Made by a program: the position numbers and the translations under genes
Assembly: GCA_030158185.1 (NCBI GenBank)
Contig: JAOATP010000145.1
Span: forward strand, 1 to 33,349
DNA from: Propionicimonas sp.
GTDB taxonomy: Bacteria > Actinomycetota > Actinomycetes > Propionibacteriales > Propionibacteriaceae
DNA length: 33,349 bases
Direction of reading: 5' to 3'
Notes under the pieces: generated by a model
What the model saw: only the letters and a program-made list of their open reading frames with translations
Told to the model about the DNA's origin: nothing
Database searches by the model: none
In this document: one piece after another, positions 1 through 33,349 of the stretch
How positions within the stretch are numbered: position 1 is the stretch's first letter
Layout: each line of letters opens with the position of its first letter

Positions 1-139
1 GCGCCTCAGAGTGCCAACCAACGATGCCGTTAGACCCATAGACGGGGAACTCGCCATCATCTCGCTGCCCGGCGGGGAGGCTCTTTCCATACTTGAGCTC
101 ACACACCTCACCCAAGTCAACAATCGGCCAGCTCGTCAC
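1..139 (-). CDS. hsdS: Type I restriction system specificity subunit HsdS (N-terminal fragment, cut by window edge)
   Basis: This gene is not in the ORF track. Translating the minus strand from a GTG at 139 gives about 46 residues containing LGEVCELKYGKSLP and FPVYGSNGIVGWH. This is the usual opening of an HsdS target-recognition domain. HsdS selects the DNA sequence that the type I complex methylates or cleaves. The GTG overlaps the TGA of hsdM (GTGA, 136-139), so the two are translationally coupled, as expected for subunits of one complex. The rest of the gene, and probably hsdR, lies beyond the left edge. The recognition sequence cannot be predicted from this fragment. Confidence 0.88.
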   Translation of the reverse strand, partial: MTSWPIVDLGEVCELKYGKSLPAGQRDDGEFPVYGSNGIVGWHSEA

Positions 140-1668
140 GCCAGCATCGCCTTCAGCTCGACCAGGCCGTGCCGGATCTCGTCCTCCAGTTGCTGCAGGT
201 CAGCAATGATCTCGGCGGGCGCCCGGTGCCCCACGTCCTCGTGCACGACCTCCTTGTAGCGGTTGAGAGAGAGGTCGTATCCCGGCGCCTCGATCTCGGC
301 CTTGGGCACGCAGAAGCTCTGCTCGGTGCGAGCCCGGGTGAGTTCGGAGGCTTCGCTAGGCCCTTCGTGACGCTCCGCTCGTTCCTCACGGAGCTCCTCA
401 GGGACCGAATGGTGGCCGGGCTTCGTCAGGCTCAGCCAGCGTTCCAGGAGGTCTGGCAGGTCGTTCGATTCAATGGGGTTGCGCTTGTCGTCGAGGGAGA
501 AACCGTCGGCCTGCACGTCGTAGAACCAGACGTGGTCGGTGCCTCCGGAGTTGGTCTTGGTGAACAGCAGGATCGCTGTCGACACCCCGGCGTAGGGGCG
601 GAAGACACCCGAGGGCAGCTTGATCACGGCGTCGAGCTTCTGGTCCTCGACCAGAACCTTCCTCAGTGCCTTGTGCGCGTTCGAGGAGCCGAACAGCACC
701 CCGTCCGGCACGATGACGGCCGCCCGTCCGCCGGGCTTGAGCATGCGCACGAACTGGGCGAGGAACAACAACTCCGTCTTCTTGGTCTTCACCACCTTCT
801 GCAGCTGCTTGGAGGTGGCCTCGAAGTCGAGCGAGCCGGCGAACGGCGGGTTGGCCAGCACCAGCGTGTAGCGGTCCTCATCGGTGTCGCCGGCCTCGGA
901 GAGCGAGTCCCGGTAGCTGATGTCGGGGGCCTCCACGCCGTGCAGCATCATGTTCATGCTGCCGATCCGCAGCATGGTGGAGTCGAAGTCGTAGCCGTGG
1001 AACATCGAGTTGTGGAAGTGGCTGCGCTGGGCGGCGTCCGTCATCACCGAAGGGTGATGCTCGCGCAGGTACTCACTGGCCGCGACAAGGAAGCCTGCGG
1101 TGCCGCACGCCGGGTCGCAGATCTCGTCGGTGGGGCCGGGCGCCATCAGGTCGACCATCAGCTTGATGATGTGCCGCGGGGTGCGGAACTGGCCGTTCTG
1201 GCCGGCACTGGCGATCTTGCCGAGCATGTACTCGTACAGGTCGCCGTTGGTGTCCCGGTCGGCCATCGGGATGTCGTTGACCATGTCGACCACCCGCGAC
1301 AGCAGCTGCGCGTTCGGGATGGTGAACCGGGCGTCCTTCATGTGGTGGGCGTAGGTGGAACCCACGCCGCCCAGGTCACGCAGGAACGGGAACACGTGGT
1401 CGCGGACCAGTTCGAGCATCACGTCCGGGTCCTGCTCGCGGAACTGGGACCAGCGCAGGAGCTGCTCACCGTCGTGGAAGATCGGGGACTCGATCGGGCG
1501 TCCGAGCCGGTTGGCCTTCTTCTCGGCCAGCGTCTGGAGCTCGTCGAGCCGCCGGATGAACAGCAGGTAGGTGATCTGCTCGATGACCTCCAGCGGGTTG
1601 CTGATGCCGCCCGACCAGAACGCGTCCCAGACCCGATCGACCTTGCCCTTGAGCGCTCCTGTGATCAC
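136..1668 (-). CDS. hsdM: Type I restriction-modification DNA methyltransferase subunit HsdM
   Basis: This is the 510-residue adenine-N6 DNA methyltransferase subunit of a type I restriction-modification system. The start MITGALKGKVDRVWDAFWSG matches the normal family start. An HsdM_N helical domain covers about residues 5-140. GQFRTPRHI (about 159-167) leads into the methyltransferase fold. Motif I (AdoMet binding) is DPACGTAGFL at about 185-194 and the catalytic motif IV is NPPF at about 273-276. The end, YDLSLNRYKEV, is the conserved tail that contacts HsdS. The odd part is at about residues 418-445. There the usual short linker before RTEQSF is lengthened, and 16 codons of it (VPEELREERAERHEGP) are encoded by a copy of a dispersed palindromic repeat, in frame. 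The catalytic motifs are intact, so the protein is probably functional. Confidence 0.95.
   Translation of the reverse strand: MITGALKGKVDRVWDAFWSGGISNPLEVIEQITYLLFIRRLDELQTLAEKKANRLGRPIESPIFHDGEQLLRWSQFREQDPDVMLELVRDHVFPFLRDLGGVGSTYAHHMKDARFTIPNAQLLSRVVDMVNDIPMADRDTNGDLYEYMLGKIASAGQNGQFRTPRHIIKLMVDLMAPGPTDEICDPACGTAGFLVAASEYLREHHPSVMTDAAQRSHFHNSMFHGYDFDSTMLRIGSMNMMLHGVEAPDISYRDSLSEAGDTDEDRYTLVLANPPFAGSLDFEATSKQLQKVVKTKKTELLFLAQFVRMLKPGGRAAVIVPDGVLFGSSNAHKALRKVLVEDQKLDAVIKLPSGVFRPYAGVSTAILLFTKTNSGGTDHVWFYDVQADGFSLDDKRNPIESNDLPDLLERWLSLTKPGHHSVPEELREERAERHEGPSEASELTRARTEQSFCVPKAEIEAPGYDLSLNRYKEVVHEDVGHRAPAEIIADLQQLEDEIRHGLVELKAMLA
359..406 (-). repeat. Dispersed palindromic repeat, copy 1 (inside hsdM)
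   Basis: This is a 48-nt element. On the minus strand it starts GGTCCCTGAGGAG and ends CGTCACGAAGGGCC. Between these ends is an inner stem CTCCG/CGGAG around an 11-nt loop. The same end sequences occur at 13505-13554 with a different inner stem, and a half copy occurs at 5199-5222. It is 16 codons long, so it keeps the hsdM frame. Confidence 0.7.
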
Positions 1669-1698
1669 CGCCGAAGCCTAACCTTCCGCGGTCCGGCC

Positions 1699-2319
1699 GT
1701 GACCCGACGACGCCGGTATCAGCTCGAGGACGGCGAGGCTCTCACCTCCATGAGCATCGGATGGGTCCTGCACCGCGACTGGGTCGTCGTCGACCAGGCG
1801 TTCGCGGACGAGCTGAGCGGGGTGCTGGCGTTCCAGAGGCCGCCCGCCGGCAGCACCCTCGTGCTCGTCGCGCGCTCCGTTCGCCATGCTCCCGAGTTCG
1901 TTCTCCGGGTGGTCGGCCATCGGGTGGTCGTGATCACCGAGTCCTATGACGGCAATGACGGCGCGATCGACACCAGCGGGACGATCGGCATGGCCGGCGC
2001 GCCCGGCCGTCCGGCGTCAGCACTGTCCCTGTATGCCCTTGCCGCAACCAACGTGCGGCTCATCGCCCGCGGCGGTCCCGGCGCTCCCGCGTCCGCCGGT
2101 CGCGCGCAGGGTCGCGGCGGGAATGGTGCGGCGGTCACCTTCCGGGCCCTTGCTCCCACTGGCATCCAGGCCCCGCCCGAACTGTGCGGGAAAGGCGGCC
2201 CCGGAGCGATCCCCGGCGCAGCAGTCACCCCGTCCGTGGCGTGGTACACCGGGAGCGCGCAGTGGCGCTCCGACGTCGAGGTCGTCCTCGGCACCCCGCT
2301 CGTCGCCCGCGCAGCCTGA
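1699..2319 (+). CDS. Glycine-rich protein of unknown function with a collagen-like stretch
   Basis: I do not recognise a characterised family. The first ~85 residues are rich in short beta strands (WVVVDQ, TLVLVARSV, RVVVITESYDG). After YDGNDGAIDTSG comes a Gly/Ala/Pro-rich region with collagen-like spacing (GTIGMAGAPGRP, GGPGAPASAG, GKGGPGAIPGA). The protein ends with a short hydrophobic strand. No signal peptide or membrane segment is obvious. The GTG at 1699 gives 206 residues. An ATG at 1750 in the same frame is an alternative, and neither has a strong ribosome binding site. The gene is divergent from hsdM with only 30 bp between the starts if the GTG is used, which favours a start nearer 1750. 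The frame stays open antisense through hsdM as well, so openness alone is weak support. Confidence 0.55.
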   Translation: MTRRRRYQLEDGEALTSMSIGWVLHRDWVVVDQAFADELSGVLAFQRPPAGSTLVLVARSVRHAPEFVLRVVGHRVVVITESYDGNDGAIDTSGTIGMAGAPGRPASALSLYALAATNVRLIARGGPGAPASAGRAQGRGGNGAAVTFRALAPTGIQAPPELCGKGGPGAIPGAAVTPSVAWYTGSAQWRSDVEVVLGTPLVARAA

Positions 2320-2351
2320 GGAGTCCTGGGCTTCGCGCACCCTCCTGGTGC

Positions 2352-2381
2352 TGTCAGCAGCTCGTGCAGTGTGGGTATCTT
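2352..2381 (+). promoter_or_regulatory. Possible sigma-70-type promoter of the YjbR-like gene
   Basis: TGTCAG and TATCTT are 18 bp apart, about 30 bp upstream of the GTG at 2412. The fit to actinobacterial -35/-10 elements is moderate and no experiment supports it. Confidence 0.3.
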
Positions 2382-2411
2382 CGAGCCAGCCCAGGCGAAC
2401 GGAGACCCACC

Positions 2412-2804
2412 GTGGAGCACCCGAAGATGTTCGACGACGACGACCCGGTGCTGGCTCGCGTCCGGCGGATCGCCCTTGCCTTCCCCGAGGCTGCCGAGAA
2501 GGTCTCGCACGGGCGTCCGGCGTTCTTCACGCGCAAGGTGTTCGCCTACTACGGCGGCTCGCAGAAGGTGCACGGCGAGTGGGTGCAGCACCCCACGTCG
2601 GTGATGGTGCTGGCCGACCTCGACGGGCAGTCGGCGATGCGCGCGCTGCCCAACGCCTGGGTGCCCGCCTACCTCGGCCCGTACGGGTGGACGGGGCTCG
2701 ACCTCGGCCCGCGGACCGACTGGGACGACGTCGCCGGCTTCATCGAGGAGTCGTACCGGTTCACCGCCGCTGCCCGGCTGATCACCCAGCTGGACGGGTC
2801 CTGA
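2412..2804 (+). CDS. MmcQ/YjbR family protein
   Basis: The product has 130 residues and the features of the small YjbR (CyaY-like fold) family. These are an N-terminal helix (VLARVRRIALAFPEAAEKVSHG), FFTRKVFAYYGG, the middle strand SVMVLADLDGQSAMR, and the tail DWDDVAGFIEESYRFTA. Members are often annotated as DNA-binding, but the molecular role of most is unknown. The GTG at 2412 follows GAACGGAGACC at a suitable distance. The ATG at 2427 is a weaker alternative. The longer ORF in the track starts far upstream and is not supported. The gene stands alone on the plus strand and is convergent with the fructosamine-kinase-like gene. Confidence 0.85.
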   Translation: MEHPKMFDDDDPVLARVRRIALAFPEAAEKVSHGRPAFFTRKVFAYYGGSQKVHGEWVQHPTSVMVLADLDGQSAMRALPNAWVPAYLGPYGWTGLDLGPRTDWDDVAGFIEESYRFTAAARLITQLDGS

Positions 2805-2849
2805 AGGGAGTGACAGGCGGCGCGATTCCCGCCTGTCGGCGCGGGTCCA

Positions 2850-3647
2850 TCAGGCGTAGCTCCGCGCGACCGACAGCGCCTGGGCGCCGTAGCCGCCGCC
2901 GAACAGCAGGGCGTGGAACATGAGCGGCGAAAGTGCGTGCAGCGACAGTCGGTCGCGCCAGCCGTCGGCAAGGGGCGAGACCTCGTCGTAGGCGGCGTAG
3001 ACCTCGGACAGGTGGGCGAGTCCGAACAGGGCGAGCATGCCGAGGTCGGATTCCGCGTGGTCGCCGCGGGCGAGCGGGTCGATGAGCGCGGCACCGGTGG
3101 CTTCCCCGGTCCACAGCACATTGCCCGCCCAGAGGTCGCCGTGGACGCGAGCCACCGCTCCTTCGACGAGAGCAGGCTGGGGCACGTCGAACTCACCGGC
3201 GCGCAGGCGGTCGCAGAGTCGGTCGTAGGTGCGGGCCTCCGCCGCGTCGATCAGGCCGCCGTCGCGCAGGCGCCGGGTGAACACGGCGATGCGCCAGTCG
3301 GCGTAGAAACGTCCCCAGGTCGCCGGCGCGTCGGCGGCGTCGAGGATGAACGGCTGGCGGGAACGCCCGATGGTGTCACCGCCGGGCCAGTCCTCGGGCG
3401 GGCAGCCGAACCAGCCGGCGCCGGCGGCGTGCGTCCGGGTCAGTGAGGCACCGAAGCGCCGCGCGGATTCCCGCGTCGCGGCAACCTCCGCGACGTACTC
3501 GAGCTCGAGCCGGGTCGGGGCGAGCCCGAGCACCCGCACGATGCGGGTGCCGCCGGCCTCCTCCGCCTCGGCGAGCCAGCGCAACCCGGCAACCTCCTGG
3601 TCGAGGCGCTCCCCGCTGGGGGCGGTCTTCACGAAGATCCCGGGCAC
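2850..3647 (-). CDS. Fructosamine kinase / ketosamine-3-kinase family protein
   Basis: The product has 265 residues and a small kinase fold related to aminoglycoside phosphotransferases. The family phosphorylates sugars attached to amino groups, which leads to deglycation of proteins or amino acids. Visible features are IFVKTAPSGERLDQEVAGLRWL (ATP-binding lysine and adjacent glutamate), RFGASLTRTHAAG, the catalytic loop HGDLWAGN (about 169-176), and IDPLARGDHAESDLGML, which holds the metal-binding Asp and the family's downstream acidic motif. The GTG at 3647 gives the usual family N-terminus. The track ORF extends 40 residues further, through the box-rich intergenic region. The gene lies downstream of fic on the same strand with 94 bp between them. 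That gap carries a pair of the same boxes found in front of fic, so the two may be co-regulated. Confidence 0.85.
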   Translation of the reverse strand: MPGIFVKTAPSGERLDQEVAGLRWLAEAEEAGGTRIVRVLGLAPTRLELEYVAEVAATRESARRFGASLTRTHAAGAGWFGCPPEDWPGGDTIGRSRQPFILDAADAPATWGRFYADWRIAVFTRRLRDGGLIDAAEARTYDRLCDRLRAGEFDVPQPALVEGAVARVHGDLWAGNVLWTGEATGAALIDPLARGDHAESDLGMLALFGLAHLSEVYAAYDEVSPLADGWRDRLSLHALSPLMFHALLFGGGYGAQALSVARSYA

Positions 3648-3691
3648 GCGGCCACCGTAGCCGCCGGCGCTGCGCCGACCGAGTGACCTCG

Positions 3692-3734
3692 AACTCCAAG
3701 CCAACTGCAACCTCGGTTCTGGAATTGGAGTTGG
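3692..3734. promoter_or_regulatory. AACTCCAA/TTGGAGTT box pair between fic and the kinase gene
   Basis: AACTCCAA (3692-3699) and TTGGAGTT (3725-3732) are perfect inverted repeats. Inside them, CCAACTGCAA pairs with TTGGAGTTGG with one mismatch. The pair lies just after the fic stop codon and upstream of the kinase start. It matches the larger cluster in front of fic. An operator is the simplest reading; a transcription terminator is the alternative. Confidence 0.55.
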
Positions 3735-3741
3735 CCGGTGG

Positions 3742-5070
3742 TCAGCGGCCGAGTGCCTCCCGCGCATCAGGTGCCGGCCGCCAGACGTAGGCCCTGCCCC
3801 GCTTCTGCCGAAGCAGGACGCCGCTCTCGGCCAGACCGATCAGATCGTGGCGCGCCGTCTCCGTGGTCACATGGTGGCTGTTGGCGTGCGACACCACCGA
3901 GAACTCCGCGCTGGGGTTGGAGAGCGCAAGCTCGATGACGGCCAGTTGTCGATGGTTGAAGTCCACGTGCTTGCCACTCAGAATCGACTTCACGGCCTGC
4001 CGCTCGCGGACCTTCTCCCGCAGATAGTCCTCAAGGTCGTTGAACGCGCGATCCAGGACCTGCAGGTGGTAGATGAAGAAGTAGGTGAGGTCAGATTCAT
4101 ACTCAGTATTCAGATAGGAATGGGCATATTTCGTCTGAGCATTCTTGAGGATTGTCGAAATTGTGACGAACTCCGTTAACCAGAGGCCCTGGTGCAGCAT
4201 GCTCCAGTAGAAGAGGGTTCTCGCGAGGCGGCCGTTGCCGTCAACGAAGTAATGGTCGTGCCCCACCATGAAGTGGACAGCGATGGCCCGCAGGACGGGG
4301 AAGAGCCACGGTCCTTCATCTGCGCTCGCGTTTGCAAAGTCGCACAGTTCCTGGAGTCGCTCCTCCAGCTGTTCGGCCGGCGGCGGCGAGTGGAGCACCT
4401 CCCCCTCGAACGTACCGACATGCACGCGCTCGTCCTGCGGCCGCTGGATCCTTCCGCCGTCGTCGGGCTCGTCGAGCGTGCCAAGGGTGACGAGACTGTG
4501 AAGCTCGCGAACAATGGCTGGCGTCAATGACGCTTCTCGAATCTCGAGAATGAACATCATCGCCTGATAGTTGTTCCAGATCATCCGTTCGCTCTTGTCC
4601 TGCGGGTCACGGCCGCTGCGCAGCATTTCCTTGGCGACCTTGCGCGTGGTTGCCGCACCCTCGAGCTGACTGGAAGTGATGGACTCCTCCATCAACGACC
4701 GAACCACATAGGTGTCCCTTGTAGCGGGATTTGTGACCGGTTCGGCCATCCCGATGTTGCCGCCAGCCTTGCTGGATACCTGGCTGGCGAGCCTGAGCAC
4801 CTCGTCGGGTAGTGCGTAGCTGAAGAAGCTGCCCTGAAGGTCCCGGAGCGGCAGTGCACGCCACTGACTCCTCCGCTGGATGCTCGTTGCGGCCCACCAC
4901 TGGAGAGGCGTCAACCCCTCCGGTGGCGTGTGGAAGCGGAACTTCTCCCACGGCAGGTACGCATCGCTCCCCACCTTGACGCTTGCCACGGCTGCTGCGA
5001 ACTGGGTGATCGAACCATCGAAGACCTCGAGGTAGTCGAACGCGACCGGTGGCTTGGCGGGAATCTTCAT
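3742..5070 (-). CDS. Fic family protein (class II, inhibitory motif N-terminal) with C-terminal winged helix
   Basis: The product has 442 residues. Fic domains usually transfer AMP or another phosphate-containing group to hydroxyl side chains of target proteins. The core motif is HYFVDGNGRLAR (about 273-284). It has Tyr where the consensus has Pro, but the catalytic His and the Asp, Asn, Gly and Arg residues are kept. An autoinhibitory motif SSQLEG (about 133-138; pattern S/T-x3-E-G/N) precedes the Fic domain, which makes it class II. A Fic N-terminal domain covers about residues 30-110. The C-terminus from about 375 looks like a winged helix (RQLAVIELALSN, VTTETARHDLIGLAESGVLL), so it may bind DNA. 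Box clusters on both sides suggest autoregulation. Base composition appears lower in GC than that of its neighbours, which hints at acquisition by transfer. The target is unknown. Confidence 0.92.
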   Translation of the reverse strand: MKIPAKPPVAFDYLEVFDGSITQFAAAVASVKVGSDAYLPWEKFRFHTPPEGLTPLQWWAATSIQRRSQWRALPLRDLQGSFFSYALPDEVLRLASQVSSKAGGNIGMAEPVTNPATRDTYVVRSLMEESITSSQLEGAATTRKVAKEMLRSGRDPQDKSERMIWNNYQAMMFILEIREASLTPAIVRELHSLVTLGTLDEPDDGGRIQRPQDERVHVGTFEGEVLHSPPPAEQLEERLQELCDFANASADEGPWLFPVLRAIAVHFMVGHDHYFVDGNGRLARTLFYWSMLHQGLWLTEFVTISTILKNAQTKYAHSYLNTEYESDLTYFFIYHLQVLDRAFNDLEDYLREKVRERQAVKSILSGKHVDFNHRQLAVIELALSNPSAEFSVVSHANSHHVTTETARHDLIGLAESGVLLRQKRGRAYVWRPAPDAREALGR

Positions 5071-5081
5071 GTCCTCATCCT

Positions 5082-5181
5082 AACTCCAAATGCAATCGCA
5101 ACTTGGAGTTGGAGTTGGACGGTCCGATGAGCCATCTCCAAGCAACTACAAGAGGTGGGTTGGACTTGGAGTTGAGTTGGA
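5082..5181. promoter_or_regulatory. Cluster of TTGGAGTTG-type boxes upstream of fic
   Basis: In the 110 bp ahead of the fic start I see AACTCCAA (5082-5089), TTGGAGTTGGAGTTGG (5103-5118), CTCCAAGCAACT (5137-5148) and TTGGACTTGGAGTTGAGTTGGA (5160-5181). They form both inverted and direct repeats of one short word. The first box is only 12 bp from the ATG, so binding there would cover the promoter or start region. The winged helix of Fic itself is the obvious candidate binder, but this is inference. Confidence 0.65.
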
Positions 5182-5198
5182 CCGGACATCGCCACCCG

Positions 5199-5222
5199 CC
5201 CTCACGAAGCTCCTCAAGGATC
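5199..5222 (-). repeat. Dispersed palindromic repeat, half copy
   Basis: On the minus strand this reads GATCCTTGAGGAGCTTCGTG and continues GAGG. It matches the first 24 nt of the copy in hsdM at about 20 of 24 positions. The second half is not recognisable. It lies between the fic box cluster and the esterase gene. Confidence 0.45.
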
Positions 5223-5247
5223 GGTAGGTGACACGTCCACCGCGCGC

Positions 5248-5253
5248 GATACT
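5248..5253 (+). promoter_or_regulatory. Possible -10 element of a leaderless esterase mRNA
   Basis: GATACT ends 6 bp before the ATG at 5260, and no Shine-Dalgarno sequence is visible. This is the spacing expected when transcription starts at the start codon. Confidence 0.35.
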
Positions 5254-5259
5254 GGCTAC

Positions 5260-6120
5260 ATGACGGTGCAGCCGGACGTGATGAAGCTCCGGGCCGACGC
5301 CAGGGAGCGGGCGGCGGCGCGCACCCCGATCCCCTTCGACGGCGACATCGTCGGCGACAAGCTCGCCGGCATCGCCGTGCGGCGCTACGAACCCACCGGC
5401 GCGTCCCCCGGTGCCCTCATCTACCTGCACGGCGGCTACGGCGTCTTCGGCGACCTCGACCTGCAGGACAACTACTGCCGCCTCCTCGCAGCCGGTCTCG
5501 CCGTGGAGGTGGTCTCCGTCGACTACCGGCTGGCGCCGGAGGCCTCCCTCGCCGAGTCCGTCGCCGACGCGTTGACCGTGCTCGACCTGCTGCACGCGCG
5601 CGGCGTCCCCCGGTTGTGGCTGGCCGGCGACTCGGCCGGCGGCGCTGTCGCCTGTCTCGCGGCGGAAGCAACCGACCTCCCGCTGGAAGGCCTGCTGCTC
5701 ACCAACCCCGTCCTCGACCTCTCGCTGAACTCGTTCGACGACGACGCCCCCGAAGGCCCGGACCGGGAGCTGTCCGAGTTCGCCCTCCTCGCGTGGTGCC
5801 GCGTCGACGACCTCGCCCATGCCCCGGAGTTGCGCTATCGCACGGAAGGCCTGCCGCCCTGCCTCGTCGTCGTCGGCGACCGGGACGCGCTCGTCCCGGA
5901 GGCCCGCGCCTTCGTCGCAGCCTGTGGGACGACGGGCGTCCGCAGCCGGCTGGTGGTGTTGCCCGGTGCCGGGCACGGTTTCGTCTCCGCCGGGCGCGCG
6001 CCCGACGTGGTGGCGGCAGCCGTCAGCTGGTTCGAGCTGGCGAGCCCCGGCGCCTTCATCGGGCTTCCTGATTCATCGGGATTGACGATGGATGAGCAGG
6101 GTCCGAGCATGGGAGCGTGA
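5260..6120 (+). CDS. Alpha/beta hydrolase, hormone-sensitive-lipase-like esterase
   Basis: The product has 286 residues and is a family IV (HSL-type) carboxylesterase. The oxyanion motif is HGGY (about 57-60) within IYLHGGYGVFGD. The nucleophile is Ser125 in GDSAGG. The acid is in GDRDALV (about 206-212) and the base is His239 in GAGHGF. YRLAPE (about 89-94) is typical of the family. There is no signal peptide, so it acts in the cytoplasm, probably on short-chain esters. The ATG lacks a clear ribosome binding site and may be leaderless. The stop codon overlaps the GTG of the MarR gene (GTGA, 6117-6120), so this is the first gene of a three-gene operon that the regulator may control. Confidence 0.9.
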   Translation: MTVQPDVMKLRADARERAAARTPIPFDGDIVGDKLAGIAVRRYEPTGASPGALIYLHGGYGVFGDLDLQDNYCRLLAAGLAVEVVSVDYRLAPEASLAESVADALTVLDLLHARGVPRLWLAGDSAGGAVACLAAEATDLPLEGLLLTNPVLDLSLNSFDDDAPEGPDRELSEFALLAWCRVDDLAHAPELRYRTEGLPPCLVVVGDRDALVPEARAFVAACGTTGVRSRLVVLPGAGHGFVSAGRAPDVVAAAVSWFELASPGAFIGLPDSSGLTMDEQGPSMGA

Positions 6121-6566
6121 CCGCAGCCGACGCCTTCTGTGACGCCTTCCCCGCCACGTACCTCGCCTTCCACCGCAGGGACGGGCGCCGCAACGAACTC
6201 ACGAACGCCTCCCGTGCCGTGCTCCAGCACCTCGCCCAGACCGGACCGGTCTCGATCGGCGAGGCGGCCCTGCACCTGGATCGTGCCCAGTCCGTGGTCA
6301 GCGAGATCGTCGCCCAGCTCGAGGGGCACGGGTTGCTCGAGCGCGAAGCCGATCCCGACAACCGCCGTCGCACCCTCGTCTGGCTGACCCGCGCCGGCCT
6401 GGAGCGGCTGCGCACGGACGCCGATGTGCTTGACCGCGAGCTCGTCGCAGCGGCGATGGCCGAACTGGACGAGGACACAAGACGTGGACTCCTGGACGGG
6501 CTCGAAGCCCTCCTCGCCGCGTCCACCCAGCGAAGGACCCCACCCAAGGAAAGGATTGACCGATGA
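6117..6566 (+). CDS. MarR family transcriptional regulator
   Basis: The product has 149 residues. The winged helix runs from about residue 30 to 100: ASRAVLQHLAQTGPVSIGEAALHL, then the recognition helix RAQSVVSEIVAQLEGHGLL. The wing EREADPDNRRRTLVWLT, with its DPDNRR motif, is characteristic of MarR proteins. C-terminal helices for dimerisation follow. These regulators usually repress their own operon and respond to small phenolic or oxidative ligands. The GTG start overlaps the esterase stop, and the TGA overlaps the ATG of the zinc-ribbon gene (ATGA, 6563-6566). This makes autoregulation of the esterase operon likely. Confidence 0.9.
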   Translation: MTAADAFCDAFPATYLAFHRRDGRRNELTNASRAVLQHLAQTGPVSIGEAALHLDRAQSVVSEIVAQLEGHGLLEREADPDNRRRTLVWLTRAGLERLRTDADVLDRELVAAAMAELDEDTRRGLLDGLEALLAASTQRRTPPKERIDR

Positions 6567-6802
6567 CCACCGACCTCAACTGCGAGAGCTGCGGCATGCC
6601 CATCGAGTCGGGCCACTACTGCCAGTTCTGCACCGACGAGCGTGGCTTCCTGCAGGACTTCGACACCCGCTTCGCCGCCATGGTCGACTGGCAGCAGCGC
6701 CGCACGCCGGACGCGTCCCGCGAGACCATCGAGGCAGAGACCCGCAGCTACATGTCCGGCATGCCGGCCTGGCGCAACCACCCAAGGCTCGCCAACGCCT
6801 GA
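6563..6802 (+). CDS. Small zinc-ribbon protein
   Basis: The product has 79 residues. Two CxxC pairs (C7ESC10 and C20QFC23) near the N-terminus form a predicted zinc ribbon. A helical C-terminal half follows (GFLQDFDTRFAAMVDWQQRR). Proteins of this type are annotated only as putative zinc-ribbon proteins. The translational coupling to MarR suggests a linked role, perhaps as an accessory to the regulator or the esterase. A ribosome binding site (AAGGAAAGG) lies just upstream within the MarR reading frame. Confidence 0.85.
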   Translation: MTTDLNCESCGMPIESGHYCQFCTDERGFLQDFDTRFAAMVDWQQRRTPDASRETIEAETRSYMSGMPAWRNHPRLANA

Positions 6803-6856
6803 CCCCACCCACCCACCCTCTCCCGACTTGTCGGGGGTGGTGGGGGCGGGGGTCAG
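6799..6856 (+). terminator. Long GC-rich hairpin after the esterase-MarR-zinc-ribbon operon
   Basis: CTGACCCC (6799-6806) pairs with GGGGTCAG (6849-6856). Inside, CCCACCC...CCCGAC pairs with GTCGGGGGTGGTGGG around a TT loop. There is no U-tract, as is common in GC-rich actinobacteria. The hairpin separates the operon from the ThrE-like gene. Confidence 0.65.
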
Positions 6857-6893
6857 CCCGCAGACGTGGTGACGGCGGCGGCGCGCGCCGTCC

Positions 6894-6899
6894 TAGCCT
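6894..6899 (+). promoter_or_regulatory. -10 element for a leaderless ThrE-like mRNA
   Basis: TAGCCT lies 7 bp before the GTG at 6907, and no ribosome binding site is visible. This is the classic layout for leaderless transcripts in actinobacteria. Confidence 0.5.
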
Positions 6900-6906
6900 T
6901 GATGGC

Positions 6907-8280
6907 GTGACCGTCCCCGAAGTGCAGAGCCCGACAGAACCACCGAACCTGGACGAACACGAGCACGAGGACGCCCTCGAACCCCGGCACCTGATCCGGC
7001 GCTCGGACGTCATCCTTCGGGCCGGCATCATGATGCTGGGCGCAGGGACGTCCGGCCTGCGGGTGCGCGAGGTGATGCAGGCGGTCGCGCGCACGGTCGG
7101 GATCCGCAAGATCCTCGCCCAGGTGACGTTCACCGACATCGTCCTCACCGTGAAGCGTCGCGGTACGTTCCGCACCCAGGTGGCCGAGATCCCGGCCCCC
7201 GGAGTGAACGCGCACCGCATCGCGCTGCTCATGGACCTGGCCCACTCCCTGCCGGAACGCGCCACCGTCGCAGAGGTGGACGCCATGCTCGACGACGTCG
7301 CGCAGCAGCGTCCGCTCTACCCCACCTGGCTGTTGACCCTGCTGGTCGCACTCGCGTGCGGCTCGATCACCGTCCTCACCAACGGCGGCTGGCGCGAGGT
7401 GCTCGCCGTTCTGCCCGCGGCGGCGCTGGCGTACTGGCTGCACCGGACGCTCACCGGTCTGCAGTTGAACCACCTCGCCGTCGTCATGACGTCGGCGGCA
7501 ACGGCCACCGGGCTGTACCTCGTCTTCACCCGGCTGCTCGACCTTGCCCTCGGTGCGCCCAGCCCGAGGATGGCCGCCGGCCTGATCTGCGCCGCCATCT
7601 TCCTGATCCCGGGCTTCCCGCTGATCACGGCGGGCCTCGACCTGACCCGCATCGACCTCCTTGCCGGCGTGCCGCGCATGGCCTACGCGGCCATGGTGCT
7701 GCTCGCCATCACCATCGGGGTGTGGGTGATGGTGACCCTCAGCGGCGTCTCGCCCGACCCGGTTCCCGCCCTCGAGGGCCCGGTCGCCGTCATCTGGCTG
7801 GCGTTGCTCGCGTCCAGCTTCTTCGCCGTCTTCGGGTGGGCGACGATGTTCAACTCCCCGCTGAAGATGGCCGTCGCCAGCGGTGTCGCCGCGCTGATCG
7901 GCAACGTTCCGCGGCTCCTGCTGCTGCAGGCCGGGGTGAAGCCGCCGGTGGCCACCTTCGTCGGCTGCTTCCTGATGGGACTGCTGTGCGCCCTCGCCGC
8001 CCAGCTGTTCGCGCTGGAGAAGATCATCATGACCGTGCCGACGATCCTGGTCTCGATCCCCGGGTCCGCTGCCCTGCGGACCCTGATCTACTTCGACCAG
8101 GCGGACGTGCTGCAGGCCATGCAGAACGGGGTCCAGACGGTGCTCGCCGTCATCGCCATGGTCGCCGGCCTGTCCGGTGCCCGCATGCTCACCGACCCGG
8201 AGTGGGCCTTCACCCGCTCCGACCCGCCGGGCACGGCCTGGCACCTCGTGGGACGCATGTTCGTACGTGGAAGGCACTGA
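6907..8280 (+). CDS. ThrE-family threonine/serine exporter-like membrane protein
   Basis: The product has 457 residues. After a ~40-residue polar N-terminus comes the DUF1212/ThrE domain (RAGIMMLGAGTSGLRVREVMQAVARTVGI, about 40-270). It contains a cytoplasmic part and the membrane helices from about 140 on. The second ThrE domain (DUF3815-like, about 290-430) contains FFAVFGWATMFNSP and ALIGNVPRLLLL. About ten transmembrane helices are visible. In Corynebacterium, ThrE exports threonine and serine; the substrate here is inferred from the family only. The GTG at 6907 was chosen because of the leaderless -10 and the position of the domain. The track ORF extends far into the previous operon and is not credible. 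Confidence 0.88.
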   Translation: MTVPEVQSPTEPPNLDEHEHEDALEPRHLIRRSDVILRAGIMMLGAGTSGLRVREVMQAVARTVGIRKILAQVTFTDIVLTVKRRGTFRTQVAEIPAPGVNAHRIALLMDLAHSLPERATVAEVDAMLDDVAQQRPLYPTWLLTLLVALACGSITVLTNGGWREVLAVLPAAALAYWLHRTLTGLQLNHLAVVMTSAATATGLYLVFTRLLDLALGAPSPRMAAGLICAAIFLIPGFPLITAGLDLTRIDLLAGVPRMAYAAMVLLAITIGVWVMVTLSGVSPDPVPALEGPVAVIWLALLASSFFAVFGWATMFNSPLKMAVASGVAALIGNVPRLLLLQAGVKPPVATFVGCFLMGLLCALAAQLFALEKIIMTVPTILVSIPGSAALRTLIYFDQADVLQAMQNGVQTVLAVIAMVAGLSGARMLTDPEWAFTRSDPPGTAWHLVGRMFVRGRH

Positions 8281-8325
8281 CCCTCCAGACCAAGGTTCCG
8301 TGCCCTGCCGAGGTGCAGCAGTTCA

Positions 8326-8488
8326 ACGCGCCCGCAGCGCCCGAATGAGCGTTGCTCTGGACGCCCGGCAACCCGGACGCGCCCGCAGCGCCCGAATGAG
8401 CCATGAAATAGGCCGTATTCGGGCTCTGCGAGCGCATTGGCTGCCGGGTGCTCGCTGGTAGTCGCTTATTCGGGCTCTGCCGGCGCGT
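8326..8488. repeat. Cluster of two direct and two inverted repeats sharing ATTCGGGC-CTGC
   Basis: ACGCGCCCGCAGCGCCCGAA, continuing TGAGC, occurs twice and is identical over 25 nt (8326-8350 and 8377-8401). Reverse-orientation relatives follow at 8415-8435 (GTATTCGGGCTCTGCGAGCGC) and 8465-8488 (CTTATTCGGGCTCTGCCGGC). An additional CCCGGC/GCCGGG pair lies between the copies. The block lies between the convergent 3' ends of the ThrE-like and MBL genes. It resembles a REP/BIME-type mosaic and could fold into large hairpins that act as a two-way terminator. Confidence 0.75.
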
Positions 8489-8524
8489 CTGGCAAGTGCA
8501 GCTGAGAGCGGTGGACGGTGCGCG

Positions 8525-9169
8525 TCACCAGCCGCGGGCGCGCCACTCCTCCAGGTGCGGGCGCTCTTCGCCGAGGGTGGTCGGCAGGCCGTGACCCGGC
8601 CACACGACGGTGTCGTCGGGGTAGGCGTCGAAGATGCGGTCGACCACGTCAGCCAGCAGGCTCGCGAACCGCCCCGGGTCCCGCTGGGTGTTGCCGACGC
8701 CACCGGGGAACAACGAGTCGCCGGTGAACAGTTGCGGCGCCGTCCCCGGAGCCGTGTGGGCCAGTGCGACCGAGCCGGGCGTGTGCCCGCGCAGTCCGAT
8801 CACGGCGAGTTCCAGCCCGCCCAGTGCCACCCGGTCGCCGTCGCGGAGACGACGGGTGATCGCCACGCCGGTGGCTGCAGTGATCGCCTCGGCATCGGCC
8901 TCGCCGGCGAGCGTCTCCGCAGCGGGGTGGTCGGCGGTGACGGCAGCCAGCGCACCGATGTGGTCGTGGTGGGAGTGCGTGGTCAGCACCCCGCGCAGCG
9001 TCCCCGGCGCGGACGCCAGCAGCCCCGCGATCGCTTCCGGCTCCGCGGCGGCGTCGATGAGCAGCTGGTCACCCGAGTGCGCGGTGAGCAGGTACACGTT
9101 GTTGTCCATGCCGGAGACGGCGATCCGGCGGATGGCCAGTTCGGGAAGTTCGATCAGTTCGATGTCCAT
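8525..9169 (-). CDS. MBL-fold metallo-hydrolase, glyoxalase II-like
   Basis: The product has 214 residues. The metal-binding motif is H65SHHDH70 in VLTTHSHHDHIG. Further ligands are in GHTPGSVAL (His of motif 3), FTGDSLF (bridging Asp) and VWPGHG (last His). The N-terminus MDNNVYLL and LLIDAA are typical of the glyoxalase II-like subgroup, which hydrolyses thioesters or related small molecules. No persulfide dioxygenase or rhodanese extension is present. The protein is cytoplasmic. The gene lies downstream of the DUF1707 gene on the same strand, with 130 bp between them. Confidence 0.9.
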   Translation of the reverse strand: MDIELIELPELAIRRIAVSGMDNNVYLLTAHSGDQLLIDAAAEPEAIAGLLASAPGTLRGVLTTHSHHDHIGALAAVTADHPAAETLAGEADAEAITAATGVAITRRLRDGDRVALGGLELAVIGLRGHTPGSVALAHTAPGTAPQLFTGDSLFPGGVGNTQRDPGRFASLLADVVDRIFDAYPDDTVVWPGHGLPTTLGEERPHLEEWRARGW

Positions 9170-9299
9170 GTCGTTCCCAGTGTGCCCGGCACCGGGTCAG
9201 GTTCCGTTGATGACGGGCTCGGCCGGTGAGAGTGTTGGGGGACGCCGCCATCGGTAAGGATCGGAGCGGATCACTTCCTGACCCGCAGCGACGCCGGTG

Positions 9300-9851
9300 T
9301 CAGCGCAGGTCGTCGGCCGGCGGCAACTGGCGCGGCTGCTCCTGGCGGGGCGGCTGGCCCTGGCCGCGGTTGGCGAAGATGCTCGTCACCAGTGGCACGC
9401 CAAGGAAGAACAGCGGCCACATCGGCCAGTAGTAGGCCGGGTGCCCGACGGACAACGACGTCATGATCCAGATCGCGTTGAACAGCAGCGCCAGCCCGAC
9501 CCAGCCCATCGCACCCGTGCGCATGAAGCGACGGCCGCGGTCGTAGCGGGCTGACGAGCCGGTGGGTGCGATGGCCATCAGGTCGCCGACCAGCGGCAGC
9601 AACTCCCCGAGGGTGCGCGAACCCGAGGCTCGCGCCGCCCGTTCGTCGGCCTCGCCAACGGTCAGCCTGCCGTCGAGCCTGGCCTGTTCGACAAGCCGGG
9701 TGGCGTAATCGCGGTCGGCGTCGGCGGCCCGCAGTCCCTGGTTGGCCGGCGGCCTTGGGTCGACGGTGAAGCCCTGCCAGCCGGACCGAAGCGCCGGCAC
9801 CGGGCGGTCCTGCCTCGGTTCTGGGAGGTTCTCCCACTGGGGTCCCGCCAT
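9300..9851 (-). CDS. DUF1707 domain protein with two transmembrane helices
   Basis: The product has 183 residues. The DUF1707 (SHOCT-like) domain, about residues 40-92, reads LRAADADRDYATRLVEQARLDGRLTVGEADERAARA. Two close transmembrane helices follow (GWVGLALLFNAIWIMTSL and WPLFFLGVPLVTSIF), like the 2TM domain often fused to DUF1707. The tail is rich in Pro and Gln. The function is unknown; such proteins are common membrane proteins in actinobacteria. The ATG at 9851 has a good ribosome binding site (GGAGG). The track ORF runs on through the promoter region and into the divergent gene and was cut back. Confidence 0.85.
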   Translation of the reverse strand: MAGPQWENLPEPRQDRPVPALRSGWQGFTVDPRPPANQGLRAADADRDYATRLVEQARLDGRLTVGEADERAARASGSRTLGELLPLVGDLMAIAPTGSSARYDRGRRFMRTGAMGWVGLALLFNAIWIMTSLSVGHPAYYWPMWPLFFLGVPLVTSIFANRGQGQPPRQEQPRQLPPADDLR

Positions 9852-9912
9852 GTCGGCCTCCGTCGCCTGATCGTGTTTTCGCCTCGACGCTACGCCGCGA
9901 TCCATGACCAGA

Positions 9913-9960
9913 ACAGGGGCGCGTGACCCGGAACGGACCCTGAACGGAGCTCGCCCCTGT
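9913..9960. promoter_or_regulatory. Inverted and direct repeats in a divergent promoter region
   Basis: ACAGGGGCG (9913-9921) and CGCCCCTGT (9952-9960) are perfect inverted repeats with a 30-nt gap. Inside the gap, GAACGGA occurs twice, 11 bp apart (9931 and 9942), which is one helical turn. This suggests a regulator binding between the divergent DUF1707 and long repeat-protein genes. Confidence 0.4.
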
Positions 9961-9995
9961 CCTGCGTGGAGCATCCTTGTCAGCGAGGAGGCCAC

Positions 9996-11627
9996 ATGAC
10001 CACACCCATCGACCAGGCCGAACGCGTCCGCCGTGAGCTCGTTTCCGCTGTGAAACGGCTCCGTGTGCTCGCCACGTCCGACCCCGCAAAGGGCGAAGAG
10101 CTCGCCGACACCGTTGTGCGGCTGACGTCCGCCCGCCTGCACAGCCTCGATCTCGCAGAGGCGGCGTCCGACGCTCCGGAGGGCGTCCTGCTGGCAGCCC
10201 GCCTCCTCGCCCGCAACGGCGCAGCCGGGCCGTACACCTCCCCCGCCGACGCTGCCCGCTTCTTCACGGCGTCCGCGCTGCTCGCAGCCGTCCAGTCGGG
10301 CCTCGGCCAGGCGGAGGCAGCAGCGCGCACCCTCGCCGGCGTTGACGGCTGGATCCAGCAACTCGGACGGTTCCCGCTGCGCGACCACCTCGAGCCCATG
10401 GCGGTCATCTGGTCGCTGGTTGCACGGTCGCGCTCCGTGCTGGCCACGGACGTGTCGGCGGCCAACGCCTGCGCGGACGCCGCAGCGCAGCGCCTGTACG
10501 CCGCCGGCCTCGACGCCGCACAGGACTACCTGGCGCTGAGCGTCCACCTGTTGCTGGCAGACACCCGCTGGGCCGCGGGGCTGCCCACCGAGGCCCTCGC
10601 GCACCACCGCCGTGCCCTCACCGCGTACCGCAACCTGTTCGGCCCGGCGGCAGGGCGGTTGCGTCCCGCGGTGGCCCAGGTGGCCGTCGCACCGCTGGCT
10701 GCCCTCCACGAGCCGTACGCCCAGCGCCTGGCACACCTCGGCGACACCCTCTTCGCGGTTGCCGTCCGCCGCGCTGAGGTGGCCCGGCTGGAGGAACTCG
10801 GCGCACCGGCACCGGTCCTCGCCGCAGCGCGGACGGGGCTGGCCGGCGCCCTCGCAGCGCAGGGACGCGGCGAGGAGTCCGCTGCAGAACGGGCCGAGGC
10901 CCTCGCTCTCGACCCCGCCGCGGAGGCGCTACCGGAGCCGCTCCCGTCCCCGCCCGGAGAGCCCTGCACCTGGACGCCGTCGGACTGGACCGGACTGGGA
11001 ACCGTCCCCGACGGTGACGCGGCGCTGGCCGCGGCGGCCGGCCGTCTCGCCCAGGAACTGCAGGCCGCAGTCTTCGACGGTGTCGCTGCCCGAATGGAAG
11101 CCCAGCAGTCCGAGGAACGCATCCGCGCAGCGGCGGAGGCCGACGCTGCAGAACGCGCGGCCGAACGCGAGCAGGCAGAACGCGCGGCGCAGGCGGAGGA
11201 GGCCGCAGCCCTCGCCGCAGCCGGGGAGCGCGAACGGCTGCGGGCCGAGGAGGCAGCCAGCCGGCGCCAGGCGGAGGAGGCAGCTGCCCGCGCGGCTGCC
11301 GGCGAGCGTCGCCGCCGGCTCGCCGAGGAGCACCAGCGGCAGCTTGAGGTCGACCCGGCAGCCGCCGAAGCTGCGGCGGCAGAGCTGGCGGCTGCCCGTG
11401 CCCGCGTCCACGACGGCGGGAGCGACCTGCGCGGGCAGCACGACGCCCAGGAGCGACTGGCGGCACTGCTGCGTCCCCTCGCCCTGCTCGACCCGGAAGC
11501 CCATCGGACGGAACTGGTGACAGCCCTGGAAGCCCTCGTCGGGCTGCGCTGGCGGCTGGGTGATCCCGACGGCTCCCGCGAGGCTGCGCGGGAGGCCCGT
11601 ACGCTCGCAGCCGACGCCGGCCACTGA
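9996..11627 (+). CDS. Long alpha-helical repeat protein with a charged coiled coil, function unknown
   Basis: The product has 543 residues. The N-terminal two thirds are helical repeats of TPR type (EGVLLAARLLARNG, ADAARFFTASALLAAVQSGLGQAEAAARTLAG, TEALAHHRRALTAYRNLFG). From about 360 to 470 there is a very Ala/Glu/Arg-rich stretch (AAEADAAERAAEREQAERAAQ) predicted to form a long coiled coil. The C-terminus returns to TPR-like helices. There is no signal peptide or membrane segment. The ATG at 9996 has a strong ribosome binding site (GAGGAGG). The 10-residue extension in the track is not needed. It may be a scaffold or a distant relative of signalling TPR proteins, but I cannot assign a function. 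Confidence 0.8.
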   Translation: MTTPIDQAERVRRELVSAVKRLRVLATSDPAKGEELADTVVRLTSARLHSLDLAEAASDAPEGVLLAARLLARNGAAGPYTSPADAARFFTASALLAAVQSGLGQAEAAARTLAGVDGWIQQLGRFPLRDHLEPMAVIWSLVARSRSVLATDVSAANACADAAAQRLYAAGLDAAQDYLALSVHLLLADTRWAAGLPTEALAHHRRALTAYRNLFGPAAGRLRPAVAQVAVAPLAALHEPYAQRLAHLGDTLFAVAVRRAEVARLEELGAPAPVLAAARTGLAGALAAQGRGEESAAERAEALALDPAAEALPEPLPSPPGEPCTWTPSDWTGLGTVPDGDAALAAAAGRLAQELQAAVFDGVAARMEAQQSEERIRAAAEADAAERAAEREQAERAAQAEEAAALAAAGERERLRAEEAASRRQAEEAAARAAAGERRRRLAEEHQRQLEVDPAAAEAAAAELAAARARVHDGGSDLRGQHDAQERLAALLRPLALLDPEAHRTELVTALEALVGLRWRLGDPDGSREAAREARTLAADAGH

Positions 11628-11634
11628 GCGCACC

Positions 11635-11640
11635 TAGGAT
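11635..11640 (+). promoter_or_regulatory. -10-like element upstream of the lipoprotein gene
   Basis: TAGGAT lies 5 bp before a GTG (11646) and 29 bp before the preferred ATG (11670). Transcription would start near 11646 in either case. Confidence 0.35.
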
Positions 11641-11669
11641 TGCTGGTGACGTCGAAGGGAGTGGTGAGG

Positions 11670-12092
11670 ATGGGCAGCACCCCGCACCACGGCGCGCCCA
11701 CCAGCGGGCCGGTCTTCCTCCGTGTCCTCGTCGCCGCGGTGGTGTCAGCCCTGCTCCTCGCCGGCTGCACCACCGGAGGCACCATGACGAGTCCCGGCAG
11801 CAGCCCGACCCAGCCGTCGGCCACCCCGAGCGCGTCCAGCGCCGACGTCCCACCCAAGCGGTGGGCAGCGATCATCAGCGACCTCACGACCCGGGGCGTG
11901 CCGACCGACTCCGTAGCCCTCGTCAGCGCCCGCTCGGTGACCTGGAACGACGGCTCCCTCGGCTGCCCCCGGCCCGGCCAGAGCTACACCCAGTCCCTTG
12001 TCCCCGGCATGCAGGTCGTCGTCACCGCCGGCGCGGTCACCTACGACTACCGCTTCGGGCGCTCGGACAACCCCGTCCTCTGCCAACGCTGA
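11670..12092 (+). CDS. Small secreted lipoprotein of unknown function
   Basis: The product has 140 residues from the ATG at 11670. A hydrophobic segment (VFLRVLVAAVVSALLLAGC) ends in the lipobox LLAGC, so the protein is exported and lipid-anchored at that Cys. A Ser/Thr/Pro-rich linker follows. The C-terminal ~70 residues hold the pattern VTWNDGSLGCPRPGQSYTQ and end YDYRFG...LC. This pattern is seen in many uncharacterised exported actinobacterial and cyanobacterial proteins; its two Cys probably pair. The ATG has GAAGGGA at a good distance. A leaderless GTG at 11646 would add eight residues. It is followed by the beta-CASP gene after 32 bp, possibly in one transcript. Confidence 0.8.
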   Translation: MGSTPHHGAPTSGPVFLRVLVAAVVSALLLAGCTTGGTMTSPGSSPTQPSATPSASSADVPPKRWAAIISDLTTRGVPTDSVALVSARSVTWNDGSLGCPRPGQSYTQSLVPGMQVVVTAGAVTYDYRFGRSDNPVLCQR

Positions 12093-12124
12093 CGGGAGCA
12101 CCCGCGACGGAGGATGCTGGAGGT

Positions 12125-13516
12125 ATGGCAACCAGCCTCACCTTCGTCGGGGGGGCCGGGACAGTCACCGGCTCCAAGTACGTCATCACCCACGACGAGC
12201 GCCGGTTCCTGGTGGACGCAGGTGTCTTCCAGGGCGAGCGTGAACTCCGCGACCTCAACTGGCAACCGTTCCCCGTGCCGCCGTCGAGCATCGAGACGAT
12301 CCTGATCACCCACGCCCACACCGACCACGTCGGCTACCTGCCCGTCCTCGTGCGGGACGGCTTCAGCGGGGAAGTGCTGGCAACGCCGGCAACCTGTGAA
12401 CTGGCGGCCATCGTCCTGCGCGACTCTGCGTACCTCGCCGAGCGTGACGCCGAACACGCGGCGAGCCACGGGTACTCGCGTCACGACCCGCCGCTGCCGC
12501 TGTTCACCGCCGCCGACGTCGAACGCACCCTCGACCGGTTCCGGGAGGTGGACTACGACGACGACGTCGACCTCGGCGGCGGCGTCACGGCCCGCTGGAC
12601 CCGGGCCGGCCACATCCTCGGCTCCGCCAGCATCCGGGTGGCGACGCCCGACACGTCGATCCTGTTCTCCGGCGACCTCGGCCGCGCCGAGCACCCCGTC
12701 CTGCTTCCCCGGGAGATCCCGCCGGGTGCGGAGACCGTGCTGGTGGAGTCCACCTACGGCGACAGGGAGCACTTCGAGCCGTCCGGCAAGGAGCACGAGC
12801 AGCTGGCCGACCTGATCCGCCGCACGGCGCGCAGGGGCGGCAGCGTGCTGATCCCCGCCTTCGCCGTCGATCGCACGGAGGTGGTGCTGCAGACGCTGAC
12901 GGGCTTCCTGCGCGACGGCCGCATTCCGGAACTGCCGGTCTACGTGAACTCCCCGATGGCCCTCGCGGCACTCTCGGTCTACCGCGATCCGCGCTACGCG
13001 GCGGAGCTGCGTCCCGACCTCGACGTCGCCAGCTTCGTCGACCTGCCCCGCCTGCACGAGGTGCGCACGACGGAGGAGTCCATCGCGCTGAACCGGCCGA
13101 GGATGCCGAGCATCATCATCAGCTCCTCGGGGATGGCGAGCGGGGGACGCGTGCTGCACCATCTCGAGCACATGCTGCCCGACAGCCGCAACGCCGTCGT
13201 CCTCGCCGGATACCAGGCCGCCGGCACCCGCGGCAGGGCCCTGCTCGACGGCGCGACGCACCTGAAGATGCACGGCCGGCAGGTGGGGGTGCGGGCGGAG
13301 ATCCTCTCCGACGAGGAGTTCTCCGTGCACGCGGACGCTTCCGAACTGCTCGACTGGCTGGCAGCGCTGACGCCGGCCCCGCGGACGGTGTTCACCGTCC
13401 ACGGGACGCCGGAGTCCGCCGGAAGGCTCGCGGCCGCCGCGACCACCCGGCTCGGGCTGCACGCACGTGCGGCAGAGCTGGGCGAGACTGTCGACGTGAC
13501 GGGCGGCCCTTCGTGA
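12125..13516 (+). CDS. MBL-fold beta-CASP RNase-like protein
   Basis: The product has 463 residues of the bacterial CPSF73-like/RNase family with an RNA-specificity domain. The metal motif is HAHTDHVG (about 63-70). GHILGSASI and SGDLGR give further metal ligands. The beta-CASP region contains VESTYGDREH, AFAVDRTEVVL and SSSGMASGGRVLHHL. The tail has EFSVHADASELLDWL and TVHGTPES. The family comprises endo- or exoribonucleases acting in the cytoplasm. The ATG at 12125 follows GGAGGT. The last two codons and the TGA lie inside a copy of the dispersed palindromic repeat, so the end of the protein is set by that repeat. Confidence 0.92.
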   Translation: MATSLTFVGGAGTVTGSKYVITHDERRFLVDAGVFQGERELRDLNWQPFPVPPSSIETILITHAHTDHVGYLPVLVRDGFSGEVLATPATCELAAIVLRDSAYLAERDAEHAASHGYSRHDPPLPLFTAADVERTLDRFREVDYDDDVDLGGGVTARWTRAGHILGSASIRVATPDTSILFSGDLGRAEHPVLLPREIPPGAETVLVESTYGDREHFEPSGKEHEQLADLIRRTARRGGSVLIPAFAVDRTEVVLQTLTGFLRDGRIPELPVYVNSPMALAALSVYRDPRYAAELRPDLDVASFVDLPRLHEVRTTEESIALNRPRMPSIIISSSGMASGGRVLHHLEHMLPDSRNAVVLAGYQAAGTRGRALLDGATHLKMHGRQVGVRAEILSDEEFSVHADASELLDWLAALTPAPRTVFTVHGTPESAGRLAAAATTRLGLHARAAELGETVDVTGGPS

Positions 13517-13554
13517 CGTTTCGGTCGCTCCGCTCCCGAACCTCCTCAGGGACC
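13505..13554 (-). repeat. Dispersed palindromic repeat, copy 2 (supplies the beta-CASP stop codon)
   Basis: This 50-nt element has the same 13-nt and 14-nt ends as the hsdM copy. The inner stem is different (TTCGG/CCGAA), also around an 11-nt loop. It contains the TGA at 13514-13516 and ends 11 bp before the stop of the convergent PEP-utilising enzyme gene. It may act as a two-way terminator. Confidence 0.7.
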
Positions 13555-13565
13555 GTTACTTCCCC

Positions 13566-16265
13566 CTAGTGGCGCCGGCGCCAGAGGCGGACGGCGAGCG
13601 CGACGGCCACCAGCGCCGCGCCTCCGGCGACCAGCCATGTCGTGCGGTCCGGACGCTCGACGGCCACGGCTTCCGCTGCCGGGGCACCGGCCAGGTACAC
13701 CTTCCCCCGACCGCCGTCGACGGTGATCTCGTCGCCGGTGCGGATCACCCGCGTCGCGGAGCCCGTGCCGAGGACGGCGGGGATGCCGTACTCGCGGGCA
13801 ACGATCGAGCCGTGGCTCAGCACGCCGCCGATGTCGGTGACCACGGCTGCCGCCATCGCGAAGAGCGGGGTGTAGGCCGGGGTCGTGATCGCTGCGACCA
13901 GCACCTCCCCGGGCTGGAAGGCTGCGAAGTCCTCCGGCCCCGCCACCAGCCGCGCCCGTGCCGTGACCACCCCGCCGCTGCCGACATTGCCGGAGAGGAC
14001 GTCGCCGGCCTGCCCCTCCTGGCCGGGGAACATCCACCCCATGCTCTCCAGCACCGCCGTCTTCGGCAGGTACTGCGGCGGGATGGCGAGGCGCTGCCCC
14101 CTTGCGGCCTCCTTGCGCCGCGCGACCCGCTCCCGCAGGTCGGTGGGCAGGTCGCGCTCGGCGTCGAGGTTCGCTGCGGCGTCGCTTGCCTCGTCGAGGG
14201 TGAGCCAGCAGACCTCCAGCGGTTCGGACAACGCCCCTGCCGCCACCAGCCGGCCACCGAACTCGCGCAGGAGCCGGCGTGCCGGCGGCGCATAGAGGCC
14301 CATCGCTGCGAGGGCGTCCTCGCGGAGGGGTCCGGTGTGCTGGGCCCTTGTGAGCAGCTGTCGCACGCGATCGGCCCGCCAGCCGCCCAGCCGGGTGAGC
14401 AGTGCCGCGGCGGCGTTCTCCCGCGCCGCGGCCGACAGCCGCTGTCGCGCGTGCGGGTCGGGCGCCCCGGCCGAGAGATCGAACCGCAGGGCCTGGAGAA
14501 GTGGCGCCGGATCGTCGGCGGGCACAGCGTTCACGAAGTCGAGGTTGTAGAGCGTGTGCCCGTGGGCGGCGAGGTGCGCGCCGAAACGCTGCTGCCAGTC
14601 ACCCCACGTGTGGGCGTCCACCCCGTCAGGAGTCTCGTGGGCGAAGGGGTCCACATCGACGGGCTGCAGGACCTCGGCAAGTCCCGGGTGCTCCAGCACC
14701 CACCTCGACAAGTCGTAGAGGGCCCTCTCCGCCCGGATCGGCTCCGAGTCGTAGCCGAGCATGAACGTCTCCCCAGCCGGATCACCCGGGCGCTGCAGCA
14801 GCTTGTCGTAGACACCCAGCCAGGTGAGCTCCGCCATCGCAGCAAGGGGGATGATCGTCTGGACCGACGTGTAGTAGTAGGCCATCGCATCCACCAGCCG
14901 ACCGACAGCATCGAGCAGCGTGCGGGCAGGCAGCCCCTCGTCCACGAGAGCCTCCTCCGCCGACACCTCTGCCGAGTACTCGGCAAGGCGTCGCCGCCAG
15001 CGGTCCTCGATCGCGGCGCCACCCTGGCTGGTGAGCATCGAGAACAGCTGCGGTGTCTGCCGCATCATGCTGCCGAGGGCGTGGTAGCCGTAGCGGTAGA
15101 AGGCGTAGCCGTTGATGGTCGGGAAGTCCACGTCGCCGAACTCCCCGCCGGGAGCGAGTTCCGTCATCAGGCGGTTCAGGCCGGTCGGCACGGCCGTGGC
15201 CATCAGGTCGGCGAACAGCGGTGTCAGCGGATCGGGCAGCTGCTCGGTGATGCTGGCGCGGAAGTACAGGCCCTTCGCTGGGAGCGGCCACTCGTCCGGC
15301 ACCTCTCCGACCCGCTCGGGCAGGGCTGTGATCGGACGGGACTGGACGATGCTGAACGCGCCGTCCGCGAGCACCCACTCGATGTCCTGGGGTGCGCGGA
15401 AGTGCTCGGCGATCGCAGCGCCGACGCCGGCCAGCTCGAGCGCCCTGGCGTCGTCGAGGACGGCGGCGTGCCGCAGGTGGTCGGGGTTCGGCGTCGACCG
15501 CGTCCGCTCATCGACGGTGTGGGCGGCGTCCACGCGGATCGCCTTGTCTGCCACGTCGTGGCTCAGGATCGTGGACGTCCTGACATCCAGGACGATGGTG
15601 TCGGTGTCGACGCTGCCGGAGACGACCGCCTCGCCGAGTCCCCACGCTGCTGTGATCACCGTCTCCTCCGTGTGACCGTTGGCAGGGTTGGCCGTGAACA
15701 TCACTCCGGCAGCGTCCGCAAGCACGAGGCGCTGCACGACGACGGCGAGCGACAACCCCCTCGGGTCGACCTTGCGGCTCGCCCGGTACCAGATCGCCCG
15801 GTCGGTCCACAGCGAGGCCCAGCAGTCGCGCACGGCAGCAAGCAGCGCCTCCTCGCCGACGACGTTGAGGTAGGTGTCCTGCTGGCCGGCGAAGCTCGCC
15901 TCCGCCAGGTCCTCCGCCGTCGCAGACGACCGGACGGCCACCGGCACGTCCTCGCCGAGCCGTGCGTACGCCTCGCGGATGCCCTCAGCGACGGCTGCGG
16001 GCACCGGCGCGGTGGCGAACAGCGCTGCGACGCCGGTCTCGGCCGGCTCGGCCGAACCGGAACCGATCACTCCTGCCACGACTCCTGCGATGGTGTCGTC
16101 GAGGCTGTTCGATGCCACGAAGTCGTCGTAGGCGGCCGTTGTGACCACGAACCCCTCGGGCACGGCGAAGCCGGCGCGGGTGAGCTCACCGAGGTTGGCC
16201 CCCTTGCCCCCGGCGACGGCCACATCGGCTGCGCTCAGGCCGTCCAGCCAGCGGATCTCGTCCAT
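13566..16265 (-). CDS. Rifampin-phosphotransferase-like PEP-utilising enzyme with C-terminal membrane anchor
   Basis: The product has 899 residues. An ATP-grasp domain (about 1-315) has GGKGANLGEL, VRSSATAEDLAEASFAGQ, GVMFTANP and GLGEAVVSG. A middle helical domain (about 326-750) starts YFRASITEQLPDPLTPL. A phosphohistidine swivel domain (about 766-860) has His818 in GGVLSHGSIVAREYGIPAV. The TIM-barrel domain of PEP synthase or PPDK is absent, so the layout matches rifampin phosphotransferase. That enzyme uses ATP and water to phosphorylate rifamycin through a swinging His. Unusually, the C-terminus adds a transmembrane helix (WLVAGGAALVAVALAVRLWRRRH). The actual substrate is unknown. The ATG at 16265 has GGGAGAGG upstream. 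A dual-specificity phosphatase gene precedes it on the same strand. Confidence 0.85.
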   Translation of the reverse strand: MDEIRWLDGLSAADVAVAGGKGANLGELTRAGFAVPEGFVVTTAAYDDFVASNSLDDTIAGVVAGVIGSGSAEPAETGVAALFATAPVPAAVAEGIREAYARLGEDVPVAVRSSATAEDLAEASFAGQQDTYLNVVGEEALLAAVRDCWASLWTDRAIWYRASRKVDPRGLSLAVVVQRLVLADAAGVMFTANPANGHTEETVITAAWGLGEAVVSGSVDTDTIVLDVRTSTILSHDVADKAIRVDAAHTVDERTRSTPNPDHLRHAAVLDDARALELAGVGAAIAEHFRAPQDIEWVLADGAFSIVQSRPITALPERVGEVPDEWPLPAKGLYFRASITEQLPDPLTPLFADLMATAVPTGLNRLMTELAPGGEFGDVDFPTINGYAFYRYGYHALGSMMRQTPQLFSMLTSQGGAAIEDRWRRRLAEYSAEVSAEEALVDEGLPARTLLDAVGRLVDAMAYYYTSVQTIIPLAAMAELTWLGVYDKLLQRPGDPAGETFMLGYDSEPIRAERALYDLSRWVLEHPGLAEVLQPVDVDPFAHETPDGVDAHTWGDWQQRFGAHLAAHGHTLYNLDFVNAVPADDPAPLLQALRFDLSAGAPDPHARQRLSAAARENAAAALLTRLGGWRADRVRQLLTRAQHTGPLREDALAAMGLYAPPARRLLREFGGRLVAAGALSEPLEVCWLTLDEASDAAANLDAERDLPTDLRERVARRKEAARGQRLAIPPQYLPKTAVLESMGWMFPGQEGQAGDVLSGNVGSGGVVTARARLVAGPEDFAAFQPGEVLVAAITTPAYTPLFAMAAAVVTDIGGVLSHGSIVAREYGIPAVLGTGSATRVIRTGDEITVDGGRGKVYLAGAPAAEAVAVERPDRTTWLVAGGAALVAVALAVRLWRRRH

Positions 16266-16282
16266 GGTGAAACCTCTCCCTG

Positions 16283-16312
16283 CCCAGGCCCTTCTGGCCC
16301 AGGTCCTTCTGA
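16283..16312. repeat. Tandem 15-bp repeat in the leader of the PEP-utilising enzyme gene
   Basis: CCCAGGCCCTTCTGG and CCCAGGTCCTTCTGA lie head to tail with two mismatches, about 18 bp upstream of the start codon. A regulatory role is possible but unproven. Confidence 0.4.
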
Positions 16313-16344
16313 CGCTGCGCCTTCCCGGGACCTGTACCCCATCA

Positions 16345-17343
16345 TCACCCCGGATCACGCGGCTCGGTGAGTCGCTGGAAAGCCCCCGGCGCCATCAGCC
16401 GGGGGTTCGGGCCTGCCTCGGCCAGCCACTGCTCGACGTCGGCGTCCAGCCGGACGGGCACGGGCGGGAACAGGTCGGTGACCAGCACGGGAAGCAGCAA
16501 CGAGTGCGGCTCCGCCGGCTGCGTCGGACCGACGACCAGCGCACGCCCCACAAGGCCGGCCCCGGTGAGGAAGAGCACCTCGTCGAGCTGGCCGAGCACT
16601 TCAGGGTCGAGGTCGACGGCGAGGGCGACGGCGACGTTGCCGTCGGGCTCGAGGACGTCGGCGAGGGCGTCGGGGTCGCCGGGTCCCAGCCGGACGAACC
16701 AGCGGTTGCCGGGGTGCTCGGTGTCACGGATCGCGCGGATCACCGCGATGGCGTCGAGGTGGTTGGCCGTGCGCCAGCGGTCGAGCGTCCGCCTGGCATT
16801 GCGGCGCACCCGGGAGTCGGCGGCCGTCCGGTCGAGATGCCAGTCGAGGGCGCTGCGCGCGTAGTCGATGACGGCAACCGGGCGGGCCGTGCGGATCGCA
16901 TCGAGTGCGGGGCGCAGGCCCATCCCGCTGTGCAGCAGCAACGCCAGCACGGCGGACGGGGCGCGGTTCACCCCCATGTGGCAGTGGACCAGCACTTTGC
17001 TGCCCGGCACAGTGAGGGCTGCGTCCACCCAGTCGGCGAGTTCCTCGAACCAGACCCCGCCGATCGCCTGGCCAGCGTCGGCCACCCGGTGATGGAGGTA
17101 GTGCACCTGCGGCGCCCAGGTCTTCACGAGGGTCTCGTCGCTCCACTCTTCGCGGAGGTCGGCGATGTGGGTGATCCCGGCGGCGACGAGTTCCTCGAGC
17201 TGGCGGCGGGCGAGCCCGAAGTTGGGCGAGAGGTCGCCGCCGACGGCGAGGCGCTCACTGACGAAGGCAGCGTTCGCCACCGTCAGCTCCCGCGCAGGAG
17301 CCGGGGACCGGTCAGACGGGTGAGCGACCACGTCACCCATCAT
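16345..17343 (-). CDS. Dual-specificity protein phosphatase family protein with an extra C-terminal domain
   Basis: The product has 332 residues from the ATG at 17343. The N-terminal half is a cysteine-based phosphatase: FVSERLAVGGDLSP, ITHIADLREEW, a candidate general acid Asp in HHRVADAG (about 89), and the signature HCHMGVNRAPS (HCx5R, about 120-127). The C-terminal ~120 residues (from DAIAVIRAIRDTEHPG) form a separate domain I do not recognise. The start is uncertain because two ATGs (17343, 17340) and a GTG (17331) lie close together. The track ORF extends through the promoter region and is unlikely. The gene is 79 bp upstream of the PEP-utilising enzyme on the same strand and probably cotranscribed. 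It is divergent from the CAP-protein gene. Confidence 0.82.
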   Translation of the reverse strand: MMGDVVAHPSDRSPAPARELTVANAAFVSERLAVGGDLSPNFGLARRQLEELVAAGITHIADLREEWSDETLVKTWAPQVHYLHHRVADAGQAIGGVWFEELADWVDAALTVPGSKVLVHCHMGVNRAPSAVLALLLHSGMGLRPALDAIRTARPVAVIDYARSALDWHLDRTAADSRVRRNARRTLDRWRTANHLDAIAVIRAIRDTEHPGNRWFVRLGPGDPDALADVLEPDGNVAVALAVDLDPEVLGQLDEVLFLTGAGLVGRALVVGPTQPAEPHSLLLPVLVTDLFPPVPVRLDADVEQWLAEAGPNPRLMAPGAFQRLTEPRDPG

Positions 17344-17429
17344 CCCCCAGAACCGGGACCCTGCGACTACCCCCACGTCCGCCGGCGGCCTGGCCGGTGC
17401 AGGGGATCCGCTCACGGGAATGCGGTTTC

Positions 17430-17482
17430 TGTCGCCCGTTAGGGGGACAGGAATACCGGCCTTGTCGCCCTTCCGGGGGACA
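17430..17482. promoter_or_regulatory. Two tandem near-palindromes TGTCGCCC-N4-GGGGGACA
   Basis: The first is 17430-17449 (N4 = GTTA) and the second is 17463-17482 (N4 = TTCC). Their starts are 33 bp apart, about three helical turns. They lie between the divergent phosphatase and CAP-protein genes, which fits cooperative binding of one dimeric regulator. I do not recognise the motif. Confidence 0.6.
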
Positions 17483-17535
17483 CAATCAGGGAATTGCAGG
17501 CGTGTCGCAAATGTCAAGTGGAAGAATTCTGCTAT

Positions 17536-17634
17536 TGGGTGGATCCCATCCCGAAAGGGGTGCATAGTGGGTGTTGTACGGGAGGGTACTCGTCACCCAG
17601 GTGGCGGAGAACTACACAAAAGGATTGCACCGCC
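17536..17634 (+). promoter_or_regulatory. Structured 5' leader of the CAP-protein gene
   Basis: TGGGTG (17536-17541) pairs with CACCCA (17594-17599). Inside is a hairpin CATCCC-GAAA-GGGGTG (17547-17562) with a GNRA tetraloop. The ACCC can instead pair with a nearby GGGT (17584-17587). A last hairpin GTGGCGG/CCGCCAT (from 17601) would hold the ribosome binding site (AAAGGA) in its loop and pair with the start codon. Mutually exclusive helices ahead of a start codon suggest a switch, but I match it to no known riboswitch. Confidence 0.4.
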
Positions 17635-18420
17635 ATGCACCCCTTCCCGACTGTGCGCGCCCGCGCACTCAGCGTCATCACCCTGGCTATCGCTGCCGGT
17701 CTGATGTGCCAGGCTCCGGCCTTCGCGGAAACGACCACCCCGTCCACCCCCTCGACCCCGCAACCCTGCAGCATCTCCAGGCTCTCCAGCACCAATGGTG
17801 TGGAGGACGGAGGCGCCAGGGTCGTCATCACCGGCAGCAACTTCGTCGGCGTCACGGCCGTTGCCTTCGGGACAAGCCCGGCAACCAGCTTCACTGCCAG
17901 CTCGGCCTCGAGCATCACCGCCGTTGCCCCAGCCCTGAAGGCCGGTACCTACAAGGTCGCCGTCACCAACGAGGCGGGCACAACGTTCGCCGCCAAGTAC
18001 ACCGTCCGCACCTTCGAGGCCGAGGTCCTTCGCCTCGTCAACGAGGCCAGGGGCATCTCCCGCAAGTGCGGGAGCTCCCGGTACAAGGCCACCGGCCCGG
18101 TGCGCTGGGACTCCACCCTCGCCAAGGTCGCAACGGCACACAGCCGCGACATGGCCGCCCACGACTTCTTCAGCCACGATTCCCGCAACGGAACCAGCGC
18201 TTTTCAGCGAATGAAGAAGGCCGGATACCGGTACAGCTCCGCCGGAGAGAATATTGCCGCCGGATTCCGCAGCCCCGCCTCCGTCGTGAAGGCCTGGCTG
18301 AAGAGCCCGGGGCATTGCAAGAACCTGATGAATCGCAGCTACGACGAACTCGGCGTCGGCTTCGCCACCGGTGGCACCTATGGAACGTATTGGACCCAGG
18401 ACTTCGGTACTCCGCGCTGA
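17635..18420 (+). CDS. Secreted IPT/TIG-CAP (SCP-like) domain protein
   Basis: The product has 261 residues. The signal peptide (RARALSVITLAIAAGLMCQAPAFA, cleaved after about residue 31) directs export. A short Thr/Pro linker leads to an IPT/TIG immunoglobulin-like domain (about 45-120; GARVVITGSNFVGVTAVAFG). A CAP/SCP domain of YkwD type follows (about 126-258) with HSRDMAAHDFFSH, GENIAAGF and AWLKSPGHCKNLMN. The CAP His and Glu residues of the cleft are present. The role of bacterial CAP proteins is not settled; cell-wall or lipid binding is suspected. The ATG at 17635 has AAAGGA about 10 nt upstream. The track ORF starts in the leader and is not credible. Confidence 0.9.
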   Translation: MHPFPTVRARALSVITLAIAAGLMCQAPAFAETTTPSTPSTPQPCSISRLSSTNGVEDGGARVVITGSNFVGVTAVAFGTSPATSFTASSASSITAVAPALKAGTYKVAVTNEAGTTFAAKYTVRTFEAEVLRLVNEARGISRKCGSSRYKATGPVRWDSTLAKVATAHSRDMAAHDFFSHDSRNGTSAFQRMKKAGYRYSSAGENIAAGFRSPASVVKAWLKSPGHCKNLMNRSYDELGVGFATGGTYGTYWTQDFGTPR

Positions 18421-18432
18421 AGCCTGGACAAC

Positions 18433-18482
18433 GGTCGATCCGTCGGGCCCCGCCGGTGCATGTGGGGCTCACCGTTTCGACC
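18433..18482. terminator. Nested inverted repeat between convergent CAP and LacI-family genes
   Basis: GGTCGA (18433-18438) pairs with TCGACC (18477-18482), and an inner GGGCCCC can pair with GGGGCTC. The position between two convergent stop codons favours a two-way terminator. No U-tract is present. Confidence 0.4.
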
Positions 18483-19553
18483 TCAACGGTCCAGCTGGAC
18501 TCCCCCCGAGGTGCTCCCCCGCACCTCCAGCTGAACCGGCAGCCGCCGGCTGCGCGGGCGTGAAAGGGTGACGTCCGCGCGGCCGGCGACCAGAGCGAGC
18601 AGTGCCTGCGCTGCAGCCCGTCCCTTCGCTTCCACGTCCTGCCGGACGGTGGTCAGCCTCGGCCGGCTCCGCAGGGCGAGTGGGTGGTCGTCGAAGCCGA
18701 CGACGGCAAGGTCTCCGGGCACCCCCAGCCCGGCGTCGGCTGCTGCGGCCATCACCGAGGATGCCAGCACGTCGGTGAGGCACAGCACAGCCGTGGGGCG
18801 GTCAGGGACGGCCAGCATGGCGCGAGCGGCCTCCCGCGCATCCGCGTAGGTGTTGGGCTGGTTGACCCAGAGCGGCACGATGCCTGCAGCGTCCAGGCCC
18901 TCCAGCCAGCCGGCGTGGCGTTCAGCGATCACGCGGATACGGCCCGCCTCGGGCAGCAGTTGCCCGGTCGTCGGACCGGGCTCGTCGCCGAAGCCGCTGG
19001 TGAACAGTGCGATGCGCCGGTGGCCGAGGGCGACGACGTGCCGTGCGGCAGCACGGGCACCGCCGCGATCGTCGATCGTGATCGCAACCCCGCCGCGTGG
19101 AGCGGCCATGTCCACGTAGACCACCGGAAGCCCCCTGCGCTGCAACCAGTCCAGCGCAGGGAGTTCCGGGTCACACGAGAACGCAATGGCGCCGTCCATC
19201 GCGACGTCGCGGGCCGGGACGACCGAGCCTTCCGCGATCGCCGGCACGAGGGTGAGGGCGAGACCGCTCGGCGCGAGTTCGTCCGCGACAGCACCGAGGA
19301 ACCGGGCGGAGACCTCGTCGGCGAGTGAGTAGCGCAACTCCTTGGCCCACAGCACGCCGATCGTGCCTGTCGTTCCGGTGGCAAGGGACCTGGCCGACGG
19401 ATCCGGCCCCAGGTAGCCCAGTTCTGCTGCAACGGCGAGGATGCGTTCCCGCAGGGCGTCCGACAGCTGGTCGGGGCGGGAGAAGGCGTTCGAGACGGTC
19501 ATGCGGCTGACTCCGACGCGCTCGGCGATGGACTGCAGGGTCACCCGTGCCAT
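18483..19553 (-). CDS. LacI family transcriptional regulator
   Basis: The product has 356 residues. The helix-turn-helix is at the N-terminus (TLQSIAERVGVSRMTVSNAFSRP), with the hinge LGYLGPDPSARSLATG. The sugar-binding periplasmic-binding-protein-like core follows: GTIGVLWAKELRYSLADE, DGAIAFSCDPELPALD, GHRRIALFTSG, VLCLTDVLASSVM, and VVGFDDHPLALRSRPRLTTVRQD near the end. The ATG at 19553 has GGAGGGTGAGGG upstream; the track ORF adds nine residues. It is divergent from the alpha-glucosidase gene, and two matching operator-like sites lie between them. This makes it the likely repressor of that gene and of itself, relieved by an alpha-glucoside. Confidence 0.93.
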   Translation of the reverse strand: MARVTLQSIAERVGVSRMTVSNAFSRPDQLSDALRERILAVAAELGYLGPDPSARSLATGTTGTIGVLWAKELRYSLADEVSARFLGAVADELAPSGLALTLVPAIAEGSVVPARDVAMDGAIAFSCDPELPALDWLQRRGLPVVYVDMAAPRGGVAITIDDRGGARAAARHVVALGHRRIALFTSGFGDEPGPTTGQLLPEAGRIRVIAERHAGWLEGLDAAGIVPLWVNQPNTYADAREAARAMLAVPDRPTAVLCLTDVLASSVMAAAADAGLGVPGDLAVVGFDDHPLALRSRPRLTTVRQDVEAKGRAAAQALLALVAGRADVTLSRPRSRRLPVQLEVRGSTSGGVQLDR

Positions 19554-19596
19554 CGCCCTCACCCTCCGCTTGAAATCCACCTGCTCGGCAGTCTAT

Positions 19597-19625
19597 CTTT
19601 ACCGGTACAGACTATAGCGGTAAAG
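19597..19625. promoter_or_regulatory. Pair of LacI-type operators between regulator and alpha-glucosidase genes
   Basis: CTTTACCGGTACAG (19597-19610) and, on the other strand, CTTTACCGCTATAG (19612-19625) match at 12 of 14 positions. Both are centred on CG, as LacI-family sites usually are. Together they form a 9-bp inverted repeat TCTTTACCG/CGGTAAAGA. The second ends 10 bp before the alpha-glucosidase ATG and overlaps its ribosome binding site. Confidence 0.75.
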
Positions 19626-19635
19626 AAAGGTTCCG

Positions 19636-21315
19636 ATGTCGCTTCCCACCAGCACAGTCCAGGCCGACCCGCAGTGGTGGCGTCGGGCGGTCGTGTACCA
19701 GATCTACCCACGAAGCTTCGCAGACAGCAACGGTGACGGCATCGGCGACATCAACGGCATTCGCGAAAGGCTGCCCCACCTCGCAGCCCTCGGAGTGGAC
19801 GCGATCTGGATCAACCCCTGGTACCCGTCCCCGATGAAGGACGCGGGCTACGACGTCTCCGACTACCGCGACATCGAGCCGGTGTTCGGCACCATGGCAG
19901 ACGCTGAGGCGCTGATCGCAGAGGCGCACGCCGCCGGCATCCGGGTGGTCCTCGACATCGTCCCCAACCACACCTCCGACCAGCACCGCTGGTTCACGGC
20001 GGCACTGGCCGCAGCACCCGGCTCGCCCGAGCGTGCACGCTTCATCTTCCGCGATGGACGCGGCGTTGACGGCTCCGAGCCGCCCAACGACTGGATGAGC
20101 GAGTTCGGCGGGCCGGCCTGGACGCGGGTGACCGAGGCCGACGGAACCCCGGGGCAGTGGTACCTGCGCCTCTTCGCGCCGGAGCAGCCGGACGTCAACT
20201 GGGACCACCCGGACATCCGTGAGGAGTTCGAGCAGACGCTCCGGTTCTGGTTCGACCGCGGCGTCGACGGCTTCCGCATCGACGTCGCCCACGGCCTGGT
20301 CAAGGACGAGGACCTCTCCGACATCAACGGCCTGCCCTTCCCGCTGCCCGACGACACCCCGGACGGGGTGGAGCACCCGCACTGGGACCAGCCCGGCGTG
20401 CACGACATCTTCCGGTCCTGGCGCCGCGTCGCCGACTCCTACGACGGGCCGCGCGTCTTCTGCGGCGAGATCTGGGTGGGACGCGACCACCGGCTCACCG
20501 CCTACCTCCGCGCCGACGAGCTGCACACCGCCTTCAACTTCAACTTCCTGATGGCTCCCTGGCTCGCAGCCCCGCTGCGCGCGACCATCTCGTCGACCCT
20601 GGCAGCCCACGTCGCCGTCGGGGCACCGGCCACCTGGGTGCTCGGCAACCACGACGTCTGCCGTCCGGTGTCCCGCTACGCCCGCCCCCAGGAACTACTG
20701 CAGCCCGGCTTCCCGAACCTGCAGCCCTACCTCGCACTGCCCGCCGACATCGAGGCCGGACGCCGGCGCGCCCGCGCCGCAGCCCTGCTCAGCCTCGCGC
20801 TGCCCGGCGGGGCCTACGTCTACCAGGGCGAGGAACTCGGCCTCGCCGAGGTCGAGGACATGCCGGCGGAGGCGCGTCAGGACCCGATCTTCGCCGGCAC
20901 CGGAGGCGCCAACGTCGGGCGCGACGGCTGCCGGGTGCCACTGCCCTGGACGCCGACCGGCGACAGCTACGGCTTCGGCCCGGACGGCGGTGCGCCGACC
21001 TGGCTGCCACAGCCGGCGGAATTCGGTGAGCTCGCAGCGTCCGTGCAGGACGGGGACCCGGCTTCTGTCCTCACGCTGTACCGGACTGCGCTGAAGCTCC
21101 GCGCCGGCCATCCGGCGCTCGGCGACGGCGAGCTGGAGTGGCTGGAGGCGGGCGACGCCGTCCTCGCCTTCCGCCGCGATCCCGGCTTCGCCTGCTGGGT
21201 GAACCTGGGGTCCGAGCCGGTGGCGCTCCCTGACGGGGCGACACTGCTCCTTGCGAGCCAGGACCTCATCGACGGCCGGCTGCCGGCGGACACGGCGGCC
21301 TGGCTGGCCCTCTGA
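19636..21315 (+). CDS. GH13 alpha-glucosidase (oligosaccharide hydrolase)
   Basis: The product has 559 residues. The catalytic (beta/alpha)8 barrel has YQIYPRSFADSNGDGIGD with the calcium-site loop, DIVPNHTS (about 107-114), the nucleophile Asp216 in GFRIDVAH, the acid Glu278 in GEIW, and the stabilising Asp340 in NHD. There is no signal peptide, so it acts inside the cell on imported short alpha-glucans. GFRIDVAH and the overall length fit the alpha-glucosidase/oligo-1,6-glucosidase subfamilies; the linkage preference cannot be read from the sequence. The ribosome binding site is AAGAAAGG. Regulation by the divergent LacI-family protein is strongly suggested. No sugar transporter is adjacent. 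A hairpin (GGCCGGT/ACCGGCC, 21319-21342) follows the stop codon. Confidence 0.92.
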   Translation: MSLPTSTVQADPQWWRRAVVYQIYPRSFADSNGDGIGDINGIRERLPHLAALGVDAIWINPWYPSPMKDAGYDVSDYRDIEPVFGTMADAEALIAEAHAAGIRVVLDIVPNHTSDQHRWFTAALAAAPGSPERARFIFRDGRGVDGSEPPNDWMSEFGGPAWTRVTEADGTPGQWYLRLFAPEQPDVNWDHPDIREEFEQTLRFWFDRGVDGFRIDVAHGLVKDEDLSDINGLPFPLPDDTPDGVEHPHWDQPGVHDIFRSWRRVADSYDGPRVFCGEIWVGRDHRLTAYLRADELHTAFNFNFLMAPWLAAPLRATISSTLAAHVAVGAPATWVLGNHDVCRPVSRYARPQELLQPGFPNLQPYLALPADIEAGRRRARAAALLSLALPGGAYVYQGEELGLAEVEDMPAEARQDPIFAGTGGANVGRDGCRVPLPWTPTGDSYGFGPDGGAPTWLPQPAEFGELAASVQDGDPASVLTLYRTALKLRAGHPALGDGELEWLEAGDAVLAFRRDPGFACWVNLGSEPVALPDGATLLLASQDLIDGRLPADTAAWLAL

Positions 21316-21357
21316 GTCGGCCGGTCCGGTCAGGAACCGGCCGGCGTGGGAAGACGA

Positions 21358-21393
21358 AGGGGCCGGGGAAGCGTGATCGCTTCCCCGGCCCCT
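21358..21393. terminator. Perfect 16-bp stem-loop between convergent genes
   Basis: AGGGGCCGGGGAAGCG (21358-21373) and its exact complement (21378-21393) enclose a TGAT loop. It serves the convergent alpha-glucosidase and two-TM protein genes. The pyrimidine-rich tail on the minus strand favours termination of the latter. Confidence 0.85.
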
Positions 21394-21404
21394 CGTCAGC
21401 AGTG

Positions 21405-21872
21405 TCAGGCGTTCGAGGTCACCAGCACCGGCTCCTCGGCCGACCGAGGTGCCGCAACGAGGCGAAGGCCCCAGCCGAGCAGGATGGCGAGTGCGCCGAC
21501 ACCGATGGCGAACAGGGCCACGCCGAAGGCGATCACGGACGTGAAGAGGGACGACCGCAGGAACGAGCCGTTCATGGCGGTGGCGCGCAGCGGGTCTTCC
21601 TTGTCGAGCTGGGCGTAGGTCTTGCCGCCGGTGGCCTTGAGGGCGTGGCCGTTGATGACGTCCGCCTGGACGAAGGCCTCGAGCGGACCGGTGACCTTGG
21701 CTCCGGCGAACATGGGAGCGTCGGCGGAGACCGTGATGTTCTCTGCTGCGAGCTTGGTGCTGACCATCCCCCAGGTGACGGCTCCTGCGATGATCATCAC
21801 CGCCCCGATGATGATGCTGACGAGGCCGAGCACGCGGACCTGCTTGCCGGTGCCGGCGGAGATGGTGGCCAT
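21405..21872 (-). CDS. Two-TM membrane protein, probably iron-regulated
   Basis: The product has 155 residues. One transmembrane helix is at about 12-35 (VLGLVSIIIGAVMIIAGAVTW) and one at about 108-135 (SVIAFGVALFAIGVGALAILLG). Between them is an extracytoplasmic loop with KTYAQLDKEDPLRATAMNGSFLRSSLFTS. Database relatives in actinobacteria are often named 'aromatic ring-opening dioxygenase LigA', but nothing here supports an enzyme. The function is unknown. The ATG at 21872 has a strong ribosome binding site (AAAGGAG). A DtxR/IdeR-type iron box lies 45 bp upstream and overlaps a possible -10 (TAGCCT), so expression is likely repressed when iron is abundant. Confidence 0.85.
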   Translation of the reverse strand: MATISAGTGKQVRVLGLVSIIIGAVMIIAGAVTWGMVSTKLAAENITVSADAPMFAGAKVTGPLEAFVQADVINGHALKATGGKTYAQLDKEDPLRATAMNGSFLRSSLFTSVIAFGVALFAIGVGALAILLGWGLRLVAAPRSAEEPVLVTSNA

Positions 21873-21893
21873 ATCTTTACTCCTTTGGGGGGA

Positions 21894-21911
21894 GGCGGCC
21901 GAGCGGCCGCC
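21894..21911 (-). promoter_or_regulatory. Hairpin in the leader of the two-TM protein gene
   Basis: GGCGGCCG and CGGCCGCC are perfect inverted repeats separated by AG. They lie between the iron box and the ribosome binding site. Confidence 0.4.
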
Positions 21912-21916
21912 GCGAC

Positions 21917-21935
21917 TTAGGTAAGGCTAACCTGT
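21917..21935. promoter_or_regulatory. DtxR/IdeR-type iron box
   Basis: TTAGGTAAGGCTAACCTGT matches the consensus TTAGGTTAGGCTAACCTAA at 16 of 19 positions. It lies between the divergent two-TM protein gene (45 bp away) and the flavodoxin-like gene (about 120 bp away). The minus-strand TAGCCT inside it can serve as a -10 element. Confidence 0.78.
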
Positions 21936-22053
21936 GCTACGCAAGATTGCCACCCCAAATGGAAGAAGTTTCAACTTGCGTCCCGCATCGCGTCCGCCCC
22001 GGCGCCCGGGCCCCCCGATGCGTAGGGTGACCGGCGGAGAGGAGCAGCAATCC

Positions 22054-22566
22054 ATGACCGCCCTGATCGTGACCGAATCGCTGTTCGGCAACACCCTGGC
22101 GATCGCGGAGGCCATCGGCAGCGGCATCGCAGAGGTGCACGGCCCGGAAGCTGTGCGCGTCCTGCACGCCTCCCGGGCACCCTCCGAGCTGCCGACCGAC
22201 CTGGACCTCCTCGTGATCGGGGCGCCCACCCACCTGCTCTCGCTGCCGAACGCCGGCAGCCGTCACGACGCCGAGGGCAAGGGTGCACCCCAGGTGCAGG
22301 CGACCGGCGTCCGCGAGTGGATCGAGTCGGTCACGATTCCCTCCGGGTTGCTGGTCGCGACCTTCGACACCTCGATCCCCGACCGCATCGGCCTCGGCAC
22401 AGCCGCCGGAGCAGCGGCACGGGCACTGCGCCGCAGGGGCGCCGAGGCGTCCGTCGGCCCGTCCTTCTTCGTCACCGGGATGGAGGGTCCCCTCGCCGAC
22501 GGCGAGCTGGGCCGGGCCACAGCCTGGGGACGCGAACTGGCCGGCGCGCTGGCCTCCACGGCCTGA
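22054..22566 (+). CDS. Flavodoxin-like protein
   Basis: The product has 170 residues. The FMN phosphate-binding loop is TESLFGNT near the N-terminus (LIVTESLFGNTLAIAEAIG). DLLVIGAPTHLLSLPN (about 48-63) is the second FMN contact, and LLVATFDTSI the third. The fold is a single flavodoxin domain acting in the cytoplasm. The length and C-terminus (FFVTGMEGPLADGELGRATAWG) match small actinobacterial flavodoxin-family proteins of unsettled role. The ATG at 22054 has GGAGAGGAG. The upstream extension in the track runs through promoter DNA. An iron box lies upstream; flavodoxins often replace ferredoxin when iron is scarce, so iron control would make sense. Confidence 0.85.
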   Translation: MTALIVTESLFGNTLAIAEAIGSGIAEVHGPEAVRVLHASRAPSELPTDLDLLVIGAPTHLLSLPNAGSRHDAEGKGAPQVQATGVREWIESVTIPSGLLVATFDTSIPDRIGLGTAAGAAARALRRRGAEASVGPSFFVTGMEGPLADGELGRATAWGRELAGALASTA

Positions 22567-22672
22567 GCCTCTTTCATCACTTGAGGGTTTCCGCGGTCGG
22601 GCCTCGCAGCCGGGCCACCCTTCCCTTATCCTTGGAAGACCCGGGCCCCCTCCCGGGACTGGAAGGGCGCGA

Positions 22673-24409
22673 ATGCCGAAGCTGATTGTGAGTCGCTTCT
22701 GGGCCGTCCCTACCCTCATCCTGGCCCTGCTGCTGTCGTTCGTCGCAGCCACTCCTGCGCAGGCTGCCGACCGCACCAGCAAGACGGAGGCCCGACGCGT
22801 CGACCGGGTGAAGACCCCGAAGCTGAAATGGGTCGAGGCCGAGGAGGGTTCCGGCTACGCGGCAACGGTGAAGGTCCCCCGCGACTACGACAAGCCCACG
22901 GGCGCTACGGTCACCCTTGCCCTGTTCAAGGTGCCCGCAGCCGATCCCGCGAGGCGCATCGGCACGCTGTTCCTCAACCCCGGCGGCCCCGGAGGCTCCG
23001 GCGTCGACATCGCACTGGCAGCGACGAGCTTCCTCTCCCAGTCGGTGCTCGACCGGTTCGACATCATCGGCTTCGACCCACGGGGCACCAACGCCTCCAG
23101 CAGGGTGCGCTGCTTCTCCAGCAGTGGACGCCAGGGCGCTGCGCTCGCCGGCATGAGTTCCGCCTTCCCCAGCACGGGGACTGAGGAGAAGAGCTTCATC
23201 GCAGCAGGCAAGAAGCTCGCCAGCGGCTGCTCCGGCTACGGCGCAGCGATGGCCTCCTCGATGTCGACGGCCGAGGTCGCCCGCGACCTGGACGTCCTGC
23301 GGCGCGCGGTCGGCGACGCCAAGCTGAACTACCTCGGGTACTCCTACGGCAGCTACCTCGGCGCGGTGTACGCCAACATGTTCCCCGACCGCTTCCGCGC
23401 GATGGTCATCGACGGCGTGCTCGACCCGGCGGCCTACGCCGGCACCAAGGCCACGCGTTCGGTGCCGACGAGCCTGCGCATCAGGTCCGCGGAGGCCTCC
23501 TGGAAGGCACTCACCGACGGGCTTGCTGCGTGCCAGGCCGCCGGCCCCGGCTACTGCCCGCTCGCCAACGCCCGCGGCGACTTCGACCAGGTGGCCGCAG
23601 CACTGAAGGCCGCTCCCAGGGGCATCCCGATCTACAACGGCTCCGAGGTCCTCAACTACACCTACACCGACTTCATCTCCGACGTGCTCAGCGCGCTGTA
23701 CTACCCCGACGGCATGGACTGGGTCGCGAGCGTTGTCGCAACCCTGAAGTCGATCGTCACCAGCAGCGACACCGGAACGATCACCGCCTCGACATCCAAG
23801 CTGGACACGCTGGTCAGGGGCTTCCACCGGGTCACCGGCCTCGGGCTGGACGACAGCTCCTACGACAACAGCCTCGAGGCCTACTCCGGTGTGATGTGCA
23901 CCGACACGTGGCATTCCGGCGACCCCAACAGCTGGATCGCCGCGAACGCAAGGGCCGCAGCGAAGGCCCCCCACTTCGCCCGCATCTGGGGCTGGTCGGA
24001 CGTGCAGTGCGCCACCAACTACTGGAAGGCGAAGGACGAGGACGCCTACCACGGCACGTTCAGCAAGCGGACGGCCTCCCCGGTGATGATCGTCGGCAAC
24101 TACCACGACCCGGCAACCAACTACACCGGCGCGGAGGCAGCGAAGCGCCTGATGCCGAACAGCTACCTCGTCAAGAGCGACTCCTGGGGGCACACCGCCT
24201 ACGGCACCTCCGACTGCGTGACCGACCGGGTGGACGCCTACCTGCTCGGGCTCGCGAGGCCGGCGGACAGCGTGTGCGTCGGCAACGTCATACCGTTCAC
24301 GGCGCCGCTGGCGACGATGTCGCTCGCCCGCACCGGAGGGCTGTCACGGGTGCTGCCGAACCGGCGGGGCCTGCCGCCGGTCGTCGCGCCGCAGCCCGAA
24401 ACCCCCTGA
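22673..24409 (+). CDS. Secreted TAP-like alpha/beta hydrolase (tripeptidyl-aminopeptidase type)
   Basis: The product has 578 residues. The signal peptide (FWAVPTLILALLLSFVAATPAQA) is cleaved at about residue 31. The hydrolase core has the oxyanion motif NPGGPGGSG (about 102-110), FDPRGTNASS, the nucleophile Ser224 in GYSYGS, an Asp in GNYHDPATNY and a His in SWGHTAYG. The C-terminal part is the TAP-like domain. Relatives in Streptomyces release tripeptides from protein N-termini; substrate specificity here is inferred. Paired cysteines (CFSS, GCSG, CQAAGPGYC, CTDTW, QCATN, CVTD/CVGN) fit an exported protein. The ATG at 22673 has GGAAGGG. The large track ORF begins inside the flavodoxin gene and is not real upstream. 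Confidence 0.92.
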   Translation: MPKLIVSRFWAVPTLILALLLSFVAATPAQAADRTSKTEARRVDRVKTPKLKWVEAEEGSGYAATVKVPRDYDKPTGATVTLALFKVPAADPARRIGTLFLNPGGPGGSGVDIALAATSFLSQSVLDRFDIIGFDPRGTNASSRVRCFSSSGRQGAALAGMSSAFPSTGTEEKSFIAAGKKLASGCSGYGAAMASSMSTAEVARDLDVLRRAVGDAKLNYLGYSYGSYLGAVYANMFPDRFRAMVIDGVLDPAAYAGTKATRSVPTSLRIRSAEASWKALTDGLAACQAAGPGYCPLANARGDFDQVAAALKAAPRGIPIYNGSEVLNYTYTDFISDVLSALYYPDGMDWVASVVATLKSIVTSSDTGTITASTSKLDTLVRGFHRVTGLGLDDSSYDNSLEAYSGVMCTDTWHSGDPNSWIAANARAAAKAPHFARIWGWSDVQCATNYWKAKDEDAYHGTFSKRTASPVMIVGNYHDPATNYTGAEAAKRLMPNSYLVKSDSWGHTAYGTSDCVTDRVDAYLLGLARPADSVCVGNVIPFTAPLATMSLARTGGLSRVLPNRRGLPPVVAPQPETP

Positions 24410-24418
24410 CCCGGCCGC

Positions 24419-24883
24419 TCAGGCCAGTTGCTTGCGCAGGTACACGAGGGTCACCCGCTCGTCGACCCTCACCCGCCGCTGCTCCACATAGCCGGCGCGG
24501 GCATACAACCGCAGGTTGGACGCGCTGAGGTGCCCGGTGAACAGCAGCGCCTCCTCGGCCTCCGCCACGGACTCGGCCCGCGACAGCAGGAGGGCCCCGA
24601 GGCCGCGTCCCTGCTGGTCGGGAGCGACCGAGAGCCGGGCGATGTGCAGGCTCCTCCCCTCCACCCGCACCCGCACCGAACCGACGACGCGGACCCCGTC
24701 CAGCGCGACGAGGCCGAGGCTGCTGTCGAGCTCGTTCACGAGCTGCTCGCGCGACTCCCGCAGCGGGGGCAGTGACGGGTCGTCGTAGAGCTGCGCCTCG
24801 ATGGAGAACGCGGCGCGCTGCACGGCCAGCACGGCGTCCACATCGCCCACCACCATCGGTCGTACCACCACTGCCAACTGCAC
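24419..24883 (-). CDS. GNAT family N-acetyltransferase
   Basis: The product has 154 residues from a GTG at 24883; an ATG at 24916 would add 11 residues. VVRPMVVGDVDAVLAVQRAAF starts the fold. LHIARLSVAPDQQGRGLGALLLSRAES carries the acetyl-CoA loop QGRGLG (Q/RxxGxG/A). SASNLRLYARAGYVEQRRVRV is the typical C-terminal part. The substrate is unknown. The gene is convergent with the TAP-like hydrolase and divergent from the MFS leader region. GGGGGTG lies 8 nt ahead of the GTG, whereas the ATG has GGGGGA only 2 nt away, so I prefer the GTG. Confidence 0.87.
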   Translation of the reverse strand: MQLAVVVRPMVVGDVDAVLAVQRAAFSIEAQLYDDPSLPPLRESREQLVNELDSSLGLVALDGVRVVGSVRVRVEGRSLHIARLSVAPDQQGRGLGALLLSRAESVAEAEEALLFTGHLSASNLRLYARAGYVEQRRVRVDERVTLVYLRKQLA

Positions 24884-24985
24884 AGGAAACACCCCCGTCT
24901 TGCCGATGGGTGACATCGTCCCCCATTCGCGCCACCCTGCTGCGTAGTTCTACTCCGTCCGCGAGGAACGGACGAGGACGGATGC

Positions 24986-25017
24986 CCCTGTCGTACAGGG
25001 TTTGGACGCCCTATGGT
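24986..25017 (+). promoter_or_regulatory. Palindrome and possible promoter of the MFS leader RNA
   Basis: CCCTGT-CGT-ACAGGG (24986-25000) is a perfect palindrome with 6-bp arms. It covers the expected -35 region (TGTCGT) 17 bp before TATGGT (25012-25017). This layout fits a TetR-type operator, but the promoter is only a prediction. Confidence 0.4.
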
Positions 25018-25022
25018 GAAAT

Positions 25023-25281
25023 ACACCAAGGGGGAGGCACCTGCCCAGCGGGTAGCCCGACCGAGTCCGCAGCACAACCGGGGGGACGTGCGCGGGACAA
25101 CTCAAGGCGACGGACCGAGCCGGCACAACGGCATGCGCGACTGGCCTCAAGCGCCAGGACCCGGATCGGATGTCGCAGAGGTCCCAGGACTCGCGGGCTG
25201 CCTGATGGCAGTCTCCGGAGTGATCGGTCGCGGGGTGGGGGCTTCGCACCGATGAGAGTAACGATCGGGGAGCCAAGGTGT
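25023..25281 (+). ncRNA. Putative structured leader RNA upstream of the MFS gene
   Basis: The 479-bp gap between the GNAT and MFS genes contains no convincing gene. ACACC (25023-25027) can pair with GGTGT (25277-25281) to close a domain. Inside it are hairpins CTGGC/GCCAG (25141-25157), GGACC/GGTCC (25157-25184), CTGCC-TGAT-GGCAG (25198-25211) and ATCGGT/ACCGAT (25223-25253). Two direct repeats (GACCGAGTCCGCAGCACAAC at 25059, GACCGAGCCGGCACAAC at 25113) lie in the first half. A strong terminator follows directly. I could match it to no riboswitch, T-box, tmRNA, RNase P RNA or SRP RNA. A short ORF (25013-25255) overlaps it and might be a leader peptide, but lacks a good ribosome binding site. 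Confidence 0.5.
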
Positions 25282-25282
25282 T

Positions 25283-25325
25283 GCCGGCCCGGAATATCTC
25301 CGGGCCGGCTTTCCTTCTTGTTGTG
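25283..25325 (+). terminator. Strong intrinsic terminator (attenuator) ahead of the MFS gene
   Basis: GCCGGCCCGGA (25283-25293) pairs perfectly with TCCGGGCCGGC (25299-25309) around ATATC. The U-rich tail TTTCCTTCTTGTTGTG follows. It lies 70 bp before the MFS start codon on the same strand, so transcripts from upstream must read through it. Confidence 0.88.
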
Positions 25326-25395
25326 TCCGTCGCAGTTGGTCGCCCGGGGGCGACCCGGGACCCGCGCACTCCGTCATCGAACCGGAAGCCCACTC

Positions 25396-26880
25396 ATGGC
25401 ACACACCGAAACCGCACCTGTGGGATCGCCGTCCGTCACCCCGTCACGCCCCGACAAGCTGCCGGCCCAGTCGATCCGCGTCCTCACGGTGCTGCTCATC
25501 GGTGCATTCGTGGTCATCCTGAACGAGACGGCGCTGAACGTCGCGCTCTCGCGCATCATGGTCGACCTCAGCATCGACGAGCGCACGGCGCAGTGGCTGA
25601 CCACCGGCTTCATGCTGACCATGGCCGTGGTGATCCCGATCACCGGCTGGATCATGGAACGACTGCCGACCCGGGCGGTGTTCACGCTCGCCATGTCGCT
25701 GTTCAGTGCCGGCACCCTGCTGGCAGCCCTCGGCTGGGGCTTCCCCAGCCTGCTGGCCGGCAGGCTCGTGCAGGCCAGCGGCACGGCGATCATGATGCCG
25801 CTGCTGATGACAACCGTCATGGAGCTGGTGCCGCCGGGTGCGCGCGGACGGGTGATGGGCACGATCAGCCTCGTCATCTCCGCGGCCCCTGCGATCGGCC
25901 CCACCGTCTCCGGCCTGATCCTGCAGTTCCTGCCGTGGCGCTTCGTCTTCGTCCTCGTCCTGCCGATCGCGCTGGCCATCCTCGTCGTCGGGCTGCGCCA
26001 GGTGCCCAACCTCAACGAGCCCGTGATGGTGAAATTGGATGCCGTCAGCGTCCCGCTCGCCGGGTTCGGGTTCGGCGGTCTCGTGTACGGGCTCAGCCTC
26101 ATCGGGAGCCCCACCGCCGGCTGGGGGGTGGAGATCGCCCTCGCCATCGGCACGGTCTCACTCGGCCTGTTCATCTGGCGGCAACTCGTGCTGCAGCGCA
26201 CCGACTCCGCGCTGCTCGACCTGCGCACCTTCAGCTACCCGATCTTCACGACGGCGATCGGGGTGATGGGCCTCGCCATGGCAGGGCTGTTCGGCACGAT
26301 CATCGCCCTGCCGCTGATCCTGCAGCAGGTGATGCACGCCGAGCCCCTCTACGTCGGGCTGCTGCTCCTGCCCGGTGCGCTGCTGACCGGGTTGCTCGGT
26401 CCGGTGGTCGGGCGCCTCTACGACCGCGTCGGCCCGCGATGGCTGGTCGTCCCCGGATCGGTGGCCGTCGGCGTCGGGTTCGTGCTGTTCGCCCAGGTGG
26501 CCGTGACGACGCCCTGGTGGTGGCTGCTGATCGCCCACCTGTGCCTGAGCCTCGGGCTGGCGTTCATGTTCACCCCGCTGTTCACGATCTCGCTCGGCGC
26601 CCTGCCCCCGTACCTGTACAGCCATGGCTCCGCCGTGGTGGGCACGGTGCAGCAGGTGGCCGGCGCAGCGGGCACGGCACTGTTCGTCACGGTGATGTCG
26701 ACCGTCGCTGCCGGCCAGCCCGCGGGAACGAGTGCAGAGGTCGCCCTCGCCACGGGCGCCCGCACCTCGTTCATGACCGTCGGCGCGATCTGGGTGGCAG
26801 CGATCGTCGCGTCGTTCTTCCTGAGCAAGCCGGAGGAGACCGTCCCGGCCCATGAGGTTGTGCCCGCCGCGCACGCGTAG
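25396..26880 (+). CDS. DHA2-family MFS transporter (drug efflux type)
   Basis: The product has 494 residues with about 14 transmembrane helices, as in the EmrB/QacA (DHA2) family of proton-driven exporters. Helix 1 has LNETALNVALSRIM and helix 2 TTGFMLTMAVVIPITGWI. Motif A is GWIMERLPTRAVF; motif C lies in ISAAPAIGPTVSGLIL. FFLSKPEE ends the last helix. The substrate cannot be inferred. The ATG at 25396 has GGAAG upstream; the track ORF begins far upstream, through the leader and terminator. Expression is probably controlled by the structured leader and attenuator. The TAG stop codon is part of the -10 element of the following Nudix gene. Confidence 0.93.
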   Translation: MAHTETAPVGSPSVTPSRPDKLPAQSIRVLTVLLIGAFVVILNETALNVALSRIMVDLSIDERTAQWLTTGFMLTMAVVIPITGWIMERLPTRAVFTLAMSLFSAGTLLAALGWGFPSLLAGRLVQASGTAIMMPLLMTTVMELVPPGARGRVMGTISLVISAAPAIGPTVSGLILQFLPWRFVFVLVLPIALAILVVGLRQVPNLNEPVMVKLDAVSVPLAGFGFGGLVYGLSLIGSPTAGWGVEIALAIGTVSLGLFIWRQLVLQRTDSALLDLRTFSYPIFTTAIGVMGLAMAGLFGTIIALPLILQQVMHAEPLYVGLLLLPGALLTGLLGPVVGRLYDRVGPRWLVVPGSVAVGVGFVLFAQVAVTTPWWWLLIAHLCLSLGLAFMFTPLFTISLGALPPYLYSHGSAVVGTVQQVAGAAGTALFVTVMSTVAAGQPAGTSAEVALATGARTSFMTVGAIWVAAIVASFFLSKPEETVPAHEVVPAAHA

Positions 26881-26883
26881 GCT
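26878..26883 (+). promoter_or_regulatory. -10 element for a leaderless Nudix mRNA, overlapping the MFS stop codon
   Basis: TAGGCT lies 7 bp before the GTG at 26891 and includes the TAG stop of the MFS gene. No ribosome binding site precedes the GTG. Confidence 0.5.
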
Positions 26884-26890
26884 CACGGGC

Positions 26891-27367
26891 GTGCCGACAC
26901 CCGAGTTCATCCTTGCCCTCCGCGAGAAGGTCGGGGCGACCCGACTGTGGCTGTCCGGCGCGACGGCGGTCGTCATCCGTCCCGGTGTGGACGGTGAGGA
27001 GGTACTGCTGGTGCGCCGCGCGGACAACGGCGAATGGACGCCGGTGGCCGGCATCGTCGATCCCGGTGAGCACCCGCACCTCACCGCCGTCCGCGAAGTT
27101 GCCGAGGAGGCCGGCGTCACCGCCGTCGTCGAACGACTGGTGTGGCTGACGGTCACGGAAGTGATCACCTACGACAACGGGGACGAGACCCAGTACATCG
27201 ACCACGTGTTCCGCTGCTCCTGGGCCGGCGGAGACCCGCACCCGGTGGACGGGGAGGCGAGCGAGGCGGCGTTCTTCCCTGTCGACGCCATGCCGGCGAT
27301 GTCGCCCCGGCACGTCGAGCAGGTGCGCGTTGCGCTGGCGAACGAGCCGGAGGCCCGCTTCGGCTGA
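26891..27367 (+). CDS. Nudix hydrolase
   Basis: The product has 158 residues. The Nudix box is GIVDPGEHPHLTAVREVAEE, followed by AGV, and fits Gx5Ex7REUxEExGU with all acidic metal ligands kept. TAVVIRPG and EVLLVRRADNGEWTPV precede it in the usual order. These cytoplasmic enzymes hydrolyse nucleoside diphosphates linked to another group; the substrate here is unknown. The tail EASEAAFFPVDAMPAMSPRHVEQV is common in ADP-ribose pyrophosphatase-like members. The GTG at 26891 is preferred because of the leaderless -10. The track start (26852) lies inside the MFS gene. Confidence 0.92.
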   Translation: MPTPEFILALREKVGATRLWLSGATAVVIRPGVDGEEVLLVRRADNGEWTPVAGIVDPGEHPHLTAVREVAEEAGVTAVVERLVWLTVTEVITYDNGDETQYIDHVFRCSWAGGDPHPVDGEASEAAFFPVDAMPAMSPRHVEQVRVALANEPEARFG

Positions 27368-27447
27368 CCGGACCCTTGCCGGTATCGGGTGGTCAGGACC
27401 GCAAGAGGGACGAGCCGCCCTCACCGGCTGGATGGGAGGATGCGCAC

Positions 27448-29223
27448 ATGAGCCTCGGACTGGTGGCCATCATCGGCGTGCTGCTGGTGGTGACCGTGAC
27501 AGCGCTGGCCCCGAAGGTCGGCATCGCACCACCGCTGCTCCTCGTCGGCCTGGGATTCGCCGCCAGCCTGCTGCCGTTCGTGGAGTCGGTGACCGTCCCG
27601 CCGGAATGGGTGCTCGGCGGCGTCCTGCCGCTCCTGCTGTACTCCTCGGCCGTCAACACCCCCGCGATGGAGTTCCGGCGTGACTTCCGGCTGATCTCCG
27701 CCTTCTCCGTGACCCTCGTGGCAGCGACAGCCGTCGTCATCGGCGTTGTCCTCACTTGGCTGGTGCCCGGCCTGCCCCTCGGCATCGGCATCGCCCTCGG
27801 CGCCATCATCAGCCCCACCGACGCCGTGGCTACGTCCATCGTCCGCCGGGCCGGCATCTCGCCGCGCATCGTCACGGTCCTCGAGGGCGAGAGCATGCTC
27901 AACGACGCGACAGCGCTGGTGCTGCTGCGCTCAGCGATCGCTGCCGTCGCCGTCTCGGTGTCCCTGTGGCAGGTTCTCGCCGAGTTCGTCTGGGCAGTGC
28001 TCGCAGCCATCGTGATCGGGTACGCCGTCGGGAAGCTCAACCTCCTCGTCCGCTCCCGCATCAACCACGTGACGGCCAACGTCGCCCTCTCCCTCGTCGT
28101 GCCCTTCATCGCGTACCTGCCCGCAGAGCGCCTCGAGGCGTCCGGCCTCGTCGCAGCCGTGACGGCCGGCCTGGTCACCGGGCACGGTGCCGCCAGCAAG
28201 CTCGGCGCGGAGGACCGCCTCGCGGAACGGGCGGTGTGGCGCACCGTCGAACTGCTGCTGGAGAGCGCGGTCTTCCTGCTGGTGGGGCTCGAGCTGCCGG
28301 CCCTCGCCGCCGACCTGTTCGACCGGGGCGGCAGCCTCGCCCAGGCCGGGCTGCTCGCCGTCGTCGCTGCCACCATCGCCATCGCGCTGCGGGCAGCTTT
28401 CGTCGCCTGGTCGGTGTGGACGCTCGCCCGCCGCAACCGCCGCCACCCCGCCGTGCGTGAGCACCTGACCCAGATGCAGGACCAGCTGGCCGAAGGGCAG
28501 TTGCCCCAGCTGGGCAACCCGGAGCGCAGCGCGCGCAAGGAGCGCAGGGTGCGACGGCTGTCCCGGCGATCGGCGTCCGACGGGCCGTCGACCCAGGCAC
28601 GGCTGGGCCGCTGGCAGCAGCTGGTGAGCCGGCGCCTCGCCGACATCGACTACCTCGCAGCGGAGCAATTCGGCTGGCGTGAGGGCGTCATCCTCGTCGC
28701 CGCCGGCATGCGCGGCGCCGTCACCATCGCCGCGGCGCAGTCCCTGCCGGCGGACACCCAGAGCCGTTCGCTGCTGATCCTCGCCGCAACGCTGGTCGCC
28801 GTCGGCACCCTCGTCATCCAGGGCGGCACCCTCGGCTGGCTCGCGACGCGGCTCGGGCTGTCCGGGCGGGGTGGCGACGGGGATCCCGACCAGTGGGCTG
28901 CGCTGCAGGCCGACCTCGCGCGCGCAGCCGTCGAACGGCTGTCCGGGCAGCTGGAGGGCTACGCGCCGGACATGGTCGAACGGGTGAGGGAGCGGCTCAG
29001 GCGCATCCCCGGCGTGGACGAGGACGGCGTCTTCCAGCCGACGGACGCGTCCCGCGAACGCTCGGCGAAGTACCGCAAGCTGCGTCTCGCCCTGATCGAG
29101 GCCCAGCGCGACGAGCTCATCGCCATCCGCGACCTCGGCACCTACCCGTCCGGCATGCTCGACACAGCCCTCGCCCAGCTGGACGCGGAGCAACTGGGCA
29201 TCGAGCTGTTGCGCCACGACTAG
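27448..29223 (+). CDS. CPA1-family Na+/H+ antiporter
   Basis: The product has 591 residues. About 12 transmembrane helices lie in the first ~430 and 500-560 residues. The ion-binding region has ALGAIISPTDAVATSIVRRAG with the conserved Thr-Asp, then LEGESMLNDATALVLL with the conserved Asn-Asp pair. FLLVGLELPALAADLF and GMRGAVTIAAAQSLP are typical late motifs. A charged hydrophilic loop (about 330-400) and a long cytoplasmic tail (about 470-591) complete it. Such proteins exchange sodium or potassium for protons and support pH and salt tolerance. The ATG at 27448 has GGGAGGA seven nt upstream. The track ORF starts inside the Nudix gene. Confidence 0.92.
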   Translation: MSLGLVAIIGVLLVVTVTALAPKVGIAPPLLLVGLGFAASLLPFVESVTVPPEWVLGGVLPLLLYSSAVNTPAMEFRRDFRLISAFSVTLVAATAVVIGVVLTWLVPGLPLGIGIALGAIISPTDAVATSIVRRAGISPRIVTVLEGESMLNDATALVLLRSAIAAVAVSVSLWQVLAEFVWAVLAAIVIGYAVGKLNLLVRSRINHVTANVALSLVVPFIAYLPAERLEASGLVAAVTAGLVTGHGAASKLGAEDRLAERAVWRTVELLLESAVFLLVGLELPALAADLFDRGGSLAQAGLLAVVAATIAIALRAAFVAWSVWTLARRNRRHPAVREHLTQMQDQLAEGQLPQLGNPERSARKERRVRRLSRRSASDGPSTQARLGRWQQLVSRRLADIDYLAAEQFGWREGVILVAAGMRGAVTIAAAQSLPADTQSRSLLILAATLVAVGTLVIQGGTLGWLATRLGLSGRGGDGDPDQWAALQADLARAAVERLSGQLEGYAPDMVERVRERLRRIPGVDEDGVFQPTDASRERSAKYRKLRLALIEAQRDELIAIRDLGTYPSGMLDTALAQLDAEQLGIELLRHD

Positions 29224-29258
29224 CATCACGTCCAGACAACAGAGGAAGGCCCGGATCG

Positions 29259-30224
29259 ATGCTGCCGTTCGCAGAGCTCCACCTGCACCTCGAGGGCACC
29301 CTCGAGCCGGAACTCGTCCTCACCCTCGCGGAGCGCAACCGGATCGCACTGCCCTACCGCGACGCCGACGACCTGCGCAGCCACTACACCTACGGGTGCC
29401 TCCAGGACTTCCTCGACCTCTACTACGCGAACATGCAGGTCCTGCGGACGGAGTCGGACTTCGCGGAGCTGACCGACGCCTACCTCGCACGCGCTGCTGC
29501 TGCGGGCGTCGTGCGAGCTGAGGTGTTCTGCGACCTGCAGGCCCACACTGCCCGGGGGGTCCCGGCGCCCGTTGTGCTCGCGGGGATCGCCGATGCCCTT
29601 GCCACCTCCGGGGTCGACCACGGCGTCAGCAGCGGGCTGATCCTCACCTTCCTCCGACACCTGCCGGCCGCTGACGCTGAGCTCGCCTACGACCAGGCAT
29701 TGGCGACAGGAGTGGAACTGCTCGGCGTCGGACTGTGCTCCTCCGAGGTGGGCTTCCCCGCCGCACCGTTCGCCGACCTCTTCGCCCGCGCTCGCGCCGA
29801 CGGCCTGCACACGGTCGCCCATGCCGGTGAGGAGGGTGGCCCCGATTCCGTGTGGGACGTCCTCGAACACCTCGCCGTCGAGCGGATCGACCACGGCATC
29901 AACGCCATGGACGATCCCGACCTCGTGCGGCACCTGGCCGAGCGGGGCATTCCCCTCACCGTCTGCCCGCTCTCCAACGTCTCGTTGCACGCCGTCGCGA
30001 GCCTTGCCGACCACCCGCTCCCGGCCATGCTGGAAGCAGGGCTGAAGGTCAGCATCAACTCCGATGACCCGGCCTACTTCGGTGGTTACCTTGGCGAGAA
30101 CCTCGCTGCGGTGCAAGCCGAGTTCGGGCTGGACGCAGCACAGCTGGCCACCCTTTCTGCCAACAGCATCGAGGCATCGTTCCTGCCGCAGGCCGACAAG
30201 CTTCGCCTGCTCTCCCTTCACTGA
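29259..30224 (+). CDS. add: Adenine/adenosine deaminase family protein
   Basis: The product has 321 residues of the adenyl-deaminase amidohydrolase barrel. Metal ligands are in HLHLEG (His8, His10), and the catalytic region has HAGEEGG, RIDHGINAMDD and SINSDDPAYFGG. YGCLQDFLDLYYANMQVL, ESDFAELTDAYL, EVFCDLQAHTARGV and FLRHLPAADAE are closest in pattern to the adenine deaminase (6-aminohydrolase) branch rather than classical adenosine deaminase. Free adenine is therefore the likelier substrate, converted to hypoxanthine. Similar genes are often annotated add, and I use that symbol only as the family label. The ribosome binding site is AGAGGAAG. It follows the antiporter gene after 35 bp and may be cotranscribed. 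Confidence 0.88.
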   Translation: MLPFAELHLHLEGTLEPELVLTLAERNRIALPYRDADDLRSHYTYGCLQDFLDLYYANMQVLRTESDFAELTDAYLARAAAAGVVRAEVFCDLQAHTARGVPAPVVLAGIADALATSGVDHGVSSGLILTFLRHLPAADAELAYDQALATGVELLGVGLCSSEVGFPAAPFADLFARARADGLHTVAHAGEEGGPDSVWDVLEHLAVERIDHGINAMDDPDLVRHLAERGIPLTVCPLSNVSLHAVASLADHPLPAMLEAGLKVSINSDDPAYFGGYLGENLAAVQAEFGLDAAQLATLSANSIEASFLPQADKLRLLSLH

Positions 30225-30362
30225 CCGCCCGCTCGGGGCCCGGCCCGGTGCATCTCGGCAGCACGGCATCCGCGAAGTCCCTGCTCACCACCGGTGTTCG
30301 CCGGTAGCGTGTTGGCTGTCCGTGGCGCACCGAGGCGCCACCCACCGATTGAAGGAGCAGGT

Positions 30363-30683
30363 ATGGCTACCGATTGGGCCGCAGACATCAAGAAGTACGC
30401 GCCGAAGGCCGACGACGCCGTCGTCGCCAAGCTGCTGTCGACCTACCGCCTCGTACTGAGCAACCGCGACTCGGCCTACGTTGCAGCCAGCGACGACGCA
30501 GAGGTCGCGACCGTGCGCGAGAAGTTCCTCAAGGGCAAGCTCGGCCTCGCCAAGGACGACGCGACGCTCGACGCAGCGATCAAGGACGTCGCGGCAGTCA
30601 TGAAGGACGACCGCACCAAGAGCCGCGCGACCTTCTACTACCTGCTGGCGGAGAAGTTCGGCAAGCTCGACGTCTTCAAGTGA
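30363..30683 (+). CDS. DUF2853 family protein
   Basis: The product has 106 residues and is all-helical and charged (DWAADIKKYAPKADDAVVAKLLSTYRLVLSNRDSAYVAASD, ending in SRATFYYLLAEKFGKL). It fits the small DUF2853 family, whose function is unknown. It is cytoplasmic with no motif of an enzyme. The ATG at 30363 has AAGGAG five nt upstream, which is strong. The last 8 bp overlap the end of the convergent TPR-like gene, so the two transcripts must overlap. Confidence 0.85.
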   Translation: MATDWAADIKKYAPKADDAVVAKLLSTYRLVLSNRDSAYVAASDDAEVATVREKFLKGKLGLAKDDATLDAAIKDVAAVMKDDRTKSRATFYYLLAEKFGKLDVFK

Positions 30684-33069
30684 TCGGTTGACCCTGCGTC
30701 CCGGCCCCGCCAGGCCGGGACTGGGCGTGTGCCCTTCGTCCCTTCTCCGGCGGTGACGGCAGGGCGAACGTCCCCAGATGGTTGGCACGCAGCAGCAGCC
30801 GGCTGGTGCGCAGCGACTTGGACCGCCCCGAGAGCGGGGCCGTGTCGGCGTCCCGGTTGAGCTCGACAACCCCGACCTTCAGGCTGCGGGCGAACGGCAT
30901 CAGCAGCAGGAGGACGCCGACCCCCAGCACCAGCGCACGGACCGTGTCCGACTCCGACCCGGGCAGCTGGCCGGTCAGGCCCAGCCACGACACCACGGCA
31001 CCCAGCGCGAGGAACCCCACGTTCAGCAGCCGCTTGCGCCAGCTCGACCAGCGGTAGGCGATCATCAGCATGGCGAGGCGCGTGGCCTCGTCCCTGTCGA
31101 CGAGATGACGCACCTGATGCAGCAGGCGCCACGGCCGTGAGCCCCAGTGGCGGCAGCAGGGCCGGTGAACGGCGCGCAGGTGCTGGATCAGGTCCTGCGC
31201 ATCGTCGACGAGCCGCGCGTCGCCGCGCAGCCCCAGCCGGTCGAGCCCCTCCTGGGCGAGGATCGCTGCGTGCAGCCCGCGCCGGCAGACCTCGACGAAC
31301 AACCGGGGCGCCAGCGGCTCCGAGCCGATCGGGACGCCGGGCCGCGCGCTCCCCTTCTCCAGGTAGGACTTGGTGTCGCGGTGCAGGTCGGCGGCGGTGC
31401 GGTAGTCGGCGACGGCGGCCATCAGCTGCTGGGCGTTCTCGACCGAGCCGGTGGTGCCGGCTGTGTCCTCCGCCATCGCGAGCGCAGCCTCGAACTCGCT
31501 CTCCGCCTGGATCACCCGGGCGAGGATGTGCTCCCCGACCGTGTCCGTGATGGTCATCGCCTCCCGCAGCGACTCCTTGTACTGGCCCCCGATCAGGGCG
31601 GCCTGGGCTCCGAGCACCCGAAGGTCGAGGTCGTGGCGTCGCGCGGGAAGCACCTGGTCGAGCAGGGCCGTTGCGCCGGCGTCGTCGCCCAGCCGCAGGG
31701 CAAGCATCGCTGCGAGGATCTGCACCGACCAGGGGTCGGCGGGCGTGAGCGGGTCGGCGGCCAGCAGGGCGGCAGCCCGCTCGTCGTCCCCCGCGAGCAG
31801 GCACAACCGGACGCGTTGCCGGCTGCTCGTGTCCGGCCCGGCCTGGGCGAGCAGTGCCCGTGCCGCTGCCTGTCCGGCGTAGCGGGCACCCGAGAACGGC
31901 GAGTCCTGGCCAACGTGGCCCTCGAACACGGGCGTGCCCCATTGCGTCCCCGCCCACAGGGCTGCCTCGGCGTAGGCCGTGTCGTACGGGTCGGTGCTGG
32001 CGGCGGCCCGCAGGTCGGCGAGGATGGCGAGGGCCATCGGCTCGTCCGCCAGCAGGATGCGGATCCGCAGGATCGACCGGCGCAACTCCGCTGCGAGGCC
32101 GGTGTCGTCGACCTCCACCGACTTGCGCAGGTGGTCCCAGGCCTGCTGGTAGCGGCCCTGCTGCGCCGCCAGGCGGTAGGCCAGCAGCCGGTAGACGTGG
32201 CGCCAGTGCTCGAAGGCGTCGGGGGTGAGGCCGGACGCCGTCCAGCCCGCAGCCTCTGCCGGGCGTCCCTCGATCACGGCGATGGTGCGCAGGCAGGCCT
32301 CCTCCGCCTCTGCGAAGCGACCGACGTCGGTCATCGCCTGGATCCACCGCGACCGGTCCTCGATGTCGAGGTCGGCGACGACGTGACCCCACCGGGCGTT
32401 GAGCTCGTCGAAGAGTGAGGCAGCTGTCGGGAAGTCATCGAGCTCTGCCGAGGCGATGGCCCGCACCAGCACGGCGGCCTGGCTGATCTCCGCAGACGCC
32501 ACAAGTTCGAGGGCCAGCACCGGGCTCTCTGCAGCGAGCAGGTCGGCAGATCGCAGCGTCGACTCGGGCCCCGCAGCTGCGAAGCGCACCAGCGCTGCCT
32601 CGAACTCGGCGTAGCTGCCGATCGGCGAGCGCTGGCGGCGTCCGGCCTGGAAGAAACGATCGAGCAGGCTGATCATCCGGACGCCCTCGGTGTCGGAGGC
32701 CGGCACAGGACCGGCCATCCGCAGTGCCGCGGCCCAGGCCTGCCTGGCGAGGACGTCGTCGTCGGCACCACCGGCCTCTTCCGCCCGGCTCTCTGCCCGC
32801 TGCCACAGCTCGGCTGCGATGAACTCGAGGATGTCCTGGTCGTCGGGGAAGCTCGCCACCAATTCCGACAATGTCGGCTGGTGCTGGGCAGACCCGAGAG
32901 CGTGCACGGCGACGAGCCAATTCCCCGCATCGGTACGTGAGAGGCCACCGGTGCGACGCAGCTCGGCGTACGCGGCGTCTGCGGCAACGAAGTCGCTGCT
33001 GGCAAGGCACATCTCCGCACGCCGTCGCAACGCGTCAGAGTCGACGGCGACCATCGGCTGGTCAAGCAT
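30676..33069 (-). CDS. Large TPR-like protein with two C-terminal transmembrane helices
   Basis: The product has 797 residues. Most of the protein (about 1-640) is helical repeats of TPR type, for example LASSDFVAADAAYAELRRTG, RAIASAELDDFPTAASLFDELNARWG and MTDVGRFAEAEEACLRTIAV. Near the C-terminus are two transmembrane helices (VGFLALGAVVSWLGLTGQL and ALVLGVGVLLLLMPFA), followed by a ~60-residue charged tail. There is no signal peptide, so the repeat domain is probably cytoplasmic and anchored at its C-terminal side. It may scaffold other proteins; the function is unknown. The ATG at 33069 has a very strong ribosome binding site (AGGGGGGAAA). The gene overlaps the convergent DUF2853 gene by 8 bp and contains its terminator hairpin. 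Confidence 0.85.
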   Translation of the reverse strand: MLDQPMVAVDSDALRRRAEMCLASSDFVAADAAYAELRRTGGLSRTDAGNWLVAVHALGSAQHQPTLSELVASFPDDQDILEFIAAELWQRAESRAEEAGGADDDVLARQAWAAALRMAGPVPASDTEGVRMISLLDRFFQAGRRQRSPIGSYAEFEAALVRFAAAGPESTLRSADLLAAESPVLALELVASAEISQAAVLVRAIASAELDDFPTAASLFDELNARWGHVVADLDIEDRSRWIQAMTDVGRFAEAEEACLRTIAVIEGRPAEAAGWTASGLTPDAFEHWRHVYRLLAYRLAAQQGRYQQAWDHLRKSVEVDDTGLAAELRRSILRIRILLADEPMALAILADLRAAASTDPYDTAYAEAALWAGTQWGTPVFEGHVGQDSPFSGARYAGQAAARALLAQAGPDTSSRQRVRLCLLAGDDERAAALLAADPLTPADPWSVQILAAMLALRLGDDAGATALLDQVLPARRHDLDLRVLGAQAALIGGQYKESLREAMTITDTVGEHILARVIQAESEFEAALAMAEDTAGTTGSVENAQQLMAAVADYRTAADLHRDTKSYLEKGSARPGVPIGSEPLAPRLFVEVCRRGLHAAILAQEGLDRLGLRGDARLVDDAQDLIQHLRAVHRPCCRHWGSRPWRLLHQVRHLVDRDEATRLAMLMIAYRWSSWRKRLLNVGFLALGAVVSWLGLTGQLPGSESDTVRALVLGVGVLLLLMPFARSLKVGVVELNRDADTAPLSGRSKSLRTSRLLLRANHLGTFALPSPPEKGRRAHAQSRPGGAGTQGQPIT
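30699..30720 (+). terminator. Hairpin after the DUF2853 gene, inside the convergent gene
   Basis: TCCCGGCC and GGCCGGGA pair perfectly around CCGCCA, 16 bp after the DUF2853 stop codon. There is no U-tract. It lies within codons of the convergent TPR-like gene. Confidence 0.6.
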
Positions 33070-33127
33070 TTTCCCCCCTACGGGCCACATTGTCCTTCCG
33101 AGGCGCGAGGGGGCGGGAGAGATACAA

Positions 33128-33155
33128 TTGCCACCCGGCAAGGGAATTCCTTCCC
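33128..33155. promoter_or_regulatory. Two adjacent palindromes between the TPR-like gene and the edge GNAT gene
   Basis: TTGCC-ACCC-GGCAA (33128-33141) and GGGAA-TTCC-TTCCC (33142-33155) abut. They lie upstream of the TPR-like gene and downstream of the GNAT stop. They may be an operator for the former or a terminator for the latter; TTGTATCTC follows on the minus strand. Confidence 0.4.
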
Positions 33156-33171
33156 GGGGGAGTTCCGGTGC

Positions 33172-33349
33172 TCAGGCGAGCAGGTCGGCGTACTCCGGGT
33201 GCTGGCCGAACCATTGCACGACGTAGGGGCAGCTGGCGCGCACCTTCCACTCCCCCGCAGCGCGGACATCGTCCATGGCGTACTGCACGAGACGCCCGGC
33301 GACCCCGCGTCCACCGAAGTCCGGAGACACCTCGGTGTGGTCGAAGTCG
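33172..33349 (-). CDS. GNAT family N-acetyltransferase (C-terminal part, cut by window edge)
   Basis: This gene is not in the ORF track because the start lies outside the window. The last 58 residues read DFDHTEVSPDFGGRGVAGRL, then VQYAMDDVRAAG, and end WFGQHPEYADLLA. This is the acetyl-CoA-binding loop (GGRGVAG) and tail of the small YjdJ-type GNAT family. These proteins acetylate unknown small substrates. The TGA is at 33172-33174. The first part, including the N-terminal strands, is missing. Confidence 0.88.
   Translation of the reverse strand, partial: DFDHTEVSPDFGGRGVAGRLVQYAMDDVRAAGEWKVRASCPYVVQWFGQHPEYADLLA

Follow-up and report, generated by a model that had tools for sequence, protein, structure and literature searches.

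Introduction

Among the described proteins closest to the one considered here is CccR of Yersinia pseudotuberculosis (PDB 7XUX), a class II Fic whose C-terminal HTH binds inverted repeats in its own promoter and which represses itself (PMC9755527). CccR is a secreted T6SS effector of 380 aa with a single operator, AGATAATCAT-N26-ATGATAATCT, in which the repeats stand 36 bp apart start to start, and neither a downstream operator nor diversified arrays are described for it (PMC9755527). The SoFic proteins of Shewanella (3EQX) and E. coli (EcSofic) function as an anti-phage single-gene defence (PMC12249575). For CbFic2 of Coxiella burnetii (8CIL) DNA binding is reported to drive dimerisation and (de)AMPylation (PMC10628234); the work used random-sequence DNA only, and a specific operator of CbFic2 is not known (PMC10628234).

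The locus at issue lies within the window, the whole stretch of 33,349 bases that was analysed, and consists of a fic gene with clusters of one short box at both of its ends. Like CccR it has a class II Fic with a C-terminal HTH, the promoter of its fic carries inverted repeats, and 7xux is among the fold matches of its product. With SoFic it shares a Fic AMPylase, an N-terminal inhibitory motif and a C-terminal winged-helix-like domain, the top fold matches being 3zcn/3eqx, but identity in the fold alignment is about 16% and the short gap downstream of the window fic holds no AS1-like gene. The likeness to CbFic2 is that of a class II Fic with a C-terminal winged HTH. More generally, type II toxin-antitoxin operons (HigBA, GraTA) resemble it in autorepression via inverted repeats at their own promoter, and lac-type systems in having auxiliary operators which raise repression; in contrast to both, the window fic would combine enzyme and predicted repressor in one polypeptide, and the second predicted operator lies behind the gene.

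The features of the locus, with window coordinates and strand, are as follows.

2850..3647, minus strand: fructosamine-kinase family gene, downstream of fic (Pfam Fructosamin_kin, E=3e-24)
3654-3659: -10-like TACGGT of the kinase gene
3692..3735, minus strand: downstream 'bookend' array (predicted operator), which repeats the upstream array in direct orientation
3742..5070, minus strand: fic, encoding a 442-aa class II Fic AMP-transferase that ends in a winged-helix domain (Pfam Fic, E=7e-13)
3775..3954, minus strand: C-terminal winged-helix domain, residues 373-432 (AF2 secondary structure)
3826..3864, minus strand: predicted recognition helix, residues 403-415, with T403 and E404 as specificity residues and H408 a weaker one
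4228..4254, minus strand: Fic catalytic motif HYFVDGNGR; H273, F275 and D277-R281 invariant in 53 homologs
4657..4677, minus strand: inhibitory motif TSSQLEG, class II type; S133, S134, L136, E137 and G138 invariant in 53 homologs
5077..5082, minus strand: -10-like TAGGAT in a leaderless-like position just ahead of the ATG, touching a box
5080..5123, minus strand: predicted proximal operator, with AACTCCAA at 5082 and TTGGAGTT at 5103 and 5109
5134..5182, minus strand: predicted distal operator cluster, with ATCTCCAA, AACTACAA, AAGTCCAA and AACTCCAA
5260..6120, plus strand: divergent alpha/beta-hydrolase gene (Pfam Abhydrolase_3, E=6e-34)
3692 (+), 3725 (-), 5082 (+), 5103 (-), 5109 (-), 5166 (-): exact copies of AACTCCAA/TTGGAGTT

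Boxes around fic in the window

An earlier note on this DNA had drawn attention to boxes occurring as inverted and direct repeats both upstream of fic and between fic and the kinase gene, and this is confirmed by count: AACTCCAA/TTGGAGTT has six exact copies in the 33,349 bases against 0.15 expected, none of the shuffles reached six, and all six copies fall within the two gaps flanking fic, where one-mismatch copies at 3703, 5134, 5144 and 5160 join the clusters. Elsewhere in the genome, which is 80% complete, the AACTCCAA...TTGGAGTT pair was not found. As fic is read from the minus strand, its upstream side is the stretch 5080-5182, where the core inverted pair of the predicted proximal operator is TCCAAG (5102-5107) and TTTGGA (5085-5090), 17 bp start to start. 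The geometry of the CccR operator, 10-bp repeats with N26 between them, is thus not that of the window fic, which has the 17-bp spacing plus extra boxes at 11 bp. The other cluster begins 7 bp past the fic stop codon and is upstream of the fructosamine-kinase gene.

A strict sigma-70 scan found no consensus sigma-70 promoter in the window. Besides the TAGGAT here, a TANNNT that precedes the start codon by a few bases and lies beside the last box is present in L004, L010, L011, L013, L014, L015 and L016 (L numbers being our handles for homologous fic loci), and in L093 a TTGACA-16-TAGTAT lies inside the array. In the downstream array of the window the -10 position reads TCGAGG, versus TAGGAT upstream.

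The Fic protein

The window protein has both the Fic motif HxFx(D/E)GN(G/K)R, as HYFVDGNGR, and the class II N-terminal inhibitory motif (S/T)xxxE(G/N), within an invariant S-S-x-L-E-G. Its AlphaFold model, built with 53 sequences, has a mean pLDDT of 92 and agrees with the earlier note that the Fic carries a C-terminal winged helix, the elements being helices 373-384, 392-399 and 403-415 and strands 419-424 and 427-432. The nearest solved folds are SoFic structures, a mycobacterial Fic, CbFic2 and CccR, and the best PDB match by sequence is CccR. The PADLOC SoFic model matches 14/14 of the homologs in the first alignment, with E=3e-33 for the window protein, which scores 27.8 bits on the NCBIfam SoFic equivalog NF046030 where the cut-off is 550; because it is so far under that cut-off it is named SoFic-like here and not SoFic.

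Upstream arrays in homologs

Homologs were drawn from the same order, from a genome collection (80 loci, many phyla) and from the class, leaving 98 loci after removal of duplicates. Many of the genomes are draft or metagenome-assembled, and start codons were set via a conserved N-terminal motif. The array score was the best repeated 7-mer in the 115 bases that precede the start codon, set against 40 dinucleotide shuffles, with 196 windows from the same loci as controls. All 40 shuffles were beaten by the upstream regions of 57 of the 98 Fic-winged-helix loci and by 8 of the 196 control windows (Fisher 2e-25); the remaining 41 upstream regions do not beat all shuffles, and nevertheless boxes are visible in several of them. 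The check proposed in the earlier note, to look beside homologous fic genes in other genomes for the boxes, the lack of which was to refute it, therefore found arrays beside most of them, with differing words.

It is the repeated word that varies among homologs, and the geometry that is constant. AACTCCAA is common to the window fic, L004, L010 and L015; other words are TACTAAT..ATTAGTA in L093, ATTGGTA in L092, AAGTCAA in L103, TTTACAG in L011, GCTGCTA in L101 and TTGGGAG in L045. When the cores are aligned in register, 58 of 73 loci have inverted cores at a start-to-start distance of 17 bp; inverted spacings of 28 (=17+11) occur in 30 loci, of 7 in 17 and of 6 in 10, with a handful each for the rest. 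Counted without any word list, exact inverted 6-mers lie 17 bp apart in 65 of the 98 loci, 16 bp apart in 12 and 18 bp apart in 14, and boxes on the same strand are spaced by 11 bp in 52/98 where 4.3 are expected. Among loci fetched later the exact 17-bp pair is found in 7 of 10.

More distant fic genes show a single strong palindrome (e.g. TTAACTCAATTTTCGTCAAAATTGAGTTAA) by the start codon, as in L202 on a Klebsiella plasmid and in the viral-contig genes L163, L166-L169 and L172, and so self-operators may reach past the Fic subfamily studied. The most distant Fics from viral contigs and plasmids (L162-L177, L202-L206), several with upstream palindromes, were left unscored, their helix falling mostly outside the regular expression.

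A correspondence of helix residues and box bases

For the 73 loci with a usable box model, about 396 protein columns were ranked as predictors of each variable box base; the other columns of the protein have the same phylogeny, and so the ranking serves as its own control. Of these ~396 the column of T403 ranks first for box base 8, and that of E404 first for box bases 4, 6 and 7, the two residues with which the predicted recognition helix opens; the H408 column is fourth for base 4, and for base 10 no recognition-helix column is among the best predictors. Tyr at 403 and T at base 8 occur together in 33 loci and are both missing from 37, with 2 and 1 exceptions (Fisher 3e-17), and each of the two states changes eight times on a tree made from the Fic part without the winged helix. 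Read as residues 403/404 to word, YQ goes with TTAGTA, YD with TTGGTA and YA with TTGATA, and when 403 is not Tyr, Q at 404 goes mostly with TTAGCA, A with TTGACA and E mostly with TTGGAG or TTGAAG. The association of E at the second code position with T at base 6 is weak (Fisher 0.007).

The code was derived post hoc, being found and tested mostly on one set of loci. In ten loci fetched afterwards, a number too small for significance alone, base 8 was predicted correctly in eight, the misses being L182 (Phe) and L183 (His), and an independent-pairs test on well-supported branches has too few pairs for significance. Given arrays beside most homologous fic genes, and recognition-helix residues as the best predictors of box bases, there is strong comparative evidence that the boxes are read by the C-terminal winged helix of Fic itself. 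That Fic may bind them had been suggested in the earlier note, and is borne out as far as comparison goes.

Arrays behind the gene

In 12 actinobacterial loci the word of the upstream array returns immediately behind the stop codon, with L012 as a 13th; the fic of L012 has a downstream array only, its 5' end and upstream array apparently having been lost or replaced. Downstream copies also appear in L185, L198, L201 and L207. Word sharing is no more than background within the fic ORF, and likewise 400 bases farther on behind the gene. Relative to the upstream array the downstream one is repeated in direct orientation, save that L050 and L207 fit at least equally well as inverted, and the -10 sequence of the downstream array is changed in the window gene, L004, L010 and L198. 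L003 and L004, with 64% protein identity and different neighbours, have downstream-specific sequence in common, and the window array has its ortholog in L004. In L013, L014, L198 and L201 a box AACTGTAA holds the stop codon and supplies the last leucine codon too, and it does so at the same place even though the compared pairs are 55-58% identical (L201, being truncated, was left out of these). The state of having a downstream array changes 7 times on the tree, where the lowest of 200 shuffles gives ten.

Empty sites in the recF and FN3K regions have no array, which makes the downstream array part of the gene unit rather than of the site; insertion of fic into an array already in place is not supported on this ground. 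An integron-type attC reading of the downstream repeat (GCCAAC...GTTGGC, by eye) was also dropped, as the word is found upstream as well and covaries with the protein. The downstream array is missing from most homologs, and thus would not be needed for basic autorepression. L207, a distant Fic (36% identity) on a gut phage scaffold (MT840011), has ATTCTTGCAAAT...ATTTGCAAGAAT on both sides of 1501-2649, and counts by its sequence as a further bookended case, separate from and independent of the main set.

Proposed mechanism and its rivals

Autorepression through the winged helix is the best reading of these comparisons, and we hold it very probable that the Fic AMP-transferase, self-inhibited and joined to a winged helix in one protein, represses its own gene via the upstream arrays and uses the downstream array as an auxiliary operator. 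The arrays, their conservation and geometry and the covariation of recognition helix and box are observed; binding, repression, enzymatic activity and what the downstream array does are inferred. The winged helix would bind AACTCCAA/TTGGAGTT half-sites, probably as dimers on the inverted pairs about 17 bp apart, and further boxes at a distance of 11 bp, or one helical turn, would join in the binding. Protein on the upstream arrays, which overlap the promoter, would then hold fic expression low. The preferred reading of the downstream array, which has usually lost the promoter elements, is that of an auxiliary operator of Fic that most likely deepens repression; two ways for this, a bridging of the gene ends or a protein roadblock, are together rated somewhat above an even chance. 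DNA binding might also set the enzyme activity of Fic, by analogy with what is reported for CbFic2. A wider scheme, in which this is a widespread defence-like Fic family whose protein at the operators of both ends loops the gene shut and stays inactive, loss of the DNA-bound state (e.g. on phage attack) leads to expression and AMPylation, and words diversify against cross-talk of coexisting copies, is doubtful.

For the boxes as such the rival would be another host regulator, with fic merely one of its targets. Nothing direct speaks for this, other than that many intergenic inverted repeats are host-regulator sites, and it is largely refuted and very improbable indeed, as the box pair has no further copy in the 80%-complete genome and the word differs by homolog and is best predicted by residues of the Fic recognition helix. 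That covariation of word and winged helix also counts against the two arrays being ends of a mobile cassette, sites of recombination or transposition on which Fic or a host enzyme would act. Direct repeats flanking one gene would fit such ends, as would the coming and going of arrays with fic, seen at the empty recF and FN3K sites, and the patchy occurrence of fic, in 15 of 199 genomes of the family and at differing sites; however Pfam shows no nuclease or recombinase domain in the window Fic, most homologs have the upstream array alone, promoter elements lie inside the arrays, and neither a target-site duplication nor a solo array was seen, and so cassette ends seem a far-fetched reading.

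For the downstream array alone two further explanations have to be weighed. It could be a functionless remnant of a tandem duplication of array and fic, which would suit a copy of the upstream array in direct orientation, often devoid of a -10, whose state changes 7 times on the tree; but remnants should decay, whereas the arrays of L003 and L004 keep their downstream-specific features and the stop-codon box keeps its place in L013, L014, L198 and L201, and we see only a small chance for it. Alternatively the array could regulate the neighbouring gene, here the fructosamine kinase, with Fic repressing both genes. In the window it ends about 33 bp before the -10-like TACGGT of the kinase, and the next gene is co-directional in six further loci, where it encodes DciA, a PRiA4 ORF3-like protein, leucyl-tRNA synthetase, MsrAB, an FAD-binding protein and, in L198, an SMR-like protein. 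Nevertheless the genes behind downstream arrays all differ, and three are convergent (an M20 peptidase in L004, an aminotransferase in L011, an ABC transporter in L014), so that in these loci there is no neighbour promoter to be controlled. Among the homolog flanks examined neither FN3K nor the divergent hydrolase stands beside any other fic, and the closest FN3K relatives in the genus are found, as read from the sequence, behind an amylase-like gene without fic or boxes. Control of the neighbour is therefore unlikely, and the coupling of Fic to a deglycating kinase put forward in the earlier note is rejected, FN3K not being a conserved partner and downstream arrays facing unrelated or convergent genes.

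Relation to the described systems

The earlier note had regarded a Fic that is its own repressor, coupled to a deglycating kinase, as a new regulatory pairing; as a principle, a self-repressing Fic-HTH was known from CccR (PMC9755527). What is new, as judged from sequence comparison, is the family-wide occurrence of arrays with a constant geometry, the code that relates residues to bases, and the bookend arrays, for none of which a description was found in the open-licence PubMed Central papers searched. Two residues of Fic often predict the DNA word before its gene, from Actinomycetota to Planctomycetota and Gammaproteobacteria, and this covariation suggests that self-repression, demonstrated so far for one Yersinia protein, is a general control of SoFic-like enzymes. 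It would help to explain how a toxic system of one gene can be held silent with no antitoxin of its own beside it. Operator copies downstream which, in several homologs, hold the stop codon are likewise an arrangement with no description found in the literature searched.

Surroundings of the fic loci

At the contig start, about 2 kb from fic, the window contains a complete type I restriction-modification methylase gene (HsdM, 136-1668, minus strand), the remainder of its operon being cut off by the contig end. The gap 3' of recF (L013, L014, L118, L122, L130, L133) resembles an insertion hot-spot in the genus: two genomes carry fic cassettes there, others a small DNA-binding-like gene and still others short repeats.

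Follow-up and report, generated by a model that had tools for sequence, protein, structure and literature searches.

We have discovered a conserved, structured leader directly 5' of a DHA2-family exporter gene and its neighboring NUDIX hydrolase gene in Propionicimonas sp. The leader lies in the window, a term that denotes here the whole 33,349-nt stretch of DNA that was analysed (assembly GCA_030158185.1, contig JAOATP010000145.1, positions 1-33,349, forward strand). Six further species of the genus carry this domain, each as a single copy immediately 5' of the same exporter-NUDIX pair, and the helices P1, P2 and P3 of the domain are backed by compensatory change in the leaders of those species. 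We judge it likely that this exporter-NUDIX 5' leader is a so far undescribed cis-regulatory RNA, in which the state of a three-way junction sets whether transcription terminates at a hairpin or reads through, the likely signal being a pump-linked compound bound in the manner of a riboswitch.

From 5' to 3', the leader in the window consists of a -10 box, a three-way-junction domain of ~187 nt (25025-25211), and then a variable linker that leads to a terminator-like hairpin (25283-25309). Its parts and the genes that follow it are:

25012-25017, + strand: -10 promoter-like box TATGGT, with a predicted transcript start at about 25023-25025
25030-25037, + strand: unpaired G-rich segment GGGGGAGG 5' of P1, G-rich in all seven leaders
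25041-25045, + strand: 5' strand of helix P1a, CTGCC (partner 25207-25211)
25050-25057, + strand: 5' strand of helix P1b, GGGTAGCC (partner 25196-25203)
25062-25068, + strand: 5' strand of helix P1c, CGAGTCC (partner 25187-25193)
25072-25091, + strand: hairpin P2, GCAC/GTGC, with the conserved G-rich loop AACCGGGGGGAC
25094-25185, + strand: long arm P3, its base GGGAC (25094-25098) paired with GTCCC (25181-25185)
25139-25150, + strand: conserved apical segment of P3, GACTGGCCTCAA, with GACTGGC in six of seven leaders
25187-25211, + strand: 3' strands of P1 closing the domain (P1c 25187-25193, P1b 25196-25203, P1a 25207-25211)
25212-25282, + strand: variable linker with further G-rich-loop hairpin(s)
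25283-25320, + strand: terminator-like hairpin GCCGGCCCGGA/TCCGGGCCGGC with the tail TTTCCTTCTTG
25396-26880, + strand: DHA2-family efflux MFS transporter, EmrB/LmrB-like (TIGR00711, PF07690)
26891-27367, + strand: NUDIX hydrolase (PF00293), directly 3' of the exporter

For the region 25018-25325, terminator hairpin included, the predicted folding energy was -161.6 kcal/mol, a z score of -4.9 relative to dinucleotide shuffles; the score was still -3.5 once the terminator hairpin had been removed, and in neither case did any shuffle fold as well. Together with the homologous leaders in six other species, this confirms the structured leader 5' of the DHA2 exporter that a first-pass annotation of this DNA had proposed. 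That annotation had also described a closing helix with four internal hairpins and two direct repeats. The closing helix and internal helices are present, but the picture of four equal hairpins is replaced by a single three-way junction (P1/P2/P3) with a variable 3' segment, and the repeats were not borne out, as a search of the domain for direct repeats of at least 9 nt returned none. The -10 box is kept in all seven leaders as TATGGT, TACGAT or TACGGT followed by GAAWT; no good -35 consensus was found 5' of it in the window leader. Downstream, the exporter MFS scored 277.3 bits against TIGR00711, above the curated cut-off of 230.2, and the LmrB model scores best for it but below threshold. 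The NUDIX gene probably starts at GTG 26891, close to the onset of conservation, with ATG 26852 as the alternative start of the ORF.

A DNA search of 199 genomes of the family identified three congeneric relatives matching parts of the leader, mainly the 5' head and the terminator, and the set was enlarged to seven by means of a sequence model of the head followed by a search for the MFS gene. All seven leaders (the window, L008, L004, L005, L092, L093 and L124) belong to one genus, and at least one of the genomes, that of L008, is a metagenome assembly. The exporters of the six relatives are 78-83% identical to the window MFS. Each of the seven exporters has a NUDIX gene 3' of it, with 74-85% identity for the NUDIX genes of the six relatives. 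The gene 5' of the leader varies, a GNAT gene being matched in five of the seven. Since the NUDIX gene is kept throughout while the 5' neighbor varies, the leader travels with the exporter. Scored against a covariance model of the domain, the seven leaders reached 125-158 bits, values that are not independent evidence because those leaders built the model. Twelve other congeneric exporter orthologues (64-70% identical) lack the leader according to models R1 and R2 and by inspection, and model R2 returned nothing convincing outside the genus in two 397-genome samples, one from the order and one from the phylum; its best match there (24.6 bits) contained mismatched pairs, lacked a G-rich head and was put down to chance. 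A mobile origin was rejected after plasmid and phage records gave no matches.

Several features were seen at other exporter loci. The NUDIX gene also adjoins the exporter in L134. A tandem array of ~33-bp units (GTGAACCATCGGGGACAGGTACTTCGGTTCACC) lies 5' of the exporter at roughly 1100-1330 of L126, and related units (CACCGGGGACGGTTCC and CACCGGAACCGTCCCC) occur in L125 and L127. The exporter gene of L129 (G154:C3:7953-9401) contains one in-frame TGA, indicating a pseudogene or an assembly error.

The domain is near constant in length (176-187 nt in all seven leaders) despite its sequence divergence. The unpaired G-rich head has the consensus AGGGGGAGG, its core being GGGGGAGG in five leaders, GGGGGATG in L092 and GGGAACG in L124. 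Helix P1a changes from CTGCC/GGCAG to CCGCC/GGCGG and ACGCC/GGCGT among relatives. P1b (consensus GGGTAGCC/GGCTACCY; GGATAGCC/GGCTATCC in L005) is paired in 100% of cells in an alignment not fitted to structure, and in the hand alignment GGG changes to GGA together with CCC to TCC. P1c is variable, with two-sided changes at three pairs over the seven species. The consensus of P2 is a GCAC/GTGC stem with the loop AACYGGGGGG; in L092 and L124 the stem is GTAC/GTAC and the G-rich loop is conserved. The base of P3 (consensus GGGAAC/GTTCCC) changes on both sides in relatives, and the arm is divergent in sequence but kept in length.

In a MAFFT alignment not fitted to structure, 87.4% of cells were paired, compared with 26-47% when the partners were slid by 1-3 columns; shuffling the 3' letters of this alignment reached the observed pairing in 24 of 500 trials, which makes it only a modest control. 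Pair counts on the first MAFFT alignments understate P2 and P3, because P2 was misplaced in several rows. A structural alignment made by hand gave 97% of cells paired and two-sided compensatory changes at 10 of 29 pairs, with none of 2000 shuffles pairing as highly, although this alignment leans towards the structure because it was made with the structure in view. Departures from Watson-Crick pairing included 12 G-U cells against a single A-C cell, a variation that fits only an RNA read from the + strand. The domain folded better than shuffles in six of the seven leaders (z -2.0 to -4.2), the exception being L005 (z -0.15).

Conserved, covarying RNA structure thus stands directly 5' of one gene family, as is generally asked of a cis-regulatory leader, and it is common to the homologous MFS genes within the clade. 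The first-pass annotation had assigned this structure to no known RNA class, and cmscan of the window against Rfam 15 agreed, with no match at the gathering threshold; the best sub-threshold match reached 20.7 bits against a cut-off of 45 and spans the terminator hairpin. Scans of the L092 and L004 leaders were likewise without an Rfam match. The layout of a riboswitch or antibiotic-sensing attenuator, which that annotation held would fall if a known class emerged or if homologous MFS genes shared no conserved leader, is supported as a cis-regulatory attenuator layout, since neither was the case.

The terminator-like hairpin lies between the domain and the start codon, where an expression platform is expected, and its core is kept in all seven leaders. 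Its stem (25283-25309) is a perfect 11-bp helix, the sole perfect inverted repeat reported for the leader, and is followed by the tail TTTCCTTCTT. It had been described as a strong terminator 70 bp before the MFS start; the placement holds, but the spacing is 76-86 nt and the T tail is mixed. The tails are T-poor in L092, L093 and L124, so that intrinsic termination is uncertain there. The possibility that the hairpin is a dispersed repeat was rejected, as it is single-copy in the genome. The distance from P1 to the terminator ranges over ~70-230 nt among relatives, as would be expected if a sensor is followed by a linker that is free to evolve, although folding is good in the linker as well. 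The linkers of L004 (1699-1900) and L008 (2657-2890) carry several more P2-like G-rich-loop hairpins, the number of which differs between species.

No antiterminator pairing common to all seven leaders was found. Folds of truncated transcripts gave partners for the left arm of the terminator that differ between species; pairing of the P2 loop with that arm was inconsistent among the leaders, and the 5' G-rich strand and the terminator tail pair strongly in some species, without conservation across the set. RNAalifold predictions on a realigned set suggest, as a lead only, that the G-rich loop of P2 is a possible competitor for the P3 3' strand, which would offer a way of coupling the loop to the junction.

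It is hypothesized that transcription would proceed from a vegetative-type promoter, starting just after the -10 box, and that the nascent RNA would fold into the three-way junction, with its conserved unpaired G-rich and loop segments, as a sensor. The state of the junction would then decide whether the hairpin ends transcription or RNA polymerase reads into the exporter gene, and the pump is probably under the control of an RNA switch of this kind. A drug or metabolite may be sensed, the likely signal being a compound linked to the export substrate of the pump that would bind directly, as in a riboswitch.

The G-rich segments could instead be sites for an antiterminator or stabilising RNA-binding protein that controls read-through or stability in place of a small molecule. 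Conservation within the leader is indeed highest in G-rich loops and single strands of simple sequence (AACYGGGGGG, GGGGGAGG), and the extra G-rich-loop hairpins of the variable linker would fit repeated binding sites for a protein. A closed three-way junction that is nearly constant in size and has a long arm and a conserved apical segment looks more like a folded sensor, however, and no gene for such a regulator was identified adjoining the locus; we regard control by a protein as rather unlikely. Lower still do we rate the prospect that the leader is an independent small RNA (sRNA) gene, with its 3' end at the hairpin and only an incidental position 5' of the exporter. Its own -10 box, its terminator-like hairpin and its size of 285-440 nt would suit an sRNA, but the same gene lies directly 3' in all seven species though the gene on the other side varies, the gap from hairpin to start codon is only 76-86 nt in the window, and the leader is confined to a clade whose exporters are without a SigR-like promoter.

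An 80-codon ORF (25013-25255) overlaps the domain and had left open a leader-peptide mechanism, in which a ribosome stalled on this or another upstream ORF would govern attenuation; attenuation does control resistance genes in other bacteria, e.g. vmlR (PMC9226507). The ORF begins at ATG 25013, however, within the TATGGT box (25012-25017) and before the likely transcript start, and its product has no protein family match. From the same start, the reading frame runs for 39 codons in L008 and L005, the other four relatives have no equivalent ORF, and no upstream ORF keeps a conserved frame across the seven leaders. With an ORF that is unconserved and starts within the -10 box, the leader-peptide option is unsupported and very unlikely. 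The idea that the leader is G+C-rich DNA that folds by chance, its hairpin having no part in regulation, deserves almost no credence: the domain is ~71% G+C and L005 shows no folding excess, but covariation, pairing far above the slid controls, the constant domain length and the single locus per genome speak against it.

Exporter orthologues outside the leader clade point to a different mode of control. The consensus of SigH/SigR-type promoters is gGGAAta ... GTTgaa (PMC10012870), and the motif GGGAAT-N17-20-GTT was found within 320 nt 5' of the exporter start, on the coding strand only, in 7 of the 12 leaderless congeneric orthologues. It was also found in 26 of 79 other exporter orthologues (genome contig scan), again on the coding strand only, and in none of the seven leader loci; elsewhere in the loci, taken as control, its rate was about 0.0015 per 330 nt. 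Such motifs lie ~100-260 nt before the MFS start in L125, L127, L129, L130, L131, L132, L135 and many of L009-L087. These promoter sequences suggest that the DHA2 exporter may commonly belong to a thiol/oxidative stress regulon. Exporter genes with a leader group on a single branch of the exporter tree (support 100/99), sister to the congeneric group that holds the SigR-like promoters. As judged from the promoter motifs, the most parsimonious view is that control by a redox-type sigma factor would be ancestral and that the leader would have taken its place in a single event. Compared with control by SigR/SigH (an ECF sigma factor) in other Actinobacteria, identified by motif only, the exporter gene is orthologous, whereas the leader clade lacks the motif and has a TANNNT box and a structured leader. 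Most likely, then, the leader is a riboswitch-like attenuator specific to this lineage, in which it supplanted sigma-factor control. The more specific proposal, that it is a new riboswitch class of one Propionibacteriaceae genus which senses a toxic compound or antibiotic exported by the DHA2 pump and which took over from ancestral ECF (SigR/SigH) control, is put forward tentatively, as a possibility that we would not favor outright.

The MDR-NUDIX RNA motif accompanies genes for multidrug exporters and NUDIX proteins, a pairing that the leader locus shares, and is known only from another phylum. It was not matched by the leader in cmscan of all Rfam 15, a result that is telling only if Rfam 15 holds the motif. 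Riboswitches that control exporters exist, e.g. the guanidine classes (PMC7736828), with which the leader shares a structured 5' region before an exporter and a terminator-like hairpin as a possible expression platform; it differs in having no Rfam family match, another architecture and a distribution confined to one genus. Resistance-gene attenuators with upstream ORFs (vmlR, whiB7) similarly combine a leader and a terminator-like hairpin before a resistance-type gene, but the window leader has no conserved upstream ORF.

An orphan regulatory RNA with covariation support hereby joins the small set tied to multidrug-type exporters. Within one genus, regulation of one and the same gene seems to have shifted from transcription initiation, under a redox-type sigma factor, to an RNA leader. 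A ligand, if found, would point to the physiological substrate of the exporter-NUDIX pair.
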